This document shows, one piece after another, positions 1 through 64,000 of a stretch of 64,000 nt of DNA (position 1 is its first letter; every line of letters starts with the position of its first letter). Position numbers and translations under genes: made by a program. The notes below the pieces were generated by a model that was not told where the DNA came from, made no database searches, and was given only the letters and a program-made list of their open reading frames with translations. This DNA is from Rhodopseudomonas palustris (lineage in GTDB: Bacteria > Pseudomonadota > Alphaproteobacteria > Rhizobiales > Xanthobacteraceae), in contig NZ_CP140155.1 of assembly GCF_034479375.1 (NCBI RefSeq), positions 3,634,501-3,698,500 of the forward strand, given 5' to 3'.

Positions 1-2481
1 GAGACCGATCAGCGCCAGGCCGATCGCGATCTGGACGATGCCGCCCGCCGTTCCGCCGTCGAGCAGGAACGGCGCGGCGACCAGCCAGGCACCGAGCCCG
101 ACATTGAGGAAGCGCACCGGGCGCACGACCTCGGCCAGAGCCGTGACGGCGATCAGCACGACCAGGCAACCGGTGATGTGATCGCTGAAGGACAGCGGCG
201 GCCGGGTATCGAGGAGCAGCGGCGATGCGACCAGCACGACGCCGAGACCGATACTGGCGAGCAGCGTCCACGGGAAGGTCACGCCGCCGACGACGAAATC
301 CCTCAGGATCTCGCCGATCGGACGGTCGAGATCGGGCGCGGGCGTCTGGTCCTGCGACAACGCCGGACCGCCCATCCAGAAGGTGCGCCAGAACGGCTCG
401 CCGGCCCTGGTGGCGCGCCAGAGATACTGCACGCTCGCCAGCACCTCGTCGACCGAATAGGGAATCAGGATCACGGTGACGACCGCCTGAATGATACAGA
501 GCGTGCACAGCGCGCCGATCAGCGGCGGCTGGATGATGATGAAGGTGACGCTGACCACGCCGAGCGGAATGATCAGCAGGCCGAACAGAAACACCATCCA
601 TGGCATGGTGCGCCAGCGGCGGCGGTCGCCGATCGAGCCGGCGAGAATGTCGAGCGCGTAGGCGAAGGCGCCGAGGCCGGCATCCGCGATCGGGAAGCCC
701 TTCGACACCCACGACGTCACCACCGCCTCGCTGCCGTTGCGAACCGGCGCGTCGCCCGGACCGAAGAACGGGTCCCACAGCGAGTCGATGTGGCCCATCT
801 GATAGGCGGCCAGATAGCGCGAGACGAACAGCCCGACGAAGGCCAGCGCGACGATCGGAATGCGCTGGGTGAAGGTCGACGGCGAGTAGCTCCAGCCGAG
901 CGGACGATCGTCATCGGCGGCCAACGCCCGCCGGCTGACGCCGGCCGGCGGCGGGATCAGCACCGCGAGGGCGACCACCAGCATGCCGACCAGCGTATCG
1001 AGGCCGTAGGCGGCGGCGCTCGTCGTCCAGAACAGCAGCGGCGCCAACATCACCCAGAGCCCGACGGCCGCGGTCGCCCACTGCATCCAGCGCCGCTCGC
1101 GGGCGAGGCTCGCGAGCGCCATCACGGTGATCAGCAGCCCGGAGACGATCTCGCTGATGCCGAGCCTGGCGTTGCGGGTCTGGGCATCCGCCACCTCGTG
1201 GCCGAGCGCAGGCGGCGCGGCCGCCGTGACGGCGTCGAACAGGCCGAGCGTCATCGGCGACGTGATCAGCCACAGCCCGAGCGCGGCATTCGTCAGCGGC
1301 GCCCACAGCGTCCAGGCGCGATGCCGATCGACGGCTTCGTCGACCTGCGCCGGGCTCAGCTCGAGCGGCTGCTTCAGCCGCTCCTGTGCCTGGTCGAGTT
1401 CCGGCTCCGACGCGGCCACGGCCGGGGCTTCGAGCTTGTTGATCTCGTACCAGCGGGTCGGATCCTGTTTCAGCCGGCGGATCATCTCCGGCAGCGTGTC
1501 GACCAGCCGATGCGCCGGCTTCCAGCCGAGCAGCGCGCGGGCGCGCGACGCGTCGATCTCGTAGTGATCGTCGGAATTCTCGATCATCCAGGGCTTGATG
1601 TCGGTGTCCTGATCGAGCACCTCGGTCTGCACCCAGGCGCCCGCTTTGGTGAGGCCCTTGTTCAGGCTGAGCGTGCGCCACTCCTCGTCGTGCACCAGGC
1701 GGCCGATGCGCTTCTGCATCTCCTGATAAGACGGCGTCTCCTCCTCGCCGATCAGCAGCGTCGTCTCGTCCGGAAGATCGCAGCGGCGATCGACCGTGCG
1801 CACGATCGCGTCGACCAGATCGTCTTTGTGCAGATAGGGCTGCCCGGCGGAGAGATCGCCGGTGAACAGATAGGCGGTCGGCAGCCGCTCGAAGATGCGG
1901 GAGATCTGCTGCGCGATGAACGCCGCGCGGCAATCCTCGTCATAGACACCGGCCAGCCGCAAAATCACGGTCCGCGTATCGCCGCGTTGCTGCGCGATCA
2001 GCCGTTCGGTGTCGGCCTTGGATTGCGGATAGGCCCAGGCGGGACGGATCGGCGAATCCTCGTCGACGCGCACGCCCTTGTCGGGGCTCGGCGCATGCAC
2101 CAGCAAGGTGCTGGAGAAGATGAATTGCCCGGCGCCGACCGTCTTCAGCGCGCGCAGGAGCCGCGCCGTGCCCTCGACCGTGACCGACTGATATCTGGGA
2201 TCGTCCTCGCCGGTCGTGTCGTAGTAGGCGGCCAGATGCACCACCGAGGCGATGGTCCCGCCCGCCCGCTTCGTCGCCTCATTCACGGCGCTGTCGACGC
2301 TCTCGTCCGAGGTGAGGTCGATCTCGACGGTCTCCATCCCCTCGACGGGATGCTTCGCCGGCATCAGGTCCAGACCGATCACCCGGTAGCGTTTCTGCAG
2401 ACCCTTGGCGATGGCCTGACCGAGAAACCCGCTGCTGCCGGTGATGAGGACGGTGGGGCGCTTGGAGGAATCCTTCGGCAT
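1..2481 (-). CDS. SDR epimerase fused to SPW-repeat / VKOR-like membrane domain (partial, C-terminus off the edge)
   Basis: At least 827 codons are open to the left edge. Residues 1-300 are an extended SDR: Rossmann motif GSSGFLG at 15-21 and an active-site pair Y151...K155 in AYPQSK. The rest is a polytopic membrane region. It contains SPW-like segments (Trp-Pro or Leu-Trp followed by a hydrophobic helix, e.g. GLWLITSP, GAWLVAAP) and a CTLC pair at C659-C662 inside a helix, which matches the CxxC redox centre of vitamin K epoxide reductase / DsbB-like enzymes. The chosen ATG has GAAGG six bases upstream; an in-frame ATG lies at 2487. The SDR and membrane calls are firm. A role in coupling a nucleotide-sugar-type SDR to quinone-linked thiol redox is inference. 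The substrate is unknown. Confidence 0.8.
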   Translation of the reverse strand, partial: MPKDSSKRPTVLITGSSGFLGQAIAKGLQKRYRVIGLDLMPAKHPVEGMETVEIDLTSDESVDSAVNEATKRAGGTIASVVHLAAYYDTTGEDDPRYQSVTVEGTARLLRALKTVGAGQFIFSSTLLVHAPSPDKGVRVDEDSPIRPAWAYPQSKADTERLIAQQRGDTRTVILRLAGVYDEDCRAAFIAQQISRIFERLPTAYLFTGDLSAGQPYLHKDDLVDAIVRTVDRRCDLPDETTLLIGEEETPSYQEMQKRIGRLVHDEEWRTLSLNKGLTKAGAWVQTEVLDQDTDIKPWMIENSDDHYEIDASRARALLGWKPAHRLVDTLPEMIRRLKQDPTRWYEINKLEAPAVAASEPELDQAQERLKQPLELSPAQVDEAVDRHRAWTLWAPLTNAALGLWLITSPMTLGLFDAVTAAAPPALGHEVADAQTRNARLGISEIVSGLLITVMALASLARERRWMQWATAAVGLWVMLAPLLFWTTSAAAYGLDTLVGMLVVALAVLIPPPAGVSRRALAADDDRPLGWSYSPSTFTQRIPIVALAFVGLFVSRYLAAYQMGHIDSLWDPFFGPGDAPVRNGSEAVVTSWVSKGFPIADAGLGAFAYALDILAGSIGDRRRWRTMPWMVFLFGLLIIPLGVVSVTFIIIQPPLIGALCTLCIIQAVVTVILIPYSVDEVLASVQYLWRATRAGEPFWRTFWMGGPALSQDQTPAPDLDRPIGEILRDFVVGGVTFPWTLLASIGLGVVLVASPLLLDTRPPLSFSDHITGCLVVLIAVTALAEVVRPVRFLNVGLGAWLVAAPFLLDGGTAGGIVQIAIGLALIGL

Positions 2482-2904
2482 CGGCATCCTTCGGATCGAC
2501 GGAGGGTGTCGTTCGATGCCGACCCGGGGCTGGACGATGCCGACATCGGCGTTGCGGCGCGAAGCGCGATCGCGCCGTGGCCTTCCGCAGTCCAAGCACC
2601 GATCTCCGCATCCGTTCCGGGGTGCGGTTTTTGATCGCAGATGAATGACCGATCGGGAAGTTGGGGTGGCGGCCTGGGATCGCCGCGCGCGCGGTTGCAC
2701 CGCTCGGCTGCGCGGCGCAACGCCCGGGCCGTCGCGGAGGCCGGGCCGATCCCGCAATCCGCCGTCTTCAGGCCCGCAGCCGCTCCGCCGCAGGGCTCGC
2801 CGAACGATCGTGAAGACGGGGGTGGGCCGGGTCGCTCGGGTTCACGCCGGTCAAGGCGACGTGCACCATTCTCATTCGCGCCGCAGATCGGGGCGCGTCG
2901 ATTC
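2482..2904. other. Intergenic, no supported gene
   Basis: These 423 bases separate the SDR/VKOR gene from the small-ORF pair. Open frames exist on both strands because the GC content is high, but none has a ribosome binding site, recognisable domain or plausible composition. I see no strong terminator or operator here. Confidence 0.5.
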
Positions 2905-3105
2905 TCAGCGCGTCGCGGATGCGGACGCCGACACGCGCAGCGGCGCGGCGCCGCTGCTCAGCCCCAGCTTTCCGGACTCCGCCAGTTCGCGCAGCCGATT
3001 GCGCGCCCACACGCGCATCGCCCGGTCCGAGCGAAGTTCAGCAAGACTGCTCTGATCGATCTGATCGATCCGGTCCGACTCGTGTTGATTGTTCCGACCC
3101 GCCAT
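2905..3105 (-). CDS. Small protein of unknown function, 66 aa
   Basis: The ATG is preceded by a near-perfect Shine-Dalgarno, AGGAGG, seven bases upstream, which is the main reason for calling it. The product is hydrophilic, with an acidic/Gln-rich N-terminus (SDRIDQIDQ) followed by a basic amphipathic helix (RAMRVWARNRLRELAESGK). There is no signal peptide or membrane segment. It follows a 52-codon ORF after a 26-base gap and probably shares its transcript, with a perfect FNR/FixK-type box upstream of both. I do not recognise a family. The start is well supported; the function is unknown. Confidence 0.6.
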   Translation of the reverse strand: MAGRNNQHESDRIDQIDQSSLAELRSDRAMRVWARNRLRELAESGKLGLSSGAAPLRVSASASATR

Positions 3106-3131
3106 CAACTTTCCTCCTGTGTGAACCCGGC

Positions 3132-3290
3132 TCATCGCCGCGCGTCGAGCAGCACGCCTGCTTCGTTGTGACGTGCGACTGCGACCGACTCCTTGCACTG
3201 ATTCACCCCGAAATGGCGGTACAATTCGGGCGCGCTCATCCTGAATAATTCCAAACTGCGAACTAACTCGAATGGCGCGGGGATCGTCAT
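3132..3290 (-). CDS. Small protein of unknown function, 52 aa, behind an FNR/FixK box
   Basis: This ORF starts with MTIPAPFELVRSLE and contains MSAPELYRHFGV, which suggests a short soluble helical protein. There is one cysteine (C32) and no membrane segment. The ATG lies about 57 bases from the centre of the TTGAT-N4-ATCAA box. That puts a transcription start at the usual -41.5 position just upstream of the ATG. No good Shine-Dalgarno is visible, so the gene is less certain than its downstream partner. The family is not recognised. Confidence 0.4.
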   Translation of the reverse strand: MTIPAPFELVRSLELFRMSAPELYRHFGVNQCKESVAVARHNEAGVLLDARR

Positions 3291-3340
3291 GAACGTTGCG
3301 ATCACAAAGTACCAACTGATCGCCGGAAGTGATCGCTGGT

Positions 3341-3354
3341 TTGATTTGAATCAA
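3341..3354 (-). promoter_or_regulatory. FNR/FixK-type operator (TTGAT-N4-ATCAA)
   Basis: The 14-bp sequence TTGATTTGAATCAA is a perfect match to the FNR/FixK consensus with both half-sites intact. In this bacterial group such boxes are bound by FixK or AadR and switch genes on at low oxygen. It is a palindrome, so direction is taken from context: the small ORFs at 3290 and 3105 lie downstream on the minus strand at suitable spacing. Nothing credible is downstream on the plus strand before the element boundary at 3548. Confidence 0.6.
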
Positions 3355-3547
3355 TGCAAACGCAATCGAGAATACGTCGGCAGCGTCACCGCCGATGGCG
3401 ACGCGTCGCGATTCGCAACGCTCCCGCGAGGCGTGTCGACCAATGCACGTCGCGAACCTGTTCCCGGGCGGCGGCGCGCACGGATCAGGGCCGCGCCTCT
3501 TCGACTGAGGCGCTTTCAACTCGGGTTGCAAGCTGAGGGCTGGCGGA

Positions 3548-3595
3548 CGGCTGGAGCGGGCGAAGGGAATCGAACCCTCGTATGCAGCTTGGGAA
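3548..3595 (+). repeat. Distal attachment-site copy (48-bp direct repeat of the tRNA-Gly 3' half)
   Basis: These 48 bases are identical to 5692-5739, which covers the 3' half of the tRNA-Gly gene from the anticodon loop to the CCA end plus four flanking bases. This copy has no tRNA 5' half and cannot make a tRNA. It is the classic footprint of site-specific integration at the 3' end of a tRNA gene. Confidence 0.9.
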
Positions 3596-3896
3596 AACGA
3601 TTTGTAATAAACCGTCCCAAAGGATCGCCTTAGCGCTTTGAGACACTGAGAACGCAGAATGCACGGTCGGCAGCGGTGCTGGTGCTGGTGCCGCTGATCC
3701 TGTGGCGATGCGCGTTCGTCTGCCGACATACGATCGTCACGGGCGTCGAGACCCGCAACCAAAGCCGCGAAGTCGTCCAGATGATCACGGTCAGGCTGAT
3801 CGTCGCGGCACCGAAGCGAGCGCCGGCGCGTCCGGCAGGGCCGGTGGGCGCTGCGGGCCGCAGCGGGTGCACTCCGGAGGGGCCAAGCATGGCATT
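3596..3896. other. Left part of the Fic element, no supported gene
   Basis: A 74-codon plus-strand frame ending at 3900 begins with a hydrophobic run but lacks a ribosome binding site and has a Pro/Ala/Arg tail typical of chance high-GC frames. An 86-codon minus-strand frame overlaps it. Neither resembles an integrase or a known cargo protein. I call nothing here. Confidence 0.4.
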
Positions 3897-4131
3897 TTGA
3901 ACGTTTTACCGTAAGGCTGATTGTTTTCCCGCATTCGATGGCATTTTTGGCAGGCCCGGAATTTCCTTGAACGATTTTCCGCGGATGACCATAATATTGA
4001 ATGTTTTTCCGCAGTCAGCCTTATTGTTGAACGATTTTTTGGGAATCTGAATGTTTTACTGTGAACTCACCTTATCCTGAACGTTTCGCCATCCTGCTGA
4101 ACGATTTTCCGCCCCGGGCGCCGGTTTTGAA
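3897..4131 (+). repeat. Array of degenerate 15-16 bp repeats with 10-bp-quantised spacing
   Basis: Nine copies of a unit with consensus YTGAAYGWTTTTCCG start at 3897, 3917, 3967, 3997, 4027, 4047, 4077, 4097 and 4127 (the last truncated to its first bases). The intervals are 20, 50, 30, 30, 20, 30, 20 and 30 bp, all exact multiples of ten, so every copy lies nearly on the same face of the helix. The longer 30-bp units share an extra block resembling TCAnCTTAT that the 20-bp units lack. The array ends at the Shine-Dalgarno of the Fic gene. Likely roles are a multi-site operator or an iteron/arm-site array; this is inference. Confidence 0.7.
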
Positions 4132-4144
4132 CAAGGAGTTCCAC

Positions 4145-5635
4145 TTGCAGGACCAGAGCTTAGGTCAACTCCGCCTCCATGAGATGCTGGAGCTCGACGT
4201 ACCGAAGCCCCACGTGCGCTCGACGGCGGTCCGTGGCAACCGTCGAACCATCGAGGGACAGGATGCACTGATCGAACAGTTTCCTCCCCGGTACGTCCCG
4301 CAAGACACCGCGATCGACCATCTCAAGTTCGCGCTACGTCACGAACCGCTGGACATGGGAGTCCTGACTGCCGCCCTCAAGGCGATGCCGAAGCAGGACA
4401 TCGAGACCTGGATCAAGTCCGAGCCGACCGGCGCCTTCTCGCGGCGGGCATGGTTTCTCTATGAGACGCTGACCGGCGACACGCTCGACATCGAAGACGC
4501 CGGCGCGGTGACGTACGTCGACGCCTTAGATCCCGAACGGCACATCGTCGCGAACGGCGCGCGATCGCGCAGGCACAAGGTGACGGACAATCTCCTCGGA
4601 GCGCCCGGCTTCTTCCTCACCGTCCGGCGGACCGCGAAGATCCAGCAGCACATCGCGGAGAAGCTCGACGAAGTCGCGAAGGCTTACACAGAGAAGGTGC
4701 CCGCCGAGACGCTGAAGCGGGCCGTGCAGTACCTGTACACGAAGGAAACGAAATCCTCCTTCGAGATCGAACACGAAAGGCCGACGCCGGAGAAGGCACG
4801 GCGCTTCATCGCCGCGCTCGAGCAGGGCGAAAAGTTCGACCCGACCGACGAGAAGGGTCTCATCGCGCTTCAGAATGAGATCGTCGACCCGAGATACGCC
4901 GCCTCGGACGTCCGCGATTTCCAGAACTTCGTGGGCGAAACGCTCGGCTCGCACCGGGAGAAGGTGCATTTCGTCTGCCCGAAACCGAAGGACGTGAAGC
5001 CTCTGATGTCGGACTGGAGGAAGATGACCGCGCGCCTCAAGCAGGACGCAGAGCCCGTCACCGCGGCGGCGCTGATCGCCTTCACGTTCGTCTTCATCCA
5101 TCCGTTCGAGGACGGAAACGGCCGTATCCACCGTTTTCTCATCCATCACGTGCTGTCGTCCCAGCACTACACGCCCAAAGGAATCATCTTTCCGGTCTCG
5201 GCGGCGATCCTGCGCAACATCAAGGAGTACGACACGGCCCTCGAAAGCTACTCGAATCCGCTTCTCGCGCACGTCAAGTACAGGATGACGCCGAAGAACG
5301 AAGTCGAGGTCTTGAACGAGACAGCGCACCTCTACCGGTACTTCGACGCGACCCGTTTCGTCGAATACCTCTACGACAAGCTTGCGGAGACGATCGCCAC
5401 CGACCTCAAGGAGGAAGTCGAGTTCGTCGAGAAGTTCGACCGTGCCTACACCGCGGTGACGAACCAGATCGACATGCCGAACAGGCGCGCGTCGTTGTTC
5501 GTCGGCCTCTGCATGCAGAACGCCGGAAAGCTATCAAAGAAGAAACGCGAGCAGTTTCCCGAGTTGACCGACGATGAGATCACGATGCTCGAGGAAGCCA
5601 TCGAGGAAACGCTGGCGGAACGCGATGAGGCCTAG
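4145..5635 (+). CDS. Fic-family protein (putative AMP-/nucleotidyl-transferase), 496 aa
   Basis: The Fic core HPFEDGNGRIHR is complete, with catalytic H319, N325 and the nucleotide-binding arginines. The N-terminal part has the features usual in this large Fic subfamily (SRRAWFLYE; SRRHKVTDNLLG). It also has the element matching the autoinhibitory helix (S/T)xxxE(G/N), here SFEIEH at 205-210: the Glu is kept but the Gly is His. I place the start at TTG 4145 because AAGGAG sits six bases upstream. An upstream ATG at 4061 would translate through the repeat array and has no ribosome binding site. Such enzymes attach AMP or other nucleotide moieties to target proteins. The target is unknown. It is the only gene in its element. 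Confidence 0.85.
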   Translation: MQDQSLGQLRLHEMLELDVPKPHVRSTAVRGNRRTIEGQDALIEQFPPRYVPQDTAIDHLKFALRHEPLDMGVLTAALKAMPKQDIETWIKSEPTGAFSRRAWFLYETLTGDTLDIEDAGAVTYVDALDPERHIVANGARSRRHKVTDNLLGAPGFFLTVRRTAKIQQHIAEKLDEVAKAYTEKVPAETLKRAVQYLYTKETKSSFEIEHERPTPEKARRFIAALEQGEKFDPTDEKGLIALQNEIVDPRYAASDVRDFQNFVGETLGSHREKVHFVCPKPKDVKPLMSDWRKMTARLKQDAEPVTAAALIAFTFVFIHPFEDGNGRIHRFLIHHVLSSQHYTPKGIIFPVSAAILRNIKEYDTALESYSNPLLAHVKYRMTPKNEVEVLNETAHLYRYFDATRFVEYLYDKLAETIATDLKEEVEFVEKFDRAYTAVTNQIDMPNRRASLFVGLCMQNAGKLSKKKREQFPELTDDEITMLEEAIEETLAERDEA

Positions 5636-5691
5636 CCCTCCGGACCGGTACCGCACGGCCCCAGGGAAGTGCCCTATTTCTTGGGGAAAAT

Positions 5692-5739
5692 CGGCTGGAG
5701 CGGGCGAAGGGAATCGAACCCTCGTATGCAGCTTGGGAA
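5692..5739 (+). repeat. Proximal attachment-site copy within tRNA-Gly
   Basis: This is the right-hand copy of the 48-bp direct repeat. It overlaps the 3' half of tRNA-Gly(CCC), so the tRNA gene stays intact after integration. Confidence 0.9.
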
Positions 5740-5769
5740 GCTGCCGTTCTACCATTGAACTACGCCCGC
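5696..5769 (-). tRNA. glyU: tRNA-Gly (CCC anticodon)
   Basis: The 74 bases fold as a standard cloverleaf: acceptor stem GCGGGCG/CGCCCGC, D arm, anticodon stem GCAGC/GCTGC with loop TTCCCAA, T arm with TTCGATT, discriminator T and an encoded CCA. The loop gives anticodon CCC, which reads GGG glycine codons. Its 3' half is the integration target of the Fic element. Confidence 0.95.
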
Positions 5770-5998
5770 GCGCCGGGCCGCGACAGGCGCGGCCGACCGC
5801 CTTGGTCTAGCCGAGACCGCGCGTTCCGCCAAGGGGTCAGCCCAACCGGCCACCGAGGGCAGCCGAGGCGGCGCGGCGCGGGATCGGCGGCGCGGCGAAC
5901 GGCCGGCGCGGCGGGTCGGCCGCGAGCCCCAGCAACACCGTTAACAATTTGTAAAGATTCCGGATGCGCGGTTCCACGGCGCTGGTATAGTCGAACCC

Positions 5999-6577
5999 AT
6001 GGTGGGGGTTGCGTATACGATTTTCGATACGATGATGGGCCGATGCGGCATCGCATGGGGCCTCGACGGCGTTCTCGCCGTCCAGCTCGCCGAGAGCCGC
6101 GAGATCGACACCCGCCGCCGGCTGCTGAAGCAGTGTCCGGATGCCCGCGAGGCCCGGCCGACGGTCGGAATCGACAGCGCCATCGAAGGCATCGCGGCGA
6201 TCTTGCGCGGCGCGCATTGGGATTTTTCCGACGTCCGGCTCGACCTCGGCGGCCTGCCGGCCTTCGACTGCCGGGTCTACGACGTGCTGCGCGACATTCC
6301 GCGCGGCGAGACCGCGACCTATGCGGAGATCGCCCGGCGCGCCGGCTCGCCCGGCGCGCTGCATGCGGTCGGCCATGCGATCCGCAACAATCCGTTCGCC
6401 GTGATCGTGCCCTGCCATCGCGCGCTGACGATCGCCGGCGACACCAGCGGCACCTGCGCCAATGGCGGCGCCATCACCCGGCGGCGGCTGCTGGCGGTCG
6501 AGGGCGCGCTGGCGACCCGCGGCCCGAGCCTGTTCGACGTACTGCTCACCGCCGCGCCGCGCCAGGCGGATCGCTAG
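5999..6577 (+). CDS. ogt: Methylated-DNA--protein-cysteine methyltransferase, 192 aa
   Basis: This suicide DNA-repair protein moves the alkyl group from O6-alkylguanine to its own cysteine. The active-site motif PCHR (C139) is present within VIVPCHRAL, preceded by the helix-turn-helix region GETATYAEIARRAGSPGA and the asparagine hinge RNNP. The length is normal for an Ogt without an Ada regulatory domain. ATG 5999 is used because a TATAGT-like box lies just upstream and the N-terminus fits the family. It stands alone and converges on the MATE gene (gap 17 bp). Confidence 0.92.
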   Translation: MVGVAYTIFDTMMGRCGIAWGLDGVLAVQLAESREIDTRRRLLKQCPDAREARPTVGIDSAIEGIAAILRGAHWDFSDVRLDLGGLPAFDCRVYDVLRDIPRGETATYAEIARRAGSPGALHAVGHAIRNNPFAVIVPCHRALTIAGDTSGTCANGGAITRRRLLAVEGALATRGPSLFDVLLTAAPRQADR

Positions 6578-6594
6578 AACTCAGAACAAGCCGA

Positions 6595-8046
6595 TCAGTC
6601 CAGCCCGAGCGTCCGCGGATCGGGCACCGGCACAGCTTTCGGCGCCCAGCGCGTCAGCAGCACGGCGAGCGCCGTGGCGAGGCCGAGCACCACCATCGAG
6701 GCGGCGGCGAGCGCGAAGAAATTGCCGGCGCTGCCGTTGTTGGCGATCAGCAGCCAGCCGCCGATGCCGACGAAGAGCAGCCGCCCGGTCTGCGCCAGCA
6801 CCGGGCCGAGCACCCGCGCCGCGCCCTGCGCCGAGAAGTACAGCGAGATCGACAGGCCGATGAAGGCGTACATCGGCCCCGCCGCCCGCAGATAGCGCTC
6901 GCCGGCGAGCTTGACGCCCGGGTCGCTGGTGAACAGATCGACCCACAGATGCGGGAAGAAGGCGACCGCGGTGCCGACCACGCCGACGCAGAGAAACGAC
7001 ACCAGCGCCGCGGTCCAGGCGATCCGCCGCGCGCGCGCCACCCGGCCGGCGCCGATCGCCATGCCGATCATCGGCACCGAGGCGATGCCGACCGCGAAGG
7101 CGATCGAGGTCAGCATGAATTCCAGCCGCGCGCCGATGCCGTAGCCGGCGAGGATCTCGGTGCCGAACCGCGCCAGCATGTGGGTGAAGATGGTGATCGT
7201 CAGCACCGACTGCAGCGGCGTGAAGCAGGCCACCGCGCCGACCTTGAGAATGTCGAAGAACATCGCGCGCTGGATCCGCAGCCCCTTGAACTTCGGCGTC
7301 ACCCCGGCGCGGCCGGAGAAGATGTACCAGGCCATCACCCCGGCGCCGACCGAGAACGCCGTCAACGTGCCGGCGGCGACGCCCGGCATGCCGAAGCTCG
7401 GGATCGGGCCGAAGCCAAGGCCGAGCACGCCGCCGAGCACGATCTGCAGCCCGGCCGCATTCAGGATCATCAGCGACGGCAGCTTCATGTTGCCGGTGCC
7501 GCGCAGGATCGCCGCGAAGGTGTTCATCAGCCACGGCACCACCGCGCCGGCGAAGAAGACGTGGGCGTAGCTCACCGCCTGCGCCAGCACATTGCCGCGG
7601 CCGCCGAGCAGCTCCAGCGCGCGGGCGCCGAACACCAGCATCCCGACCGTGAACACCAGGCCGAAGCACAGCCCGATCAGCAACGCATGCATCGCCAGCG
7701 TCGCGGCGCGGTCGCTGTCGCCGGAGCCGAGCGCGCGCGCGACCGCGGAGGCGACGCCGCCGCCCATCGCGCCGCCGGACATCGTCATGGTCAGGATCAC
7801 GAACGGAAACACCAGCGCCATCGCCGCCAGCGCCTCGGTGCCGAGCCGGCCGATATAGGAGGTCTCGGCGACCACCACGCAGGTGCCGGCGGTCAGCGCC
7901 ACCACATTCGGCCAAGACAGCCGCAGCAGGGTCGGCAGGATGGCGCCGTCGAGCAGCGGATTGGGCGGCGGCAGCGGCGGCTCGGCCTCGCGCCGCGGCG
8001 GCTCGCCCTGCACCGGCGGCAGTTCGGCGACGGCGATGTCGGACAT
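6595..8046 (-). CDS. MATE-family multidrug/metabolite exporter, 483 aa
   Basis: The protein has about twelve hydrophobic segments in two similar halves and opens with a Pro/Glu-rich cytoplasmic tail ([19 protein letters not shown]). Family features include [26 protein letters not shown] at the first helix and [19 protein letters not shown] at the start of the second half. MATE proteins export cationic drugs or metabolites in exchange for Na+ or H+. The ATG is followed by a normal soluble leader. It is divergent from the dehydrogenase gene at 8292. The substrate cannot be read from the sequence. Confidence 0.9.
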
Positions 8047-8291
8047 GGTTCCCCCCGAGGCCCGATCTGACAGCCGCGCCTTACGACGTTCCTATCATCG
8101 ATCCGCGGCAAAGCGATGCCCGCGCCACGCATGGGTGGTTGCGCGGCAGATCAACGCGGTCGGGCCGCAAGCTGCCGCCGCTGCGACATCTCGGCAGGCC
8201 GTATCAGATGATTTTCCGGGCGGTCCGCCGAACGCAACCGCCTCTGGTTCATTGGCTCGGCATCGGTTTCTGCAAGCGGAGAGCCACGACC

Positions 8292-9635
8292 ATGCCCCGA
8301 CCTTTCACGACCAGCCGCCTCGCAATCTGCGTCGCAATGGTCTTGCCGCTGGCGGCCTGCGGCGACCAGGCCAGCCTGACCCAGGGCGAGGATTACGGCC
8401 CGACGCCGAAACTGGCGGAGCCGAGCAACAACCTGCTGCCGACCGTCAATATCGCGCCGGCGGTCGGCTGGGCGCAGGGCGCCAAGCCGAAGCCGGCGGA
8501 GGGCATGGCGGTGACCGCCTTCGCGACCGGGCTGGACCATCCCCGCACGCTGCATGTGCTGCCCAATGGCGACGTGCTGGTGGCCGAGACCAACGCGCCG
8601 GAGCGGCCCGAGCAGGGCAAAGGGCTGAAGCGGATGGTGGCCGAGTTCGTGATGGGTCAGGCCGGCGCCAAGACGCCGAGCGCCAACCGCATCACGCTGC
8701 TGCGCGACGCCGACGGCGACGGCGTGGCGGAAGTCCGCTCCACCTTTATCGACGGGCTGAATTCGCCGTTCGGCATGGCGCTGGTCGGCAACGAGCTCTA
8801 CGTCGCCAATACCGACGCGATCATGCGCTTCCCCTACAATCCCGGCGACACGCGGATCACCACGGCCGGCGAGAAGCTCGCCGATCTGCCGGCGGGGCCG
8901 CGCAACCACCACTGGACCAAGGACCTGATCGCCAGCCGCGACGGCACCAAGCTGTACGCGACCTCCGGCTCGAACAGCAACGCCGCCGAGCACGGCATGG
9001 ACGAGGAGATCAACCGCGCCGCGGTGCTCGAGATCGACCGCGCGACCGGCGCGACCCGGCTGTTCGCCTCCGGCCTGCGCAACCCGAACGGCCCGGCCTT
9101 CGAGCCCGAGACCGGCGCGCTGTGGGTCGTCGTCAACGAGCGCGACGAAATCGGCAGCGATCTGGTGCCGGACTACATGACCTCGGTGCAGGACGGCGGC
9201 TTCTACGGCTGGCCCTACAGCTGGTTCGGCCAGCACGTCGACACCCGCGTCGAGCCGCCGCGGCCGGACCTGGTGGCGAAGGCGATCGTGCCGGACTACG
9301 CGCTCGGCAACCACACCGCCTCGCTCGGGCTGGCCTTCAACACCGGCGAGCTGTTTCCAGCCGACATGAAAGGCGGCGCCTTCGTCGGCCAGCACGGCTC
9401 GTGGAACCGCAAGCCGCATTCCGGCTACAAGGTGATCTACGTGCCGTTCGAAGGCGGCAAGCCGTCGGGGCCGCCGCGCGATATCCTCACCGGCTTCCTC
9501 AACGACAAGGAGGAGGCGCAGGGCCGCCCGGTCGGCGTCGCGATCGATGGGCGCGGCGCGCTGCTGGTCGCCGACGATGTCGGCAATTCGATCTGGCGGG
9601 TGACGCCGGCGGGGCGCGAGCAGGCGGCGCGGTAA
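8292..9635 (+). CDS. L-sorbosone dehydrogenase-like PQQ-type beta-propeller lipoprotein, 447 aa
   Basis: An N-terminal lipoprotein signal ends in LAAC-G (cysteine at residue 22), so the protein is probably lipid-anchored in the periplasm. The body is a beta-propeller of the soluble glucose/sorbosone dehydrogenase type: [53 protein letters not shown]. Enzymes of this family oxidise sugars or aldoses with PQQ. The ATG at 8292 is chosen over an in-frame upstream ATG at 8139 because it gives a proper signal peptide. The natural substrate is unknown. Confidence 0.85.
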
Positions 9636-9637
9636 GA

Positions 9638-9739
9638 GAGATCGTGCCGCTGCGCCGTAGCCGCTTCGACGCCGCGAAGCGCGACGCTGCGAGCATCAGC
9701 TACCAAATCGACCGCAGCGGCCGGGTCCTTTACGATCGC
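9638..9739 (+). pseudogene. Remnant of an MNT nucleotidyltransferase (C-terminal fragment)
   Basis: Directly after the dehydrogenase stop, 34 codons read EIVPLRRSRFDAAKRDAASI and on to VLYDRR. They align without gaps to the C-terminus of the MNT protein at 12215-12589 (QIVPLRRGRFEAARRDPSTI ... TIYADS). The GSx10DxD catalytic half is absent, so it is a decayed fragment. Differences are spread through all codon positions, which suggests an old, separate copy and not a recent duplication. Confidence 0.65.
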
Positions 9740-9762
9740 CGCGACGCAGTTCTGCTCGTGAC

Positions 9763-9936
9763 GCTCACCACAGGTACAACCTCATGGTGAGGAGGCGCGA
9801 AGCGCCGTCTCGAACCATGCCCCGCGGGCAGTGTCCGTCGCTCCATCCTTCGAGACGCCCGGCTTCGCCGGGCTCCTCAGGATGAGGGAGTCCGTGCATT
9901 CGGCATCAGTGCGTATCGCTTCAATCGATCGATGAC
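9763..9936. repeat. Dispersed palindromic repeat, family A, copy 1
   Basis: This copy contains two hairpins (CATGGTGAGGAGGCGC... / ...CGAACCATG, then CATCCTTCGAGACG... / ...CTCAGGATGAGG) and ends with TATCGCTTCAATC-ATCGATGAC. Nearly the same arrangement occurs at 39135-39338, and a shorter inverted copy at 55581-55682. The remaining 9937-10182 before the next gene holds no visible feature. Confidence 0.75.
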
Positions 9937-10182
9937 GCAATCCGGCCTTCCATGCGCGCTTGTGCGGCCGTTCTTCGCTAACACGTCTCACAAGCAATCC
10001 GGCGTTGCTAGCTGCTGCGAATTACCACAACAATTCGGCGGCTTGTACTTCGCAGCCCATTAACCTGTCGCCGTTACAACAACCGCTTCGAACGGCCGAT
10101 GGAATCTATGCGATTGCGCGCAGGATGACATAACGCGACGCCGTCGCGTCGCTCTGGATGGCCGCGCAAGAGGGCCTGTCCC

Positions 10183-12162
10183 ATGACTCATCACCTTCCG
10201 TCACCTGCGCCGTCGAGCCGGCTGCTCTCCACCCGCCGCGCGTTTCTGCAATCATCCGCGGCCTTCATCGGCGCGCTGTCCCTCGGCCCGACGCTCGGCG
10301 CGCCGGCATGGGGCCGCGAACTGCCGCGCTACCCGATCGCGACGCCGGCCGAGACGACCGTGAAGCAGATGCTGGCGTTCCCGGCGACGATCGAGCCCGG
10401 CCTGGCGAAGACCGCGCTGCATCAGGTCGCGCGCTACAAGGACTTCGGCTATGGCGAATGGACGCTGGGCTCCGGCCTGCCGATCGTGACGCGCGCCGAC
10501 CTGATGCGAGCCGGCTACCAAAAGCCGGCGCCCGGCGAGAACAAGCGTCTGATCCGGTTTTTCGCGTTCACCGACGTCCACATCACCGACAAGGAAGCGC
10601 CCAACCAGCTGATCGGATTCCAGCAGACCGAACCGGAGGCGGTGAACAACACCTCGATCTATTCGCCGGTGATGCCGTATACGACGCAGGTGCTGGATGC
10701 GGCGGTGCAGACCGTCAACGACCTGCACAGCCGCGACCCGTTCGATTTCGGCATCGCGCTCGGAGACGCCTGCAACAGCACGTCCTACAATGAAGTGCGC
10801 TGGTATATCGACGTGATCGACGGCCGGCCGATCACGCCGAGCTCCGGCGACCATCGCGGCCGCGACAGCGTCGACTTCCAGATGCCGTTTCAGGCCGCCG
10901 GGCTCGCCCGCGATATTCCCTGGTATCAGGTCCTCGGCAACCACGATCATTTCATGATCGGATCGTTTCCGGTCGACGCCGATCCGTCGATCGGCCTGCG
11001 CCAGTCCTACACGGCCGACAGGATCTGGGCGGTCGGCGACGTGCTGAAACCGAATCGCGAAGGCTTCCCGGCGCTGTTCGACTATCGCGGCCTGAAGGCC
11101 ACGCCGGCGTACTATCCGGGGGTGATCGACGGCACGAGCCGCTATGGCGCGATCATCCATGCCGGCCGCGCCGACGATCCGGCCTTCGCCGGCAAGCCAC
11201 CGCAGATCGCGCCCGATCCCGGCCGCCGTCCGCTGGCGCGCGCCGAATGGCTCGCCGAGTTCCGCGACACCACGACCCGTCCGAAGGGGCACGGCTTCGA
11301 TCTGGTCGACGGCGCCGGCGACGGCTTCGCCTGCTACAGCTTCGTGCCGAAATCCGATCTGCCGCTGAAGGTGATCGTGCTCGACGTCACGCAGTCCGAA
11401 CAGGACGGCTCGCGCGACATCCACGGCCACGGCTTTCTCGATGCCAGGCGCTGGGACTGGCTGAAGATGGAGCTGGCGCGCGGCCAGGCCGAGGATCAGT
11501 TGATGATCATCGCCAACCATATTCCGATCGGCGTGTCGCCGATCGGCTCCGAAATGGAATGGTGGCTGGGCGACGCCAATGCGGCGCCTGATTTTGCCAA
11601 CGCCGTCGACCTCGCCGGCCTGGTGAAGACGCTGCAGACTGCGCCGAACCTGCTGATGTGGATCGCCGGGCATCGCCATGTGAATGTGGTGAAGGCGTTT
11701 CCGTCCACCGACCCGGACCGGCCGGAGCAAGGCTTCTGGCAGGTCGAGACCTGCTCGCTACGCGACTTTCCGCAGCAATTCCGGACTTTCGAGATCTCGC
11801 TGAACGCGGACTACACGGTGTCGATCGAGGCGGTGAATATCGACGTCGCGGCCGCGGATGGAACGCCGGCGGCGCAATCGCGCAAATACGCCATCGCCAC
11901 CCAGCAGATCATCCAGAACGACCTGCGGCCCAACAGCCCGAACTACGCGACCGCCGGCGGCAAGATTCCGGTACCGAGCATGGACCCGACGCGGCCGCAA
12001 AGCGACGACCCCAAAGCCACCGATCCGTCGATCCGGTTCGTCGATCTGACGAGCGCGGACAAGCCGGTCCAGTATCATGCGTCGAGCAATGTCGAGCTGC
12101 TGAAACAGCTCAGCCCGCGGATGGTCGAGGTGCTGAAGCGGACGGTGGCGGTGCGAAAGTAG
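10183..12162 (+). CDS. Tat-exported metallophosphoesterase (TIGR03768 / RPA4764-like family), 659 aa
   Basis: A twin-arginine signal, STRRAFLQSSAAF (R18-R19), marks it for folded export by Tat. The metallophosphoesterase core is visible: D131 and H133 in FTDVHITDKE, a GDACNS block, GNHDHF, and a late histidine pair in WIAGHRHVN. At 659 residues it is longer than ordinary calcineurin-like enzymes but matches the family I recall as TIGR03768. It probably hydrolyses phosphate esters in the periplasm, which fits a window rich in phosphate genes. The substrate is unknown. Confidence 0.85.
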   Translation: MTHHLPSPAPSSRLLSTRRAFLQSSAAFIGALSLGPTLGAPAWGRELPRYPIATPAETTVKQMLAFPATIEPGLAKTALHQVARYKDFGYGEWTLGSGLPIVTRADLMRAGYQKPAPGENKRLIRFFAFTDVHITDKEAPNQLIGFQQTEPEAVNNTSIYSPVMPYTTQVLDAAVQTVNDLHSRDPFDFGIALGDACNSTSYNEVRWYIDVIDGRPITPSSGDHRGRDSVDFQMPFQAAGLARDIPWYQVLGNHDHFMIGSFPVDADPSIGLRQSYTADRIWAVGDVLKPNREGFPALFDYRGLKATPAYYPGVIDGTSRYGAIIHAGRADDPAFAGKPPQIAPDPGRRPLARAEWLAEFRDTTTRPKGHGFDLVDGAGDGFACYSFVPKSDLPLKVIVLDVTQSEQDGSRDIHGHGFLDARRWDWLKMELARGQAEDQLMIIANHIPIGVSPIGSEMEWWLGDANAAPDFANAVDLAGLVKTLQTAPNLLMWIAGHRHVNVVKAFPSTDPDRPEQGFWQVETCSLRDFPQQFRTFEISLNADYTVSIEAVNIDVAAADGTPAAQSRKYAIATQQIIQNDLRPNSPNYATAGGKIPVPSMDPTRPQSDDPKATDPSIRFVDLTSADKPVQYHASSNVELLKQLSPRMVEVLKRTVAVRK

Positions 12163-12214
12163 TCGCGATCACGGACCGGATGATTTCCTCACCGGTTCGG
12201 ACTATACTCGGGCC

Positions 12215-12589
12215 ATGCACGATGCGGTCGCCGATATTGCAGAGGACGTGCGGCTTCGAGAAGCCGTGCGGCGCCTCGTGGCCGCGGCGCCGGTCGAGGA
12301 AATCATCCTGTTCGGCAGCCGCGCCCGCGGCGACCACACCGAGGACAGCGATTTCGACCTGTGCGTCATCCTGAATGACGATATCGCACCCGGGGCATTC
12401 ACCCCGGTCTCGCTTTGGGAACCGATTTCAGACCTCGGCCTGCCGATCCAGATCGTGCCGCTGCGCCGCGGCCGGTTCGAGGCTGCCAGGCGTGATCCGA
12501 GCACGATCAGCTTCCAGATCGACCGCGAGGGGCGGACGATCTATGCCGATAGTTGCGTCAACGTGCTTCACGGAAGGAAGCAGTTGTGA
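12215..12589 (+). CDS. MNT-domain nucleotidyltransferase (antitoxin-type), 124 aa
   Basis: The minimal nucleotidyltransferase signature GSx10DxD is exact: G34-S35, then D46 and D48 in GSRARGDHTEDSDFD. The short length and the overlapping downstream gene match MNT/HEPN toxin-antitoxin modules, in which the MNT protein adenylylates and silences the HEPN partner. Its TGA stop overlaps the GTG start of that gene, so translation is coupled. A C-terminal fragment of a related MNT gene is at 9638-9739. Confidence 0.85.
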   Translation: MHDAVADIAEDVRLREAVRRLVAAAPVEEIILFGSRARGDHTEDSDFDLCVILNDDIAPGAFTPVSLWEPISDLGLPIQIVPLRRGRFEAARRDPSTISFQIDREGRTIYADSCVNVLHGRKQL

Positions 12590-13089
12590 ACCTTCAACTG
12601 CTGGCCGCTGAAGAGGAGATCGATCGATCTCCACCGATCGCCATTTTGCTATCTGCTGAGTCATTCTTGAAATCAGCCCAGCACCTAAGAAACGGAACTG
12701 TGTCGGGGAATCTCAAACTCAGATTTGAGATGCCAGTATATTACTTGTACTCCCATGCGATCGAGCTTGCGCTGAAGAGTTTCCTTCGGACAAAAGGCTT
12801 CGATATGAAACAGCTTTCGTCAAGGAAGTACGGCCACCAACTGAACGTACTTTGGGACGAATGTCTTAAGCACGGTCTGAAGCTTCATCCAATTCGGAGA
12901 GATTGCACTGAGCAGCTTATCGAGCTTCTGGATCCTTTTGCCACAAGATACGAGTTTCGCTACGTGATCACTGGATTTAAGCAACTGCCTCAGCTCCACG
13001 CTGTTGATGCGGAAGTTACAAGCCTGATTGCCTCGGTCAAACTTGATGTTGAGACCCACCTCAGACAGGGCAACAGCGTCACACCTTGA
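12586..13089 (+). CDS. HEPN-like protein, putative partner/toxin of the MNT protein, 167 aa
   Basis: GTG 12586 is chosen because GGAAGGAAG lies five bases upstream and the start overlaps the MNT stop (GTGA). The helical pattern YLYSHAIELALKSFLRTKG followed by RKYGHQLNVL resembles the HEPN fold, where a conserved Arg and His form an RNase site. Here the pair is R80-x3-H84, one residue shorter than the usual Rx4-6H, so catalysis is uncertain. The gene is clearly lower in GC than its neighbours, which suggests horizontal transfer. Its last 11 bases overlap the dCTP deaminase gene on the other strand. Confidence 0.7.
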   Translation: MNLQLLAAEEEIDRSPPIAILLSAESFLKSAQHLRNGTVSGNLKLRFEMPVYYLYSHAIELALKSFLRTKGFDMKQLSSRKYGHQLNVLWDECLKHGLKLHPIRRDCTEQLIELLDPFATRYEFRYVITGFKQLPQLHAVDAEVTSLIASVKLDVETHLRQGNSVTP

Positions 13090-14200
13090 AATGCTTGCTC
13101 AGCTTCAGGCTCTGGCCCTGATAGTTCGAGCCGATCTTCTGGCCGTATAGCGCGTCGGGGCGGGACAGCATCTTTTCGTAGATCAGGCGGCCGACGATCT
13201 GGCCGTGTTCGAGGATGAACGGCACCTCGCGCGAGCGCACTTCCAGCACCGCGCGCGAGCCGAGGCCGCCGGCGCCCTCGTAGCCGAAGCCGGGATCGAA
13301 GAAGCCGGCGTAGTGCACGCGGAATTCTCCGACCAAGGGATCGAACGGCACCATCTCGGCGGCGTAGTCCGGCGGCACCTGGACGGCCTCTTTTGAAGCG
13401 AGGATGTAGAACTCGCCGGGGTCGAGGATCAGCGTGCCATCGGGACGTGCGGCGATCGGCTCCCAGAATTCGCCGACCGCGTAGCCGCCGCGACGATCGA
13501 TATCGACCACGCCGGTGTGGCGCTTGGCGCGGTAGCCGACGAAGCCGTTCGAATTGCTCCCGGACAGATCGACGCTGAGCGCGACGCCGCCATTGAGATC
13601 GGCGTCGTCGGCGTCGACCAGCCGCTCGGCGTCGTGCAGCGCATCAAGCTCGTCCTGCTCCAGCGTGGCATGTCCGGCGCGGAAGCGAACCTGCGACAGC
13701 CGCGAGCCCTCGCGCAGCAGCACCGGGAAGGTCTTCGGGCTGATCTCGGCGTAAAGCGGGCCGTGATAGCCGGCGCCGATCATGTCGAAACGTCTCGTTC
13801 CGTCGGCGATGACGCGGGTGAACACGTCGAGTCGCCCGGTCGAGCTCTTCGGATTGGCGGCGGCGACGATATTGCGCGGCAGCGCCAGGCTCTCCAGCAG
13901 CGGCACGATGTAGACGCAGTTGGTCTCCAGCACGGCGCCGTCCGACAGGTCGATCTCGTGCAGCTTCAATTCATCGATCCGCTCGGCCACCGTGCAGTCC
14001 GGCCCCGGCAGGAAGCTGGCGCGGACCCGATAGGCGATGCCGCCGAGCCGCAGATCGAGGCTGGCGGGCTGGATCTGGCTCTCGACGAACGGATATTCCG
14101 GCAGGATCAGCCCGGCCTCGGCCATCGCCGCGATCATGCGGTCGGGCAGGATTCCATCGGCATCGGGCGGCAACGCGAACGGCACGGCGGCGATCCTCAC
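13079..14200 (-). CDS. dcd: dCTP deaminase, double-domain form, 373 aa
   Basis: The N-terminal half has the Dcd/dUTPase-fold signatures ESQIQPASLDLRLG and NPKSSTGRLDVF. The C-terminal half has a second, diverged copy of the fold (YRAKRHTGVVDIDRRG; LDPGEFYILASKE; HYAGFFDPGFGY). Ordinary Dcd is about 190 residues, so this is a tandem-domain version, which I recall as common in this group. Dcd converts dCTP to dUTP for thymidylate synthesis. The start is the first ATG of the frame and the conserved IQPASLDLR falls at the expected distance. It faces the HEPN-like gene tail to tail. Confidence 0.85.
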   Translation of the reverse strand: MRIAAVPFALPPDADGILPDRMIAAMAEAGLILPEYPFVESQIQPASLDLRLGGIAYRVRASFLPGPDCTVAERIDELKLHEIDLSDGAVLETNCVYIVPLLESLALPRNIVAAANPKSSTGRLDVFTRVIADGTRRFDMIGAGYHGPLYAEISPKTFPVLLREGSRLSQVRFRAGHATLEQDELDALHDAERLVDADDADLNGGVALSVDLSGSNSNGFVGYRAKRHTGVVDIDRRGGYAVGEFWEPIAARPDGTLILDPGEFYILASKEAVQVPPDYAAEMVPFDPLVGEFRVHYAGFFDPGFGYEGAGGLGSRAVLEVRSREVPFILEHGQIVGRLIYEKMLSRPDALYGQKIGSNYQGQSLKLSKHFKV

Positions 14201-14300
14201 GGCGGCCGCGCGGCCGCCAGACGCGGAAAATACTGGATTTCATCGGTTATCCGATGGCCGGCTTGACGGGAAGTCCGCGGAGGATTATGAGCCCGACTTA

Positions 14301-14364
14301 TCCCGTGGTGATTTGAGCCGGCCGGCTTGCAGCCACGTTAAACAAGTCGCTAAACAGGCCGGGG
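14301..14364 (+). promoter_or_regulatory. SAM-II riboswitch (metZ leader)
   Basis: The RNA has the SAM-II layout: P1 CGTGG/CCACG (14304-14308 with 14333-14337), the conserved TGATTTG loop, the GCTTGCAGCC segment and the downstream pseudoknot strand GCTAAACAGG. It lies about 85 bases before metZ. SAM-II aptamers bind S-adenosylmethionine and shut off methionine biosynthesis genes, notably metA and metZ in alphaproteobacteria. Confidence 0.9.
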
Positions 14365-14375
14365 ACAATGTGATC

Positions 14376-14410
14376 CCGGCTTGTGGAAATTTTTCCAGGC
14401 CGGTTTTTTT
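14376..14410 (+). terminator. Intrinsic terminator after the SAM-II aptamer
   Basis: A CCGGC...GCCGG stem extended by TGGAAA/TTTCCA is followed by seven T residues ending at 14410, just before the metZ ribosome binding site. It is placed to act as the expression platform. The preceding GGCCGGGG at the aptamer 3' end could pair with part of the stem as an antiterminator (inference). Confidence 0.8.
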
Positions 14411-14449
14411 GTGCCCGCACCGCCAGGTGTGGTCACGAATGGAGACCAC

Positions 14450-15691
14450 ATGTCCGAGACCAATACGCCCGATTCCAGCACGCCCGCCCCGAAGCCCTCG
14501 ATCGCCATCCCCGACACCGCGCATTTTCGCCGCGAGACCCGGCTGGTGCATTCCGGCAGCCTGCGCTCGCAATATGGCGAGACCTCAGAGGCGCTGTTTC
14601 TCACCCAGGGCTTCGTCTACGACAGCGCCGAGCAGTGCGAGGCGCGCTTCACCGGCGACGATGCCGGCTTCCAATATTCGCGCTTCTCCAATCCGACGGT
14701 GTTCAGCTTCGAGCAGCGGATGGCGGAATTCGAGGGCGCCGAAGCCGCGCGCGCCACCGCCACCGGCATGGCCGCGGTGACCGCCGCGATGCTGGCGCCG
14801 CTGCGCGCCGGCGATCACGTCGTGGCCTCGAAGGCGATGTTCGGCTCGTGCCGCTACGTGGTCGAGGACCTGCTGCCGCGCTACGGCATCGAATCGACGC
14901 TGGTCGACGGCCTCGACCTCGACCAGTGGCAGAAGGCGCTGCGCCCCAACACCAGGACCTGCTTCCTCGAGAGCCCGACCAATCCGACGCTCGACGTGCT
15001 CGACATCGGCGCGATCGCCGAAATCGCACATGCGGGCGGCGCGCGGCTGGTCGTCGACAACGTGTTCGCGACGCCGATCTGGCAGAGCCCGCTCGAACTC
15101 GGCGCCGACGTCGTGGTGTACTCCGCCACCAAGCACATCGACGGCCAGGGCCGCTGTCTCGGCGGCGTGGTGCTGTCGTCGCAGGCGTTCATCGAAGAGC
15201 ACATCCAGATGTATCTGCGCCAGACCGGACCGTCGCTGTCGCCGTTCAACGCCTGGGTGCTGCTGAAGGGGCTGGAGACGCTGGCGGTGCGCGTCCGGGC
15301 GCAGACCGAGACGGCGGCGGCGATCGCCGATGCGCTGGCCGGCCATCCGAAAATCCCGCGGCTGGTCTATCCCGGCCGCGCCGACCATCCGCAGGCCGCG
15401 ACCGTGAAGAAGCAGATGGGCGCCGGCTCGACGCTGATCGGCTTCGAGGTCGCGGGCGGCAAGGCCGAGGCGTTCCGCTTCCTGAATGCGCTGAAGCTGA
15501 TCCGGATCAGCAACAATCTCGGCGACGCCAAGAGCCTGGTCACGCATCCGGCGACGACGACCCATCAGCGGCTGAAGCCGGAAGCGCGCGCCGAACTCGG
15601 CATCAGCGAAGGCTTCATCCGCTACTCGGTCGGCCTCGAGCACAAGGACGACCTGATCGAGGACATCGTCGCCGCGCTGGAGAAGGTGTAG
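14450..15691 (+). CDS. metZ: O-succinylhomoserine sulfhydrylase, 413 aa
   Basis: This Cys/Met-metabolism PLP enzyme makes homocysteine from O-succinylhomoserine and sulfide. PLP signatures include YSATKHIDGQGRCLGGV with the Schiff-base lysine, ESPTNPTLDVLDI and YSRFSNPTV. The ATG 14450 has GGAG five bases upstream; an in-frame ATG at 14381 falls inside the terminator hairpin and is rejected. Regulation is by the SAM-II riboswitch and terminator. The riboswitch context favours metZ over a generic cystathionine synthase assignment. Confidence 0.93.
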   Translation: MSETNTPDSSTPAPKPSIAIPDTAHFRRETRLVHSGSLRSQYGETSEALFLTQGFVYDSAEQCEARFTGDDAGFQYSRFSNPTVFSFEQRMAEFEGAEAARATATGMAAVTAAMLAPLRAGDHVVASKAMFGSCRYVVEDLLPRYGIESTLVDGLDLDQWQKALRPNTRTCFLESPTNPTLDVLDIGAIAEIAHAGGARLVVDNVFATPIWQSPLELGADVVVYSATKHIDGQGRCLGGVVLSSQAFIEEHIQMYLRQTGPSLSPFNAWVLLKGLETLAVRVRAQTETAAAIADALAGHPKIPRLVYPGRADHPQAATVKKQMGAGSTLIGFEVAGGKAEAFRFLNALKLIRISNNLGDAKSLVTHPATTTHQRLKPEARAELGISEGFIRYSVGLEHKDDLIEDIVAALEKV

Positions 15692-15718
15692 TAAGCGCCG
15701 CACGCTGCCGTACACGAG

Positions 15719-15832
15719 ACGTCATTGCCGGGCTCGACCCGGCAATCCACCTTTCTTCGCAAAAGCACTCAGGATCCACGATCCCGCCCGCTCCGCGGGC
15801 GATGGATGCCCGGGTCGAGCCCGGGCATGACG
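15719..15832. repeat. Dispersed palindromic repeat, family D (GTCATTGCCGGGCTCGACCCGGC type)
   Basis: Two linked palindromes, CGTCATTGCCGGGCTCGACCCGGCAA and ATGCCCGGGTCGAGCCCGGGCAT, sit between the convergent metZ and SGNH genes. Relatives occur at 26705-26812, 42618-42825 and 54078-54330. Confidence 0.7.
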
Positions 15833-15873
15833 GCTGCGGATGCGCGGCGCGGCTCGCGTTGCGGCGCAGCGCC

Positions 15874-16824
15874 TCACATCGGCCGATAGGCGCGGACGTC
15901 GGACGGCACGGTGACGCCGAGCTTGATCTGGCCGACCGAGCGGATGATGTCGTCGCCGAGCAGTTGGGCGAAGCAGGCGTAGCCCCAATCGTTCATGTGC
16001 AGGCCGTCGGCGATGACGAAATCGTCGAACGGCAGCGCCTGCTTTTCGTGCCACTCCTTCATCACCTGAAAGCGCGGGAAGATCGCGACCCGGCGCAGCT
16101 CGGCGAGCCGGCCGAGTGCGGCGATCATCTTGCCGGCGCTCTCGGCGCGCTCGTTGACCCGCGGCGCGTATTGCGGATCGACCAGCACCACGTCGGACCC
16201 CGCCGCCTGGATCGCCGCGATGCCCTCCTCGACCAGCCGGCCGGTCTCGGCCGGATCGAGATTGCGCAGGATGGCGTTGGTGCCGACCTGCCAGATCACC
16301 AGATCGGGCTTGGCGTCGAGCACGGTGGCCTTCAGCCGCGCCATCATCTCGGGCGCGTCCTCGCCACCCTTGCCGCTGTTGATCACGCTGATGTCGGCGC
16401 CCGGGTATTGCCGGCGCAGCCGCTCGGCCAGACGGTTCGGATAGTTGTTCGCCGGCGAACTGGAGCCGTAGCCCTGGGTCGACGACGAGCCGAACGCCAC
16501 GATCACCACCGGCTGGCCGGCGATCAGCTTGCGGGCGACGTGGGGCAGCGAGCCCATCGACTTGCCGCCGCCTTTCGGCGCCAGGCAGGGCACCCGCGTC
16601 AGCACGTCGCCGGCCTGCTTGGCCGCCTGCTTGACCCGGTCGATGGTCTGGCCGGCGATGCCCTTCTGGCCGGCGTCGCGCGCCGGCGCGGCGGGGGAGG
16701 CCGCGGCCGGGGCCGGATCCGAGGGCGGCTGCGGCGCCTGCGCGCGCGCGCCCGACAACGCCATCCCGAGCAGCATCGCTGCCGACGCCAGGCCGGCGGC
16801 GAGCTTCACGCAACTTCGACTCAT
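15874..16824 (-). CDS. SGNH/GDSL-type hydrolase, exported, 316 aa
   Basis: A signal peptide (VKLAAGLASAAMLLGMALSGARA) is followed by a Pro/Ala linker and an SGNH fold. All catalytic blocks are visible: nucleophile serine in GSSST (112-116), block III GTN with N183, and D273-x2-H276 in ADGLHMND. Such enzymes act as esterases or acyltransferases/deacylases on exported glycans. The ATG at 16824 overlaps the TGA of the upstream SGNH gene by one base, so it is the last gene of the opgC operon. A role in modifying periplasmic glucans is inferred from that context. Confidence 0.82.
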   Translation of the reverse strand: MSRSCVKLAAGLASAAMLLGMALSGARAQAPQPPSDPAPAAASPAAPARDAGQKGIAGQTIDRVKQAAKQAGDVLTRVPCLAPKGGGKSMGSLPHVARKLIAGQPVVIVAFGSSSTQGYGSSSPANNYPNRLAERLRRQYPGADISVINSGKGGEDAPEMMARLKATVLDAKPDLVIWQVGTNAILRNLDPAETGRLVEEGIAAIQAAGSDVVLVDPQYAPRVNERAESAGKMIAALGRLAELRRVAIFPRFQVMKEWHEKQALPFDDFVIADGLHMNDWGYACFAQLLGDDIIRSVGQIKLGVTVPSDVRAYRPM

Positions 16825-17603
16825 CAACGCAACGTCCTCAGCTCCGATGGCGTGATCTTGGCCGTATCGACGATGAAGGTCGACAGCGCCCGCGCGATGC
16901 AATTGTGCACCCGCATCGCCAGGTCGATCCCGGGCGAGGGATTGAACAGGTCGAACTCGCCGGTCTCGTTCCAGTGCCGCATCAGCGCGAAGCGGTCGAA
17001 CAGCGGCACGTCGTGTTCCTGCGCCACGGCCCGCATATTATCCAGATAGGGCGCCGGATTGATCATGGTTTCAATCCGGGGGCTGTATTGCAGATTCATC
17101 AGGATGACGTCGGCGCCGGCCTTCTGCGAGGCTTCGATGCCCTCGCTGAGCGCGTGGCGGAAGTCGTCGGCGTCGATCGAGCGGATCGCGTCGTAGGTGC
17201 CGGTCTGCCAGATCAGCAACGCCGGCTTGCGATCGGCGACGAGCTGGCCGAGCCCCGCCCCGACCTCGGCGGCGGTCCGCTTGACCCGCATCTCGAAGGT
17301 GACGTTGACGGCGATGCCGGGCAGCCTGTCGCGCAGCAGCGTCTGCAGCCGCGCCGGATAGGCCGTGCTTTCGGCCGAGTTGATGCTGGAGGAGCGGCTG
17401 CCGACCACCAGAATGTCGAGCTTGCGGTCATTCTTGAGCGCGGCCACCACCTTGCCCAGCGTGATGCCGGTGGACAGCATGTAGGCCGGCGCGTCGCAGC
17501 CCGGAGGGGACGCATCCGCGGCGGCGCGAGCCGGCGCGACCAACGCGCCGAGCAGGGCCAAGCCCAGCACCCATCCCAAGCCGGCCCGTCCGCCCGCCCT
17601 CAT
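16824..17603 (-). CDS. SGNH-like protein with degenerate active site, exported, 259 aa
   Basis: A signal peptide (WVLGLALLGALVAPARA) precedes an SGNH-type domain related to the downstream gene. The nucleophile region is kept (VVGSRSSS, 68-73). Block III reads GTYD in place of GTN, and the place of the DxxH pair reads IDLAM, so both the oxyanion Asn and the catalytic His seem to be missing. It may be a non-catalytic partner of the downstream SGNH protein, or use a shifted His (H233). Its ATG overlaps the opgC stop by four bases (ATGA), and its own stop overlaps the next start, giving a tightly coupled three-gene operon. Confidence 0.75.
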   Translation of the reverse strand: MRAGGRAGLGWVLGLALLGALVAPARAAADASPPGCDAPAYMLSTGITLGKVVAALKNDRKLDILVVGSRSSSINSAESTAYPARLQTLLRDRLPGIAVNVTFEMRVKRTAAEVGAGLGQLVADRKPALLIWQTGTYDAIRSIDADDFRHALSEGIEASQKAGADVILMNLQYSPRIETMINPAPYLDNMRAVAQEHDVPLFDRFALMRHWNETGEFDLFNPSPGIDLAMRVHNCIARALSTFIVDTAKITPSELRTLR

Positions 17604-18871
17604 GCATCGCCCCCCGCGAGGTCGGCATCCGGGCTTGTTTTCTGACTGCCGCCCTTTGCCACCGCGTTCTTGTACCATGAAAACAGCCATGCCGACCCGG
17701 ACATGATGACGATCCCGGCCAGACTGACGACGAAATGCATCACGGCGCCGCCCGAGATTTCGGCCAGCACGAAGTAGCCGGCGAATGCAAGGAAGATGCC
17801 GAGGCAGAAGATCTCCAGCGAATGCTGGCCGCACAGGATCAGCGGCCGCAGCCAGGGCGAATTCAGCCCGCGCCAGTCGCGGTGCAGGAAGCGCACGGTG
17901 ATCGCCGCCAGCGCCAGGAAGTGGGCGAACCGCAGCACGTCGAGATTGGGCTTGTCGATCGGGTACATCCACTGCTCGAGCCATTTCGGCAGAATGTGGT
18001 AGAGCTGCGGCATGTGCCATGTCAGGGTGATGAAGAACGCCGCCAGCAGATAGGCCGCCGACAACCACAGCGTGACATTCGACGCCAGCACCCGCGACAG
18101 CCGCTGCGCGCCGCCCATCGCGCACCAGGCGCCGAACACGAACAGCAACTGCCATGCATAGGGATTGAACGCCCAGACGCCGCTCGGATAGGCGGTGAGG
18201 TGCAGGTCGAACTGCCAGGTCGCGGCGTACAGCAGGGTCGCCAGCGCCAGCGCCAGATCGGGCGAGCGCCGCATCGTCCACAGGATCGGCGGCAGGAAGA
18301 ACATCAGCACGATGTACAGCGGCAGCACGTCCATATTGACCGGACGAAACCGCAGCAGCAGCGCCTGCACGATGGTGACGTCGGGCTGCTTGAGGAAATC
18401 CAGGATGCCCATTTCCTCGGTGTAGAGCGGGTTCTGGAAGCTGGTGGCGACGTAGGAGATCTCGGCGAGGAAGATCGTGAACAGAAACACGTGGGCGACG
18501 TAGATCTGCCAGACCCGCTTCATGATCCGCGCCGACGCCACCACCACGCCCTGATCGCGCATCGCCCGGCCGTAGACGAAGGCGGCGGTGTAGCCGGAAA
18601 TGAAGATGAAGATCTCGGTGGCGTCGGAAAAGCCGTAGTTCCGGATCGTCAGCCAGGTCAGCACATTGGCCGGCAGGTGGTCGATGAAGATCAGCCACAG
18701 CGCCAGGCCGCGGAACAGATCGAGCCGCAATTCGCGCTTCGGCGGCGGCTTGCGGACTTCCGGTTGCAGCGGCGGCGGCGCCGGGTCCGCCGGCGGCGGA
18801 AGACCCGCGGGCGGCGCTCCGGCGATCGGTTCGGCGACAGACGAGGCGACGGCAGAGGCGACGGCAGTCAT
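17600..18871 (-). CDS. opgC: OpgC-domain membrane acyltransferase (osmoregulated periplasmic glucan modification), 423 aa
   Basis: About ten membrane segments follow a cytoplasmic Pro-rich tail. The start of the membrane domain, RELRLDLFRGLALWLIFIDHLP, is the hallmark of OpgC/acyltransferase-3-like proteins, and ATEIFIFISGYTAAFVYG follows as expected. OpgC proteins transfer succinyl or other acyl groups to periplasmic glucans. I use ATG 18871 (GGAAG upstream); a GTG at 18943 would add 24 residues. It heads an operon with two SGNH proteins, which suggests joint acyl editing of a glucan. Confidence 0.82.
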   Translation of the reverse strand: MTAVASAVASSVAEPIAGAPPAGLPPPADPAPPPLQPEVRKPPPKRELRLDLFRGLALWLIFIDHLPANVLTWLTIRNYGFSDATEIFIFISGYTAAFVYGRAMRDQGVVVASARIMKRVWQIYVAHVFLFTIFLAEISYVATSFQNPLYTEEMGILDFLKQPDVTIVQALLLRFRPVNMDVLPLYIVLMFFLPPILWTMRRSPDLALALATLLYAATWQFDLHLTAYPSGVWAFNPYAWQLLFVFGAWCAMGGAQRLSRVLASNVTLWLSAAYLLAAFFITLTWHMPQLYHILPKWLEQWMYPIDKPNLDVLRFAHFLALAAITVRFLHRDWRGLNSPWLRPLILCGQHSLEIFCLGIFLAFAGYFVLAEISGGAVMHFVVSLAGIVIMSGSAWLFSWYKNAVAKGGSQKTSPDADLAGGDA

Positions 18872-18936
18872 GGGCTTCCGAACGGGCGCATCCTTGCGCC
18901 TTGGCACAGATCGAACCGGCTCAGGCAGAGATCGAG

Positions 18937-18953
18937 TTGGCACAGATATAGCA
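18937..18953 (+). promoter_or_regulatory. Possible sigma-54 (-24/-12) promoter
   Basis: TTGGCACAGATATAGCA carries TGGCAC and exact GG-N10-GC spacing, differing from the TTGCA half by one base. It points towards apaG, whose start is about 175 bp away, and lies beside the upstream end of opgC. A second TTGGCACAGAT 36 bp before it lacks the -12 half. This is weak evidence. Confidence 0.25.
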
Positions 18954-19127
18954 CCTGCCCGGAGGCAGGCGAGGGTTACAACGCCGCGGCCGGATCGCCG
19001 AGCCGATGCGGGGCGACGTTACGGCCGTGACGGTTAGGAGCCGACTGTGGTGAAACCGCGGCCCCGGGATCGGCGCGGGCCCTGAAAATCGTTCCGAACG
19101 ACTGGTTTCAGGAGGGAAATCTGCGAT

Positions 19128-19550
19128 ATGATCGCGACGCAAGTTGGAACAAGCCTGATGTACCGCGCCATTACCCGCCAGATCGAGGTGACCGTCGAGC
19201 CGAACTATCTGCCGGAACGCTCCTCGGCGGAGAACCGGCAGTATTTCTGGTCCTACACCGTGGTCATCACCAATTCGGGCGAGGAGACCGTGCAGCTCCG
19301 CACCCGGCATTGGGTGATCACCGACGCCTCCGGCCGCACCCAGGAGGTGCGTGGCGAAGGCGTGGTCGGCGAACAGCCGGTGCTCGCCCCCGGCGAACGC
19401 TTCGAATACACCAGCGGCGTCCCCCTCCCCACCGCCTCCGGCTTCATGGCCGGCCGCTACCAGATGGAAAGCGAAAGCGGCGAGAAATTCGACATCGACG
19501 TCCCGGCGTTTTCGCTGGACAGCCCGGAGGGGAAACGGACGCTGAATTGA
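19128..19550 (+). CDS. apaG: ApaG protein, 140 aa
   Basis: The family signature is clear: [21 protein letters not shown], then [42 protein letters not shown] and GFMAGRYQM. ApaG is a single immunoglobulin-like domain. The E. coli member is linked to Co2+ resistance and Ap4A levels, but the biochemical role is unsettled. ATG 19128 has AGGAGGG eleven bases upstream. An in-frame ATG at 19158 gives the 130-residue form seen in related species and is a real alternative. Confidence 0.9.
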
Positions 19551-19572
19551 GGGCGCGGCGCTGATGGCCCCG

Positions 19573-19890
19573 TAGGGTGGCGCTGAGCGAGGAGCCCACG
19601 CGGACATCCCGACAGCATCACCGGCGACGCGTGGGCACGGCGCTTGCGCGCCTTTGCCCACCCTACGGACTCCGACGAATGACAACCGACTGTATTGAGG
19701 GGCGCAGACTTCGTGCCCCGGATGCTGCGCAGCGCGCCGCGCTTTGCGGCGTGGTGCGCTGCTGATCCGGGGCCCCGGTTGAGGTGCATCCGAACAGCTT
19801 CGAAATATATCGTGTCGAACCGCGAACCGGGGTCCCGGATCTGCGAAGCAGCACTGCGTGCTGCGTCGCGTCCGGGACACGGGATCAATC
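19573..19890. repeat. Repeat module C+F, left copy flanking the accessory gene
   Basis: Part C (19573-19677) runs from CGTAGGGTGG to GCCCACCCTACGG and is an imperfect inverted repeat. Part F (about 19700-19890) contains CCGGATCTGCGAAGCAGCAC and GCGTCCGGGACACGGG. The same two parts, in the same order and orientation, lie at 21951-22136 on the other side of the gene at 19944-21731. Confidence 0.75.
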
Positions 19891-19943
19891 GCAAACCGAT
19901 CGATCAAGCAGAGTGAGTAGCGCTGAGCGCAGCGGCGCTCACG

Positions 19944-21731
19944 CTACCCAGGCAGATTCAAGAACTTGGACAACGCATCCACCGCCGACTTCAGAGCCGT
20001 CGCCAGCGGCGGATAGGCCGCCGATGCGATCGTCACCATGTTTGCCGTATCGGCCAGCCGCTGATCCGCGCCGCTGTAAAATCCAAGACCATTGAGGACG
20101 ACGCGCTGCTTGGTGGTCACTGGCACAATGCGATCGTTCTCCGAGAGAGCGATATCGGGACTGGGAGTCTTGCGCGCCTCCGTCTCACGCGCCGGCGGCA
20201 GGGTAGAGAGAACTTGTGCCGTCTCAGACATCCCCTGCGTCGCAGCGAGAAAATCTCCCGTCACCAAGCCTGCATCGTGCGCCTGCTTTGCAGCCTTCGC
20301 GACGCCCTCGAATGGCGCGCTGAAATCCTTCCCAGCCGCTTTGTTTTCATCGACAGCGGTTTCACTGTAGATCTTCTCGCGCTCGGCATCGAGCGGGAAG
20401 TGCTCGACGAACTTGGCGTGATTGTCCGCGAAGCGATCGAACGCTTCGCGCACTCCGGCCTCCAACCACTCGTCTTCGGCCCGCGGGGCTGCAACCGATG
20501 CCGCAATAATGTCGGCATCATCCTTCAGCAGCCCGATGATCGGCTGGGTGCCACGGGTCTTGAGCTCTTCATCATAGGAGCGGAGGAATTCCTGCAACGC
20601 GGGAGGCGCTTGAGGCGGCAGAATTTTTACGATTCGCTCGATCAGTTTCCGCTGACGCAGCGGGAGTGTGGACAAATCCTCGTCGACCACCGGAACATCG
20701 AAGGCCTTGTTCGGCCCCGCATCCAACTGGCCGCCGTCGTTGATCGAAGGCTGCGGGCTGGCGACTTCGGCGAGGCGGTGGACAGTCTCCGCCTTCGATA
20801 GCTGCCGACCCAGAAAATCTGAAGGCCGCCCCTTCCAGCTCCAAATCGCCCTCAGCCGCCGGATGATCTCCGTATTCACGGCCTCAGAAGTTTCTTTCCA
20901 CGGCAGATCGCCGGGAATATCCGTGAAGGCTGCATCTTCAGCCTCCGAGTATGGCGTTCCCGCGAGAACGTCATCGTACCAATTGGTCCACACCGACCAG
21001 TGCTCACCACGTCCTAACAGTTTCGATTTCAAGTGTTGCCAATTCTGCTCGAACGGATTTGACCTGTTCACCCGCCAAAGCGACGCTGCAGCAATTTGTT
21101 CGGAAGAGGGGCCTCCCGAGAACAGCGCCTCTGCCTCTTGGTGCATTGCGGTGATGGTAGCGGCAGCAGCAGGGAGCGAATAAGAGGCAGCGGCACCGTC
21201 AACAAGCCAAACGTTTACATCGGTCCAAAGTTCAAGTGCGGAAGAGTCGTCACTTGCGGCGGCCGCCGCTGATGCCATAGCTGCCATTGTGGTTATGGAG
21301 GAAGCGGTGAGCGCCGTGGCGGCGGGGGATCGACCCACGGCACTTCGGCCAATGGCGGATGAAGCAAGGGCGCTGCTGGCAAAGGCGGATGAAGCAAAGC
21401 CCCTTCCTCCAGAGCGGGACGCCGCGAACGCGCGAAATTCTTCCATGTTAAGCTTCGAAGCAGCGCCTGCGGCGGCCGGTGCGCCGGCTGCACGACTTGG
21501 ATACTTCGAAACAAAACGCGCAATCGCGGTTGCCCGAAAAACTGAAAGGACTTCAATTGAAGTACTGATCTCTGGATCTAATAGAGGGAGCACCCGCATT
21601 GCAGCACGCGATGCAAGTACGACCGACCATTCAGATGGCTGCTGCGCCAACCAATCCGTCCACCCATTTAGATTGCTTGGGTCGGGCACCCCGCTGCCCG
21701 CCCCTTGCGCCATCTCGTTCGAATCCGCCAT
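19944..21731 (-). CDS. Accessory protein of unknown function with Trp-rich motifs, 595 aa
   Basis: No enzyme motif is recognised. Residues 24-50 hold WTDWLAQQPSEWSVVLASRAAMRVLP. Residues 112-136 are five tandem 5-residue units (FASSA, FASSA, LASSA, IGRSA, VGRSP), followed by an Ala/Ser-rich run. A second Trp cluster lies at 244-257 (HWSVWTNWYDDVLAG). The C-terminal 60 residues include a weakly hydrophobic stretch (NMVTIASAAYPPLATALKSAV) that might touch a membrane. I recall similar Trp motifs in uncharacterised rhizobial proteins but cannot name a family. ATG 21731 is used; a TTG at 21782 is possible. GC is lower than in the neighbours, and the gene is bracketed by direct repeat modules, so it looks like acquired cargo. 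Confidence 0.65.
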   Translation of the reverse strand: MADSNEMAQGAGSGVPDPSNLNGWTDWLAQQPSEWSVVLASRAAMRVLPLLDPEISTSIEVLSVFRATAIARFVSKYPSRAAGAPAAAGAASKLNMEEFRAFAASRSGGRGFASSAFASSALASSAIGRSAVGRSPAATALTASSITTMAAMASAAAAASDDSSALELWTDVNVWLVDGAAASYSLPAAAATITAMHQEAEALFSGGPSSEQIAAASLWRVNRSNPFEQNWQHLKSKLLGRGEHWSVWTNWYDDVLAGTPYSEAEDAAFTDIPGDLPWKETSEAVNTEIIRRLRAIWSWKGRPSDFLGRQLSKAETVHRLAEVASPQPSINDGGQLDAGPNKAFDVPVVDEDLSTLPLRQRKLIERIVKILPPQAPPALQEFLRSYDEELKTRGTQPIIGLLKDDADIIAASVAAPRAEDEWLEAGVREAFDRFADNHAKFVEHFPLDAEREKIYSETAVDENKAAGKDFSAPFEGVAKAAKQAHDAGLVTGDFLAATQGMSETAQVLSTLPPARETEARKTPSPDIALSENDRIVPVTTKQRVVLNGLGFYSGADQRLADTANMVTIASAAYPPLATALKSAVDALSKFLNLPG

Positions 21732-21950
21732 CGCCTGCCCCGCAAATACGCCCTGCGACCGTAGCGAAATCTTCGGTTGCAAGACAAGACGGCTTTGGGG
21801 GGATGGTCGAGGACCGGGTATATACGCAAGATCGCAATGCCTCGCTGTGATTGTTCACCAGAAAGGCTGGTCATTGAAGAATTTCTAGATTCCGGGTTCG
21901 CGCCACGCGCGCTCGGAAGTGACGTGGCCGAGGAGATCGATGCAGCTCCG

Positions 21951-22136
21951 TAGGGTAGCGCTGAGCGCAGCGAAACCCACGCGCGAGGTCGCGACGGGGG
22001 CAAGCGCAGAGCGTGGGCACGGCACTGCGCGCCTTTGCCCACCCTACGGAAGACTACGCTATGTCGGCGTCGAGAAACCGGGGCCCCGGATCTGCGAAGC
22101 AGCACTGCGTGCTGCATCGCGTCCGGGACACGGGTT
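21951..22136. repeat. Repeat module C+F, right copy flanking the accessory gene
   Basis: CGTAGGGTAGCGCTGAGCG...GCCCACCCTACGGA (21951-22049) is followed by CCGGATCTGCGAAGCAGCAC...GCGTCCGGGACACGGG (22086-22136). These repeat the left module at 19573-19890 in direct orientation. The 200 bp before it (from 21732) has no gene. Confidence 0.75.
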
Positions 22137-22156
22137 AGTTCTCGACGACGGGCGAA

Positions 22157-23212
22157 CTACTCGTTCGCCGCAGCGCCGTCCTTCGCCTCTGTGTTCGCCG
22201 CTTCGGCGCCCGTCTCCACCCCCGCCTCTTCCGGCGTGAATTCGTACATCGAGCTGCAGAACTCGCAGGTCACCACGACCTTGCCGTCCTTGACCATGTC
22301 GGCGCGGTCCTGCGCCGAGAAACGGGACAGCATGCCGGAGACGGCGGTGCGCGAGCAGGAGCATTGCGCGCGCAGCGGCAGTGACGAGAACACGCGGACG
22401 CCGCGTTCGTGGAACAGGCGGTACAGCAGCCGCTCGCCGGACAGGTCGGGGTCGATCAGTTCGATGTCCTCGACGGTGGCGATCAGCGACTGGCCCTCGA
22501 CCCAGGCGTCGTCCTCGGTGACGGCGTGAACCTCGGCGCCGTCCGGCGCGTCGCCGGGATGCAGATCGGCCGGCCGCGCGCGCTCCGGCGCCTTCGGCAG
22601 GAACTGCAGCAGCATGCCGCCGGCGCGCCAATGATGCCGGCCGCCCTCGCCGCCGCGCCATTCTTCGCCGACCGCGAGCCGCACCCGGGTGGGGATCTGC
22701 TCGGAGCGCAGGAAGTACTCGTGCGCGGCCTCCTCCAGCCCGCCGCCGTCCAGCGCCACCAGCCCCTGATAGCGGCTCATGTCCGGGCCCTGATCGATCG
22801 TCATCGCCAGATGGCCCTTGCCGAGCAGCGCGCCGGAATCGAGCCCGGGCGCGAGCTTGCTTTCGTCGAACCGCGCATAGGCGCGCAGCCGGTCGGGCGC
22901 CTGGAAGTCGACGATCAGAAACGACACCGGACCGTCGGTCTGGGTCTGCAGGATGAAGCGTCCGTCGAATTTCAGCGCCGAGCCGAGCAGCGTCGCCAGC
23001 ACGATCGCCTCGCCGAGCAGCTTGGCGACCGGCGTCGGATAAGCGTGTTTCTCCAGCAGTTCGTCGAGCGCCGGGCCGAGCCGGGTCAGCCGGCCGCGCA
23101 GATCGAGCGGCCCGACTTCGAACGGCAGCACCGTGTCGTCGATCGGAACCGCGGACGGCGCGCGAACCGGGGGCGTCTCGGAGGTCTTGGGATTTTGCGA
23201 TTGCGAGGTCAT
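22157..23212 (-). CDS. hslO: Redox-regulated chaperone Hsp33, 351 aa
   Basis: The N-terminal Hsp33 domain (FEVGPLDLRGRLTRLGPALDELLEKH; AIVLATLLGSALKFDGRFILQTQTDGP) is complete. The zinc/redox switch is intact: CSC followed after 29 residues by CEFC. Under oxidation the zinc is lost, disulfides form and the protein becomes a holdase. A Glu/Ala-rich tail after the CxxC and an N-terminal Ser/Pro leader make it longer than the E. coli protein (about 290 aa). It lies just downstream of argF on the same strand. Confidence 0.95.
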   Translation of the reverse strand: MTSQSQNPKTSETPPVRAPSAVPIDDTVLPFEVGPLDLRGRLTRLGPALDELLEKHAYPTPVAKLLGEAIVLATLLGSALKFDGRFILQTQTDGPVSFLIVDFQAPDRLRAYARFDESKLAPGLDSGALLGKGHLAMTIDQGPDMSRYQGLVALDGGGLEEAAHEYFLRSEQIPTRVRLAVGEEWRGGEGGRHHWRAGGMLLQFLPKAPERARPADLHPGDAPDGAEVHAVTEDDAWVEGQSLIATVEDIELIDPDLSGERLLYRLFHERGVRVFSSLPLRAQCSCSRTAVSGMLSRFSAQDRADMVKDGKVVVTCEFCSSMYEFTPEEAGVETGAEAANTEAKDGAAANE

Positions 23213-23295
23213 GGCGCTCTATCTGGGGGCGGAGGCTGCGGATCGGAAGGGCCGAGCTGGAGGGCGAATGGCAGCGATGCAGGCGGCCTCTTCCT

Positions 23296-23425
23296 TCTCC
23301 CCCTGTGGGAGAAGGTGGCGCGGACGCAGTCCGCGTCGGATGAGGGGTGGACGCGAGGCCAGTGCCCGCGGCCCCCTCACCCGGCGAGCTTCGCTCGCCA
23401 CCCTCTCCCACGAGGGGAGAGGGTT
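23296..23425. repeat. Dispersed repeat, family B (CTTCTCCC...GGGAGAAGG / CCTCTCCC...GGGGAGAGGG)
   Basis: Two hairpins flank a GGACGCAGTCCGCGTCGGATGAGGGG core between hslO and argF. A close copy is at 42838-42985. It may act as a mRNA 3'-end structure after argF. Confidence 0.75.
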
Positions 23426-23446
23426 AGAAGAAGGCGCCGTCGGCGA

Positions 23447-25668
<2,222 letters not shown>

Positions 25669-25766
25669 GGCCGATCCGATCGGAAAAAGCGGGCCGCCGG
25701 GCCGGCCGCAGTCAGTGCGGTCGCGGGCCCGGCGCGCCCCGGAAACGAAAGTACCCCGGAAACGAA

Positions 25767-25792
25767 ACGTGCCGCCTTTCCAGGCGGCACGT
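25767..25792. repeat. Perfect inverted repeat in the argD leader region
   Basis: ACGTGCCGCC and GGCGGCACGT are perfect 10-bp arms around a 6-base loop, about 100 bp upstream of argD. No T-run follows on either strand, so it is more likely an operator or 5'-UTR stem than a classical terminator. Confidence 0.6.
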
Positions 25793-25884
25793 GTAGTCAT
25801 TCTAGGTGCGCTGAAGTGCCTGTCAACCGGGCTTCCGCCGGGGTTCCCCCGGACTTCTACGCAGGTCGCCGCTGTGACGTTCAA

Positions 25885-25940
25885 GACTCACCCGAGAGAG
25901 AAGGTGTGGACGCACCAGGTCTGACTCTTGCGCGTGAGTC
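25885..25940. promoter_or_regulatory. Cluster of three GANTC (CcrM) sites upstream of gcrA
   Basis: GACTC at 25885-25889, GACTC at 25923-25927 and GAGTC at 25936-25940 fall within 56 bp, 207-262 bp before the gcrA ATG. In alphaproteobacteria CcrM methylates GANTC and GcrA acts at promoters carrying methylated sites. The cluster suggests methylation-dependent control of gcrA, argD or both (inference). Confidence 0.5.
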
Positions 25941-25969
25941 ACGCCATATTGTAGCGTTTTCCTCGTCAG

Positions 25970-25985
25970 GCACGAGATGTCGTGC
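25970..25985. promoter_or_regulatory. 16-bp inverted repeat, candidate operator of gcrA
   Basis: GCACGA-GATG-TCGTGC is a perfect palindrome with 6-bp arms and a 4-bp spacer, 161 bp before gcrA and close to the GANTC cluster. The binding protein is unknown. Confidence 0.4.
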
Positions 25986-26146
25986 ACGGTTTGTAATCCT
26001 TTACGAGTTCTCGGTCGGGGCGAAACGCCCGGACGGCACCGGCCGTCCGGCGAGGGCTAAGGGATTCTGACGGCAAGACAATTGACGACCTCGCAGCCGC
26101 GACTTGGCGCTGGACCAGCACCGCGCGGCAGGAAGGGATTGAGACG

Positions 26147-26656
26147 ATGACGGCATTGACCTGGACCGACGAGCGCGTCGAGCAGTTGAAGAAACTCTGG
26201 GAAGGCGGACTGTCGGCGAGTCAAATTGCCGCGGAGCTCGGCAATGTGACGCGCAACGCCGTGATCGGCAAGGTTCACCGCCTCGGCCTGTCGGGCCGGG
26301 CCAAGAGCCCGTCCTCGGCGGCGCCGCGGCCCCGCAAGGCGCGCCCCGCCCAGCACATGATGCGGGTGACGCGGCCGGTGGCGCGCGGCAATACCGCGCT
26401 GGCGCATGTGTTCGAAGTCGAGGCCGAGCCCGATCCGGTCGCCTTCGACAATGTGGTGCCGATGAACCAGCGGCTGTCGCTGCTGGAGCTCAACGAGGCC
26501 ACCTGCCACTGGCCGGTCGGCGATCCGTCGAGCCCGGAGTTCTTCTTCTGCGGCGGCAAGTCGCTGCCCGGCCTGCCCTATTGCTCGCATCACTCGCGCA
26601 TCGCCTATCAGCCGGTCGGCGACCGCCGCCGCCAGCAGCCGAAGCCGACGCGATAA
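26147..26656 (+). CDS. gcrA: Cell-cycle regulator GcrA, 169 aa
   Basis: The N-terminal DNA-binding part WTDERVEQLKKLWEGGLSASQIAAELG, followed by NAVIGKVHRLGLSGR, is diagnostic. The C-terminal sigma-interaction domain has ATCHWPVGDP and PYCSHHSRIAYQP. GcrA binds RNA polymerase sigma-70 and activates promoters with methylated GANTC sites, coordinating replication and division genes. A basic Pro/Ala linker joins the domains, and the length is normal. It is divergent from argD. Confidence 0.95.
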   Translation: MTALTWTDERVEQLKKLWEGGLSASQIAAELGNVTRNAVIGKVHRLGLSGRAKSPSSAAPRPRKARPAQHMMRVTRPVARGNTALAHVFEVEAEPDPVAFDNVVPMNQRLSLLELNEATCHWPVGDPSSPEFFFCGGKSLPGLPYCSHHSRIAYQPVGDRRRQQPKPTR

Positions 26657-26704
26657 GCGCGGCTCTGCGCTTCAAGGCGCGATCGTCCGCGCGCCGCCGA
26701 CTGA

Positions 26705-26966
26705 GGCCGTCATCGCCCGGCTCGACCGGGCGACCCAGTACCCCCGAGCGCCTGTTACTCCTCACGAGTACTTTGCAATACTGCATCCTCCGCTTTCGCG
26801 GAGGATGACAATTGAGATGTGTGGCCGAGTAAGCGCAGGATCGCCGGATCGTAGGGTGGGCACAAGGCGCGTAGCGCCGTGCCCACGCGTGCGGACGATC
26901 GTCATCGCGAGACGCTTCGCAGGTCGAAAAGCCTGGTGGGCACGCTACGCTTTGCCCACCCTACCA
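26705..26966. repeat. Mixed dispersed repeats between convergent gcrA and phoB
   Basis: A family-D palindrome (GTCATCGCCCGGCTCGACCGGGCGA) is followed by a short hairpin (CATCCTCCGCTTTCGCGGAGGATG) and a family-C repeat (CGTAGGGTGGGCACAAGGCGCG...GCCCACCCTACC). The 356-bp gap contains no gene. The hairpins may double as transcription end structures. Confidence 0.65.
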
Positions 26967-27012
26967 ACTGCAAACTACAAACTGCGCTCGGCCCGACGAA
27001 CGGATCGCCCGC

Positions 27013-27714
27013 TCACTCCACCTTGGCGAAGCGGTCGTCGAGCGCGTAGCCGGCGCCGCGGACGGTGCGGATCGGGTCCTGCTCGCGGCCCGGATTGAGC
27101 AGCTTGCGCAGGCGCCCGATATGGACGTCGACGGTGCGCTCGTCGATATAGATGTCGCGGCCCCAGACGCCGTCGAGCAGCTGCTCGCGGCTGAACACCC
27201 GGCCCGGATGCTCCAGGAAGAATTCGAGCAGGCGATATTCGGTCGGGCCGAGGTCGATCGGCCGGCCCGAGCGCGCGACGCGGCGCTTGTCGCGGTCGAG
27301 TTCGAGGTCGCCATAGGCCAGCACGGTGGCGAGCCGTTCCGGCGCGGCGCGGCGCAACAGACCCTTCACCCGCGCCAGCAGTTCCGGCACCGAGAACGGC
27401 TTGACGATGTAGTCGTCGGCGCCGGTGGCGAGCCCGCGAACGCGCTCGCTTTCCTCGCCGCGCGCCGTCAGCATGATGATCGGCAGTTGCTTGGTGTCGG
27501 ACCGCGCCCGCAGCCGGCGGCACAGCTCGATCCCGGACAGGCCCGGCAGCATCCAGTCCAGCACCACCAGATCCGGCAGGCGCTCCTTCATGCGGGTATC
27601 GGCATCGTCGCCGCGGGCCACGGTTTCGACGTCGTAACCGTCGGATTCGAGATTGTATCGCAGCAGCGTTGTCAGCGCTTCCTCGTCTTCGACCACCAGA
27701 ATGCGCGCACCCAT
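27013..27714 (-). CDS. phoB: Phosphate regulon response regulator PhoB, 233 aa
   Basis: An OmpR-family regulator: receiver domain (ILVVEDEEALTTLLRYNLE; phosphoacceptor Asp in LVVLDWMLPG; Lys in DDYIVKPFS) and winged-helix C-terminal domain (LGPTEYRLLEFFLEHPGRVFSREQLLDGVWG; RTVDVHIGRLRKLL). Phosphorylated by PhoR, it binds Pho boxes such as the one at 32577-32594. It is the last gene of the pst-pho cluster, 57 bp after phoU. Confidence 0.96.
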   Translation of the reverse strand: MGARILVVEDEEALTTLLRYNLESDGYDVETVARGDDADTRMKERLPDLVVLDWMLPGLSGIELCRRLRARSDTKQLPIIMLTARGEESERVRGLATGADDYIVKPFSVPELLARVKGLLRRAAPERLATVLAYGDLELDRDKRRVARSGRPIDLGPTEYRLLEFFLEHPGRVFSREQLLDGVWGRDIYIDERTVDVHIGRLRKLLNPGREQDPIRTVRGAGYALDDRFAKVE

Positions 27715-27771
27715 TGTCGTCCTCGTCTTCAGTCTTGCCTGCGGGACCGTATCGGGTCCGGCTTCGATCGG

Positions 27772-28494
27772 TTAGTTGCCCGGCGTCGCGTTGGCGAAGC
27801 TGGTCACGTCGCCCTTCGGGCGCTTGTCCAGAATCTGCTGGCCCTCGACCATGTAGAACACCGTCTCGGCGATGTTGGTGGCGTGGTCGCCGATCCGCTC
27901 GATGTTCTTGGCGCAGAACATCAGGTGAATGCAGAACGAGATGTTGCGCGGATCTTCCATCATGTAGGTCAGGAGTTCGCGGAACAGCGAGGTGCAGATC
28001 GCGTCGACTTCCTCGTCGCCATTCCACACCACCATCGCGGCCGGAAGATCGTGCGCCGTGTAGGCGTCGAGCACCGCCTTGACCTGCGACTGCACCAGAT
28101 CGGTCATGTGTTCGAGGCCGCGGATCAGCTTCAGCGGATGGAAGTCGCTGTCGATCGCGTTGACCCGCTTGCCGATGTTCTTCGACAGGTCGCCGATCCG
28201 CTCGAGATCGGTGGCGACGCGCATCGCGCCGACGATCTCGCGCAGGTCGACCGCCATCGGCTGCCGCCGCGCGATCGTCAGCACGGCGTGCTCCTCGATG
28301 ACGCGCTGCATCTGGTCGATCTCGGCATCGGCCGCGACGACGCGGGCGCCGAGCGCGACGTCGCGCCGGACCAGCGCATCGACCGAATCGACGATCTGGC
28401 GCTCGGCCAGACCTCCCATTTCGGCGACCATCCGGGTCAGTTCCTGCAGGTCGCCGTCGAACGCCTTGGTGGTGTGCTCGAAGCCCATGTTCAT
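27772..28494 (-). CDS. phoU: Phosphate-transport regulator PhoU, 240 aa
   Basis: Two PhoU three-helix repeats are visible, each with the metal-binding signature (ERIGDLSKNIGKR and ERIGDHATNIAE). PhoU links the Pst transporter to PhoR and represses the regulon when phosphate is plentiful. The length is typical. It lies 19 bp after pstB in the operon. Confidence 0.96.
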   Translation of the reverse strand: MNMGFEHTTKAFDGDLQELTRMVAEMGGLAERQIVDSVDALVRRDVALGARVVAADAEIDQMQRVIEEHAVLTIARRQPMAVDLREIVGAMRVATDLERIGDLSKNIGKRVNAIDSDFHPLKLIRGLEHMTDLVQSQVKAVLDAYTAHDLPAAMVVWNGDEEVDAICTSLFRELLTYMMEDPRNISFCIHLMFCAKNIERIGDHATNIAETVFYMVEGQQILDKRPKGDVTSFANATPGN

Positions 28495-28513
28495 TCTCCT
28501 CGCGCGTGGCGCG

Positions 28514-29338
28514 TCAGCCGAACCGGCCGGTGATGTAGTCCTGGGTGCGCCGGTCGTTCGGCGAGGTGAAGATCTTGTTGGTCGGACCGAACTCGATCAG
28601 TTCGCCGAGATACATGAAGGCGGTCGATTCCGAGACGCGGGCCGCCTGCTGCATGTTGTGGGTGACGATGGCGATCGTGTAGTCTTCCTTCAGTTCGTCG
28701 ATCAGTTCCTCGATCTTCGCGGTCGAGATCGGATCGAGCGCCGAGCACGGCTCGTCGAACAGGATGACTTCCGGCCGCACCGCGATGGTGCGGGCGATGC
28801 ACAGACGCTGCTGCTGGCCGCCGGACAGGCTGAGGCCCGAGGCGCTGAGCTTGTCCTTGACCTCGTTCCACAGCGCGCCGCCGCGCAGCGCCTTCTCGAC
28901 CCGGCCGTCCATCTCCGATTTGGAGATCTTCTCGTACAGCCGGATGCCGAAGGCGATGTTTTCGTAGATCGTCATCGGAAACGGCGTCGGCTTCTGGAAC
29001 ACCATGCCGACCCGCGCCCGCAGCAGGTTGAGGTCGAGCTTGGGATCGAGGACGTTGTGACCGTCGAGCATCACCTGCCCCTCGGCGCGCTGGCCGGGGT
29101 AGAGGTCGTACATCCGGTTGAAGATCCGCAGCAGCGTGGACTTGCCGCAGCCGGACGGACCGATGAAGGCGGTGACGCGGTTGGCGGCGAGATTGAGGTT
29201 GATGTCCTTCAGCGCGCGATTGTCGCCGTAGTAGAAGTTCAGGTCGCGCACCGTGACTTTCGCGGGGCCGTCGGGCTGCACGATCGCTCCGGGAGCCGGT
29301 CCGGCCGGAAGACTGGTCGCAATGGAGATATCGGTCAT
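28514..29338 (-). CDS. pstB: Phosphate ABC transporter ATPase PstB, 274 aa
   Basis: All ABC motifs are present: Walker [11 protein letters not shown]-loop [11 protein letters not shown], signature LSGGQQQRL, Walker [14 protein letters not shown] and the switch histidine in VTHNMQQA. An N-terminal extension rich in Pro/Ala precedes the domain. The ATG overlaps the pstA stop (ATGA). It energises phosphate uptake with PstC and PstA. Confidence 0.97.
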
Positions 29339-30180
29339 TTCGGGGTCCTCTCGGCGCCAAGGATGCGCGCGCCAATGTTCAGGGCAAGCACGGTGAGGGT
29401 GATGATCAGGGCTCCGGTCCAGGCCAGTTGTTTCCAGTAGTCGTAGGGGCTCTGGACGAAGTTGTTGATGGTGACCGGCAGGTTGGCCATCGTCTTCGAC
29501 AGGTCGAGGCTGAAGAACTGGTTGCTGAGCGCGGTGAACAGCAGCGGCGCGGTTTCACCCGCGACCCGTGCGGTCGCCAGCAGCACGCCGGTGATCAGGC
29601 CGGCGCGGGCGGCGCGGTAGGAGATCCGCTTGATCACCAGCGAGCGCGGCAGGCCGAGCGCGGCGGCGGCCTCGCGCAGCGAACCCGGCACCAGCAGCAG
29701 CATGTCCTCGGTGGTGCGCACCACCACCGGGATCACGATCACCGCCAGCGCCAGCGCGCCGGCGAAGGCCGAGAACCCGCCCATCGGCACCACGACGGCG
29801 CCGTAGATGAACAGACCGATGATGATCGACGGCGCGCTCAGCAGGATGTCGTTGATGAAGCGGATCACCGAGGTCAGCCGGTCGTAGCGGCCGTATTCGG
29901 CGAGGTAGGTGCCGGCGAACAGCCCGAGCGGGGCGCCGATGCCGACGCCGATCAGGGTCATGATCGCGGAGCCGACGATGGCGTTGAGCAACCCGCCTTC
30001 GGCGGAGCCCGGCGGCGGCGTGTTCTCGGTGAAGATCTGGACGCTGAGCCCGGCGAAGCCGTTGTAGAACAGCGTGAACAGGATCATCGCCAGCCAGGAG
30101 ACGCCGAACAGCGTGGCGCCGTAGCACAGCGCCTTGATGGTGAAATCGGAGCGGCGGCGGGAGGCATAAACCGGATTCAT
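29335..30180 (-). CDS. pstA: Phosphate ABC transporter permease PstA, 281 aa
   Basis: Six membrane segments and the EAA loop [25 protein letters not shown] identify the permease, along with [17 protein letters not shown] and [16 protein letters not shown], typical of PstA. The ATG at 30180 begins two bases after the pstC stop. A much longer frame extends upstream but overlaps pstC and is not coding. Confidence 0.96.
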
Positions 30181-30182
30181 GA

Positions 30183-31172
30183 TCAATTCCCCGCCTTCTT
30201 TTCGAGCCGCATCAGCATCAGCCGCGCCGCCGTCAGCACCAGGAAGGTGAGGATGAACAGCAGCAGGCCGAGCAGGATCAGTCCGGACTGGTGCAGTCCG
30301 TCGCTCTCGGCGAATTCCGAGGCGATCGCCGCCGAGATCGTGGTGCCCGGCGAGAAGATCGAGCCGGTGATCCGGAAGGCATTGCCGATGATGAAGGTGA
30401 CCGCCATGGTTTCGCCGAGCGCGCGGCCGAGCGCCAGCATGATGCCGCCGATCACACCGACCCTGGTGTAGGGGATGACCACGCTGCGAACCACTTCCCA
30501 GGTCGTGCAGCCGACGCCGTAGGCGGCCTCTTTCAGCACCGGCGGCACGGTCTTGAACACGTCGACCGAGATCGCGGTGATGAACGGCAGCACCATGATC
30601 GCCAGGATCAGCGAGGCGTTGAACAGGCTGAGATAGGACGGCGGCCCGGCGAAGATCGTCTCCAGCACCGGCACGCCTTCGAAAGCGCGGATCATGTAGG
30701 GCTGCATGTAGTTCGCCATGAACGGCCCGAGCACGAAGAAGCCCCACATGCCGTAGATGATCGACGGGATGCCGGCGAGCAGTTCGACCGCGAGGCCGAT
30801 CGGGCGCCGCAGCCATTGCGGGCACAGTTCGGTGAGGAAGATCGCGATCCCGAGCCCGATCGGAATGGCGATCACCATGGCGATCACCGAAGTGACGAGC
30901 GTGCCGTAGATCGGCCCGAGCGCGCCGAGGATCGGCGGATCATTGGCCGGCGCCCAGCGCGCGGTGAACAGAAAAGAAAATCCGAATTCCTGGATCGCCG
31001 GCCATGCGCCGGCAATCAGCGACAGGATGATGCCGCCGAGGATCAGCAACACTGAAATCGCGCATGCGCGCGTCGTCCAGTAGAACGCGGTATCGCCGGC
31101 CTTGAACGCGCCGAGGGCTCTGGCGCGGTCGTAAGGTCCGGCGGCCTCCATTCCTGTGGTCTGAACCGCCAT
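30183..31172 (-). CDS. pstC: Phosphate ABC transporter permease PstC, 329 aa
   Basis: The permease has six or more membrane segments and PstC signatures [50 protein letters not shown] (EAA loop) and [16 protein letters not shown] use ATG 31172 (MAVQTTGM); a GTG at 31190 would add six residues. It follows pstS after a 298-bp spacer with a strong hairpin, consistent with lower expression than pstS. Confidence 0.95.
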
Positions 31173-31420
31173 GTCTGCCACGCCCGTCACCCTGATGTTG
31201 TCACGCTACCCGAACGCAACGCGCGCCCTGAAGCGATTTGTTTGAACTGATCGCAATTGAACTGGATGCAGAAGCCTCAGGCCCGGAAGCCACCTCGGAC
31301 GAGACGAATCCCGGTCGAGACGCACATGGATCACGCCACAGAGCCATGCGGCCCAGGCCCGGCGCAGGCACCGGGATCCATGGTCACCTCGGTGGTGATG
31401 AATCCCGGCCTTGCTCGTCT

Positions 31421-31454
31421 CACCCGCGGCCGGACCAGGTCCGGTCCGCGGGTG
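31421..31454 (-). terminator. Stem-loop between pstS and pstC
   Basis: CACCCGCGG-CCGGACC and GGTCCGG-TCCGCGGGTG form a long GC-rich stem starting 17 bp after the pstS stop. No T-run follows, so it is better read as a processing or stabilising structure that lets pstS mRNA outlast the rest of the operon than as a full terminator. The rest of the 298-bp gap holds no gene. Confidence 0.6.
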
Positions 31455-31470
31455 TCGTTGTCGGAGACGA

Positions 31471-32481
31471 TCAGCTCTTGATGTCGGCGGACCAGGTCTT
31501 CTCGATCTGCTTGACCACCGACGGGGGCATCGGGATGTAGTCGAGTTCTTCGGCCATCTTGTCGCCCTTCTCGAACGCCCAGGTGAAGAACTTGAGGGCT
31601 TCGGCGGAGGCCGCCTTGTCGGTCGGCTCCTTGTGCATCAGGATGAAGGTCGCGGCGGTGATCGGCCACGACGTCTCGCCCGGCTGGTTGGTCAGGATCA
31701 GGTAATAACCCTTGGCGTTGGCCCAGTCGGCATTCGCCGCCGCCGCCTGGAACGCCGCCATGGTCGGCTGCACCGTCTTGCCGGCGCTGTTGACCAGACC
31801 CGCATAGGTCAGCTTGTTCTGCTTGGCGTAGGCGTATTCGACATAGCCGATCGAGTTCTTGGTCTGACCGACGTTGCCGGCAACGCCTTCATTGCCCTTG
31901 GCGCCGACGCCGACCGGCCATTCCACGGCGGTGCCCATGCCGACCTTGGTCTTCCAGTCTGCGCTGACCTTGGAGAGATAGTCGGTGAAGTTGAAGGTGG
32001 TGCCCGAACCGTCGGAGCGGCGAACCACGGTGATCGCGTCGCTCGGCAGCTTCAGCTTCGGATTCAGCTTGGCGATCGCCGGATCGTTCCAGGTCTTGAC
32101 CTTGCCCAGGTAGATGTCGGCCAGCGTCGGGCCGTCGAACACCATCTCACCGGGCTTGACGCCCTCGAGGTTGACCACCGGAACGATCGCGCCCATCACC
32201 ATCGGCCACTGAGCGAGGCCTTCCTTGTCGAGCTGCTCGGGCTTCAGCGGCGCGTCGGTGGCGCCGAAGGTCACGGTCTTGGCAATGATCTGCTTGATGC
32301 CGGCGCCGGAGCCGATCGACTGGTAATTCAGGCCGTTGCCGGTCTCTTTCTTGTAGGCGTCCGCCCACTTCGAATAGACCGGGAACGGGAAGGTGGCGCC
32401 CGCGCCGGTGATGTCGGCCGCGAAGGCCGAGGTCGACGCCGCAACCAATCCGGCTGCGACGATGGACTTGATGAAATTCAT
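31471..32481 (-). CDS. pstS: Periplasmic phosphate-binding protein PstS, 336 aa
   Basis: Signal peptide [21 protein letters not shown] is followed by the mature start [20 protein letters not shown]. Phosphate-binding loops are present: [18 protein letters not shown] and [19 protein letters not shown]. The length is typical. The ATG has GGAGA nearby. The gene is first in the pst operon, 95 bp behind the Pho box. Confidence 0.97.
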
Positions 32482-32576
32482 GATGGTCTCCGTTCGTAAG
32501 CGAAGCGCTGATCGCGCCCGACTGCGCTTACCCCGCTCGCTTTACGAGCGGTCGATTGACCTTTTATGAGGGTTTG

Positions 32577-32594
32577 ATGACACTCATGTGACTA
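32577..32594 (-). promoter_or_regulatory. Pho box (PhoB-binding site) of the pst operon
   Basis: Reading towards pstS, TAGTCAC-ATGA-GTGTCAT has the 7-4-7 direct-repeat layout of the PhoB site (consensus CTGTCAT-N4-CTGTCAT). A CATAAA -10-like element follows about nine bases later. A short hairpin, CCGCTCG/CGAGCGG (32533-32551), lies in the leader. The box sits between phoR and pstS, so phoR is outside the PhoB-driven transcript. Confidence 0.75.
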
Positions 32595-32633
32595 CCGCAA
32601 CCCGTTGAATTAACGTCGATTTTCGGCGCGGAC

Positions 32634-33971
32634 CTAGGGCTTTACCGGAGGAAAACAGACGGTGAAAGTCGCGCCTTTTTTCGGTACGCTTTCGATCAAA
32701 AGCCGGCCGCGGTGGCGGTTAACAATATGTTTCACCAGCGATAATCCTAATCCAGTACCGCCCTGGGAGCGGCTATCGCCGACGTCAACGCGGTAAAATC
32801 GCTCGGTCAGCCGGGGCAGATGCTCGGGCGCGATGCCGGGGCCGAAATCGCGCACGGCGACGCGATATTCGGTGCCGCCATCGCTGGACGCCGCCGCCGC
32901 CACCGCAACCGCGACGCGGCCGCCGGAGGCGCCGTATTTCAGCGCGTTCTCGATCAGGTTCTCGAATACCCGCAGCAATTCCTCGCGGTCGCCGGCGATC
33001 ACCGCCGGAGCTTCCGGCATGGCGATCTCGATCGCGACCTGGCGCTCTTTGGCCAGCGGCTCGAGCCCGTCGGCGACCTGCCTGATCAGCGGCGCGAGGT
33101 CGATCTGCACGTCCGGCCGGACATGGGCGCTGAGCTCGACCCGCGACAGCGACAGCAGGTCGTCGATCAGCCGCGCCATCCGCGTCGCCTGCGCCTGCAT
33201 GATGCCGAGAAACCGCTCGCGGGCCCGGGCGTCGTCGCGCGCCGGCCCCTGCAGCGTGTCGATGAAGCCGGACAGGGCCGCCAGCGGCGTGCGCAGCTCG
33301 TGACTGGCATTGGCGACGAAATCGGCGCGCATCTCCTCGACGCGGCGCAGCGGCGTCAGGTCGTGGAACGTCATCAGCATGCACTGGTCGGTGCCGCCGA
33401 AGGTGGTCGGCACCTGCACCGGCACGATGATCAGCTCCAACCAGCGCTCGATCGGCGCGTGATCGAGATAGCTGACGCGCCGCGGCTCGGCGGTTGCGAT
33501 CGCCTCGCGCAGCGCGATGACGATCTCCGGATTGCGCAGCGCGAATTGCGCGAGTTCGCGAACCCGCAGCGCCGGCGCGAGCTGCGCGGCGGCGGCGTTG
33601 AGATGCAGTACCCGGCCGGCGCGATCGAGCAGCACCGCGGGGTCCGGCATGCCGGCCACGATGGCGCGCACCACCGGCGTCTCGACCGGGCTGGTGCCGG
33701 GAACGTCGTCGCGCTTGTTCGCCGCATCGTGCAGCCGCCACGGCACCAGGGCCGCCGCCGCGACGCAGACGAACACCGTGCCCGCGGCGATCGCGGAGAT
33801 TTCGCCGAGCGCGGCCAGCGTCGCCAGCGCGATCGCGGCTGCGAGCAGAATGATCGCGGCGTGACGCAGGCGGTCCGCCCAGGGCGTCACCACCGGTGCG
33901 GGGGCGATTTCCGTGGTCGGGACCGGCGGTGCGCCGTGGCGGGCGGGCTCGTCGGGCGCATGCGCGATCAT
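32634..33971 (-). CDS. phoR: Phosphate regulon sensor histidine kinase PhoR, 445 aa
   Basis: Two membrane segments (39-55 and 57-78) are followed by a PAS-like domain (IVAGMPDPAVLLDRAGRVLHLN), the HisKA helix FVANASHELRTPLAAL with phospho-acceptor H224, and a HATPase with N box (ENLIENALKYG), DFGPGIAPEHLPRLTERFYR and GGTGLGLSLVKHI. Like other PhoR proteins it has no large periplasmic sensor and takes its signal from the Pst complex via PhoU. ATG 33971 starts two bases after the upstream stop at 33974. Confidence 0.93.
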   Translation of the reverse strand: MIAHAPDEPARHGAPPVPTTEIAPAPVVTPWADRLRHAAIILLAAAIALATLAALGEISAIAAGTVFVCVAAAALVPWRLHDAANKRDDVPGTSPVETPVVRAIVAGMPDPAVLLDRAGRVLHLNAAAAQLAPALRVRELAQFALRNPEIVIALREAIATAEPRRVSYLDHAPIERWLELIIVPVQVPTTFGGTDQCMLMTFHDLTPLRRVEEMRADFVANASHELRTPLAALSGFIDTLQGPARDDARARERFLGIMQAQATRMARLIDDLLSLSRVELSAHVRPDVQIDLAPLIRQVADGLEPLAKERQVAIEIAMPEAPAVIAGDREELLRVFENLIENALKYGASGGRVAVAVAAAASSDGGTEYRVAVRDFGPGIAPEHLPRLTERFYRVDVGDSRSQGGTGLGLSLVKHIVNRHRGRLLIESVPKKGATFTVCFPPVKP

Positions 33972-33973
33972 GG

Positions 33974-35008
33974 TCAGCCTGGGGTGGGATCCTGTCGGAT
34001 CGGCTTCGGATCGAGCGCGGCGGAAAGCCGGTCCATGCGCTTCATGCGCGCGCCGATGACGATTTCTCGGACGGCGAGGATAACCACCGAGAGGACGAAC
34101 GGCACGATGTAGTACAGCATCCGGAACAGCAGCATGCCGGCGAGCAGCTCTTCCTTGTTCATCTGCCACAGGCCGACCAGCATCGCGGCATCGAACACGC
34201 CGAGCCCGCCGGGCGAATGGCTGGCGAAGCCGAGCAGCGTCGCCGAGACGAAGATCACCGCGACGACGACGAATCCGAGATTGGGTTCGTCGGGCACCAG
34301 CACGTACATCGCCAGCGCGCAGAAGCCGAGGTCGACGATGCCGATGGCGATCTGCAGCATCGTCAGCGGTCCGCCCGGCAGTTCGACGGTCCAGCTACCG
34401 CGGCCGACCCGGCGCGGCTTGATCGACACCCAGATCACATAGACGGCCAGCCCGCCGATGATCGCCAGCGCCAGCAGGCGGTTGACCCAGGGCGGAAGCT
34501 GATCGATCGAGGACGCCGCTTCCGGATGATAGGCGATCCCCATGCCGAGCACGGCGGCATTGCCGAGCCAGAAGGTCAGGCCGGCGAGAAAGCAGATCTT
34601 GGCGACGTCGATGCCGTCGAGCCCCCAGGCCGAATAGATCCGGTAGCGCACGGCGCCGCCGGTGAACACGCTGGCGCCGACATTGTGGCCGATCGAATAG
34701 CTGGTGAAGGCCGACAGCGCGGCCGTGCGATAGGGCACGTCGTTGCGGCCGATCGTCCGCAACGCGAACAGGTCGTAGAACGTCAGGGTGAAATAGCCGG
34801 CGGCGACGAACAGCCCGGCCAGCAAGATCGAATGCGGCGAGATCTTCTGAATCGCGGCCAGGACGTCGTCGACGTCGATGCCGCGCACCTGGTGGTAGAG
34901 AACGTAACAGGCGGCCGCGATGACCGCGATGCTGATCGCAACACCCAGCTTGTGCAGGATTTGCTTCTCGCGCAAAAACGCGATCGCCCTGCCGATTGCG
35001 GCCACCAT
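33974..35008 (-). CDS. UPF0104 / lysylphosphatidylglycerol-synthase-like membrane protein, 344 aa
   Basis: About eight membrane segments and the family motif SYSIGHNVGASVFTGGAVRYRIYSAWGL identify it with UPF0104, the flippase-like membrane half of MprF and the YbhN proteins. FASHSPGGLGVFDAAML is also typical. It lacks the soluble aminoacyl-transferase domain. It ends two bases before phoR and is probably co-transcribed with it, an association that suggests lipid-related functions under phosphate limitation (inference). No clear promoter is visible in the 230-bp gap upstream. Confidence 0.82.
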   Translation of the reverse strand: MVAAIGRAIAFLREKQILHKLGVAISIAVIAAACYVLYHQVRGIDVDDVLAAIQKISPHSILLAGLFVAAGYFTLTFYDLFALRTIGRNDVPYRTAALSAFTSYSIGHNVGASVFTGGAVRYRIYSAWGLDGIDVAKICFLAGLTFWLGNAAVLGMGIAYHPEAASSIDQLPPWVNRLLALAIIGGLAVYVIWVSIKPRRVGRGSWTVELPGGPLTMLQIAIGIVDLGFCALAMYVLVPDEPNLGFVVVAVIFVSATLLGFASHSPGGLGVFDAAMLVGLWQMNKEELLAGMLLFRMLYYIVPFVLSVVILAVREIVIGARMKRMDRLSAALDPKPIRQDPTPG

Positions 35009-35238
35009 CTAGACCTCGAATCCCTCTCCGCCGCCTGGGACGCTTCGACCGATATCACGGCAACCGTTACCGGTCCGTGGCCAGGACGCTGTGGTAGCTT
35101 GTTCCCGGGCTGGATGGAATTCGGACGATACCGCCAATTCCGCTCCTTGCTTCAAATCCGGCCGAGGCGACCGGTTGCACATCCACGGCCCATCCGCGGA
35201 TTGTTTCGCCGGACACCGCACCCGGCGCATCCGCCGGG

Positions 35239-35535
35239 TCAGTGTCCCTTCATCTGCCGCGCAACGACCCAGTAGCGCAGCCACGATCCGATCGCACATC
35301 CCACCAGATAGGCGGCAATCATGACAAGGAAAAGATCGAGCCAATAGCCGGCACGACCCGGAACGATGCGGGCGAGCGACAGCCCGACCAGCACCGCGGC
35401 GATCCCGCCGAGCCCCATCGAGGCATTCTTCGACAGGCCCTCGCCGCGTTGCACCACCGAAATCCAGCCCGCGGCGAACCCCAGCAGTACCGCCCCGAGC
35501 AGCCAGCCTCCGTAGAAGTTCGCCATCGCCATCAT
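35239..35535 (-). CDS. Small membrane protein, 98 aa
   Basis: Three hydrophobic segments (YGGWLLGAVLLGFAAGWISV; GLGGIAAVLVGLSLARIV; YWLDLFLVMIAAYLVGCAIGSWL) make this an inner-membrane protein. It follows the OmpA-like gene after only four bases, with several ATGs at the start (35535, 35532, 35526), so translation is coupled. I recognise no function; the pairing with an OmpA/BON protein suggests an envelope role. Confidence 0.75.
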   Translation of the reverse strand: MMAMANFYGGWLLGAVLLGFAAGWISVVQRGEGLSKNASMGLGGIAAVLVGLSLARIVPGRAGYWLDLFLVMIAAYLVGCAIGSWLRYWVVARQMKGH

Positions 35536-35539
35536 GCCG

Positions 35540-36934
35540 TCACCTGATCACGAAATCGATGCGGCGATTTTTCGCCTTGCCAGCGTCGCTGTCGTTGCCG
35601 GCGAGCGGAATCCGGCTGCCGTAGCCGTTCGCCTGGAAGCGCTCCGGCGTGAGCCCCGACCTGACCATATAGTCGACCACCGCCCGCGCGCGCTTCTCCG
35701 ACAGGGCCTGGTTGAAGCCGTCCTCGCCGTCGCTGTCGGTGTGGCCGGCGACCTCGATCGAGGCCCCCGGACACCGCATCGCGGTCTCGATCAGCCGGTC
35801 GAGCAGGCCGGCGGAGTCCTTGTCGATCGTGGCGCTGGCGGATTCGAAGCGCACCGTGCTCTTGCCGAGCAGGCCGTCGAACAATTGCTGGCAGACCGAG
35901 GCATCGACCGGCGAGGCCGGCGGCTTGACCGAGAGGTCGGCCTTGACCGTCCAGCCCTGCGGCATGTCCCTGTTCAGCTCGCCGCGGATCTGGCTGACCG
36001 CCGCCTCGAACAGCGCGTCCCCCGACAGCCGCACTTCGCGGTCGGACACCACCAGCGTCCCGGTCGAGAGCCGCGACAGCGCACCCAGCGCCGGCACGAC
36101 CGCATTGGCGAAACCCTGCGGCGCGCCGATGCTGGCCTTGAGCTGGTCGACCACCTTCTCGCCGAAGAACTTGCGGCCGGCCGCCGCCGCCAGCGCCGCG
36201 TGGACATTATTGTCCGGGACGTAGCCGGTCAGCGTCAGCGTCGACGCCACCGGATCCTTGTTGGCCTGGAACACGTAAGGCGGCGCCTTGATGGTGTTCT
36301 CCGCGACCGAATAGCCGTCCGGCAGGTTCCGGAGCGCCGCGCCGATGGCCTCGCGGCCGCCGAGATCGCGCGCCATGCCGGTGAGGCTGATCTTGGTGTC
36401 GGACAGCGTGATCTTGCCTTCCTTCAGCTTGCCGATCTGATCGACCAGCAGCAGCGCGACCGCATCGAACCGGGTCGGAGCGCCGCGCGCCAGCGTCATG
36501 CGGTCGGCGACCTCGACTCCGGCCACATCGGCGCGGGCGGCATCCGCCAGCCGCGCCCGGCTCGCCGGCAACGGCGCGCTGCCGGCCAGCGTGACGCGAA
36601 CGACGTCGCGTTCGATCGACCAGACGAACGGCGTCGCCTGCGGCACCAGGCGGGTCCGGTCGACCACCAGCCGGACGCCGGGGACAGCCTCCACGGCGGC
36701 CACCGCGCTGCGTCGGCCCTCCTCCGAAAACGCATCGGCAGAGAACACGATGTCGCGACCGTCCGGCGTCAGCCGGGTTTTGTCCAGGACGGTGCTCTTG
36801 AGCGCCGCGGCGGACCGCTGGGCGACATCGGCTTCCACGTCCGGCGTGGTGGTCCAAGCCGCGATCGCCCAAAGAGCGATCAAAATGATGGCGCCCCGCC
36901 ACCATTGGCCGCTGGATCTGAAAAGTCCGCGCAT
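35540..36934 (-). CDS. OmpA-family protein with BON-like repeats, 464 aa
   Basis: An N-terminal membrane anchor (GAIILIALWAIAAWT) is followed by several BON-like repeats (VEAVPGVRLVVDRTRLVP; LRNLPDGYSVAENTIKAPPY; LTLTGYVPDNNVHAAL). The C-terminal OmpA peptidoglycan-binding domain is complete (VRFESASATIDKDSAGLLDRL; VAGHTDSDGEDGFNQALSEKRARAVVDYMV; GYGSRIPLAGND; NRRIDFVI). The layout resembles ArfA/OmpATb-type proteins. It probably ties the inner membrane to the cell wall. Confidence 0.88.
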   Translation of the reverse strand: MRGLFRSSGQWWRGAIILIALWAIAAWTTTPDVEADVAQRSAAALKSTVLDKTRLTPDGRDIVFSADAFSEEGRRSAVAAVEAVPGVRLVVDRTRLVPQATPFVWSIERDVVRVTLAGSAPLPASRARLADAARADVAGVEVADRMTLARGAPTRFDAVALLLVDQIGKLKEGKITLSDTKISLTGMARDLGGREAIGAALRNLPDGYSVAENTIKAPPYVFQANKDPVASTLTLTGYVPDNNVHAALAAAAGRKFFGEKVVDQLKASIGAPQGFANAVVPALGALSRLSTGTLVVSDREVRLSGDALFEAAVSQIRGELNRDMPQGWTVKADLSVKPPASPVDASVCQQLFDGLLGKSTVRFESASATIDKDSAGLLDRLIETAMRCPGASIEVAGHTDSDGEDGFNQALSEKRARAVVDYMVRSGLTPERFQANGYGSRIPLAGNDSDAGKAKNRRIDFVIR

Positions 36935-37091
36935 TCCGCTTCCCGTGGATCAGAAGCAGAGAGAAATCAAACCGTTGGAAGGCTGTCAAACGCAATTCAA
37001 GAAAAAAGCCGCCGACCCGCCAGTTCTCTATAACCGTTTCTTCAGCATGAGGGCGCTAGCATTGTCCTGAAATGAATCAGCCCGCAGCCCG

Positions 37092-38150
37092 ATGAAGCAG
37101 TTCCGCCACAATATCATCCGCGCCGGGCTTGATGCGCTTTATTTTACCGGCGCCTATCACGTGCTGCGTCCGATCTTTTCGGGGATCGGGACGATCTTCA
37201 TGCTGCACAATGTGAAACCGGCGCGGCCGGACGCGTTTCAGCCGAACCGCCATCTCGAGGTCACGCCCGAATTTCTACGCGCGACGCTGCGACATCTGCG
37301 CGCCCAGAACATCGACATCATTTCGCTCGACGAGCTGCACCGGCGACTGACGGCGCGGGAATTCGGCCGCCGCTTCGCCTGCATCACGCTGGACGACGGC
37401 TACCGCGACAATCGGGATTTCGCGCTGCCGGTATTCAACGAGTTTCAGGCGCCGTTCACCGTCTATGTCGTCAGCGATTTCGCGCAGGGCAGCGGACGGC
37501 TGTGGTGGATCACGCTGGAGCGCCTGATCGCCGGCCGCGACTGGATCGAAGCGGAGATCGGCGGCGTCGAGATCAGGCTCGATGCGCGCACGCCGGAAGC
37601 CAAGCAGGAGGCGTTCGACCGGCTGCACGACATGCTGCGCGCACTGCCCGAGGGCGACGATCTGCCGCGCGCGATGAGCGCGCTGTGCGCCCGCACCCGG
37701 ACCGACGAAACCGCCGTCGGCCGCGAGCTCTGCCTGAACTGGGACGAATTGCGGAGCTTTGCCGAGGACCCGCTGGTGACGATCGGCGCCCACTCCATCA
37801 GCCATTGCATCCTCGCCAAGCAGCGCGACGCGCTGGCGGCGCACGAATTGTCGATCGGGCGCGCCCGGATCGCAAGCCATCTGCAGCGCGAGGTCGCGCA
37901 TCTCGCTTATCCCTATGGCGACCGCGCCGCCGCGGGGCCGCGCGAATACGAGCTGGCGCGGCAGGCCGGCTACAAGACCGCGGTGACGACGCGGCCGGGG
38001 ATGCTGTTCGCCGGCGTCGCCGATCACCTCACCGCGCTGCCGCGGGTCTCGCTCAACGGCAACTACCAGGACGACCGCATCCTGCCGGTGCTGACGTCGG
38101 GCGCCGCCACCGCGATGTGGAACGGCTTCCGCCGCGTCGACGCGGCGTGA
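37092..38150 (+). CDS. Polysaccharide deacetylase family protein, 352 aa
   Basis: The NodB-homology fold is present: metal-binding motif ITLDDGYRDN (Asp pair) and the histidine motif GAHSISHCIL, with LAYPYGDR further on. There is no signal peptide, so it may act on lipid-linked or cytoplasmic-side sugars. These enzymes remove N- or O-acetyl groups from glycans. It is divergent from the OmpA-like gene. The start is the first ATG before the conserved N-terminus; an ATG 21 bp upstream is in another frame. Confidence 0.87.
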   Translation: MKQFRHNIIRAGLDALYFTGAYHVLRPIFSGIGTIFMLHNVKPARPDAFQPNRHLEVTPEFLRATLRHLRAQNIDIISLDELHRRLTAREFGRRFACITLDDGYRDNRDFALPVFNEFQAPFTVYVVSDFAQGSGRLWWITLERLIAGRDWIEAEIGGVEIRLDARTPEAKQEAFDRLHDMLRALPEGDDLPRAMSALCARTRTDETAVGRELCLNWDELRSFAEDPLVTIGAHSISHCILAKQRDALAAHELSIGRARIASHLQREVAHLAYPYGDRAAAGPREYELARQAGYKTAVTTRPGMLFAGVADHLTALPRVSLNGNYQDDRILPVLTSGAATAMWNGFRRVDAA

Positions 38151-38283
38151 TAGCCGTCCGAACCTCATTCTTACGCTTCATCTGATATTTCCGAGACGCG
38201 GAACGCGGGCACGCATCGCCGCGCCCTCGCCTTGACTCGCCCCGGGCCGCGCCGCAAACCATCGACAAACACAGGGAGGATGC

Positions 38284-39090
38284 ATGTTCCACAATCTGTT
38301 TTCGCTGGAAGGCCGCGTCGCCGTCGTGACCGGCGGCTCGCGCGGCATCGGCAAGATGATCGCCTCGGGCTTTCTCGCTTACGGCGCGGCGCGGGTCTAC
38401 ATCACCGCGCGCAAGGCCGCGGCCTGCGACGCCACCGCGGCGGAACTGAGCGAACAGCATGCCGGCGAATGCATCGCGCTGCCGATCGACATCTCGACCA
38501 TGACGGGCATCGACATGCTGGCCGGCGAGATCAAGAAGCGCGAGCCGAAGCTCGACATTCTGGTCAACAATGCCGGCGCCGCCTGGGCGGCGGATTTCGA
38601 CGAATTCCCGGAGAGCGGCTGGGACAAGGTGATGGACCTCAACGTCAAGACGCCGTTCTTCCTGACCAAGGCGCTGCACGCGCCGCTGCGCGCCGCCGCC
38701 ACCGCGGAGCGCCCCGGCAAGGTCATCAACATCGCCTCGATCGACGGCATCTTCGTCAACCCGCTCGAGACCTATCCGTATGCGGCGTCGAAAGCCGGGC
38801 TGATCCATCTGACGCGGCGGATGGCGGTGCGGCTGATCAAGGACCACATCGTGGTCACGGCGATCGCGCCGGGGCCGTTCGCGTCGGACATGAACAAGGC
38901 GGCGCGCGACGAAGCCGACGCGGTGGCCAAGCGCGTGCCGTCCGGCCGGATCGGCACCGACGAGGACATGGCCGGCACCGCGATCTATCTCGCCTCGCGC
39001 GCCGGCGACTACGTCGTCGGCACCACCATCGCGGTCGACGGCGGCGTCGCCTACGCCAACCCGGGCATCAAAGGCGACGGCTGGGCGTAG
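38284..39090 (+). CDS. Short-chain dehydrogenase/reductase (SDR), 268 aa
   Basis: Classical SDR features are complete: cofactor motif TGGSRGIG (16-23), NNAGAA, catalytic S152 and Y166-x3-K170 in YPYAASKAG, and IAPGPFASDMN. The length and pattern are closest to RhlG-like beta-ketoacyl reductases, so an NADPH-dependent reductase of acyl or similar substrates is likely. GGGAGG lies five bases before the ATG. The neighbours give no clue to substrate. Confidence 0.88.
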   Translation: MFHNLFSLEGRVAVVTGGSRGIGKMIASGFLAYGAARVYITARKAAACDATAAELSEQHAGECIALPIDISTMTGIDMLAGEIKKREPKLDILVNNAGAAWAADFDEFPESGWDKVMDLNVKTPFFLTKALHAPLRAAATAERPGKVINIASIDGIFVNPLETYPYAASKAGLIHLTRRMAVRLIKDHIVVTAIAPGPFASDMNKAARDEADAVAKRVPSGRIGTDEDMAGTAIYLASRAGDYVVGTTIAVDGGVAYANPGIKGDGWA

Positions 39091-39134
39091 CCCGGGCGGG
39101 GGGCAGGCACGCAATCAGCCCGGCGTTCCGGAGC

Positions 39135-39338
39135 GCTCACCACAGGCACAACCTCATGGTGAGGAGGCGCGAAGCGCCGTCTCGAACCATGTGCCGCCGG
39201 CCATCATGCGCCGCCGGCCACGCGTCGCCCCATCCTTCGAGACGCCCGGCATCGCCGGGCTCCTCAGGATGAGGAGTCAGTGCATTTGGCAGGGGCCACC
39301 CCGCTCAAAGGGTCCTATCGCTTCAATCAATCGATGAC
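39135..39338. repeat. Dispersed palindromic repeat, family A, copy 2
   Basis: Starts GCTCACCACAGGCACAACCT and ends TATCGCTTCAATCAATCGAT, closely matching 9763-9936. The central part differs by an insertion of CGCCGGCC-type sequence. It fills the gap between the convergent SDR and ggt genes. Confidence 0.75.
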
Positions 39339-39343
39339 ACGCG

Positions 39344-41140
39344 CTAGTTGCCCGCCGCCGTCGCGCCGCGGGTGCGGGGGTCGGGAGCGCCGTGGAAGCC
39401 CCCCGCATCGATGACGATGCTGTTCGCCGAGGTCTGGCCGAGCGGGGTGGCGATGCGGTGGCCCATCGCGCGCAACGCATTCAGCGTCGCGTCCGGAAAG
39501 CCGTGCTCGACGCGGACTTCGTCCGGCATCCATTGATGATGCAGCCGCGGCGCGCCGACGGCGGCGGCGACGTTCATGCGATAGTCGAGCACATCGACGA
39601 TCACCTGCAGCACGGCCGAGATGATCCGGCTGCCGCCCGGCGAGCCGGTGACCAGCACCGGTTTGCCGTCCTTCAGCACGATGGTGGGCGACATCGACGA
39701 CAGCGGCCGCTTGCCCGGCGCCGGCAGATTGGCGCCGAAGCCGACCAGCCCGTAGGCGTTCGATGCGCCCGGCGCGGCGGTGAAATCGTCGAGTTCGTTG
39801 TTGAGCAGCACGCCGGTGCCGTCGGCGACCAGCCCGACGCCATAGGAAAAGTTCAGCGTATAGGTGTTGCTCACCGCGTTGCCCTGATCGTCGGCCACCG
39901 AATAATGCGTGGTGTTCTCGCCCTCCTTCGGCTGCGGCAGCGCCTGCGTCGCGGCGGTCGCCCGGTCGGCGTCGATGCCGGCGCGCAGCTTCGCCGCATA
40001 GTCCTTCGACAGCAGCGTCGACAGCGGCGCGTCGACATAGGCCGGATCGCCGAGATAGCGGGCGCGATCCGCATAGGCGCGCTTCATCGCCTCGATCAGC
40101 AGATGCAGCGACGGCGCGCTGCCCTGCGCCAGCGACGGCATCGGATAGCCCTCGAGGATGTTCAGCGTCTCGATCAGCACCACGCCGCCCGACGACGGCT
40201 GCGGCATCGCCACGATGTCGTAGCCGCGATAAGTCCCGCGCACCGGCGCGCGGACGACCGCCTGATAGTTCGCGAGATCGTCCGTGGTGACGATTCCGCC
40301 GGCGTCCCGAATGCCGCGCGCCAGTTTGTCGGCGACCTCGCCGCGATAGAAGCCGTCGGGGCCGTGATCCGCGATCGCCTGCAGCGTCGCGGCGAGGTCG
40401 GGCTGCACCAGCCGGTCGCCCTCGCGCAGCGGCGAGCCGTCGGGGCGGGCGAAGATCTTGCGCGTCGATGGCCAGCGCGACAGCCATGGATGCCAGTCCG
40501 GCAGCGTGTCGGCGGTGTCGTCGGCGACGGGGACGCCGTCGCGGGCCAATGCGATCGCCGGCTGCACGATCTCGGCCAGCGAGAACTTGCCGGAGCCATA
40601 TTTTTCGAGCGCCAGCGCCAGTCCGGCGACCGTGCCGGGGACGCCGATGCCGAGCGCCGATCGGCGCGACTTGTCCGGATCGGGTTTGCCGTCGGTGAGG
40701 AACATCTCGCGGGTTGCGGCCTGCGGCGCGGTCTCGCGATAGTCGATCGCGATGTCTTCGTTGGTCTTGGCGGCGTGGATCAGCATGAAACCGCCGCCGC
40801 CGAGATTGCCGGCGCGCGGATAGGTCACCGCCATCGCAAAGCCGGTCGCCACGGCGGCATCGATCGCGTTGCCGCCGCGGGCGAGAAACTGCGCGCCGAT
40901 CTCGGCCGAGAGCCGCTCCTGCGCCACCACCATGCCGTGTTGCGCGACCACGGCGGACGCAGCGCCCGGGGACCGCGCCGCGCCGCCGCGCATGTCCTGC
41001 GCCGATGTCGCGAGCGGCGTCACGACCAGCGCGACGATCACGACCAGCGCTGTCACAGCCTTGCGACGAAGCATCGCCATCGTGCGGAGCGGGGGTTCCG
41101 GCGGAGTAAGTGGCGGGGCAAGTGTTGTGCTGTCCTGCAT
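39344..41140 (-). CDS. ggt: Gamma-glutamyltransferase, 598 aa
   Basis: This periplasmic Ntn-hydrolase precursor is cut autocatalytically before the nucleophile T411 (ENTTHYSVADDQGNAVSNTYTLN). Large-subunit features include YPRAGNLGGGGFM, DYRETAP and QPSSGGVVLIETLNIL; the small subunit has GSPGGSRII. It cleaves glutathione and other gamma-glutamyl compounds. The ATG 41140 has AGGA seven bases upstream, which puts 20 cytoplasmic residues before the export signal (ALVVIVALVVTPLATSA). An in-frame ATG at 41080 would give a standard signal peptide. Confidence 0.95.
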   Translation of the reverse strand: MQDSTTLAPPLTPPEPPLRTMAMLRRKAVTALVVIVALVVTPLATSAQDMRGGAARSPGAASAVVAQHGMVVAQERLSAEIGAQFLARGGNAIDAAVATGFAMAVTYPRAGNLGGGGFMLIHAAKTNEDIAIDYRETAPQAATREMFLTDGKPDPDKSRRSALGIGVPGTVAGLALALEKYGSGKFSLAEIVQPAIALARDGVPVADDTADTLPDWHPWLSRWPSTRKIFARPDGSPLREGDRLVQPDLAATLQAIADHGPDGFYRGEVADKLARGIRDAGGIVTTDDLANYQAVVRAPVRGTYRGYDIVAMPQPSSGGVVLIETLNILEGYPMPSLAQGSAPSLHLLIEAMKRAYADRARYLGDPAYVDAPLSTLLSKDYAAKLRAGIDADRATAATQALPQPKEGENTTHYSVADDQGNAVSNTYTLNFSYGVGLVADGTGVLLNNELDDFTAAPGASNAYGLVGFGANLPAPGKRPLSSMSPTIVLKDGKPVLVTGSPGGSRIISAVLQVIVDVLDYRMNVAAAVGAPRLHHQWMPDEVRVEHGFPDATLNALRAMGHRIATPLGQTSANSIVIDAGGFHGAPDPRTRGATAAGN

Positions 41141-41202
41141 GCCGGAATCCTATAGTGGTTTCGGCGCGACCGCCAAATCCCGGCCGGGTCAGGGAACACA
41201 AC

Positions 41203-42591
41203 ATGACGTCATCGATCGGCTCGCACCTCTCGCGGGACACTGTGCCGCGGACCTATCCGTCGCGCGCCGCGGTCGGCGGCTGGATCCTGTTCGACTGGGC
41301 GGCGCAGCCCTATTTCACGCTGATCACCACCTTCATCTTCGCGCCCTATTTCGCCACCTACGTCGCGCCCGACCCGGCCACCGGGCAATCGCTGTGGGGC
41401 TTCGCGACGGCGGCGAGTGGGCTGTTGATCGCTCTGGCCTCGCCGATCCTCGGCGCGGTCGCCGATGCGAGCGGCCGGCGCAAGCCGTGGATCGCGGTGT
41501 TCGGCGCGATGCTGGTGATTGGTTCGTCACTGATGTGGTTCGGACGGCCGGGCGATGCCGACGTGATCCTGCCGCTGCTGATCGCCTACGCGATCGCGAC
41601 CATCGGGGTCGAATTCGCCACCGTGTTCAACAATGCGATGATGCCGAATCTGGTGCCGCCGGAGAAGATCGGACGGCTCTCCGGCACCGGCTGGGCCACC
41701 GGCTATATCGGCGGCATTCTCTCGCTGATTCTCGTGCTCGGCTTCCTCGCCGCCAATCCGCAGACCGGCAAGACCCTGATCGGCGTCACGCCGCTGTTCG
41801 GGCTCGACGCGGCGAGCCACGAGGGCGACCGCATCACCGGCCCGCTCACCGGGCTGTGGTTCATGGTGTTCGTGCTGCCGATGTTTCTGCTGACGCCGGA
41901 TTTTCCCGCCAAGCTGTCGGTGAAGGCGGCGGTGCGCGAGGGCCTGCGCGAATTGGGTGAGACGCTGCGCGACCTGCCGCAGCGGCGCTCGCTCGCCTCC
42001 TTCCTGCTCGCCAACATGATCTACACCGACGGCCTGGTCTCGCTGTTCGCGTTCGGCGGCATCTACGCCACCGGCACGTTCGGCTGGGGCACCATCCAGA
42101 TCGGCAGCTTCGGCGTGATTCTCGCGATCGCCGCGACCTTCGGCGCCTTCATCGGCGGCCGGCTCGACGACGCGCTCGGATCGAAACGCGTGATCGCCGG
42201 ATCCATCGTGCTGCTGCTGATCGCGATCTGCGGCATCCTGCTGATCGACCCGTCGCACATCCTGTTCGTCGAGGTGACGCCGCCGCAACCCGGCGCCGCG
42301 CTGTTCGCCGCACCCGCCGAGCGTGCTTATCTGCTGCTCGGCTGCCTGATCGGGATCGCCGGCGGGCCGTTGCAGGCGGCATCGCGCACGCTGCTGATCC
42401 GGATCGCCCCGCGCGACCGCATCGCGCAATATTTCGGCCTGTTCGCGCTGACCGGCAAAGTCACGTCGTTCATCGGCCCCTTGCTGATCGCCACCGTCAC
42501 CGCCATCACCGCCAGCCAGAAGGCCGGCATGGCGGTGCTGGTGCTGTTCTTCGTCGGCGGCCTGGCGCTGCTGACGAGGGTGCGGAATTAG
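41203..42591 (+). CDS. UMF1/Atg22-type MFS transporter, 462 aa
   Basis: Twelve hydrophobic segments and the UMF1 signature WILFDWAAQPYFTLITTFIFAPYF near the N-terminus, then SPILGAVADASGRRKPW, assign it to the UMF1 family related to yeast vacuolar amino-acid exporter Atg22. ATG 41203 has AGGGA seven bases upstream. It is divergent from ggt with 62 bp between, so the pair may handle gamma-glutamyl or amino-acid products (inference). The substrate is unknown. Confidence 0.88.
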   Translation: MTSSIGSHLSRDTVPRTYPSRAAVGGWILFDWAAQPYFTLITTFIFAPYFATYVAPDPATGQSLWGFATAASGLLIALASPILGAVADASGRRKPWIAVFGAMLVIGSSLMWFGRPGDADVILPLLIAYAIATIGVEFATVFNNAMMPNLVPPEKIGRLSGTGWATGYIGGILSLILVLGFLAANPQTGKTLIGVTPLFGLDAASHEGDRITGPLTGLWFMVFVLPMFLLTPDFPAKLSVKAAVREGLRELGETLRDLPQRRSLASFLLANMIYTDGLVSLFAFGGIYATGTFGWGTIQIGSFGVILAIAATFGAFIGGRLDDALGSKRVIAGSIVLLLIAICGILLIDPSHILFVEVTPPQPGAALFAAPAERAYLLLGCLIGIAGGPLQAASRTLLIRIAPRDRIAQYFGLFALTGKVTSFIGPLLIATVTAITASQKAGMAVLVLFFVGGLALLTRVRN

Positions 42592-42617
42592 TTCAGCGTA
42601 CCGCCTCTCCCCACAAC

Positions 42618-42985
42618 AATCGTCATCACCCGCGCATGCGGGTGATCCAGTACGGCGGTGCGCCGCTGATATTCAGCGCAACCGCCCTGGCATACTGGGT
42701 CGCCCGCTTTCGCGGGCGATGACGATGAGTGTGTGGAGCGCGTGCGCCCTCCACAGCGTCATGCGCGGGCTTGACCCGCGCATCCATCGCTCTTCGCAAG
42801 AAGATGGATTGCCGGGTCGTGGTGATGCAGGGCCCTCTTCCCTTCTCCCCTTGCGGGAGAAGGTGGCGCGGACGCAGTCCGCGTCGGATGAGGGGTGACG
42901 CGAGGCACTGAGGCTCGGCCTCGCGGAGACGCCCCTCACCCGGCTTCGCTGCGCGAAGCCACCCTCTCCCACGAGGGGAGAGGGT
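42618..42985. repeat. Dispersed repeats (families D and B) filling the gap before purH
   Basis: Hairpins with CATCACCCGCATGCGGGTGA and CGCCCGCTTTCGCGGGCGAT, and a GTCATGCGCGGGCTTGACCCGCGCAT palindrome, are followed by a family-B copy (CTTCTCCCCTTGCGGGAGAAGG ... CCTCTCCCACGAGGGGAGAGGGT, 42838-42985) almost identical to 23296-23425. There is no gene in this 399-bp stretch. Confidence 0.75.
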
Positions 42986-42990
42986 CAAGC

Positions 42991-44583
42991 TCAGTGCCGG
43001 AAATGCCTGGTCCCGGTGAACACCATGGCGATGCCGGCTTCGTCGGCGGCCTTGATCACTTCGTCGTCGCGCACCGAGCCGCCGGGCTGGATCACCGCGG
43101 TGGCGCCGGCTTCGATGCAGGCCAGCATGCCGTCGGCGAACGGGAAGAACGCGTCCGAGGCCACCACCGACCCCTTGGTCATCGGCGCGGCCAGCTTCAG
43201 CTCGGCGGCGGCATCCAGCGCTTTTCGCGCGGCGATGCGGGCGGAATCGACACGGCTCATCTGGCCGGCGCCGATGCCGACGGTGGCGAGATCCTTGGCG
43301 TAGATGATGGTGTTGGACTTGACGTGCTTGGCGACGCGAAATGCGAATTTCAGGTCGCGCAGCTCGGCCTCGGTCGGCTGCCGTTTGGTCACCGCCTTCA
43401 GCGCCATGTCGTCGACCACGGCATTGTCACGCGACTGCACCAGCAGCCCGCCGGATACGCTCTTGTAGGTCAGGCCGGCGGCGCGCGGATTCGGCAGGCT
43501 GCCGGCCAGCAGCAGCCGCAGATTCTTCTTCGCCGCGACGATCGCGATCGCTTCCTCGGTCGCCTCGGGCGCGATGATCACTTCGGTGAAGATCTCGACG
43601 ATCGCGCGCGCGGCTTCGGCGTCGAGCGTGCGGTTCAGCGCGACGATGCCGCCGAAAGCCGACGTCGAATCGCAGGCCAGCGCCTTGCGATAGGCGTCGA
43701 GCAGGCTCGAGCCTTCGGCGACGCCGCAGGGATTGGCGTGCTTGACGATGACGCAGGCCGCGGTGCGCTTGGCGTCGAATTCGCCGACGCATTCATAGGC
43801 GGCGTCGGTGTCGTTGATGTTGTTGTAGGACAGTTCCTTGCCCTGCACCTGCCGCGCGGTGGCGACGCCCGGGCGCTTCTCCGGCGTGGCGTAGAACGCC
43901 GCATTCTGATGCGGGTTCTCGCCGTAGCGCAGGCTCTGGATCAGCCGGCCGCCGACGGCGCGGAAATCCGGCGCGTCGGTCTTCAATTGCTGCGCGAACC
44001 AGTTGGAGATCGCGGCGTCATAGGTTGCGGTACGGGCATAGGCCTTGGCGGCGAGGCGCTTGCGCAAGCCGTGCGAGGTGGCGCCGTCGTTCGCCGCGAG
44101 TTCGTCGAGCACCGTCTGATAGTCGGAGGATTCGACGATCACCGCGACGTCGTCGTGGTTCTTCGCCGCGGCGCGGATCATCGCCGGGCCGCCGATGTCG
44201 ATGTTCTCGATGCAGTCCTCGTAGGAGCCGCCTTTGTCGACGGTTGCCTCGAACGGATACAGATTGACCACCAGGAGATCGATCTGGGCGATGCCGTGCG
44301 CGGCCATCGCCTGCTTGTGCTCGTCATTATCGCGGACCGCCAGCAGGCCGCCATGCACCTTCGGGTGCAGCGTCTTGACGCGGCCGTCCATCATTTCGGG
44401 AAAGCCGGTGATCTCGGAGACGTCCTTGACCGGCAGCCCGGCCGCCGCGATCGCCTTGGCGGTGCCGCCGGTCGAAACCAGTTCGACGCCGTGGCCGGCC
44501 AGCGCGCGGGCGAAATCGATCAGCCCCGACTTGTCGGAAACGGACAATAGAGCGCGGGTCACGCGGCGCGGAAGATCGGTCAT
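42991..44583 (-). CDS. purH: Bifunctional AICAR formyltransferase / IMP cyclohydrolase, 530 aa
   Basis: The last two steps of IMP synthesis are combined here. The N-terminal IMP cyclohydrolase has [40 protein letters not shown] and [16 protein letters not shown]. The C-terminal formyltransferase has [25 protein letters not shown] and [10 protein letters not shown]. The length is typical. Confidence 0.97.
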
Positions 44584-44684
44584 GGAATGTGTCCTTTGGC
44601 GGGAGAACGCCCGCCTAGCATGGTTTTCCGTGCGATGAAACCGGCCAAAACGGCGGGTCTGGGGCCCGCCTGCGGCATTCGGCG

Positions 44685-46574
44685 CTACAGCGGCAATTCC
44701 GGCTCGCGGCGGGCGGCGCGGCGGGCGGAAGTCTGCTGCGGCGACGTGTTGGAGCGGATGAAGCTCCAGCGGATGTTCGGCGCCTCGATCGAATTCTGCC
44801 GGATCACGATCTGGGTGGTGCGGCGCGGCCCGTCATTGCCGGCGAGGAAGACGCTGTCTTCGAGATCGACCTTGTCGTCGAGCGCCTCGAAGGTCCAGAC
44901 CTCGCGATTGGGCAGCACCAGCATCACGCCATGCGCGTCGCCGAGCCGGCTCGCCTTGATCGACGGGTGCAGATGGAAGCGCACCGCGTAGTCGGCCTGC
45001 CCGGCGCGATGGCGGCCGCCCTGCGCCGGCGAGAGCGTATCCTCGCCGTCGACCCTGGAGCCGTCGTGCTTCACCATGATGACGCGCTGATGGATCACCC
45101 CGAACTTGTCGCGATAGCCGTCGTGCGACGTGGTCAGCAGCACGCCATTGGCGACCGCTTCGCGGCGATTGTCGACCCGCGTCGGGCCGCTGACGATCGG
45201 CGCACCCTGCAGCAGGCGCTTCATCGCCGAGCGCTCGACGAAGGCGCAGGACGAGGTGTCGTGGCAGGTGACGGTGGAATGCGCCGCGGTCGAGCGCGCG
45301 AAGCCGCGCCAGCTCTCGCGATTGGTGCCCGGCATCCCGCAATTGGTGACGATCCGGCATTGCCCCGACGACAGCTCGAACGACAGGCAGCCGGCATGGG
45401 CGTCCTGGCTGACATTCGGCGGCGGCGGCAGGCCGGCGTCGACGATCACCAGCGTCGAACCTGCGTCGATCCGCTGATAGCCGGAATGCGGCATGCTCGG
45501 CATCGGAATGCCGTGGCTGTCGTCATAGGCGAGCAGCGTCGCCAGCAGATCCGACGGCGTGCCGCTCATGCCGTTGAACAGCGCGATGTTGCCGTCGCCG
45601 TGACGGAAGAACCGCAGCATCGGCATCATCCGGTCGATCGCGTTCAGCAGCGCCGGCGGCGGCGCGATATTGCGCGCCGCGAAGGTCTGGCGCAGCGGCA
45701 AGAGGTCGATCAGGAGTTCGATCAGCGCACCGGGATTGCGCGAGAAGTGCCCGCCGTCCGGCAGGATCTGGCGCTGCAATTCGTCGGACAGCCGCTTGGT
45801 CGCGGCGCGGATGTTGCGCGCCTGATTGGCGAGGCAGAGCGCGGCGTAGCACAGCGCGATCATCACCTGCAGCCGCGCGACGCCGTCCGGCACGTCGAGC
45901 AGCGCGTAGCGCAGCGCGCGGATCTCGCGGGTCAGGCCGCGCAGATAGCGGCGATAGAATTTGCCGTCGGTGTCGCCGAGCACCAGCGGCGCCTGCGACA
46001 GCAGCGAAATCACCCGCCGCGCCATCACGTCCGGGCGGCGGCCGACGGTGCGGTTGCGCGCCATGTTGCCGAGCCAGTCGTCGACCAGCGAGCGGGCGTT
46101 GGCGCGGGTGATCGCGGTGTCGGCGGCGCGCAGGTGGCGCAGCCAGCCGAAGCCGAACAAAGCGGCTTCCCAATCGTCCGACGGCGGCTCCAGATCGAAG
46201 ATCGAGCGGCCGTGACAGGTGACGATCTTGCCGGCGAACACGAAGCGGCCGGCATAGATTTCGGCGGCCCGGGTGGCGTCGGCGGTGCGCAGATCGTGCG
46301 GGGCGATGATCAGCCGGTCGGTGCGGCCTGGCCACAGCCGGGACAGCGCCGCCGATCCGCCGGATGCGCGCGCCACCATGTTCCGCGCGAAGCGGCCCAC
46401 GATCAGGCTCGATATCCGTCTGCGGTGGGCGGGTGACACGCGCGCTAATGCCCCGGGTTCATACAGCGCATCGACGGCCGGCTGCGGCCGTCGGGCTGCG
46501 AATTTCAGATTCAGCAAGACGTCCGAGACCTTCGCGGTCCAAAGCAGCTTTGTCTGAAACGGCTCTGCGGGCAT
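44685..46574 (-). CDS. Heparinase II/III family protein, 629 aa
   Basis: A helical toroid N-terminal half ([43 protein letters not shown]) is followed by the beta-sheet heparinase II/III domain ([46 protein letters not shown]). The family contains polysaccharide lyases acting on uronic-acid glycans. The product lacks a clear signal peptide, as is common in rhizobial members. It lies 101 bp upstream of purH on the same strand. The glycan substrate is unknown. Confidence 0.83.
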
Positions 46575-46751
46575 CTGCGCGGCGGAGGCGGAAGGGTGTT
46601 GTGAACCAAAGCAACCTCGGATTAACGAAAATTCGTTTCAAATCCTTTTAGTCTGGAATTGGCCAGCACACACCCTGCCGTTGGGCGGGGTGTGGACGGG
46701 CGCCTTTGCGGCGCGCCCGACGAAGCGCGCCGGCGCAGAATTTCGAAGTGG

Positions 46752-48104
46752 TTACAGGGACTTCGTCAGACGCGCGGCGTAAAAGCCGTCGAACCCCGCG
46801 AGCCTCGGATCGGCATGGGGCAGATGCGACGGCAGCGTCCGCAGATCGCCCTCGGCGGTCACGATCTCGGCCAGGCCGGCGACCTCGGCGGGGTCCACCG
46901 GGACCCGCCGCATCCCGGGCTCGGCCTCCAGCAGCGCGCCGACCACCTGCTCACCCTCCTCGGGCTCCAGCGAACAGGTGCAATAGACCAAGGTGCCGCC
47001 GGGCTTGAGCAGCGCGACCGCCTTGTGCAGCAGCCGGCCCTGCACCGCCGACAGCGCGCCGATGTCGCTCTCCTGCTTCAGCCAGGCGACGTCGGGATGG
47101 CGGCGGATGGTGCCGGTCGAGGCGCAGGGCGCGTCGACCAGCACGCCGTCGAAACTGCCGGGCGCATCGCTGCGCCATTCGGTGGCGTCGGCGACGCTGG
47201 TCTCCGCCTCGAGCGACAGCCGCGTCAGATTTTCCCGCAACCGCGCGACCCGCGCAGGCGAGCGGTCGATCGCGCTGACCCGCGCGCCGGCCTGCGCCAA
47301 TTGGGCGGTCTTGCCGCCGGGCGCAGCGCAGAGGTCGGCCACCGATTTGCCGGCGAGATCGCCGAACAGCCGCGCCGGCAAGGCGGCGGCGGCGTCCTGC
47401 ACCCACCATTGCCCGTCTTCGAAGCCCGGCAGCATCTTCACCGAGCCCTGCAACAGCGTCCGCACCGTGCCGGTCGGCAGCATTTCGCCATACAGCCGCC
47501 CGGCCCAATGCTCCGAATCTGATTTCACCGTGATATCGAGCGACGGCTCGTGGCTGATCGCGAGCGCGATCGCCTTGGCGGCGTCGTCGCCGTAATGGGC
47601 GCGCCACCGCGCCATCAGCCACGCCGGCACGTCGAGCGCCTGGCCGGCGACGTCGTCGATCAAAGGGTGGCCTTCGCGCGCGCAGCGCCGCAGCACCGCG
47701 TTGACGAGGCCGGCATATTTCGCAGCACGACGGTCGGATTGTACCAGCCGCACCGACAGATCGACGGCGGCATGATCCGGCACGTCCATCCAGAGAATCT
47801 GCGCGGCGCCGATCAGCAGCGCGCTCTTGGCGCGCGGCGCGTCGGTCGGCACCCCGCGATCGAGCATCCGCGCCAGCAGATGTTCGAGCGTGCCGAGTCG
47901 GCGCAGAATCGTCGCCACCAGCCGGCGCATCAGCGCGCGGTCGCGATCCGGCAACGTCTTGAGTCCGGGATGCGCGGCGGGGCCTTCGAGCTGGTCGTCG
48001 AGCATCCGGCGCTTCTGCAGGACGCCGTCGAGGATGTCGGCGGCGATCCGGCGCGCTGCCAATCCGGGCACCTCCGACGGCTGTGCGAATCTTGGAGCAG
48101 GCAT
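46752..48104 (-). CDS. rsmB: 16S rRNA (cytosine-C5) methyltransferase, RsmB/NOP family, 450 aa
   Basis: An N-terminal NusB-like helical domain (AARRIAADILDGVLQKRRMLDDQ) is joined to a SAM methyltransferase with VADLCAAPGGKTAQLAQ, the catalytic-region motif DAPCASTGTIRRHPDVAW (Cys) and YCTCSLEPEEGE (second Cys). RsmB methylates C967 in 16S rRNA. The length is close to E. coli RsmB (429 aa). It is divergent from the DUF1674 gene. Confidence 0.9.
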   Translation of the reverse strand: MPAPRFAQPSEVPGLAARRIAADILDGVLQKRRMLDDQLEGPAAHPGLKTLPDRDRALMRRLVATILRRLGTLEHLLARMLDRGVPTDAPRAKSALLIGAAQILWMDVPDHAAVDLSVRLVQSDRRAAKYAGLVNAVLRRCAREGHPLIDDVAGQALDVPAWLMARWRAHYGDDAAKAIALAISHEPSLDITVKSDSEHWAGRLYGEMLPTGTVRTLLQGSVKMLPGFEDGQWWVQDAAAALPARLFGDLAGKSVADLCAAPGGKTAQLAQAGARVSAIDRSPARVARLRENLTRLSLEAETSVADATEWRSDAPGSFDGVLVDAPCASTGTIRRHPDVAWLKQESDIGALSAVQGRLLHKAVALLKPGGTLVYCTCSLEPEEGEQVVGALLEAEPGMRRVPVDPAEVAGLAEIVTAEGDLRTLPSHLPHADPRLAGFDGFYAARLTKSL

Positions 48105-48270
48105 GAATTGAGAGTATCACATTGGAGGGGATGACGCCGCGCGCGAGGCGGCGCGATTTCGGCGATGGATGGCAGGCGAATATGCCGATTCTAAGAATCG
48201 TCGCGACGCCGCCGCGTTGTGACGGCATAGACCAAACGATTGAACCGCGGGGCAAGAAAGGCGAAGGCCG

Positions 48271-48492
48271 ATGACGAAATCCGATCTGCAGACCGGGACG
48301 GCGGCGCCGGCCGGAACGCCGCGCAGGGAACTTCCCGAAGCGGCGAAGCGTGCGCTGGCCGAAGCCGAAGCGCGACGCGTCGAAGCCGCACAACACACCG
48401 CGGCGCGTGCAAAGGAGTATCAGGGTCCGAAAGGCCCCGAACCGACCCGCTACGGCGACTGGGAAGTCAAAGGCATCGCGTCGGATTTCTGA
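48271..48492 (+). CDS. DUF1674 / SDHAF4-like succinate dehydrogenase assembly factor, 73 aa
   Basis: The C-terminal GPEPTRYGDWEVKGIASDF is the hallmark of DUF1674, the bacterial relative of mitochondrial SDHAF4, which helps flavinylated SdhA assemble. The N-terminal part is Ala/Glu-rich and probably disordered. The length is normal. It is divergent from rsmB with 166 bp between. Confidence 0.88.
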   Translation: MTKSDLQTGTAAPAGTPRRELPEAAKRALAEAEARRVEAAQHTAARAKEYQGPKGPEPTRYGDWEVKGIASDF

Positions 48493-48608
48493 GCCGGGCG
48501 AATTCAGCCGGCACCGCACCTGGGCGCTACCGCCCAACCCTTCGATAGCAGCTCCTGATCTGTCGATCGTGACTTGCCGGGCAAGCCGACTCGCACTATC
48601 GTAGGAAT

Positions 48609-49187
48609 ATGTCCCCACGATTGAGAACGAACCCGGCACGGATCGCGCGACTGCCCTGGCGGGGGCGGCTGAGGTCGATCTGGCCGTGGGTGTTCGTGCT
48701 CGGCGTCGCGGCGGGGACGATGCTGCCGGCGCGGCACTGGGTGCAGTGGCCGTGGTCGACGACCGATTCGCAGGCGATCAGGAACGACAGCGAGACGGTG
48801 TGGCGGCGCGCCGGAAATCCTAGCGTACGGCACCCGGTCGACGTGTTGTACACGATCGACGGCGACACGTTCGAGGCGCGGGTGCATCTGTGGCCGGGAA
48901 CGGACCTCGCGACCCGCGTCCGGCTGCGCGGCATCGACGCGCCTGAACTCAAGGCGCAATGCGCGCAGGAGCTGAGGCTGGCCGAGGCCGCGGCCGACGC
49001 GCTGCGCGACATGCTGCGGCAGGGCGAGGTGGCGATCTACAATATCGGCCCCGACAAATATAAGGGCCGCGTCGTCGCCGACGTCGCCACCAAGCGCACG
49101 CCCAATGTCTCCGCCGCGCTGCTCGAAGCCGGCTACGCCCGGGCTTACGGCAGCGGGCGTCGCGAGGGCTGGTGCGGCGGGCGGTGA
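48609..49187 (+). CDS. Membrane-anchored thermonuclease-like protein, 192 aa
   Basis: A basic leader and membrane segment (IWPWVFVLGVAAGTMLP) anchor a staphylococcal-nuclease fold. Catalytic motifs are recognisable: TIDGDTFEARV, RVRLRGIDAPELKAQC and KYKGRVVADV. A C-terminal REGWCGGR is typical of rhizobial members. It probably degrades nucleic acid on the periplasmic side. It converges on the alkaline phosphatase gene with an 8-bp gap. Confidence 0.85.
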   Translation: MSPRLRTNPARIARLPWRGRLRSIWPWVFVLGVAAGTMLPARHWVQWPWSTTDSQAIRNDSETVWRRAGNPSVRHPVDVLYTIDGDTFEARVHLWPGTDLATRVRLRGIDAPELKAQCAQELRLAEAAADALRDMLRQGEVAIYNIGPDKYKGRVVADVATKRTPNVSAALLEAGYARAYGSGRREGWCGGR

Positions 49188-49195
49188 CGCCGTCG

Positions 49196-50953
49196 CTATT
49201 TCGCTGAGGCTGCGGACGACAAGCCCAGCGCCTCGGCCATCACCCGAAACACATCTGTGTTCTCCATCGAACCGCGAACCCGGTCGCTGCCCGGCCCTGC
49301 GGCGGTCAGGATCACGTCCTCGCCGGAATGCACGCTGGCATTCATCATCGCCGGCAGATTGCCGAGCCGCAGCAGCGCGCCGGGCACGGCCTTGTATTTC
49401 TCGTTGGCCTTGAAGGTGCCGGGCCTGTCGCCGGCCTCGGTGGGCTGGTTCGGGCCGTCGAGCTTCGGCCGCAGCGTCTCGTAGTGATCGGGCAGGCTGG
49501 CGGAGAAGATCGCGAGCCTTCGACTGACGTCGACGCGATCCGGATAGCCGTCCTTGTCGGGCGCCGGATAGTTCGGAAAGCCGGCCCTCTGATACACGCC
49601 GATGCGCTCGCGCAGCGGCATGTCCTCGCCCTCGGCGAGATCGTCGCGCACGGTTCCGACCAGCGCGTTGGGATGATTGTGATCGGCGACCACCAGGATC
49701 AGCGTGTCGTCGCCGCGTGCCTTGGCCCAGTCACGGGTTTGCCGCACCGCATTGTCGAGCATGATGGTGTCGTAGACCGCGCGCTCCATGTCGAGCGCGT
49801 GGGCGTATTTGTCGATCATGCCGGACTCGACCATCAGGAAGAAGCCGGCCTCGTTCTTCGACAAAACGTCGAGCGCGACCGCGACCTGCTCGGTGAGATC
49901 GGGCTGATCCGGATTCTTCGCGACACCGCCGCCCTTGAGAAAACGGCGATCGAGCACGCCGTCCATATTGCCGGGCGCGAACAGGCCGAGCAGCTTGCTT
50001 GGGTTCGCCTTGCCGGCCGCCGCGAGCTCGGTGGCGCTGGTAGCAATCGTGTAGCCGGCGTCGCGGAATTTCAACAGGTAGTCGAGATCGTCCTTGCGCT
50101 TGCCCTGCGCGCTCTTCGGCAGGAAATACGCGGCGCCGCCGCCCATCAGCACGTCGGGTCTGGCGGCGAAGAACTGCGCGACGATGTCGTCATAGGCGGC
50201 GCGACGGCGGGTATGGGCGATCACCGCCGCGGGCGTGGCGTCTTCGACCTCGGTGTTGGTGACGATGCCGATCGACAGCCCCAGCCGCCGCTTCGCCAGC
50301 GACGCCAGCGTCTCCACTTTGGGATCGTCGAGCGGGCTCGCGGTGCGGTCCGCATAGACGCCCATCGCGTTGACCGCGGCCTTGTGGCCGGTGGCGTAGG
50401 CGCTGGCGGCATTGGCCGAATCGGTGATGATCGAATCGCTGCCGGCGGTCGACACCAGCGCCATCTGCGGCATGTCGTCGATCGCCAGCTTGCCGCCGGC
50501 GCGGCCTTCCTTGATCCCCTTCGACAGCAGCCGCGCCGCGACGCGATGCGCCGGCGATAGCCCGTCGCCGATGAACAGGATGACGTTTTTGGCCTTGCGC
50601 GGCCCGGTGCCGTAAACCGTCCAGCTCACGCTGCGGCGGCTGGCGCCGTCGCCGGCCTCGATCGTGTAGGCGCCGGGTTTGTCGAGCGCGACGTCGCGCA
50701 GCAGCAGCGCCGATTGAGGCTTGCCGTCCTCGCGCGCGATCAGTTCCGGAGCCTTGCCGAACACCGCTGCGGCATCCGTGCCGTTGACGGTCAGCGTCGC
50801 GTTGTCGGCGGTGACTTCGCCGGCGAATTCGACCTTGAGATCGAACTTCGCGCCGGCGAGAATTTCGGCACGGTCGATCGGATAGATCGTCTGCGCCGAG
50901 GTGGCCGAAGTCGACACCAACAAGGCAAAAAAGGTCGCGGCGAAACGCATCAT
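49196..50953 (-). CDS. Alkaline phosphatase, 585 aa
   Basis: A signal peptide (FAATFFALLVSTSATSA) precedes a domain with the alkaline phosphatase signatures: metal site VILFIGDGLSPAHR, the nucleophile block TDSANAASAYATGHK, and later VADHNHPN and VHSGEDV. A small beta-domain lies between the signal and the catalytic part (AGEVTADNATLTVNGTD). It releases phosphate from organic esters in the periplasm, complementing the pst system. ATG 50953 has GGAG eight bases upstream. No Pho box was noticed upstream. Confidence 0.92.
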   Translation of the reverse strand: MMRFAATFFALLVSTSATSAQTIYPIDRAEILAGAKFDLKVEFAGEVTADNATLTVNGTDAAAVFGKAPELIAREDGKPQSALLLRDVALDKPGAYTIEAGDGASRRSVSWTVYGTGPRKAKNVILFIGDGLSPAHRVAARLLSKGIKEGRAGGKLAIDDMPQMALVSTAGSDSIITDSANAASAYATGHKAAVNAMGVYADRTASPLDDPKVETLASLAKRRLGLSIGIVTNTEVEDATPAAVIAHTRRRAAYDDIVAQFFAARPDVLMGGGAAYFLPKSAQGKRKDDLDYLLKFRDAGYTIATSATELAAAGKANPSKLLGLFAPGNMDGVLDRRFLKGGGVAKNPDQPDLTEQVAVALDVLSKNEAGFFLMVESGMIDKYAHALDMERAVYDTIMLDNAVRQTRDWAKARGDDTLILVVADHNHPNALVGTVRDDLAEGEDMPLRERIGVYQRAGFPNYPAPDKDGYPDRVDVSRRLAIFSASLPDHYETLRPKLDGPNQPTEAGDRPGTFKANEKYKAVPGALLRLGNLPAMMNASVHSGEDVILTAAGPGSDRVRGSMENTDVFRVMAEALGLSSAASAK

Positions 50954-51027
50954 GGGAACGGCTCCAAATCGGAGCGCGGACCGTATGAGCGGCAAATGAC
51001 GGTTCGATGACAGTGTGGAAGCGGCCG

Positions 51028-51196
51028 TCATTCCGGGGCGCGCGCCTGATCACTACGATTGACCACTTGCGTCATTCCGGGGCGCGCGTAGCGCGAACCC
51101 GGAATCTCGAACTGTTCTGCGTCCGACCGCGAGGTGCCCTGAACTTCGGGATTCCGGGTTCGCCCGCAGCTTCGCTGCGTGCGCCCCGGAATGACG
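51028..51196. repeat. Dispersed repeat, family E (CATTCCGGGGCGCGC type)
   Basis: Two copies of GTCATTCCGGGGCGCGCG and an inverted partner (GCGTGCGCCCCGGAATGACG) with GCGAACCCGGAATC segments fill the gap downstream of argG. There is no gene in the 247-bp stretch. Confidence 0.65.
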
Positions 51197-51200
51197 TTGC

Positions 51201-52607
<1,407 letters not shown>

Positions 52608-52635
52608 TCATCGTGACGGGATCGGTGAATGTCGC

Positions 52636-53424
52636 TCACACCGCAGGCGCGGGCGTCGGCGCAGGCCCGACGTCGCGGCCGCGGCGCTTCTGCCGCCACC
52701 GGTACAGCGGCCAGAACGCCCGGGTCAGCGCAGCATCGACGCCGGCGTCGGTGGTCCGGCTCCAGGCCCAGCGGTAGATCAGGGCGTAGAGCAGCCAGAT
52801 CACCAGGAATGTGACGAGGCCCGCGATCGCAACGTCGGTGAAGAAATGCCCGCCGAACGCGATCCGCAGCCCGCTGGTCACGGTGCCGAACACGAAGGCG
52901 GCCGCATAGGCGTAGGGCCGCACCGAGGGCGGCGTCAGCGCCGCCGGCGCGAAGGTCCAATACGCCGTGGCGCCCTCACCGGAGAAGAACGAGCAGTTCT
53001 TCGGGCAGGCGCCGCGCGGGTCCCACCACGCCTTGAACTGCCACGGGCCGTTGAATTCGGCGACCGCGACCGGGCGCGGCCGGCCCCAATGGGTCTTGAA
53101 GGTCAGGTTGGTGAGGATGCCGGCCGACAGCGTGATCGAGATCAGCAGGAACGCGACGGTGCGGCCGGGCATCACCAGCGGCCGGTCCGGGCGCACCATC
53201 TTGAACACCAGCGCGAAGATCGACGGCGCGGCGATCGCCCAGGCGATCCACATCGCCAGATTGCGCACGAATTCCAGCTCCTGATCCGCGCGCATCGGGA
53301 AGGTCTTGGTCGCAGGATCGTAGAACAGCCCGGACAGCCAAAGATCCAGCCCGGGGAAAAGCCCGAACACCAATCCGATCGCAGCGAACAGCGCCAGCGC
53401 GATGTGAAGTCCCGTACGGTTCAT
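52636..53424 (-). CDS. PAP2-family membrane phosphatase (LpxE-like), 262 aa
   Basis: Five to six membrane segments carry the three PAP2 phosphatase motifs: KTHWGRPRP, CSFFSGEGA and RIAFGGHFFTDV with the catalytic histidines. The second motif has SGE where SGH is common, as in many LpxE-like proteins. The family removes phosphate from lipid A, phosphatidylglycerophosphate or undecaprenyl diphosphate. The exact lipid is uncertain. It lies about 100 bp upstream of argG on the same strand. Confidence 0.85.
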   Translation of the reverse strand: MNRTGLHIALALFAAIGLVFGLFPGLDLWLSGLFYDPATKTFPMRADQELEFVRNLAMWIAWAIAAPSIFALVFKMVRPDRPLVMPGRTVAFLLISITLSAGILTNLTFKTHWGRPRPVAVAEFNGPWQFKAWWDPRGACPKNCSFFSGEGATAYWTFAPAALTPPSVRPYAYAAAFVFGTVTSGLRIAFGGHFFTDVAIAGLVTFLVIWLLYALIYRWAWSRTTDAGVDAALTRAFWPLYRWRQKRRGRDVGPAPTPAPAV

Positions 53425-53505
53425 GGCGGGGGTTTAACCGAGGCGTCGGGGGATGGAAAGACGGGCCGCCGGTGCTCGCGAGGGCTCCGGCTGCGGCCCG
53501 GCGTC

Positions 53506-54036
53506 TCAGGGCGAAGGCTGCGACGGCGGCGGGGTCTGCGGAGCCGGTGACGGCGCTTGCGGCACCGGCGGAGGCCCGGGTCGCGCCGTCCGCAGCCGCG
53601 GCGGGTCGCGCCACAGGCCGGCATTGCGGCCGGCGATCAGCCAGTACACCAGCCCGCCGATGATGCCGGCGCCGGTCATGATTTCGAGATGCCGCCGGAC
53701 GATGCCGTCGAACTGCAGCGTGCCCGGGTCGAACGGCACCAGCCCGAGATAGCAGCCGACGCCGACCAGGCCGCCGCCGATCGCATAGACCAGCGCGCTG
53801 CGGATCGAAAACGCTTCGGTCACCAGCACGATGATCAGCGCCGGCAGCAGCGCGAAGCCCGACACGAAGATGAAGCCGAAGCCGAGCACGATATTCATCG
53901 CGTCCGGATCGAGCGGGCCGCCGGCGAGGTCGCTCAGTTCGGGAAACAGCATCGTCCCGACCACCACCAGCCCCGCCGCAAGGCTGGCGAACAGGAAGCC
54001 GAAGGCGATCGCGAACAGCCGGCCGATCAGCGACAT
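53506..54036 (-). CDS. Membrane protein of unknown function with Pro-rich tail, 176 aa
   Basis: Four hydrophobic segments (LFAIAFGFLFASLAAGLVVVG; NIVLGFGFIFVSGFALLPALIIVLV; YAIGGGLVGVGCYLGL; IMTGAGIIGGLVYWLIAG) are followed by a cytoplasmic Pro/Ala/Gln tail. I use ATG 54036 (MSLIGRLF); the frame continues upstream only through repeat DNA. I recall similar proteins as conserved in Rhodopseudomonas and Bradyrhizobium, with no assigned function. Confidence 0.78.
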   Translation of the reverse strand: MSLIGRLFAIAFGFLFASLAAGLVVVGTMLFPELSDLAGGPLDPDAMNIVLGFGFIFVSGFALLPALIIVLVTEAFSIRSALVYAIGGGLVGVGCYLGLVPFDPGTLQFDGIVRRHLEIMTGAGIIGGLVYWLIAGRNAGLWRDPPRLRTARPGPPPVPQAPSPAPQTPPPSQPSP

Positions 54037-54077
54037 GGCACGGCCTCGACGTCGGCTTGCCGCGACCACCTCTCCTT

Positions 54078-54330
54078 CGTCATGCCCGGGCTCGTCCCGG
54101 GCATCCACGATACGGCGGCCCGGCTCACGGCGAAGACGTGGATGGCCGGGACAAGCCCGGCCATGACGGCGGTTGGGGTGACGCCCGCTTTCTTCCGCAC
54201 CGTCATTGCCGGGCTTGACCCGGCAATCCATCCTCTTCGAAGAAGATGGACACGCGGGCCTTCGCCGCGCCGAAGGGGCTTCGGCCCCGAAGGCGGGTCA
54301 AGCCCGCGTGTGACGTCGGTATGTGTAGCA
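54078..54330. repeat. Dispersed repeat, family D, large copy
   Basis: Three linked palindromes (TCATGCCCGGGCTCGTCCCGGGCAT; GGCCGGGACAAGCCCGGCC; GTCATTGCCGGGCTTGACCCGGCAAT) plus a CCGAAGGGGCTTCGGCCCCGAAGG hairpin occupy the gap downstream of rlmN and upstream of the small membrane protein. Confidence 0.7.
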
Positions 54331-54337
54331 ACGCCCA

Positions 54338-55537
54338 TTAATCCGTCATCGCCATGGCGCGGAGCGCATCACGCTCGCGGACCGACAGCTTCTCGGTTTC
54401 GGATTTGAGCTGGCCGCAGGCGGCCAGAATGTCGCGGCCGCGCGGCGTGCGCACCGGCGACGAATAGCCGGCGTTGAAGACATACTCCGAGAACTTCTCG
54501 ATCTGGTCCCAGTCCGAGCACTCGTATTTCGAGCCGGGCCAGGGGTTGAACGGGATCAGATTGATCTTGGCCGGAATGCCCTTCAGCAACTGCACCAGCC
54601 GGCGCGCATCGTCGAGCGAATCGTTGACGCCCTTCAGCATCACATATTCGAAGGTGATGCGGCGCGCATTCGAGGCGCCGGGATAGTCGCGGCAGGCCTG
54701 CAGCAGCTCTTTCAGCGGATATTTGCGGTTCAGCGGCACAAGCTCGTCGCGCAATTCGTCGCGCACCGCGTGCAGCGAAATCGCCAGCATCACACCGATC
54801 TCGTCGCCGGTGCGGGCGATGTTCGGCACCACGCCGGAGGTCGACAGCGTCACCCGCCGCCGCGAAATGCCGATGCCTTCATTGTCGGTGACGATCAAGA
54901 GCGCGTCGCGCACCGCTTCGAAATTGTACAACGGCTCGCCCATGCCCATCATCACCACGTTGGTGACGAGGCGGTTGCCGTTCGGGGTCTCGCGATCGAT
55001 CCAGTCGCCCAGCCGATCCCGCGCCACCATCACCTGGCCGACGATCTCGCCGGCGGTGAGGTTGCGCACCAGCCGCTGGGTGCCGGTGTGGCAGAACGAG
55101 CAGTTCAGCGTGCAGCCGACCTGGCTGGATACGCACAACGTGCCGCGGTCGGTCTCCGGAATGTAGACGCACTCGACCTCGTGCGCCTTCTGCACGTCGT
55201 CGCCGCTCGGCAGCCGCAGCAGCCATTTGCGGGTGCCGTCATTGGAAATCTGCTCGGCCACCACTTCGGGCCGGTCGACCGTGAAATGGTCGCCGAGCTG
55301 CGCCCGCATCTCCTTGGAGACGTTGGTCATTTCGGCGAAATCGCGGGCGCCGCGGACATACATCCAGTGCCACAGCTGCTGCGCCCGCATCTTGCGCTGG
55401 CCCGACGCCACGCCGATCGCGCCCAGCTTTTCGGCCAGTTCGGCGCGCGACAGCCCAATCAGCGACGGCTTAGCCGGCGGGACGTAGGTCTCCAACGGAA
55501 CTTTTTCGAGCGGGGCGGCGGATACGGCGATGGTCAT
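54338..55537 (-). CDS. rlmN: Dual-specificity 23S rRNA/tRNA m2A methyltransferase RlmN, 399 aa
   Basis: This radical-SAM enzyme methylates A2503 of 23S rRNA and A37 of some tRNAs. The cluster motif reads CTLNCSFC (CxxxCxxC), with [13 protein letters not shown] and TLSTSGVVP nearby, and the C-terminal methylated cysteine is in ILAACGQLK. The N-terminal extension [24 protein letters not shown] is usual in rhizobia. Confidence 0.96.
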
Positions 55538-55580
55538 GGCGGTCCGGTTCAGGCGACAAAGGCAATCGCGGCAAAACGAG

Positions 55581-55682
55581 CCTCATCCTGAGGAGCGGCC
55601 GCCAGGCCGCGTCTCGAAGGATGAAACGGCAGGGCACATCATGGTTCGAGACGCCCGCCGGAGGCGGGCTCCTCACCACGAG
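55581..55682. repeat. Dispersed palindromic repeat, family A, shorter inverted copy
   Basis: CCTCATCCTGAGGAGC...GTCTCGAAGGATG and CATGGTTCGAGACGCCCGCC...CTCCTCACCACGAGG correspond to the two hairpins of 9763-9936, in opposite orientation. Confidence 0.65.
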
Positions 55683-55774
55683 GGCCGAACCAAATCGCAC
55701 AGGCCCGAAACCCAGCTTTCAGATAGGCTTTTTCGGCAGTTCTGCAAAGCCACGAATCGGGGCAGCCGCCCTGC

Positions 55775-56371
55775 TCAGCCGCCGCAGTTCTGCGCCACCT
55801 TGTCGAGCGCCTGCGCCAGGCCCTTCAGCGAAAACGTGTCGGTGGTCGCGGTTCCCTTGGCGGAAACGCCCTTGACGGTGACCTCCGGCCCCTTGCGCAG
55901 CGCCTCGACCAGACGGTCTTCCTCGGCTGCGTTCTTGATCCAGAGGCCATCGCCCTGAGTGTACATCGCGAACGACGCCCCGCCGACTTCCATGGTGGAT
56001 TCCGAACCGGGCTTCAGCGGATAGCCGATCATCACCGACACCTCGTTGACCACCTTTTCGGCCGGCCGGGTCGAAATGAAAGCATAGGCCGGATCGCGCG
56101 GCCGGTTCGGCGGGTTGGTCTTGGACGACGACGGCTTGGCGAGCACGAAACAGACCCGCTTGCCGTTCGGCGTCGCCATATAGGCGCCCCAGCTGCCGAA
56201 CTGGCCGATCAACGTCGGCTCGGGCCCCCCCGCCACATTGGCCGGCTCCGGCTTGGCGGGCGCGCCTTTCGACGCCGGACGCGCCTGCGCGGCGCTGCCC
56301 GCGCTCCACACCATCGCCCCCGCAACGGCGGCAATCAGAATTCGCCTCGCACTCATGCACAAGTCAGTCAT
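55775..56371 (-). CDS. Invasion-associated locus B (IalB) family protein, 198 aa
   Basis: A signal peptide (ILIAAVAGAMVWSAGSAAQA) is followed by a Pro/Ala linker and an IalB-type domain: LIGQFGSWGAYMATPNGKRVCFVLAKP, VMIGYPLKPGSESTMEVGGASFAMYTQGDGLWI. The family is named after a Bartonella gene but is widespread and of unknown biochemistry in free-living Alphaproteobacteria. Two cysteines (in KRVCF and NCGG) may form a disulfide. ATG 56371 is used; 56356 is possible. Confidence 0.82.
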   Translation of the reverse strand: MTDLCMSARRILIAAVAGAMVWSAGSAAQARPASKGAPAKPEPANVAGGPEPTLIGQFGSWGAYMATPNGKRVCFVLAKPSSSKTNPPNRPRDPAYAFISTRPAEKVVNEVSVMIGYPLKPGSESTMEVGGASFAMYTQGDGLWIKNAAEEDRLVEALRKGPEVTVKGVSAKGTATTDTFSLKGLAQALDKVAQNCGG

Positions 56372-56653
56372 GGGCAAGTCTGGTCCCTCATCATTGTGAC
56401 TGCAAAATGGCTTGCGGGGTCGCCTGAACACGGGACCCGGAATAGCCGGGATGGCCGATTCTGGAAAGGCGTCGAACAACGCTTCGGGCGCTTTCACCCG
56501 TCACCGCAGGTATCTGCCGTACAGTCCGCGGATCGCCGCCGTGCGCCCGGCGACAGCGGCATTGCGTTCGGCGCGGACCGAAACCGATTGTCCGGCGCGA
56601 CCAAATCCGGCAAGAACGCCCGACAACCAGAAACCTCGTACCCGGGTGGATTC

Positions 56654-57628
56654 ATGAAGGCGATACTCTGCCAGCAATATTGCGGTCCCGACGATCTCGT
56701 TCTCACCGAGATCCCCGATCCGGTCGCCGGCCCCGGCGAAGCGGTGATCGCGATCAAGGCGGCGGCGCTGAACTTCTTCGACATCCTGATGATTCAGGGC
56801 AAGTACCAGATCAAGCCGCCATTCCCGTTTTCGCCCGGCGCCGAAGTCGCCGGCGTGATCGAGAGCGTCGGCGACGGCGTCACCGATCTGAAGGTCGGCG
56901 ACCGCGTGGTGGCCTCCTGCGGCCACAATGGCGCGCGCGAGAAGATCGCGCTTCCGGCCTCGGCGATCATCAAGATCCCGGATAATCTCGACTACGATCG
57001 CGCCGCCGGCATCATCATCATCTACGGCACCGCACTGCATGCGCTGGACGATCGCGCCAGCCCGAAGCCGGGCGAGACGCTGGCCGTGCTCGGCGCCGCC
57101 GGCGGCACCGGCCTCGCCGCCTGCGAACTCGGCAAGCTGATGGGCCTGAAGGTGATCGCCTGCGCCTCGTCCGACGAGAAGCTGGAATTCGCCAAGCAGC
57201 ACGGCGCCGAGCTGACGCTGAACTACGCCAAGGAAGATCTGAAAGAAGGCCTGAAGAAGCTGACCGGCGGCAAGGGCGTCGACATCATCTTCGATCCGGT
57301 CGGCGGCAGCTATGCCGAAGCCGCGCTGCGCTCGATCGCGTGGGAAGGCCGTTTCCTGGTGATCGGCTTCGCCGCCGGCGACATTCCGAAAATGCCGCTC
57401 AACCTCGCGCTGCTGAAGGGCTGCGACATCCGCGGCGTGTTCTGGGGCGCCTGGACCAGGATCAACCCGGCCAAGCACCGCGCCAATCTGGAAAAGCTGG
57501 TGCAGTGGGCCGCCGAGGGCAAGATCTCCTCGCATGTCGACCGCACCTTCCCGCTGGCGCAGACCGCCGACGCGCTCAACGTGCTCGGCGGCCGCCAGGC
57601 GATGGGCAAGGTGATCCTGCATCCCTGA
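56654..57628 (+). CDS. NADPH:quinone oxidoreductase-like zinc-free alcohol dehydrogenase family protein, 324 aa
   Basis: A medium-chain dehydrogenase/reductase of the quinone-oxidoreductase branch: GroES-like N-terminus (ALNFFDILMIQGKYQIKPPFPFSPGAEVAGVIESVG), nucleotide motif LGAAGGTGLAACELGKLMG and GVDIIFDPVGG. The catalytic zinc ligands of alcohol dehydrogenases are absent. The likely reaction is NADPH-dependent reduction of quinones or enones. ATG 56654 gives the family start MKAILCQQYCGPDDL. It is divergent from the IalB gene. Confidence 0.88.
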   Translation: MKAILCQQYCGPDDLVLTEIPDPVAGPGEAVIAIKAAALNFFDILMIQGKYQIKPPFPFSPGAEVAGVIESVGDGVTDLKVGDRVVASCGHNGAREKIALPASAIIKIPDNLDYDRAAGIIIIYGTALHALDDRASPKPGETLAVLGAAGGTGLAACELGKLMGLKVIACASSDEKLEFAKQHGAELTLNYAKEDLKEGLKKLTGGKGVDIIFDPVGGSYAEAALRSIAWEGRFLVIGFAAGDIPKMPLNLALLKGCDIRGVFWGAWTRINPAKHRANLEKLVQWAAEGKISSHVDRTFPLAQTADALNVLGGRQAMGKVILHP

Positions 57629-57640
57629 GAATGCTGAATC

Positions 57641-57737
57641 GTAGGGTGGGTTAGCGCGCAGCGCGTAACCCACCGATTCACGTCGCCGCGCGAAGATGGT
57701 GGGTTACGGCGCAAGAGCGCCTAACCCACCCTACGCG
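57641..57737. repeat. Dispersed repeat, family C
   Basis: CGTAGGGTGGGTTAGCGCGC...AACCCACCGATT and GGTGGGTTACGGCGCAAGAGCGCCTAACCCACCCTACG make two nested hairpins between convergent genes. Relatives are at 19573, 21951 and 26851. Confidence 0.75.
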
Positions 57738-57745
57738 TGATCGCG

Positions 57746-59884
57746 TTACGCTGGCGTCAACTCCGGCCTCGTAGCCGCGGCGGGCTCGCTTGCGACCGGT
57801 TGCGCGCTAGCCAGCAACCCCGGCACCAGCGCTTCGGCGGCATTGGCTCCGGAGATGACCACCGCTTCGACCCCGGCGCCGATATTGCCGCCGCCGGCGA
57901 TCACCAGATGGCGCAGCGGGGTCTTCGAGCCCTTGAGCTGTCCCGCGGTCGACATCCCGTAGATCGAGCCGAAGCTCGCCCAGTCGTAGCGGGCGTAGGT
58001 CACCGGGCTGGCGTCGGTGCGATAGACGATGTGCTGCGACAGACCCGGGATCGCGGTCTCGGCGGCGGCGATCATGCGATCGCCGAATTCGTCCTTGCGC
58101 CGCAAGTAATCGGCAGAGCGCCGCCACTCCTTCCAGTCGTTGCCGCCGCCTGCTGACGGAAACCAGCTCCGCGCCTCGTCGTGCGGCACCAGCGCGATCA
58201 GCGACAGGATCGAATGTCCCGGCGGCGCGGCGGTGGAATCGCATTTCGACATCATCGCGATGCCGAGCTGCATCGGCGCGTGCAGATGCGTCGATGGGCC
58301 GAGGTCGGGGATGAAATCGACCCCGAGATGCACGCTGAAGCAGGAATTCGCCGGCGCCGCCGCGGCGAGATCATCGCGAACGCCGCGCGGCAGTGCCGCC
58401 GCGGGCACCAGTTCGAGCAGCGTGCGTTTGAAGTCGGCATTCGACACCACCGCACGGGCGCGCACCGTCTCGCCTGTGGCGAGCACCACGCCGGCTGCAC
58501 TGCCGTTCTCGACGATGATCTGCTTCACCGCGGTCTTCAGCCGGATTTCACCGCCACGCGCCGTGATCGCCTCGACCAGCGCATCGGCGACGACGCCGGA
58601 ACCGCCGCGCGGATAATAGCCGCCGTGGAAGTAGTAGCCGAAGATCGGCACCATCCGGGCGCAGCTCGGCGGCTCGCTGCCGTCGCCGATATAGCCCGCC
58701 AGCCCGTCTATGACCTCGACCACAGCGGGATCGCTGACATGTGCGGCGACCAGTTCGGCGAACGGCCGGTTCATCCATTTGTAGGCGTGCGGATGCGCGC
58801 GCGGAAACGCCAGTAATTCGTCGATCGTCGCCGGCGGTCCGGGAACGCCGCCGCGGCTCGCCGCCGTCGAGAACATGTCGTCGAAGATCGCCTTGGTCTC
58901 CTCGAACAGCGACTTGATCCCGGCGGCGCTGTCCGGAAACCGCTCGCCGAGCACGCGGACGTAGTCGCGCCAGTCCGGCGGCACATCGATTGCGCCGGCC
59001 GCGGTGTGGAAGCTCTGCGTCACCCGCTCCCACGCGATTCGGTCGGCGACGCCGAGCCGCCGCATCAGCGTGTTGAACGGGCCACCCGGCTGCACGCCGG
59101 AGAAATCGTGTGGCCCGGCGTCGAAGCGGTACAGCACCGGCCTGTTGAGATGATGCGCCTTGCGCAGATACGTATGGCAGTAACCGCCGGCGACGACGTG
59201 CTGATCGAACACCTTCACCTTCAGCCCCGCATCGGCGAGCAGGGCCGCGGCGGTCAGCCCTCCGATGCCGGCGCCGATCACCGCAACGTCGCAATCCGCC
59301 TCGGTGTCGCCCGCGAAGGACGGCGCCGGCCAGCGATAGGTTTCGCCCGAAGCGGCCAGCCGCTGCAGAACGACGCGGATCGCGAGCTTCGGCCCGAAGA
59401 TCGAGATCAGCGCGCCGACCGTGACGATCGCGGTGATCACTTCGCTCGGTGCGCCGATAAAGCGGCAGGCGGCGATCGCGGCGAACAGCACCGCCCACAG
59501 CGCGGTGATCGCGGCGTTGATGACGAAGAACTGCGGCGTGGCGGCATTGTCCGGATAGGCGGCGCGGGCGTAGTCCGCGGTCCACGGCCGCCGCGCCAAG
59601 AGGCTCGCCACGCTGATCGCGGAAAGTCCCGCGAACGACAGCCACAGCGCGCTCGCCGCCGCAAACTCGGGCGCCACGAGCAGCAACCCGCCGAGGCCGA
59701 GAAACAGCACCAGCCCGCCGACTTCGAGCATGAACAGTTCGCGGCGCCACGCGCGCCAGGCGTTGCCGGCGAGCGATAGCGCGAGCCCCGCGCCGATCGC
59801 CCAGTCGACGTGGTGCATCGCCAGCAGCGCCCAGAACAACGCGAACGGCACCAGCACCAGTTTCACGGTCAGGAACGTCTTCAT
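57746..59884 (-). CDS. Carotenoid-isomerase/retinol-saturase-like flavoprotein with N-terminal membrane domain, 712 aa
   Basis: Residues 1-180 contain about six hydrophobic segments (FALFWALLAMHHVDWAIGAG; LEVGGLVLFLGLGGLLLVAP and others). From residue 200 there is an FAD-dependent phytoene-desaturase-like domain: VAVIGAGIGGLTAAALLADAG (GAGIGG 204-209), FDQHVVAGGYCHTY, RGGSGVVADALVEAI and AGGGNIGAGVEAVVISG. ATG 59884 has GGAGG five bases upstream; ATG 59908 is possible. The domain acts on long isoprenoid or polyene chains in known relatives; the substrate here is unknown. It is divergent from a TetR gene with two palindromic operators between them. Confidence 0.85.
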   Translation of the reverse strand: MKTFLTVKLVLVPFALFWALLAMHHVDWAIGAGLALSLAGNAWRAWRRELFMLEVGGLVLFLGLGGLLLVAPEFAAASALWLSFAGLSAISVASLLARRPWTADYARAAYPDNAATPQFFVINAAITALWAVLFAAIAACRFIGAPSEVITAIVTVGALISIFGPKLAIRVVLQRLAASGETYRWPAPSFAGDTEADCDVAVIGAGIGGLTAAALLADAGLKVKVFDQHVVAGGYCHTYLRKAHHLNRPVLYRFDAGPHDFSGVQPGGPFNTLMRRLGVADRIAWERVTQSFHTAAGAIDVPPDWRDYVRVLGERFPDSAAGIKSLFEETKAIFDDMFSTAASRGGVPGPPATIDELLAFPRAHPHAYKWMNRPFAELVAAHVSDPAVVEVIDGLAGYIGDGSEPPSCARMVPIFGYYFHGGYYPRGGSGVVADALVEAITARGGEIRLKTAVKQIIVENGSAAGVVLATGETVRARAVVSNADFKRTLLELVPAAALPRGVRDDLAAAAPANSCFSVHLGVDFIPDLGPSTHLHAPMQLGIAMMSKCDSTAAPPGHSILSLIALVPHDEARSWFPSAGGGNDWKEWRRSADYLRRKDEFGDRMIAAAETAIPGLSQHIVYRTDASPVTYARYDWASFGSIYGMSTAGQLKGSKTPLRHLVIAGGGNIGAGVEAVVISGANAAEALVPGLLASAQPVASEPAAATRPELTPA

Positions 59885-59965
59885 CGCGGCCTCCGGGGTC
59901 GGAATCATCGCCCGTGGCTACGCCGGAGCCATTGAGCGGCCGCAACATTGACGCCGCCAACGCTT

Positions 59966-60018
59966 TCGGTACCATCGGGTACCGAATTCATATCACATCT
60001 GGTACCGATTGGTACCGG
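59966..60018. promoter_or_regulatory. Tandem palindromic operators between the flavoprotein and tetR genes
   Basis: TCGGTACC-ATCG-GGTACCGA (59966-59985) is a perfect palindrome and CTGGTACC-GATT-GGTACCGG (59999-60018) differs by one base pair. Both have 8-bp arms and 4-bp spacers, and their centres are 33 bp apart, about three helical turns. The size and position fit binding of two TetR dimers that control both divergent genes. Confidence 0.75.
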
Positions 60019-60052
60019 CAACCAGCAGCCTGCGACAAACATACCTAACCCG

Positions 60053-60688
60053 ATGAATGAGCGATCGAAAATAAGCGACGATCCGCGCCGCGGGGCGATC
60101 CTGCAGGCGGCGTTCGACGTCTTCGTCGAAAAGGGCTTCGACGCTGCGACCACCGCCGAGATCGTCCGCCGGGCGAAAACCTCGAAGCGGACGCTGTACG
60201 CATTCTTCGCCAGCAAGCAGGACATCCTGACCGCGCTGGTGCGCTACGGCAGCCAGAAGCTGCAGCCGTCGCCGGAGCTACCGGCGCCGCAGAACCGCGC
60301 CCAGTTCCTCGCCGTGCTGGAGCAGTTCGGCCGCGGGTTTCTCGGCGAATTGCTGCATCCCGAGCGCACCGCGATGTATCGCCTGGCGATCGCCGAAGCC
60401 GGACGCGGCGGCGCGCTGGTGGCGCGCGAGCTCGACGCCAACGGCCGGCAGCCGGTGATGCGGGCGGCCACGCGATTCTTCGATCAGGCCGCGGCGCGCG
60501 GCATCATCCGGCGCGCGGACATCGCGACGCTGCTCAGCGTTTATTTCTCGGTGCTGATCGGCTTCGCGCAGTTGCAGACGCTGCTCGGCACCGAGCCGCC
60601 GCTCGACGCCGAGGCGATCGCCCAGCGCGCCGCACTGGCGACGCGGGCGATGGAGCGGATGATGCAGCCGGACAATTCGGACAGTTAG
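60053..60688 (+). CDS. TetR/AcrR-family transcriptional regulator, 211 aa
   Basis: The N-terminal helix-turn-helix is typical: GAILQAAFDVFVEKGFDAATTAEIVRRAKTSKRTLYAFFASKQDIL. The C-terminal ligand domain resembles the AefR/TetR_C group (MYRLAIAEAGRGGALVARELDANG). ATG 60053 begins 35 bp after the second operator, so the gene is probably autoregulated and represses the divergent flavoprotein gene. The inducer is unknown. Confidence 0.9.
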   Translation: MNERSKISDDPRRGAILQAAFDVFVEKGFDAATTAEIVRRAKTSKRTLYAFFASKQDILTALVRYGSQKLQPSPELPAPQNRAQFLAVLEQFGRGFLGELLHPERTAMYRLAIAEAGRGGALVARELDANGRQPVMRAATRFFDQAAARGIIRRADIATLLSVYFSVLIGFAQLQTLLGTEPPLDAEAIAQRAALATRAMERMMQPDNSDS

Positions 60689-60700
60689 GGCAGATCGCGA

Positions 60701-61072
60701 CTAAGCCTCGTCCAGTCCGCGCTGCATCGCGTTGCGGGCCGCTTCGCGGTGGGCGGGGGTGATGTTGCTCGCGACCATGCGCAGCGCGGTGGCGAGGATC
60801 GCGGCGTCGTCGGTGAATCCGAGGATCGGCAGGATGTCCGGCATGAAGTCGAACGGCAGCACGAAATAGGCGATAGCGCCGAGCAGCGCGACCTGGACAT
60901 GCCGCGGCGTCTGGCGGTCGAACGCGCAGTAATAGGCGGCGAGGATGTCTTCGGCGAACGGCAGATGCGCCGCGACCCGCTTGATCTTGTGCCAGAACCT
61001 GCGGCGCACGCTCTCGGGATCCTGCGCGAGCTTGTCGGCCGGCTCGAAGCCAACGCTGTGTTCGGTGGTCAT
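60701..61072 (-). CDS. DUF1232 (YkvA-type) protein, 123 aa
   Basis: The central AALLGAIAYFVLPFDFMPDILPILGFTDDAAILATAL is the DUF1232 signature, a short hydrophobic hairpin with conserved YxxxPxDxxPDxxPxxGxxDD. The family is widespread and of unknown function, probably membrane-associated. ATG 61072 (MTTEHSVGFEP) is used; the frame continues 16 codons upstream without a better start. Confidence 0.85.
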   Translation of the reverse strand: MTTEHSVGFEPADKLAQDPESVRRRFWHKIKRVAAHLPFAEDILAAYYCAFDRQTPRHVQVALLGAIAYFVLPFDFMPDILPILGFTDDAAILATALRMVASNITPAHREAARNAMQRGLDEA

Positions 61073-61159
61073 CGCGTCCCCTCCGCGCGTGCGGAAATGC
61101 AGTCGTCCTTGCCCTTCCATCTGGTGATCAGGACGTCCCGCCGCAACCTGGGCGGAAAC

Positions 61160-61465
61160 TCACGCGACACCGAATTGCGCCGCGATCGCATTCATCGCCG
61201 TCGCCAGTTCGATGTCGCGTACCGTCACGCCGCCGGCGTCGTGGGTGGTCAGCACCACCTCCACGGTCTTGTAGACGTTGCGCCATTCCGGGTGATGGTC
61301 GGCCTTCTCGGCGACCAGAGCGGCGCGAGTCATGAAGCCGAACGCCTCGTTGAAATCCTCGAACACGAAGCTGCGCGCGATCGCATCGCGGCCCTCGACC
61401 TCGCTCCAGCCTGGTAAGCCCTGCAGCGCCTGCTGCCGCTCCTTGCCCGTCAGCCGCTCGACCAT
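61160..61465 (-). CDS. phhB: 4a-hydroxytetrahydrobiopterin dehydratase (PCD), 101 aa
   Basis: Recycles the pterin cofactor after aromatic amino-acid hydroxylation. The family pattern is complete: [45 protein letters not shown] with the catalytic histidines, then [24 protein letters not shown]. The length is standard. No phenylalanine hydroxylase gene is in the window. Confidence 0.93.
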
Positions 61466-61631
61466 GCCGCTCTCCTCACGTCAAGTTTATCGGGTGGACC
61501 CGTTCCGCGCCGAACTCGGCCACAAAGGGCGGGCCAGATGTTCGTCTGCGCCGCTTCACCATAACGGGCGGAGCAGCAAAACGGAAAGTCTCGCACGGCG
61601 ATGGAACTGCTATGATGGGGCTGTGACCGGG

Positions 61632-63074
61632 ATGGATTTCAAGCGACTGTTTGCCCGGTCGATGGACGAGCCCGAACCGGTGGACCCGTTGCTGCATGCG
61701 TCTCCGCGCCCGGTGCGGCGGAGAACGACGCTGATTTCGCTGGCCGCCATTCTGGCGCTGGTCGGCACCATCAGCGCTGCCTATTATTTCGCGATGCGGC
61801 CGGCGACGCTGAAGATCGCAGTCGGCCCGCAGGCCAGCGACGATCTGCGCCTCATTCAAGGGCTGGCGCAGGTGTTCGCGCGCGAGCGCAATATCGTCCG
61901 GATGCGGCCGATCGTCACCGACGGGCCGGCGGCGAGCGCCGCGGCGCTGAAATCCGACGCCACCGATCTCGCGGTGATCCGCGGCGATCTGCCGGTGCCG
62001 CGCAACGCCCGCTCGGTCGCGGTGCTGCACAAGAACGTCGCCGTGCTGTGGGCGCCCGGCAGAGCTGCGACCGGCAAACGCAAGAAGGCCGCGGTCGCCG
62101 GGATCACCACCATCACCCAACTGCTCGGCAAGCGCGTCGGCGTCATCGGCCGCACCGAAGCCAATGCGGGGCTGCTCGAGGTGATCCTGCGGCAATACGG
62201 CGTCGACCCGGCGAGGGTCGAAAACGTGCAGCTCGCGGTCGGCGAGGTCGCCGAAGCGGTGCGTGCCCGCAAGGTGGATGCTTTCCTGGCCGCAGGACCG
62301 CTCAACAGCAAGGTGATCGGGGAGGCACTGGCCGCGACCGCGAGTTCCGGCCGGGAGCCGGTGTTCCTCGGCATCGATTCGTCCGAAGCGCTCGCCGCCA
62401 ACCATCCGTCCTACGAATCGGCCTCGATCCCGGCGGGCGCCTTCGGCGGCGCCCCGGCGCGTCCGGTCGACGACGTCAAGACCATCAGCTTTTCGCACTA
62501 CATCGTGGCGCGCGACGGCGTCTCCGACAGCACCATCGCGAGCTTCACCCAGCAATTGTTCACGGCGCGCCAGACCGTGATGACCGAGAACCCGCTGGCG
62601 GCGAAGATCGAGACGCCCGACACCGACAAGGACGCGGTGATCCCGGTACAGGCCGGCGCCGCCGCCTATGTGGACGGCGAGGAGCGCAGCTTTCTCGACC
62701 GCTACAGCGACCTGATCTGGTTCTCGCTGATGGGCCTGTCGGCGACCGGCTCGCTCGGCGCATGGTTCGCCAGCTATCTGCGCAAGGACGAGCGCAACAG
62801 CAACGTCTCGCAGCGCGACCGGCTGCTCGACATGCTGGCCGCGGCGCGGCGATGCGACGCGCAGGACGAACTCGACGCGATGCAGACCGAAGCCGACGCG
62901 ATCCTGCGCGACGCGCTGAACTGCTACGAGAATGGCGGCATCGACAGCGCGGCGTTGACCGCCTTCAGCATCGCGCTGGAGCAGTTCCACAACGCCGTGG
63001 TCGATCGCAAGATGCTGCTGGCGGCACTGCCGCCGCCGCAGCCGATCCGCCCGGCGCGGCCGCAGGTGGTGTGA
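61632..63074 (+). CDS. TAXI-family TRAP-type solute-binding protein with membrane anchors, 480 aa
   Basis: A basic cytoplasmic leader and membrane segment (LISLAAILALVGTISAAYYFAM) precede a TAXI-type periplasmic binding domain (LKIAVGPQASDDLRLIQGLAQVFARERN; LLGKRVGVIGRTEANAGLLEVILRQYGV). A second membrane segment near residues 366-388 (LIWFSLMGLSATGSLGAWFASYL) is followed by a cytoplasmic helical tail of about 90 residues. Usual TAXI proteins are free or lipid-linked and about 320 residues, so this is an anchored, tailed variant. No TRAP permease genes are adjacent, so it may sense and not transport. ATG 61632 is used; GTG 61623 is possible. Confidence 0.82.
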   Translation: MDFKRLFARSMDEPEPVDPLLHASPRPVRRRTTLISLAAILALVGTISAAYYFAMRPATLKIAVGPQASDDLRLIQGLAQVFARERNIVRMRPIVTDGPAASAAALKSDATDLAVIRGDLPVPRNARSVAVLHKNVAVLWAPGRAATGKRKKAAVAGITTITQLLGKRVGVIGRTEANAGLLEVILRQYGVDPARVENVQLAVGEVAEAVRARKVDAFLAAGPLNSKVIGEALAATASSGREPVFLGIDSSEALAANHPSYESASIPAGAFGGAPARPVDDVKTISFSHYIVARDGVSDSTIASFTQQLFTARQTVMTENPLAAKIETPDTDKDAVIPVQAGAAAYVDGEERSFLDRYSDLIWFSLMGLSATGSLGAWFASYLRKDERNSNVSQRDRLLDMLAAARRCDAQDELDAMQTEADAILRDALNCYENGGIDSAALTAFSIALEQFHNAVVDRKMLLAALPPPQPIRPARPQVV

Positions 63075-63086
63075 GCGCCGGCGTGA

Positions 63087-64000
63087 TCACGCGCGGCGCA
63101 GCCGCCGCCAGCCGATCACGACGCCGCTGACCGAGATCACCAGCCCCGCCAGCGACAGCACGATCACCACGATGTCCCACGCCGGCCGATGCGCGATCAG
63201 CACCGGGAAGTCGAAACTGTGCAGCGCGTTGAACAGCCAGCGATAGACCCGGCGGCTGTGATCGCTGCGGCCGAGAATTTCGCCGGTCGCGGGATCGAGG
63301 TGATACCAGGTGGCGGCGTCATCGTCGAAGCCGGCGCGCAACACCGGCAGCACGCGCTGATGATGATGCGAGTACCAATAGGCGTCGGGCTCCTCCAGCC
63401 GCTGCCGCAGCGTCATCGTGGCGTCGGGCAGCAGCCGCGTCGCCGCATTGAATATCCGCTCCTGTGACAGCGTCCGCGACGCGCCGCTCGCCGGATCGGC
63501 CACGCTCTGCGTTCCGTCGCGATGCGCCAGCAACATCAGCGGCGCGCCGCCGACCCAGATGAAGCGCGCTTCGACCACGCCGGGTCGATCCCGCGCCGGC
63601 AACGTGGCCGCGATCGTCGGCGCGTCGTGACCGGCATAGCGCTGCAGCGCCTCGCGACTGTCGCCGCGCCGCGCGAACAGGTCGAACGGATTGACCGACA
63701 GCCAGCCCGAGGCCATCCAGGTCAGCACCAGTATGCCGGCGACGAGGCCGGTCAGATGATGCCACGCCATCCAGCCGCGATACGGTGTGATCCGGCCCGA
63801 CGCATAGCGCCGCCGCAGCCCGGCGCGCAGCAGCCCGATCCAGATTCCACTGATCGCGACCAGTATGCAGACGCCAGAGGTCCACATCACCACCTGCCGC
63901 CACAGCGGCGCGTCCTGGCGCAGAACGGTGAGATAGATCCAGTGCGGGATCGCGCCGAGCCAGTTCCAGACGCGCTCGTGACGATTGGTGTCGAGCACGA
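63087..64000 (-). CDS. PepSY-associated transmembrane protein (partial, N-terminus off the edge)
   Basis: The frame is open to the right edge. Membrane segments (VVMWTSGVCILVAISGIWIGLL; HHLTGLVAGILVLTWMASGWLSV; WDIVVIVLSLAGLVISVSGVVIGW) alternate with PepSY-like periplasmic regions (TWYHLDPATGEILGRSDHSRRVYRWLFNALHSFDFPVL). The WxWLGAIPHW and HH motifs are typical of PepSY-TM proteins such as PiuB, often linked to iron uptake or ferric reduction. A GTG at 63998 exists, but the true start is probably outside the window. Confidence 0.82.
   Translation of the reverse strand, partial: VLDTNRHERVWNWLGAIPHWIYLTVLRQDAPLWRQVVMWTSGVCILVAISGIWIGLLRAGLRRRYASGRITPYRGWMAWHHLTGLVAGILVLTWMASGWLSVNPFDLFARRGDSREALQRYAGHDAPTIAATLPARDRPGVVEARFIWVGGAPLMLLAHRDGTQSVADPASGASRTLSQERIFNAATRLLPDATMTLRQRLEEPDAYWYSHHHQRVLPVLRAGFDDDAATWYHLDPATGEILGRSDHSRRVYRWLFNALHSFDFPVLIAHRPAWDIVVIVLSLAGLVISVSGVVIGWRRLRRA

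What the first reader, a model, noticed from the sequence alone, without database searches (positions are those of the whole stretch)
3548..5739. Compact 2.1-kb integrated element in tRNA-Gly with a single Fic gene and no integrase
A perfect 48-bp duplication of the tRNA-Gly(CCC) 3' half brackets one Fic gene and a repeat array. Elements that use tRNA attachment sites normally carry a tyrosine recombinase. Its absence with intact att-like ends suggests a satellite mobilised in trans or a stripped-down island that kept only a potentially toxic nucleotidyltransferase.
Basis: partly seen in the sequence, partly recalled or inferred. Interest (0 to 1): 0.75.

Follow-up and report, generated by a model that had tools for sequence, protein, structure and literature searches.

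The report
Lone Fic gene in tRNA mini-island
A bacterial tRNA gene carries a 2.1-kb insertion that holds one predicted toxin or defence gene (Fic) and no recombinase; similar insertions turn up in unrelated bacteria, and genes of this Fic family usually have an evenly spaced array of DNA boxes in front of them that may act as their own switch.

Summary
A perfect 48-bp repeat (3548-3595, 5692-5739; anticodon loop to 4 nt past the 3' end of tRNA-Gly(CCC)) brackets 2.1 kb holding one recognised gene, a Fic of the PADLOC candidate family PDC-S24, and no recombinase. A search of the genome (Rhodopseudomonas) found three tyrosine recombinases, all Xer-like. One congener has a 94.6%-identical Fic unit at the same tRNA; another has a 128-kb insert with the same 48-bp far end but, apart from a 35-bp hit, no shared interior.

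Two results go further. (1) The repeat array is a family trait: upstream of 60 other PDC-S24 genes, short direct repeats recur at 20, 29-30 and 49-50 bp (20 bp: 34 of 60; 1.0 expected). Box type follows the Fic clade, not the host, which fits a private operator read by Fic itself. (2) Repeat-bracketed PDC-S24 units recur (12 of 94 loci), two of them at tRNA-Met and tRNA-Phe with no recombinase seen nearby.

Best reading: a CIME-like mini-island carrying a self-inhibited, self-repressed Fic AMP-transferase, probably for phage defence. DNA binding, defence and mode of movement are inferred; no structure could be predicted.

The parts
3548..3595 (-). distal copy of the tRNA-Gly(CCC) 3' half (att-like end)
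   Evidence: 48/48 identical to 5692-5739; the same far-side chromosomal block (window 2838-3261) lies beyond the distal copy in G001
3740..3897 (+). 5' part of the unit; lies in a stretch (3740-3982) shared with G005 at about 75%
   Evidence: blastn
3898..4112 (+). phased direct-repeat array: 15-bp boxes, best copies TGAAYGWTTTNCCG, at 3898, 3918, 3968, 3998, 4028, 4048, 4078, 4098; a ninth decayed site near 3948 is by eye
   Evidence: no exact match to the pattern elsewhere in the 5.3-Mb genome; equivalent arrays before homologues
3967..3995 (+). promoter-like pair TTGAAC-17-CATAAT, its first hexamer overlapping the 3968 box
   Evidence: consensus scan only, 2 sites found in the region against 0.4 expected; weak
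4145..5635 (+). Fic protein, 496 aa, PADLOC PDC-S24 (ORF is open from GTG 4061; TTG 4145 start inferred)
   Evidence: G005 orthologue 94% identical
5692..5739 (-). proximal 48-bp copy, all but 4 bases inside the intact tRNA
5696..5769 (-). tRNA-Gly(CCC), intact
   Evidence: ARAGORN; Rfam tRNA 5699-5769, E 3e-15

Best explanation
The element is an att-bracketed, integrase-less mini-island (CIME-like) in tRNA-Gly(CCC) whose only recognised cargo is an 'array + fic' unit. SHOWN: the 48-bp ends, the intact tRNA, one recognised gene, no island-type tyrosine recombinase found in the genome, the family-wide phased array, the match between box type and Fic clade, and recurrence of repeat-bracketed units. 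INFERRED: Fic is an AMP-transferase kept off by its own N-terminal inhibitory helix (motif SSFEIEH, Glu209) and kept scarce because Fic binds the phased boxes over its own promoter and represses itself; phage infection or similar stress releases it, and it stops the cell (abortive defence). The unit reached the tRNA site by a site-specific recombinase that it does not encode, supplied by another element and now absent. I lean slightly to arrival as a small unit over shrinkage in place.
For: 48-bp repeat and tRNA. Only Xer-like tyrosine recombinases: 3 PF00589 hits; one passes the XerD cut-off (331.6 against 329.6), the other two score best with XerC below cut-off (306.3 and 222 against 335.15). 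PDC-S24 full-length match, 605.9 bits. In 90 aligned members H319, D323, G324, N325, G326, R327 and the inhibitory Glu209 are invariant, and hhalign lays this motif on SoFic's SSEIEN. Array: 20-bp spacing in 34 of 60 loci against 2 of 53 downstream regions and 1.0 in shuffles; any of 20, 21, 29-31, 49-51 in 51 of 60 against 13 of 53 and 6.4 (maximum 12 in 100 shuffles). The box pattern's 4 exact matches in the whole genome are all in the array. Box class needs 3 changes on the Fic tree (least possible 2; shuffled mean 13.2; 0 of 200 as low), and G195 holds a class-A and a class-B Fic. Recurrence: 12 of 94 loci have a bracketing repeat of at least 18 bp, against 23 of 1500 and 0 of 1500 control windows; tRNA-Met 23 bp in G644 and tRNA-Phe 24 bp in G813, both ending at CCA. 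Fic DNA is 94.6% identical to G005, while flanking blocks over 1 kb are 80.8-89.5%. Precedent for a Fic repressing its own promoter: CccR, PMC9755527 (passages).
Against: The window's inhibitory motif ends in H, not G or N (H in 8 of 90). The array test is not perfectly specific: at least one of 20, 29, 30, 49, 50 is found in 5 of 9 SoFic loci (all 29 or 30) and 8 of 64 window ORFs of at least 300 aa, against 51 of 62 PDC-S24 loci; 9 of 60 PDC-S24 loci show none of the spacings. One of 9 SoFic loci (L219) also has a bracketing repeat of at least 23 bp. One 399-bp flank piece is 92.7% identical to G005. G005 has no distal repeat at the thresholds used. A larger insert with the same far end exists in G001. 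Of 8 other tRNA-adjacent loci only two carry a long copy of the tRNA tail. No exact empty site of the window's element, and no excised circle, was seen. Defence is taken from a family label only.
Confidence: 0.55

Rival explanations
1. Stripped remnant in place: a larger satellite or ICE with its own integrase entered tRNA-Gly(CCC) and lost everything except the Fic cargo, which selection kept (a CIME by deletion).
For: Hotspot: a 128-kb insert with the same 48-bp far end in G001, about 24.7 kb in G012 and about 13.7 kb in G013. PDC-S24 lies near recombinases elsewhere: a tyrosine integrase 3 kb away in IMG/VR L256, integrase-like proteins in L262 and G1000 (L241), a serine recombinase in G427 (L249). 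CIMEs of 1.2-13 kb are documented (PMC7563491 passages).
Against: No interior homology with the G001, G012 or G013 inserts beyond one 35-bp hit in G001. Two other tRNA sites carry the same nearly gene-only unit, with 25 bp (G644) and 87 bp (G813) between Fic stop and repeat. Of 27 pairs of loci with Fic DNA at least 75% identical and 600 bp of flank on both sides, 5 share flank and 22 do not; at 84% or more, however, 5 of 8 do.
Confidence: 0.38
2. The array consists of recombinase or transposase binding sites (arm-type sites or element ends) rather than an operator of fic.
For: Arrays of direct repeats with helical spacing are typical of such ends (recalled); the unit does seem to move.
Against: Arrays stand before PDC-S24 genes on plasmids, chromosomes and contigs of unrelated contexts, 20-bp pairs lie upstream and hardly ever downstream (34 of 60 against 2 of 53), and box type follows the Fic clade.
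Confidence: 0.1
3. The array acts as RNA, as a repeat antitoxin RNA like type III toxin-antitoxin systems.
For: Repeats directly upstream of a toxin-like gene. The window array folds better than shuffles (z -2.56).
Against: Alternating 20/29-30 bp spacing fits DNA turns, not a tandem unit. Rfam finds only the tRNA and one hit far below its gathering score. One sequence only was folded, without a covariation test.
Confidence: 0.06
4. Unit insertion by recombination with long target duplication, as described for restriction-modification systems, with no site-specific recombinase at all.
For: Nine non-tRNA repeats (79 and 163 bp in two, 27-37 bp in seven) bracket other units. RM systems are reported to insert with long, variable target duplications (PMC3031569 passages).
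Against: In the window, G644 and G813 the repeats end at or within 4 nt of a tRNA 3' end, as integrases leave them. Some long repeats could be unrelated old duplications.
Confidence: 0.15

Closest known systems
PADLOC PDC-S24 (phage defence candidate)
   Same: full-length profile match, 605.9 bits, residues 9-499 of the 502-aa reading
   Different: a candidate only; the name PDC-S24 is in no paper of the searched library; the database gives no description, so whether its authors saw the array is unknown
CIME (cis-mobilizable element)
   Same: att-like ends, cargo, no recombination or conjugation genes; CIMEs of 1.2 kb upward are known
   Different: origin from an ICE or IME by deletion is not shown; same-type units recur at different tRNAs with one gene family
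CccR of Yersinia pseudotuberculosis (Fic that represses its own promoter)
   Same: Fic enzyme with reported autorepression (PMC9755527 passages)
   Different: CccR has a C-terminal HTH and binds one inverted repeat (10 bp, 26-bp spacer); here long direct-repeat arrays and no recognisable HTH
SoFic (class II Fic, anti-phage)
   Same: Fic core and N-terminal inhibitory motif align
   Different: NCBIfam SoFic score 33.1 against cut-off 550; C-terminal part does not align; some SoFic promoters show, by eye, inverted repeats near the start
Insertion with long target duplication (RM systems)
   Same: a small gene unit bracketed by direct repeats, no transposase
   Different: tRNA 3'-end repeats in three cases; one-gene Fic unit

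Membership tests
PADLOC PDC-S24 | full-length profile match | tested here: met
   605.9 bits, profile 4-492 of 497
Fic AMP-transferase | FIC motif HPFx[DE]GN[GK]R (recalled) | tested here: met
   HPFEDGNGRIHR at 319-330; H, D, G, N, G, R invariant in 90 of 90
Class II Fic (self-inhibited) | N-terminal inhibitory motif [ST]xxxE[GN] (motif recalled) | tested here: inconclusive
   S205 and E209 present, E in 90 of 90, but the last position is H here (G 62, N 10, H 8 of 90); aligns to SoFic SSEIEN. Inhibition itself not testable here
SoFic | NCBIfam NF046030 cut-off 550 bits | tested here: not met
   33.1 bits
CccR-like Fic regulator | recognisable DNA-binding (HTH) domain | tested here: not met
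   no HTH in Pfam scans of 90 members; by sequence only, fold prediction unavailable
CIME | flanked by attachment sites | tested here: met
   48-bp tRNA repeat; that they work as att sites is inferred
CIME | no recombination, conjugation or mobilization genes | tested here: met
   Fic is the only ORF there with a recognised domain; small ORFs not scanned; no PF00589 hit inside
CIME | derived from an ICE or IME by deletion | tested here: inconclusive
   larger insert with the same far end in G001 but no interior homology beyond 35 bp
P4-like or other phage satellite | own integrase, primase or packaging genes | tested here: not met
   none recognised in the element; PDC-S24 lies beside an integrase-like protein and a Toprim protein in IMG/VR L262
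Phage defence system | protects against phage | not testable with these tools
   label only; one relative lies between S and R subunit genes of a type I RM system

The most novel reading that the evidence does not exclude
PDC-S24 'array + fic' units are a distinct kind of minimal mobile element: one gene whose product reads its own private, helically phased operator array, with the unit moving between tRNA 3' ends and other sites by borrowed recombination. The Fic-array complex itself may take part in capture or retention of the unit.
Probability: 0.2. Interest if true: 0.87.

Novelty: new variant of a known kind. Interest (0 to 1): 0.68.

Why it matters
Homologues are numerous: 6,928 of the 8,000 candidates scored match at E <= 0.001 (a capped search, and not all need be PDC-S24). 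The name PDC-S24 is in no paper of the searched library. A conserved, alternating 20/29-30-bp box array whose sequence tracks the Fic clade would be a handle on how the family is controlled, and can be tested with one gel-shift and one reporter. Repeat-bracketed units in unrelated genomes let one ask how defence genes move without a recombinase of their own.

Tried and rejected
First array pass wrong: (and the L126-L128 rows) treated genome-search loci as if oriented. Minus-strand loci were read on the wrong side. Redone; only the corrected numbers are used.

Deletion from the G001 island: tested, no interior homology beyond 35 bp. Array as a known RNA: Rfam negative. A global regulator reading the boxes: disfavoured, since the box pattern has no exact match elsewhere in the genome and one genome holds two box types. 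HTH in Fic: none found. Phage carriage: one weak hit in 50,697 phage records, 12 loci in viral contigs, of which I looked at four.

tRNA adjacency: 10 of 94 loci have a tRNA in the stretch held, the window and G005 included; no matched control, so not used as evidence. Of the other 8, two have a 23-24 nt copy of the tRNA tail, one a 12-nt copy, five none, also in wider flanks where fetched. Repeat search: three loci with longer hits (L196, L235, L214) were dropped as duplicated genes or dispersed repeats (L235 shows LysR-type genes on both sides); with them the count is 15 of 94. Without the window itself it is 11 of 93. The controls differ: one search uses windows mostly from Rhodopseudomonas; the zero comes from overlapping windows of 14 regions and is not 1500 independent draws. 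In one search one of 9 SoFic loci (L219) also had a bracketing repeat of at least 23 bp. One search's flank filter missed the window's own pair; one search replaces it (L150 and L154, truncated genes, and the plasmid loci left out).

SoFic controls were only 9 loci. The phylum-level set had no shuffle control: 14 of 23 loci from outside the class (L195-L217) show a spacing of 19-21, 28-31 or 48-51. On the tree the one class-C label outside its clade (L181) rests on two matches of a loose pattern and has no array.
Full report
WHAT IS THERE. The window is G000:C1:3634501-3698500 of a 5.3-Mb chromosome. A same-genus genome, G005, has its Fic on a contig of 363,971 bases, the length of the contig of Rhodopseudomonas pseudopalustris DSM 123 that one search returned with the same Fic, so the window is taken to be Rhodopseudomonas. 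The 48-bp repeat, the intact minus-strand tRNA-Gly(CCC) and the Fic gene are as reported. The repeat spans the anticodon loop to 4 nt beyond the 3' end, a classical tyrosine-integrase crossover zone (recalled). A search of the whole genome for PF00589 gave three hits, none near the element. In NCBIfam one passes the XerD cut-off; the other two score best with XerC but below cut-off. Serine recombinases were not searched genome-wide.

THE SITE IN RELATIVES. All 16 genus genomes have a match to the tRNA/MGMT stretch. On the other side of the tRNA the gap varies: about 100 bp in G002 (near-empty), 24.7 kb in G012, 128 kb in G001, 13.7 kb in G013. G001 has a perfect 48-bp copy at the far end of its insert (its tRNA-side copy has one mismatch over the 44 bases aligned), and beyond it the same block (window 2838-3261) that lies beyond the window's distal copy. 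So the window element and the G001 insert sit between the same flanks with nearly the same ends. Apart from one 35-bp hit in the G001 insert, the 2.1-kb interior matches nothing in the G001, G012 and G013 inserts or in the other relatives' stretches searched. G005 has the Fic unit at the same tRNA, and no distal repeat was found there. The Fic DNA is 94.6% identical over 4098-5652, while flank blocks over 1 kb are 80.8-89.5% identical (one 399-bp piece 92.7%). Fic at this site is in 2 of 16 genomes; a third (G004) has a 40%-identical Fic elsewhere. This points to recent sharing of the Fic unit rather than old vertical descent.

THE PROTEIN. The 496-aa protein matches PADLOC PDC-S24 over its full length and SoFic only weakly. 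Homologues were found in 27 of 397 order-level, 32 of 385 class-level and 35 of 398 phylum-level genomes at the cut-offs used (the own genome counts once in each), in 260 plasmid records and, weakly, in one phage record. In 90 aligned members the FIC motif and a Glu in SSFxIEG, N-terminal to the Fic core, are invariant. Profile comparison puts that motif on SoFic's SSEIEN, the inhibitory motif of class II Fic proteins (motif recalled; the classes are described in PMC12249575, passages). A self-inhibited enzyme would explain why no antitoxin gene accompanies it. The window's own motif ends in His instead of Gly or Asn, as in 7 other members.

THE ARRAY IS A FAMILY TRAIT. For 60 other PDC-S24 loci (26 of the order set, 29 of the class set, one of G004, four plasmid loci; three loci with truncated upstream dropped) up to 420 bp upstream of the gene start plus 10 bp were compared with themselves. 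Repeat pairs (at least 10 of 12 identical) 20 bp apart occur in 34 of 60, against 2 of 53 downstream regions and 1.0 expected; 29-30, 49-50, 69-70 and 98-100 are further peaks. Nine of 60 show none of the main spacings. In the clearest cases the array alternates 20 and 29-30 bp, as in L129, L134 and L172. The window array has the same grammar (20, 50, 30, 30, 20, 30, 20). On plasmids, 9 of 10 loci, three of them already in the 60 and among the others Deinococcus psychrotolerans, Adhaeribacter and a comamonad, show at least one spacing of 19-21, 28-31 or 48-51; four of the nine show only one. Controls are not spotless: 5 of 9 SoFic loci show a 29- or 30-bp pair and 8 of 64 window ORFs show one of 20, 29, 30, 49, 50, but no SoFic locus shows 20, 49 or 50. 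Some of the SoFic promoters that I read have, by eye, inverted repeats by the start codon, which fits the inverted-repeat operator of CccR (PMC9755527, passages).

WHO READS THE ARRAY. The box pattern has 4 exact matches in the whole genome, all in the array; with one mismatch there are 10 more, of which 2 are in the array. Loci were sorted by counts of box cores in the upstream stretch: A, TTTCA[TCG], 36; B, TTTCGA, 11; C, a looser set, 6; unclear, 9 of 62. On a maximum-likelihood tree of 53 Fic proteins, 46 of them labelled, the classes need 3 changes (least possible 2; shuffled mean 13.2; 0 of 200 as low), while host families f1, f24, f41 and f126 each hold more than one class. Genome G195 holds one A and one B Fic, each with matching boxes upstream. 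The simplest reading is that each Fic protein reads its own boxes. A promoter-like pair overlaps the 3968 box (weak), so occupancy would repress. If the boxes are bound on one face, a mean of about 9.9 bp per turn rather than 10.5 would suggest wrapped or overwound DNA (inference).

THE UNIT RECURS. In 94 PDC-S24 loci I looked for exact repeats of at least 18 bp with one copy before and one after the gene, within the flank held (1.5 kb or less for most). 12 have one after three were dropped as duplicated genes or dispersed repeats. Random windows give 23 of 1500 and 0 of 1500 in regions around other Fic units (overlapping windows); one of 9 SoFic loci has one too. Three are tRNA 3' ends: the window (48 bp); G644, tRNA-Met (23 bp, unit 1751 bp, 25 bp from Fic stop to repeat); G813, tRNA-Phe (24 bp, unit 1713 bp, 87 bp from Fic stop to repeat, beside a dapF-like ORF named by eye). 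No recombinase-like ORF was flagged within about 8 kb on either side of the last two by a motif scan; that scan is weak, since it also missed the integrase-like protein of L241. The other nine have non-tRNA repeats of 27-163 bp with 84-100% identity, and not all these units are gene-only (L238 holds a second ORF of 205 aa). The orientation relative to the tRNA differs: Fic points towards the tRNA in the window and away from it in G644 and G813. That argues against one ancestral island. Of 374 locus pairs with over 1 kb of alignable Fic DNA and 600 bp of flank on both sides, 7 share flank; at 75% identity or more it is 5 of 27, at 84% or more 5 of 8. So the closest relatives often share a site, more distant ones almost never.

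RIDES AND NEIGHBOURS. PDC-S24 lies about 3 kb from a tyrosine integrase in IMG/VR L256, beside an integrase-like protein (arm and middle domains) and near a Toprim protein in L262, near such an integrase-like protein and a tRNA-Met in G1000, and near a serine recombinase and a tRNA-Gln in G427. In Deinococcus psychrotolerans it sits between the annotated S and R subunit genes of a type I RM system. This makes cargo on satellites or islands a natural way to travel and gives modest support to a defence role.

VERDICT. Ordinary part: an integrase-less, att-bracketed mini-island matches what is called a CIME (PMC7563491, passages), except that descent from an ICE or IME is not shown. Unusual part: this kind of insertion recurs with this one Fic family, and the family carries a phased box array that looks like a private self-operator. 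I found no report of such an array; that rests, in one open-access library only, seen as listings, with passages read of two Fic papers.

Noticed in passing
own genome G000:C1:1884304-1908373 (L009, L010): A second tRNA-Gly-like stretch (74 nt) has a 41-nt partial copy (93%) 24 kb away; the stretch between holds ORFs that look, by eye, like an arsenite-oxidase and two-component region, and no PF00589 hit.
   Followed up: partly
window 178-2634 (-): One ORF joins epimerase, SPW and VKOR domains; the stretch from about -90 to 2830 is missing in G012 and G001 between the same neighbours, so it is probably another insertion.
   Followed up: partly
G020 C1:976294-977933 (L063): Another short (about 1.5 kb) stretch between tRNA-Gly(CCC) and an 85% partial copy, with two ORFs without Pfam match.
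   Followed up: partly
G018 C14:41784-82965 (L064, L065): tRNA-Gly(CCC) with a copy of its 5' half about 41 kb away, next to a tyrosine integrase: an island using the same gene in another way.
   Followed up: partly
G004 C44:184080-184225 and G015 C22:1414195-1414334: The tRNA-Gly stretch is inverted relative to the neighbouring MGMT gene.
   Followed up: no
L239 (G1022) 10162-16356: Near the PDC-S24 unit lies a second Fic with a Fic_N domain, between ORFs that look like a restriction-modification pair by eye.
   Followed up: no
L126 and L127 (G197, G219): These two share the upstream flank but no downstream flank, with divergence at the Fic stop, a breakpoint at the unit's 3' end.
   Followed up: no
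SoFic loci L219, L220, L226: Inverted repeats close to the SoFic start codon, seen by eye, which suggest self-control by palindromic operators.
   Followed up: no
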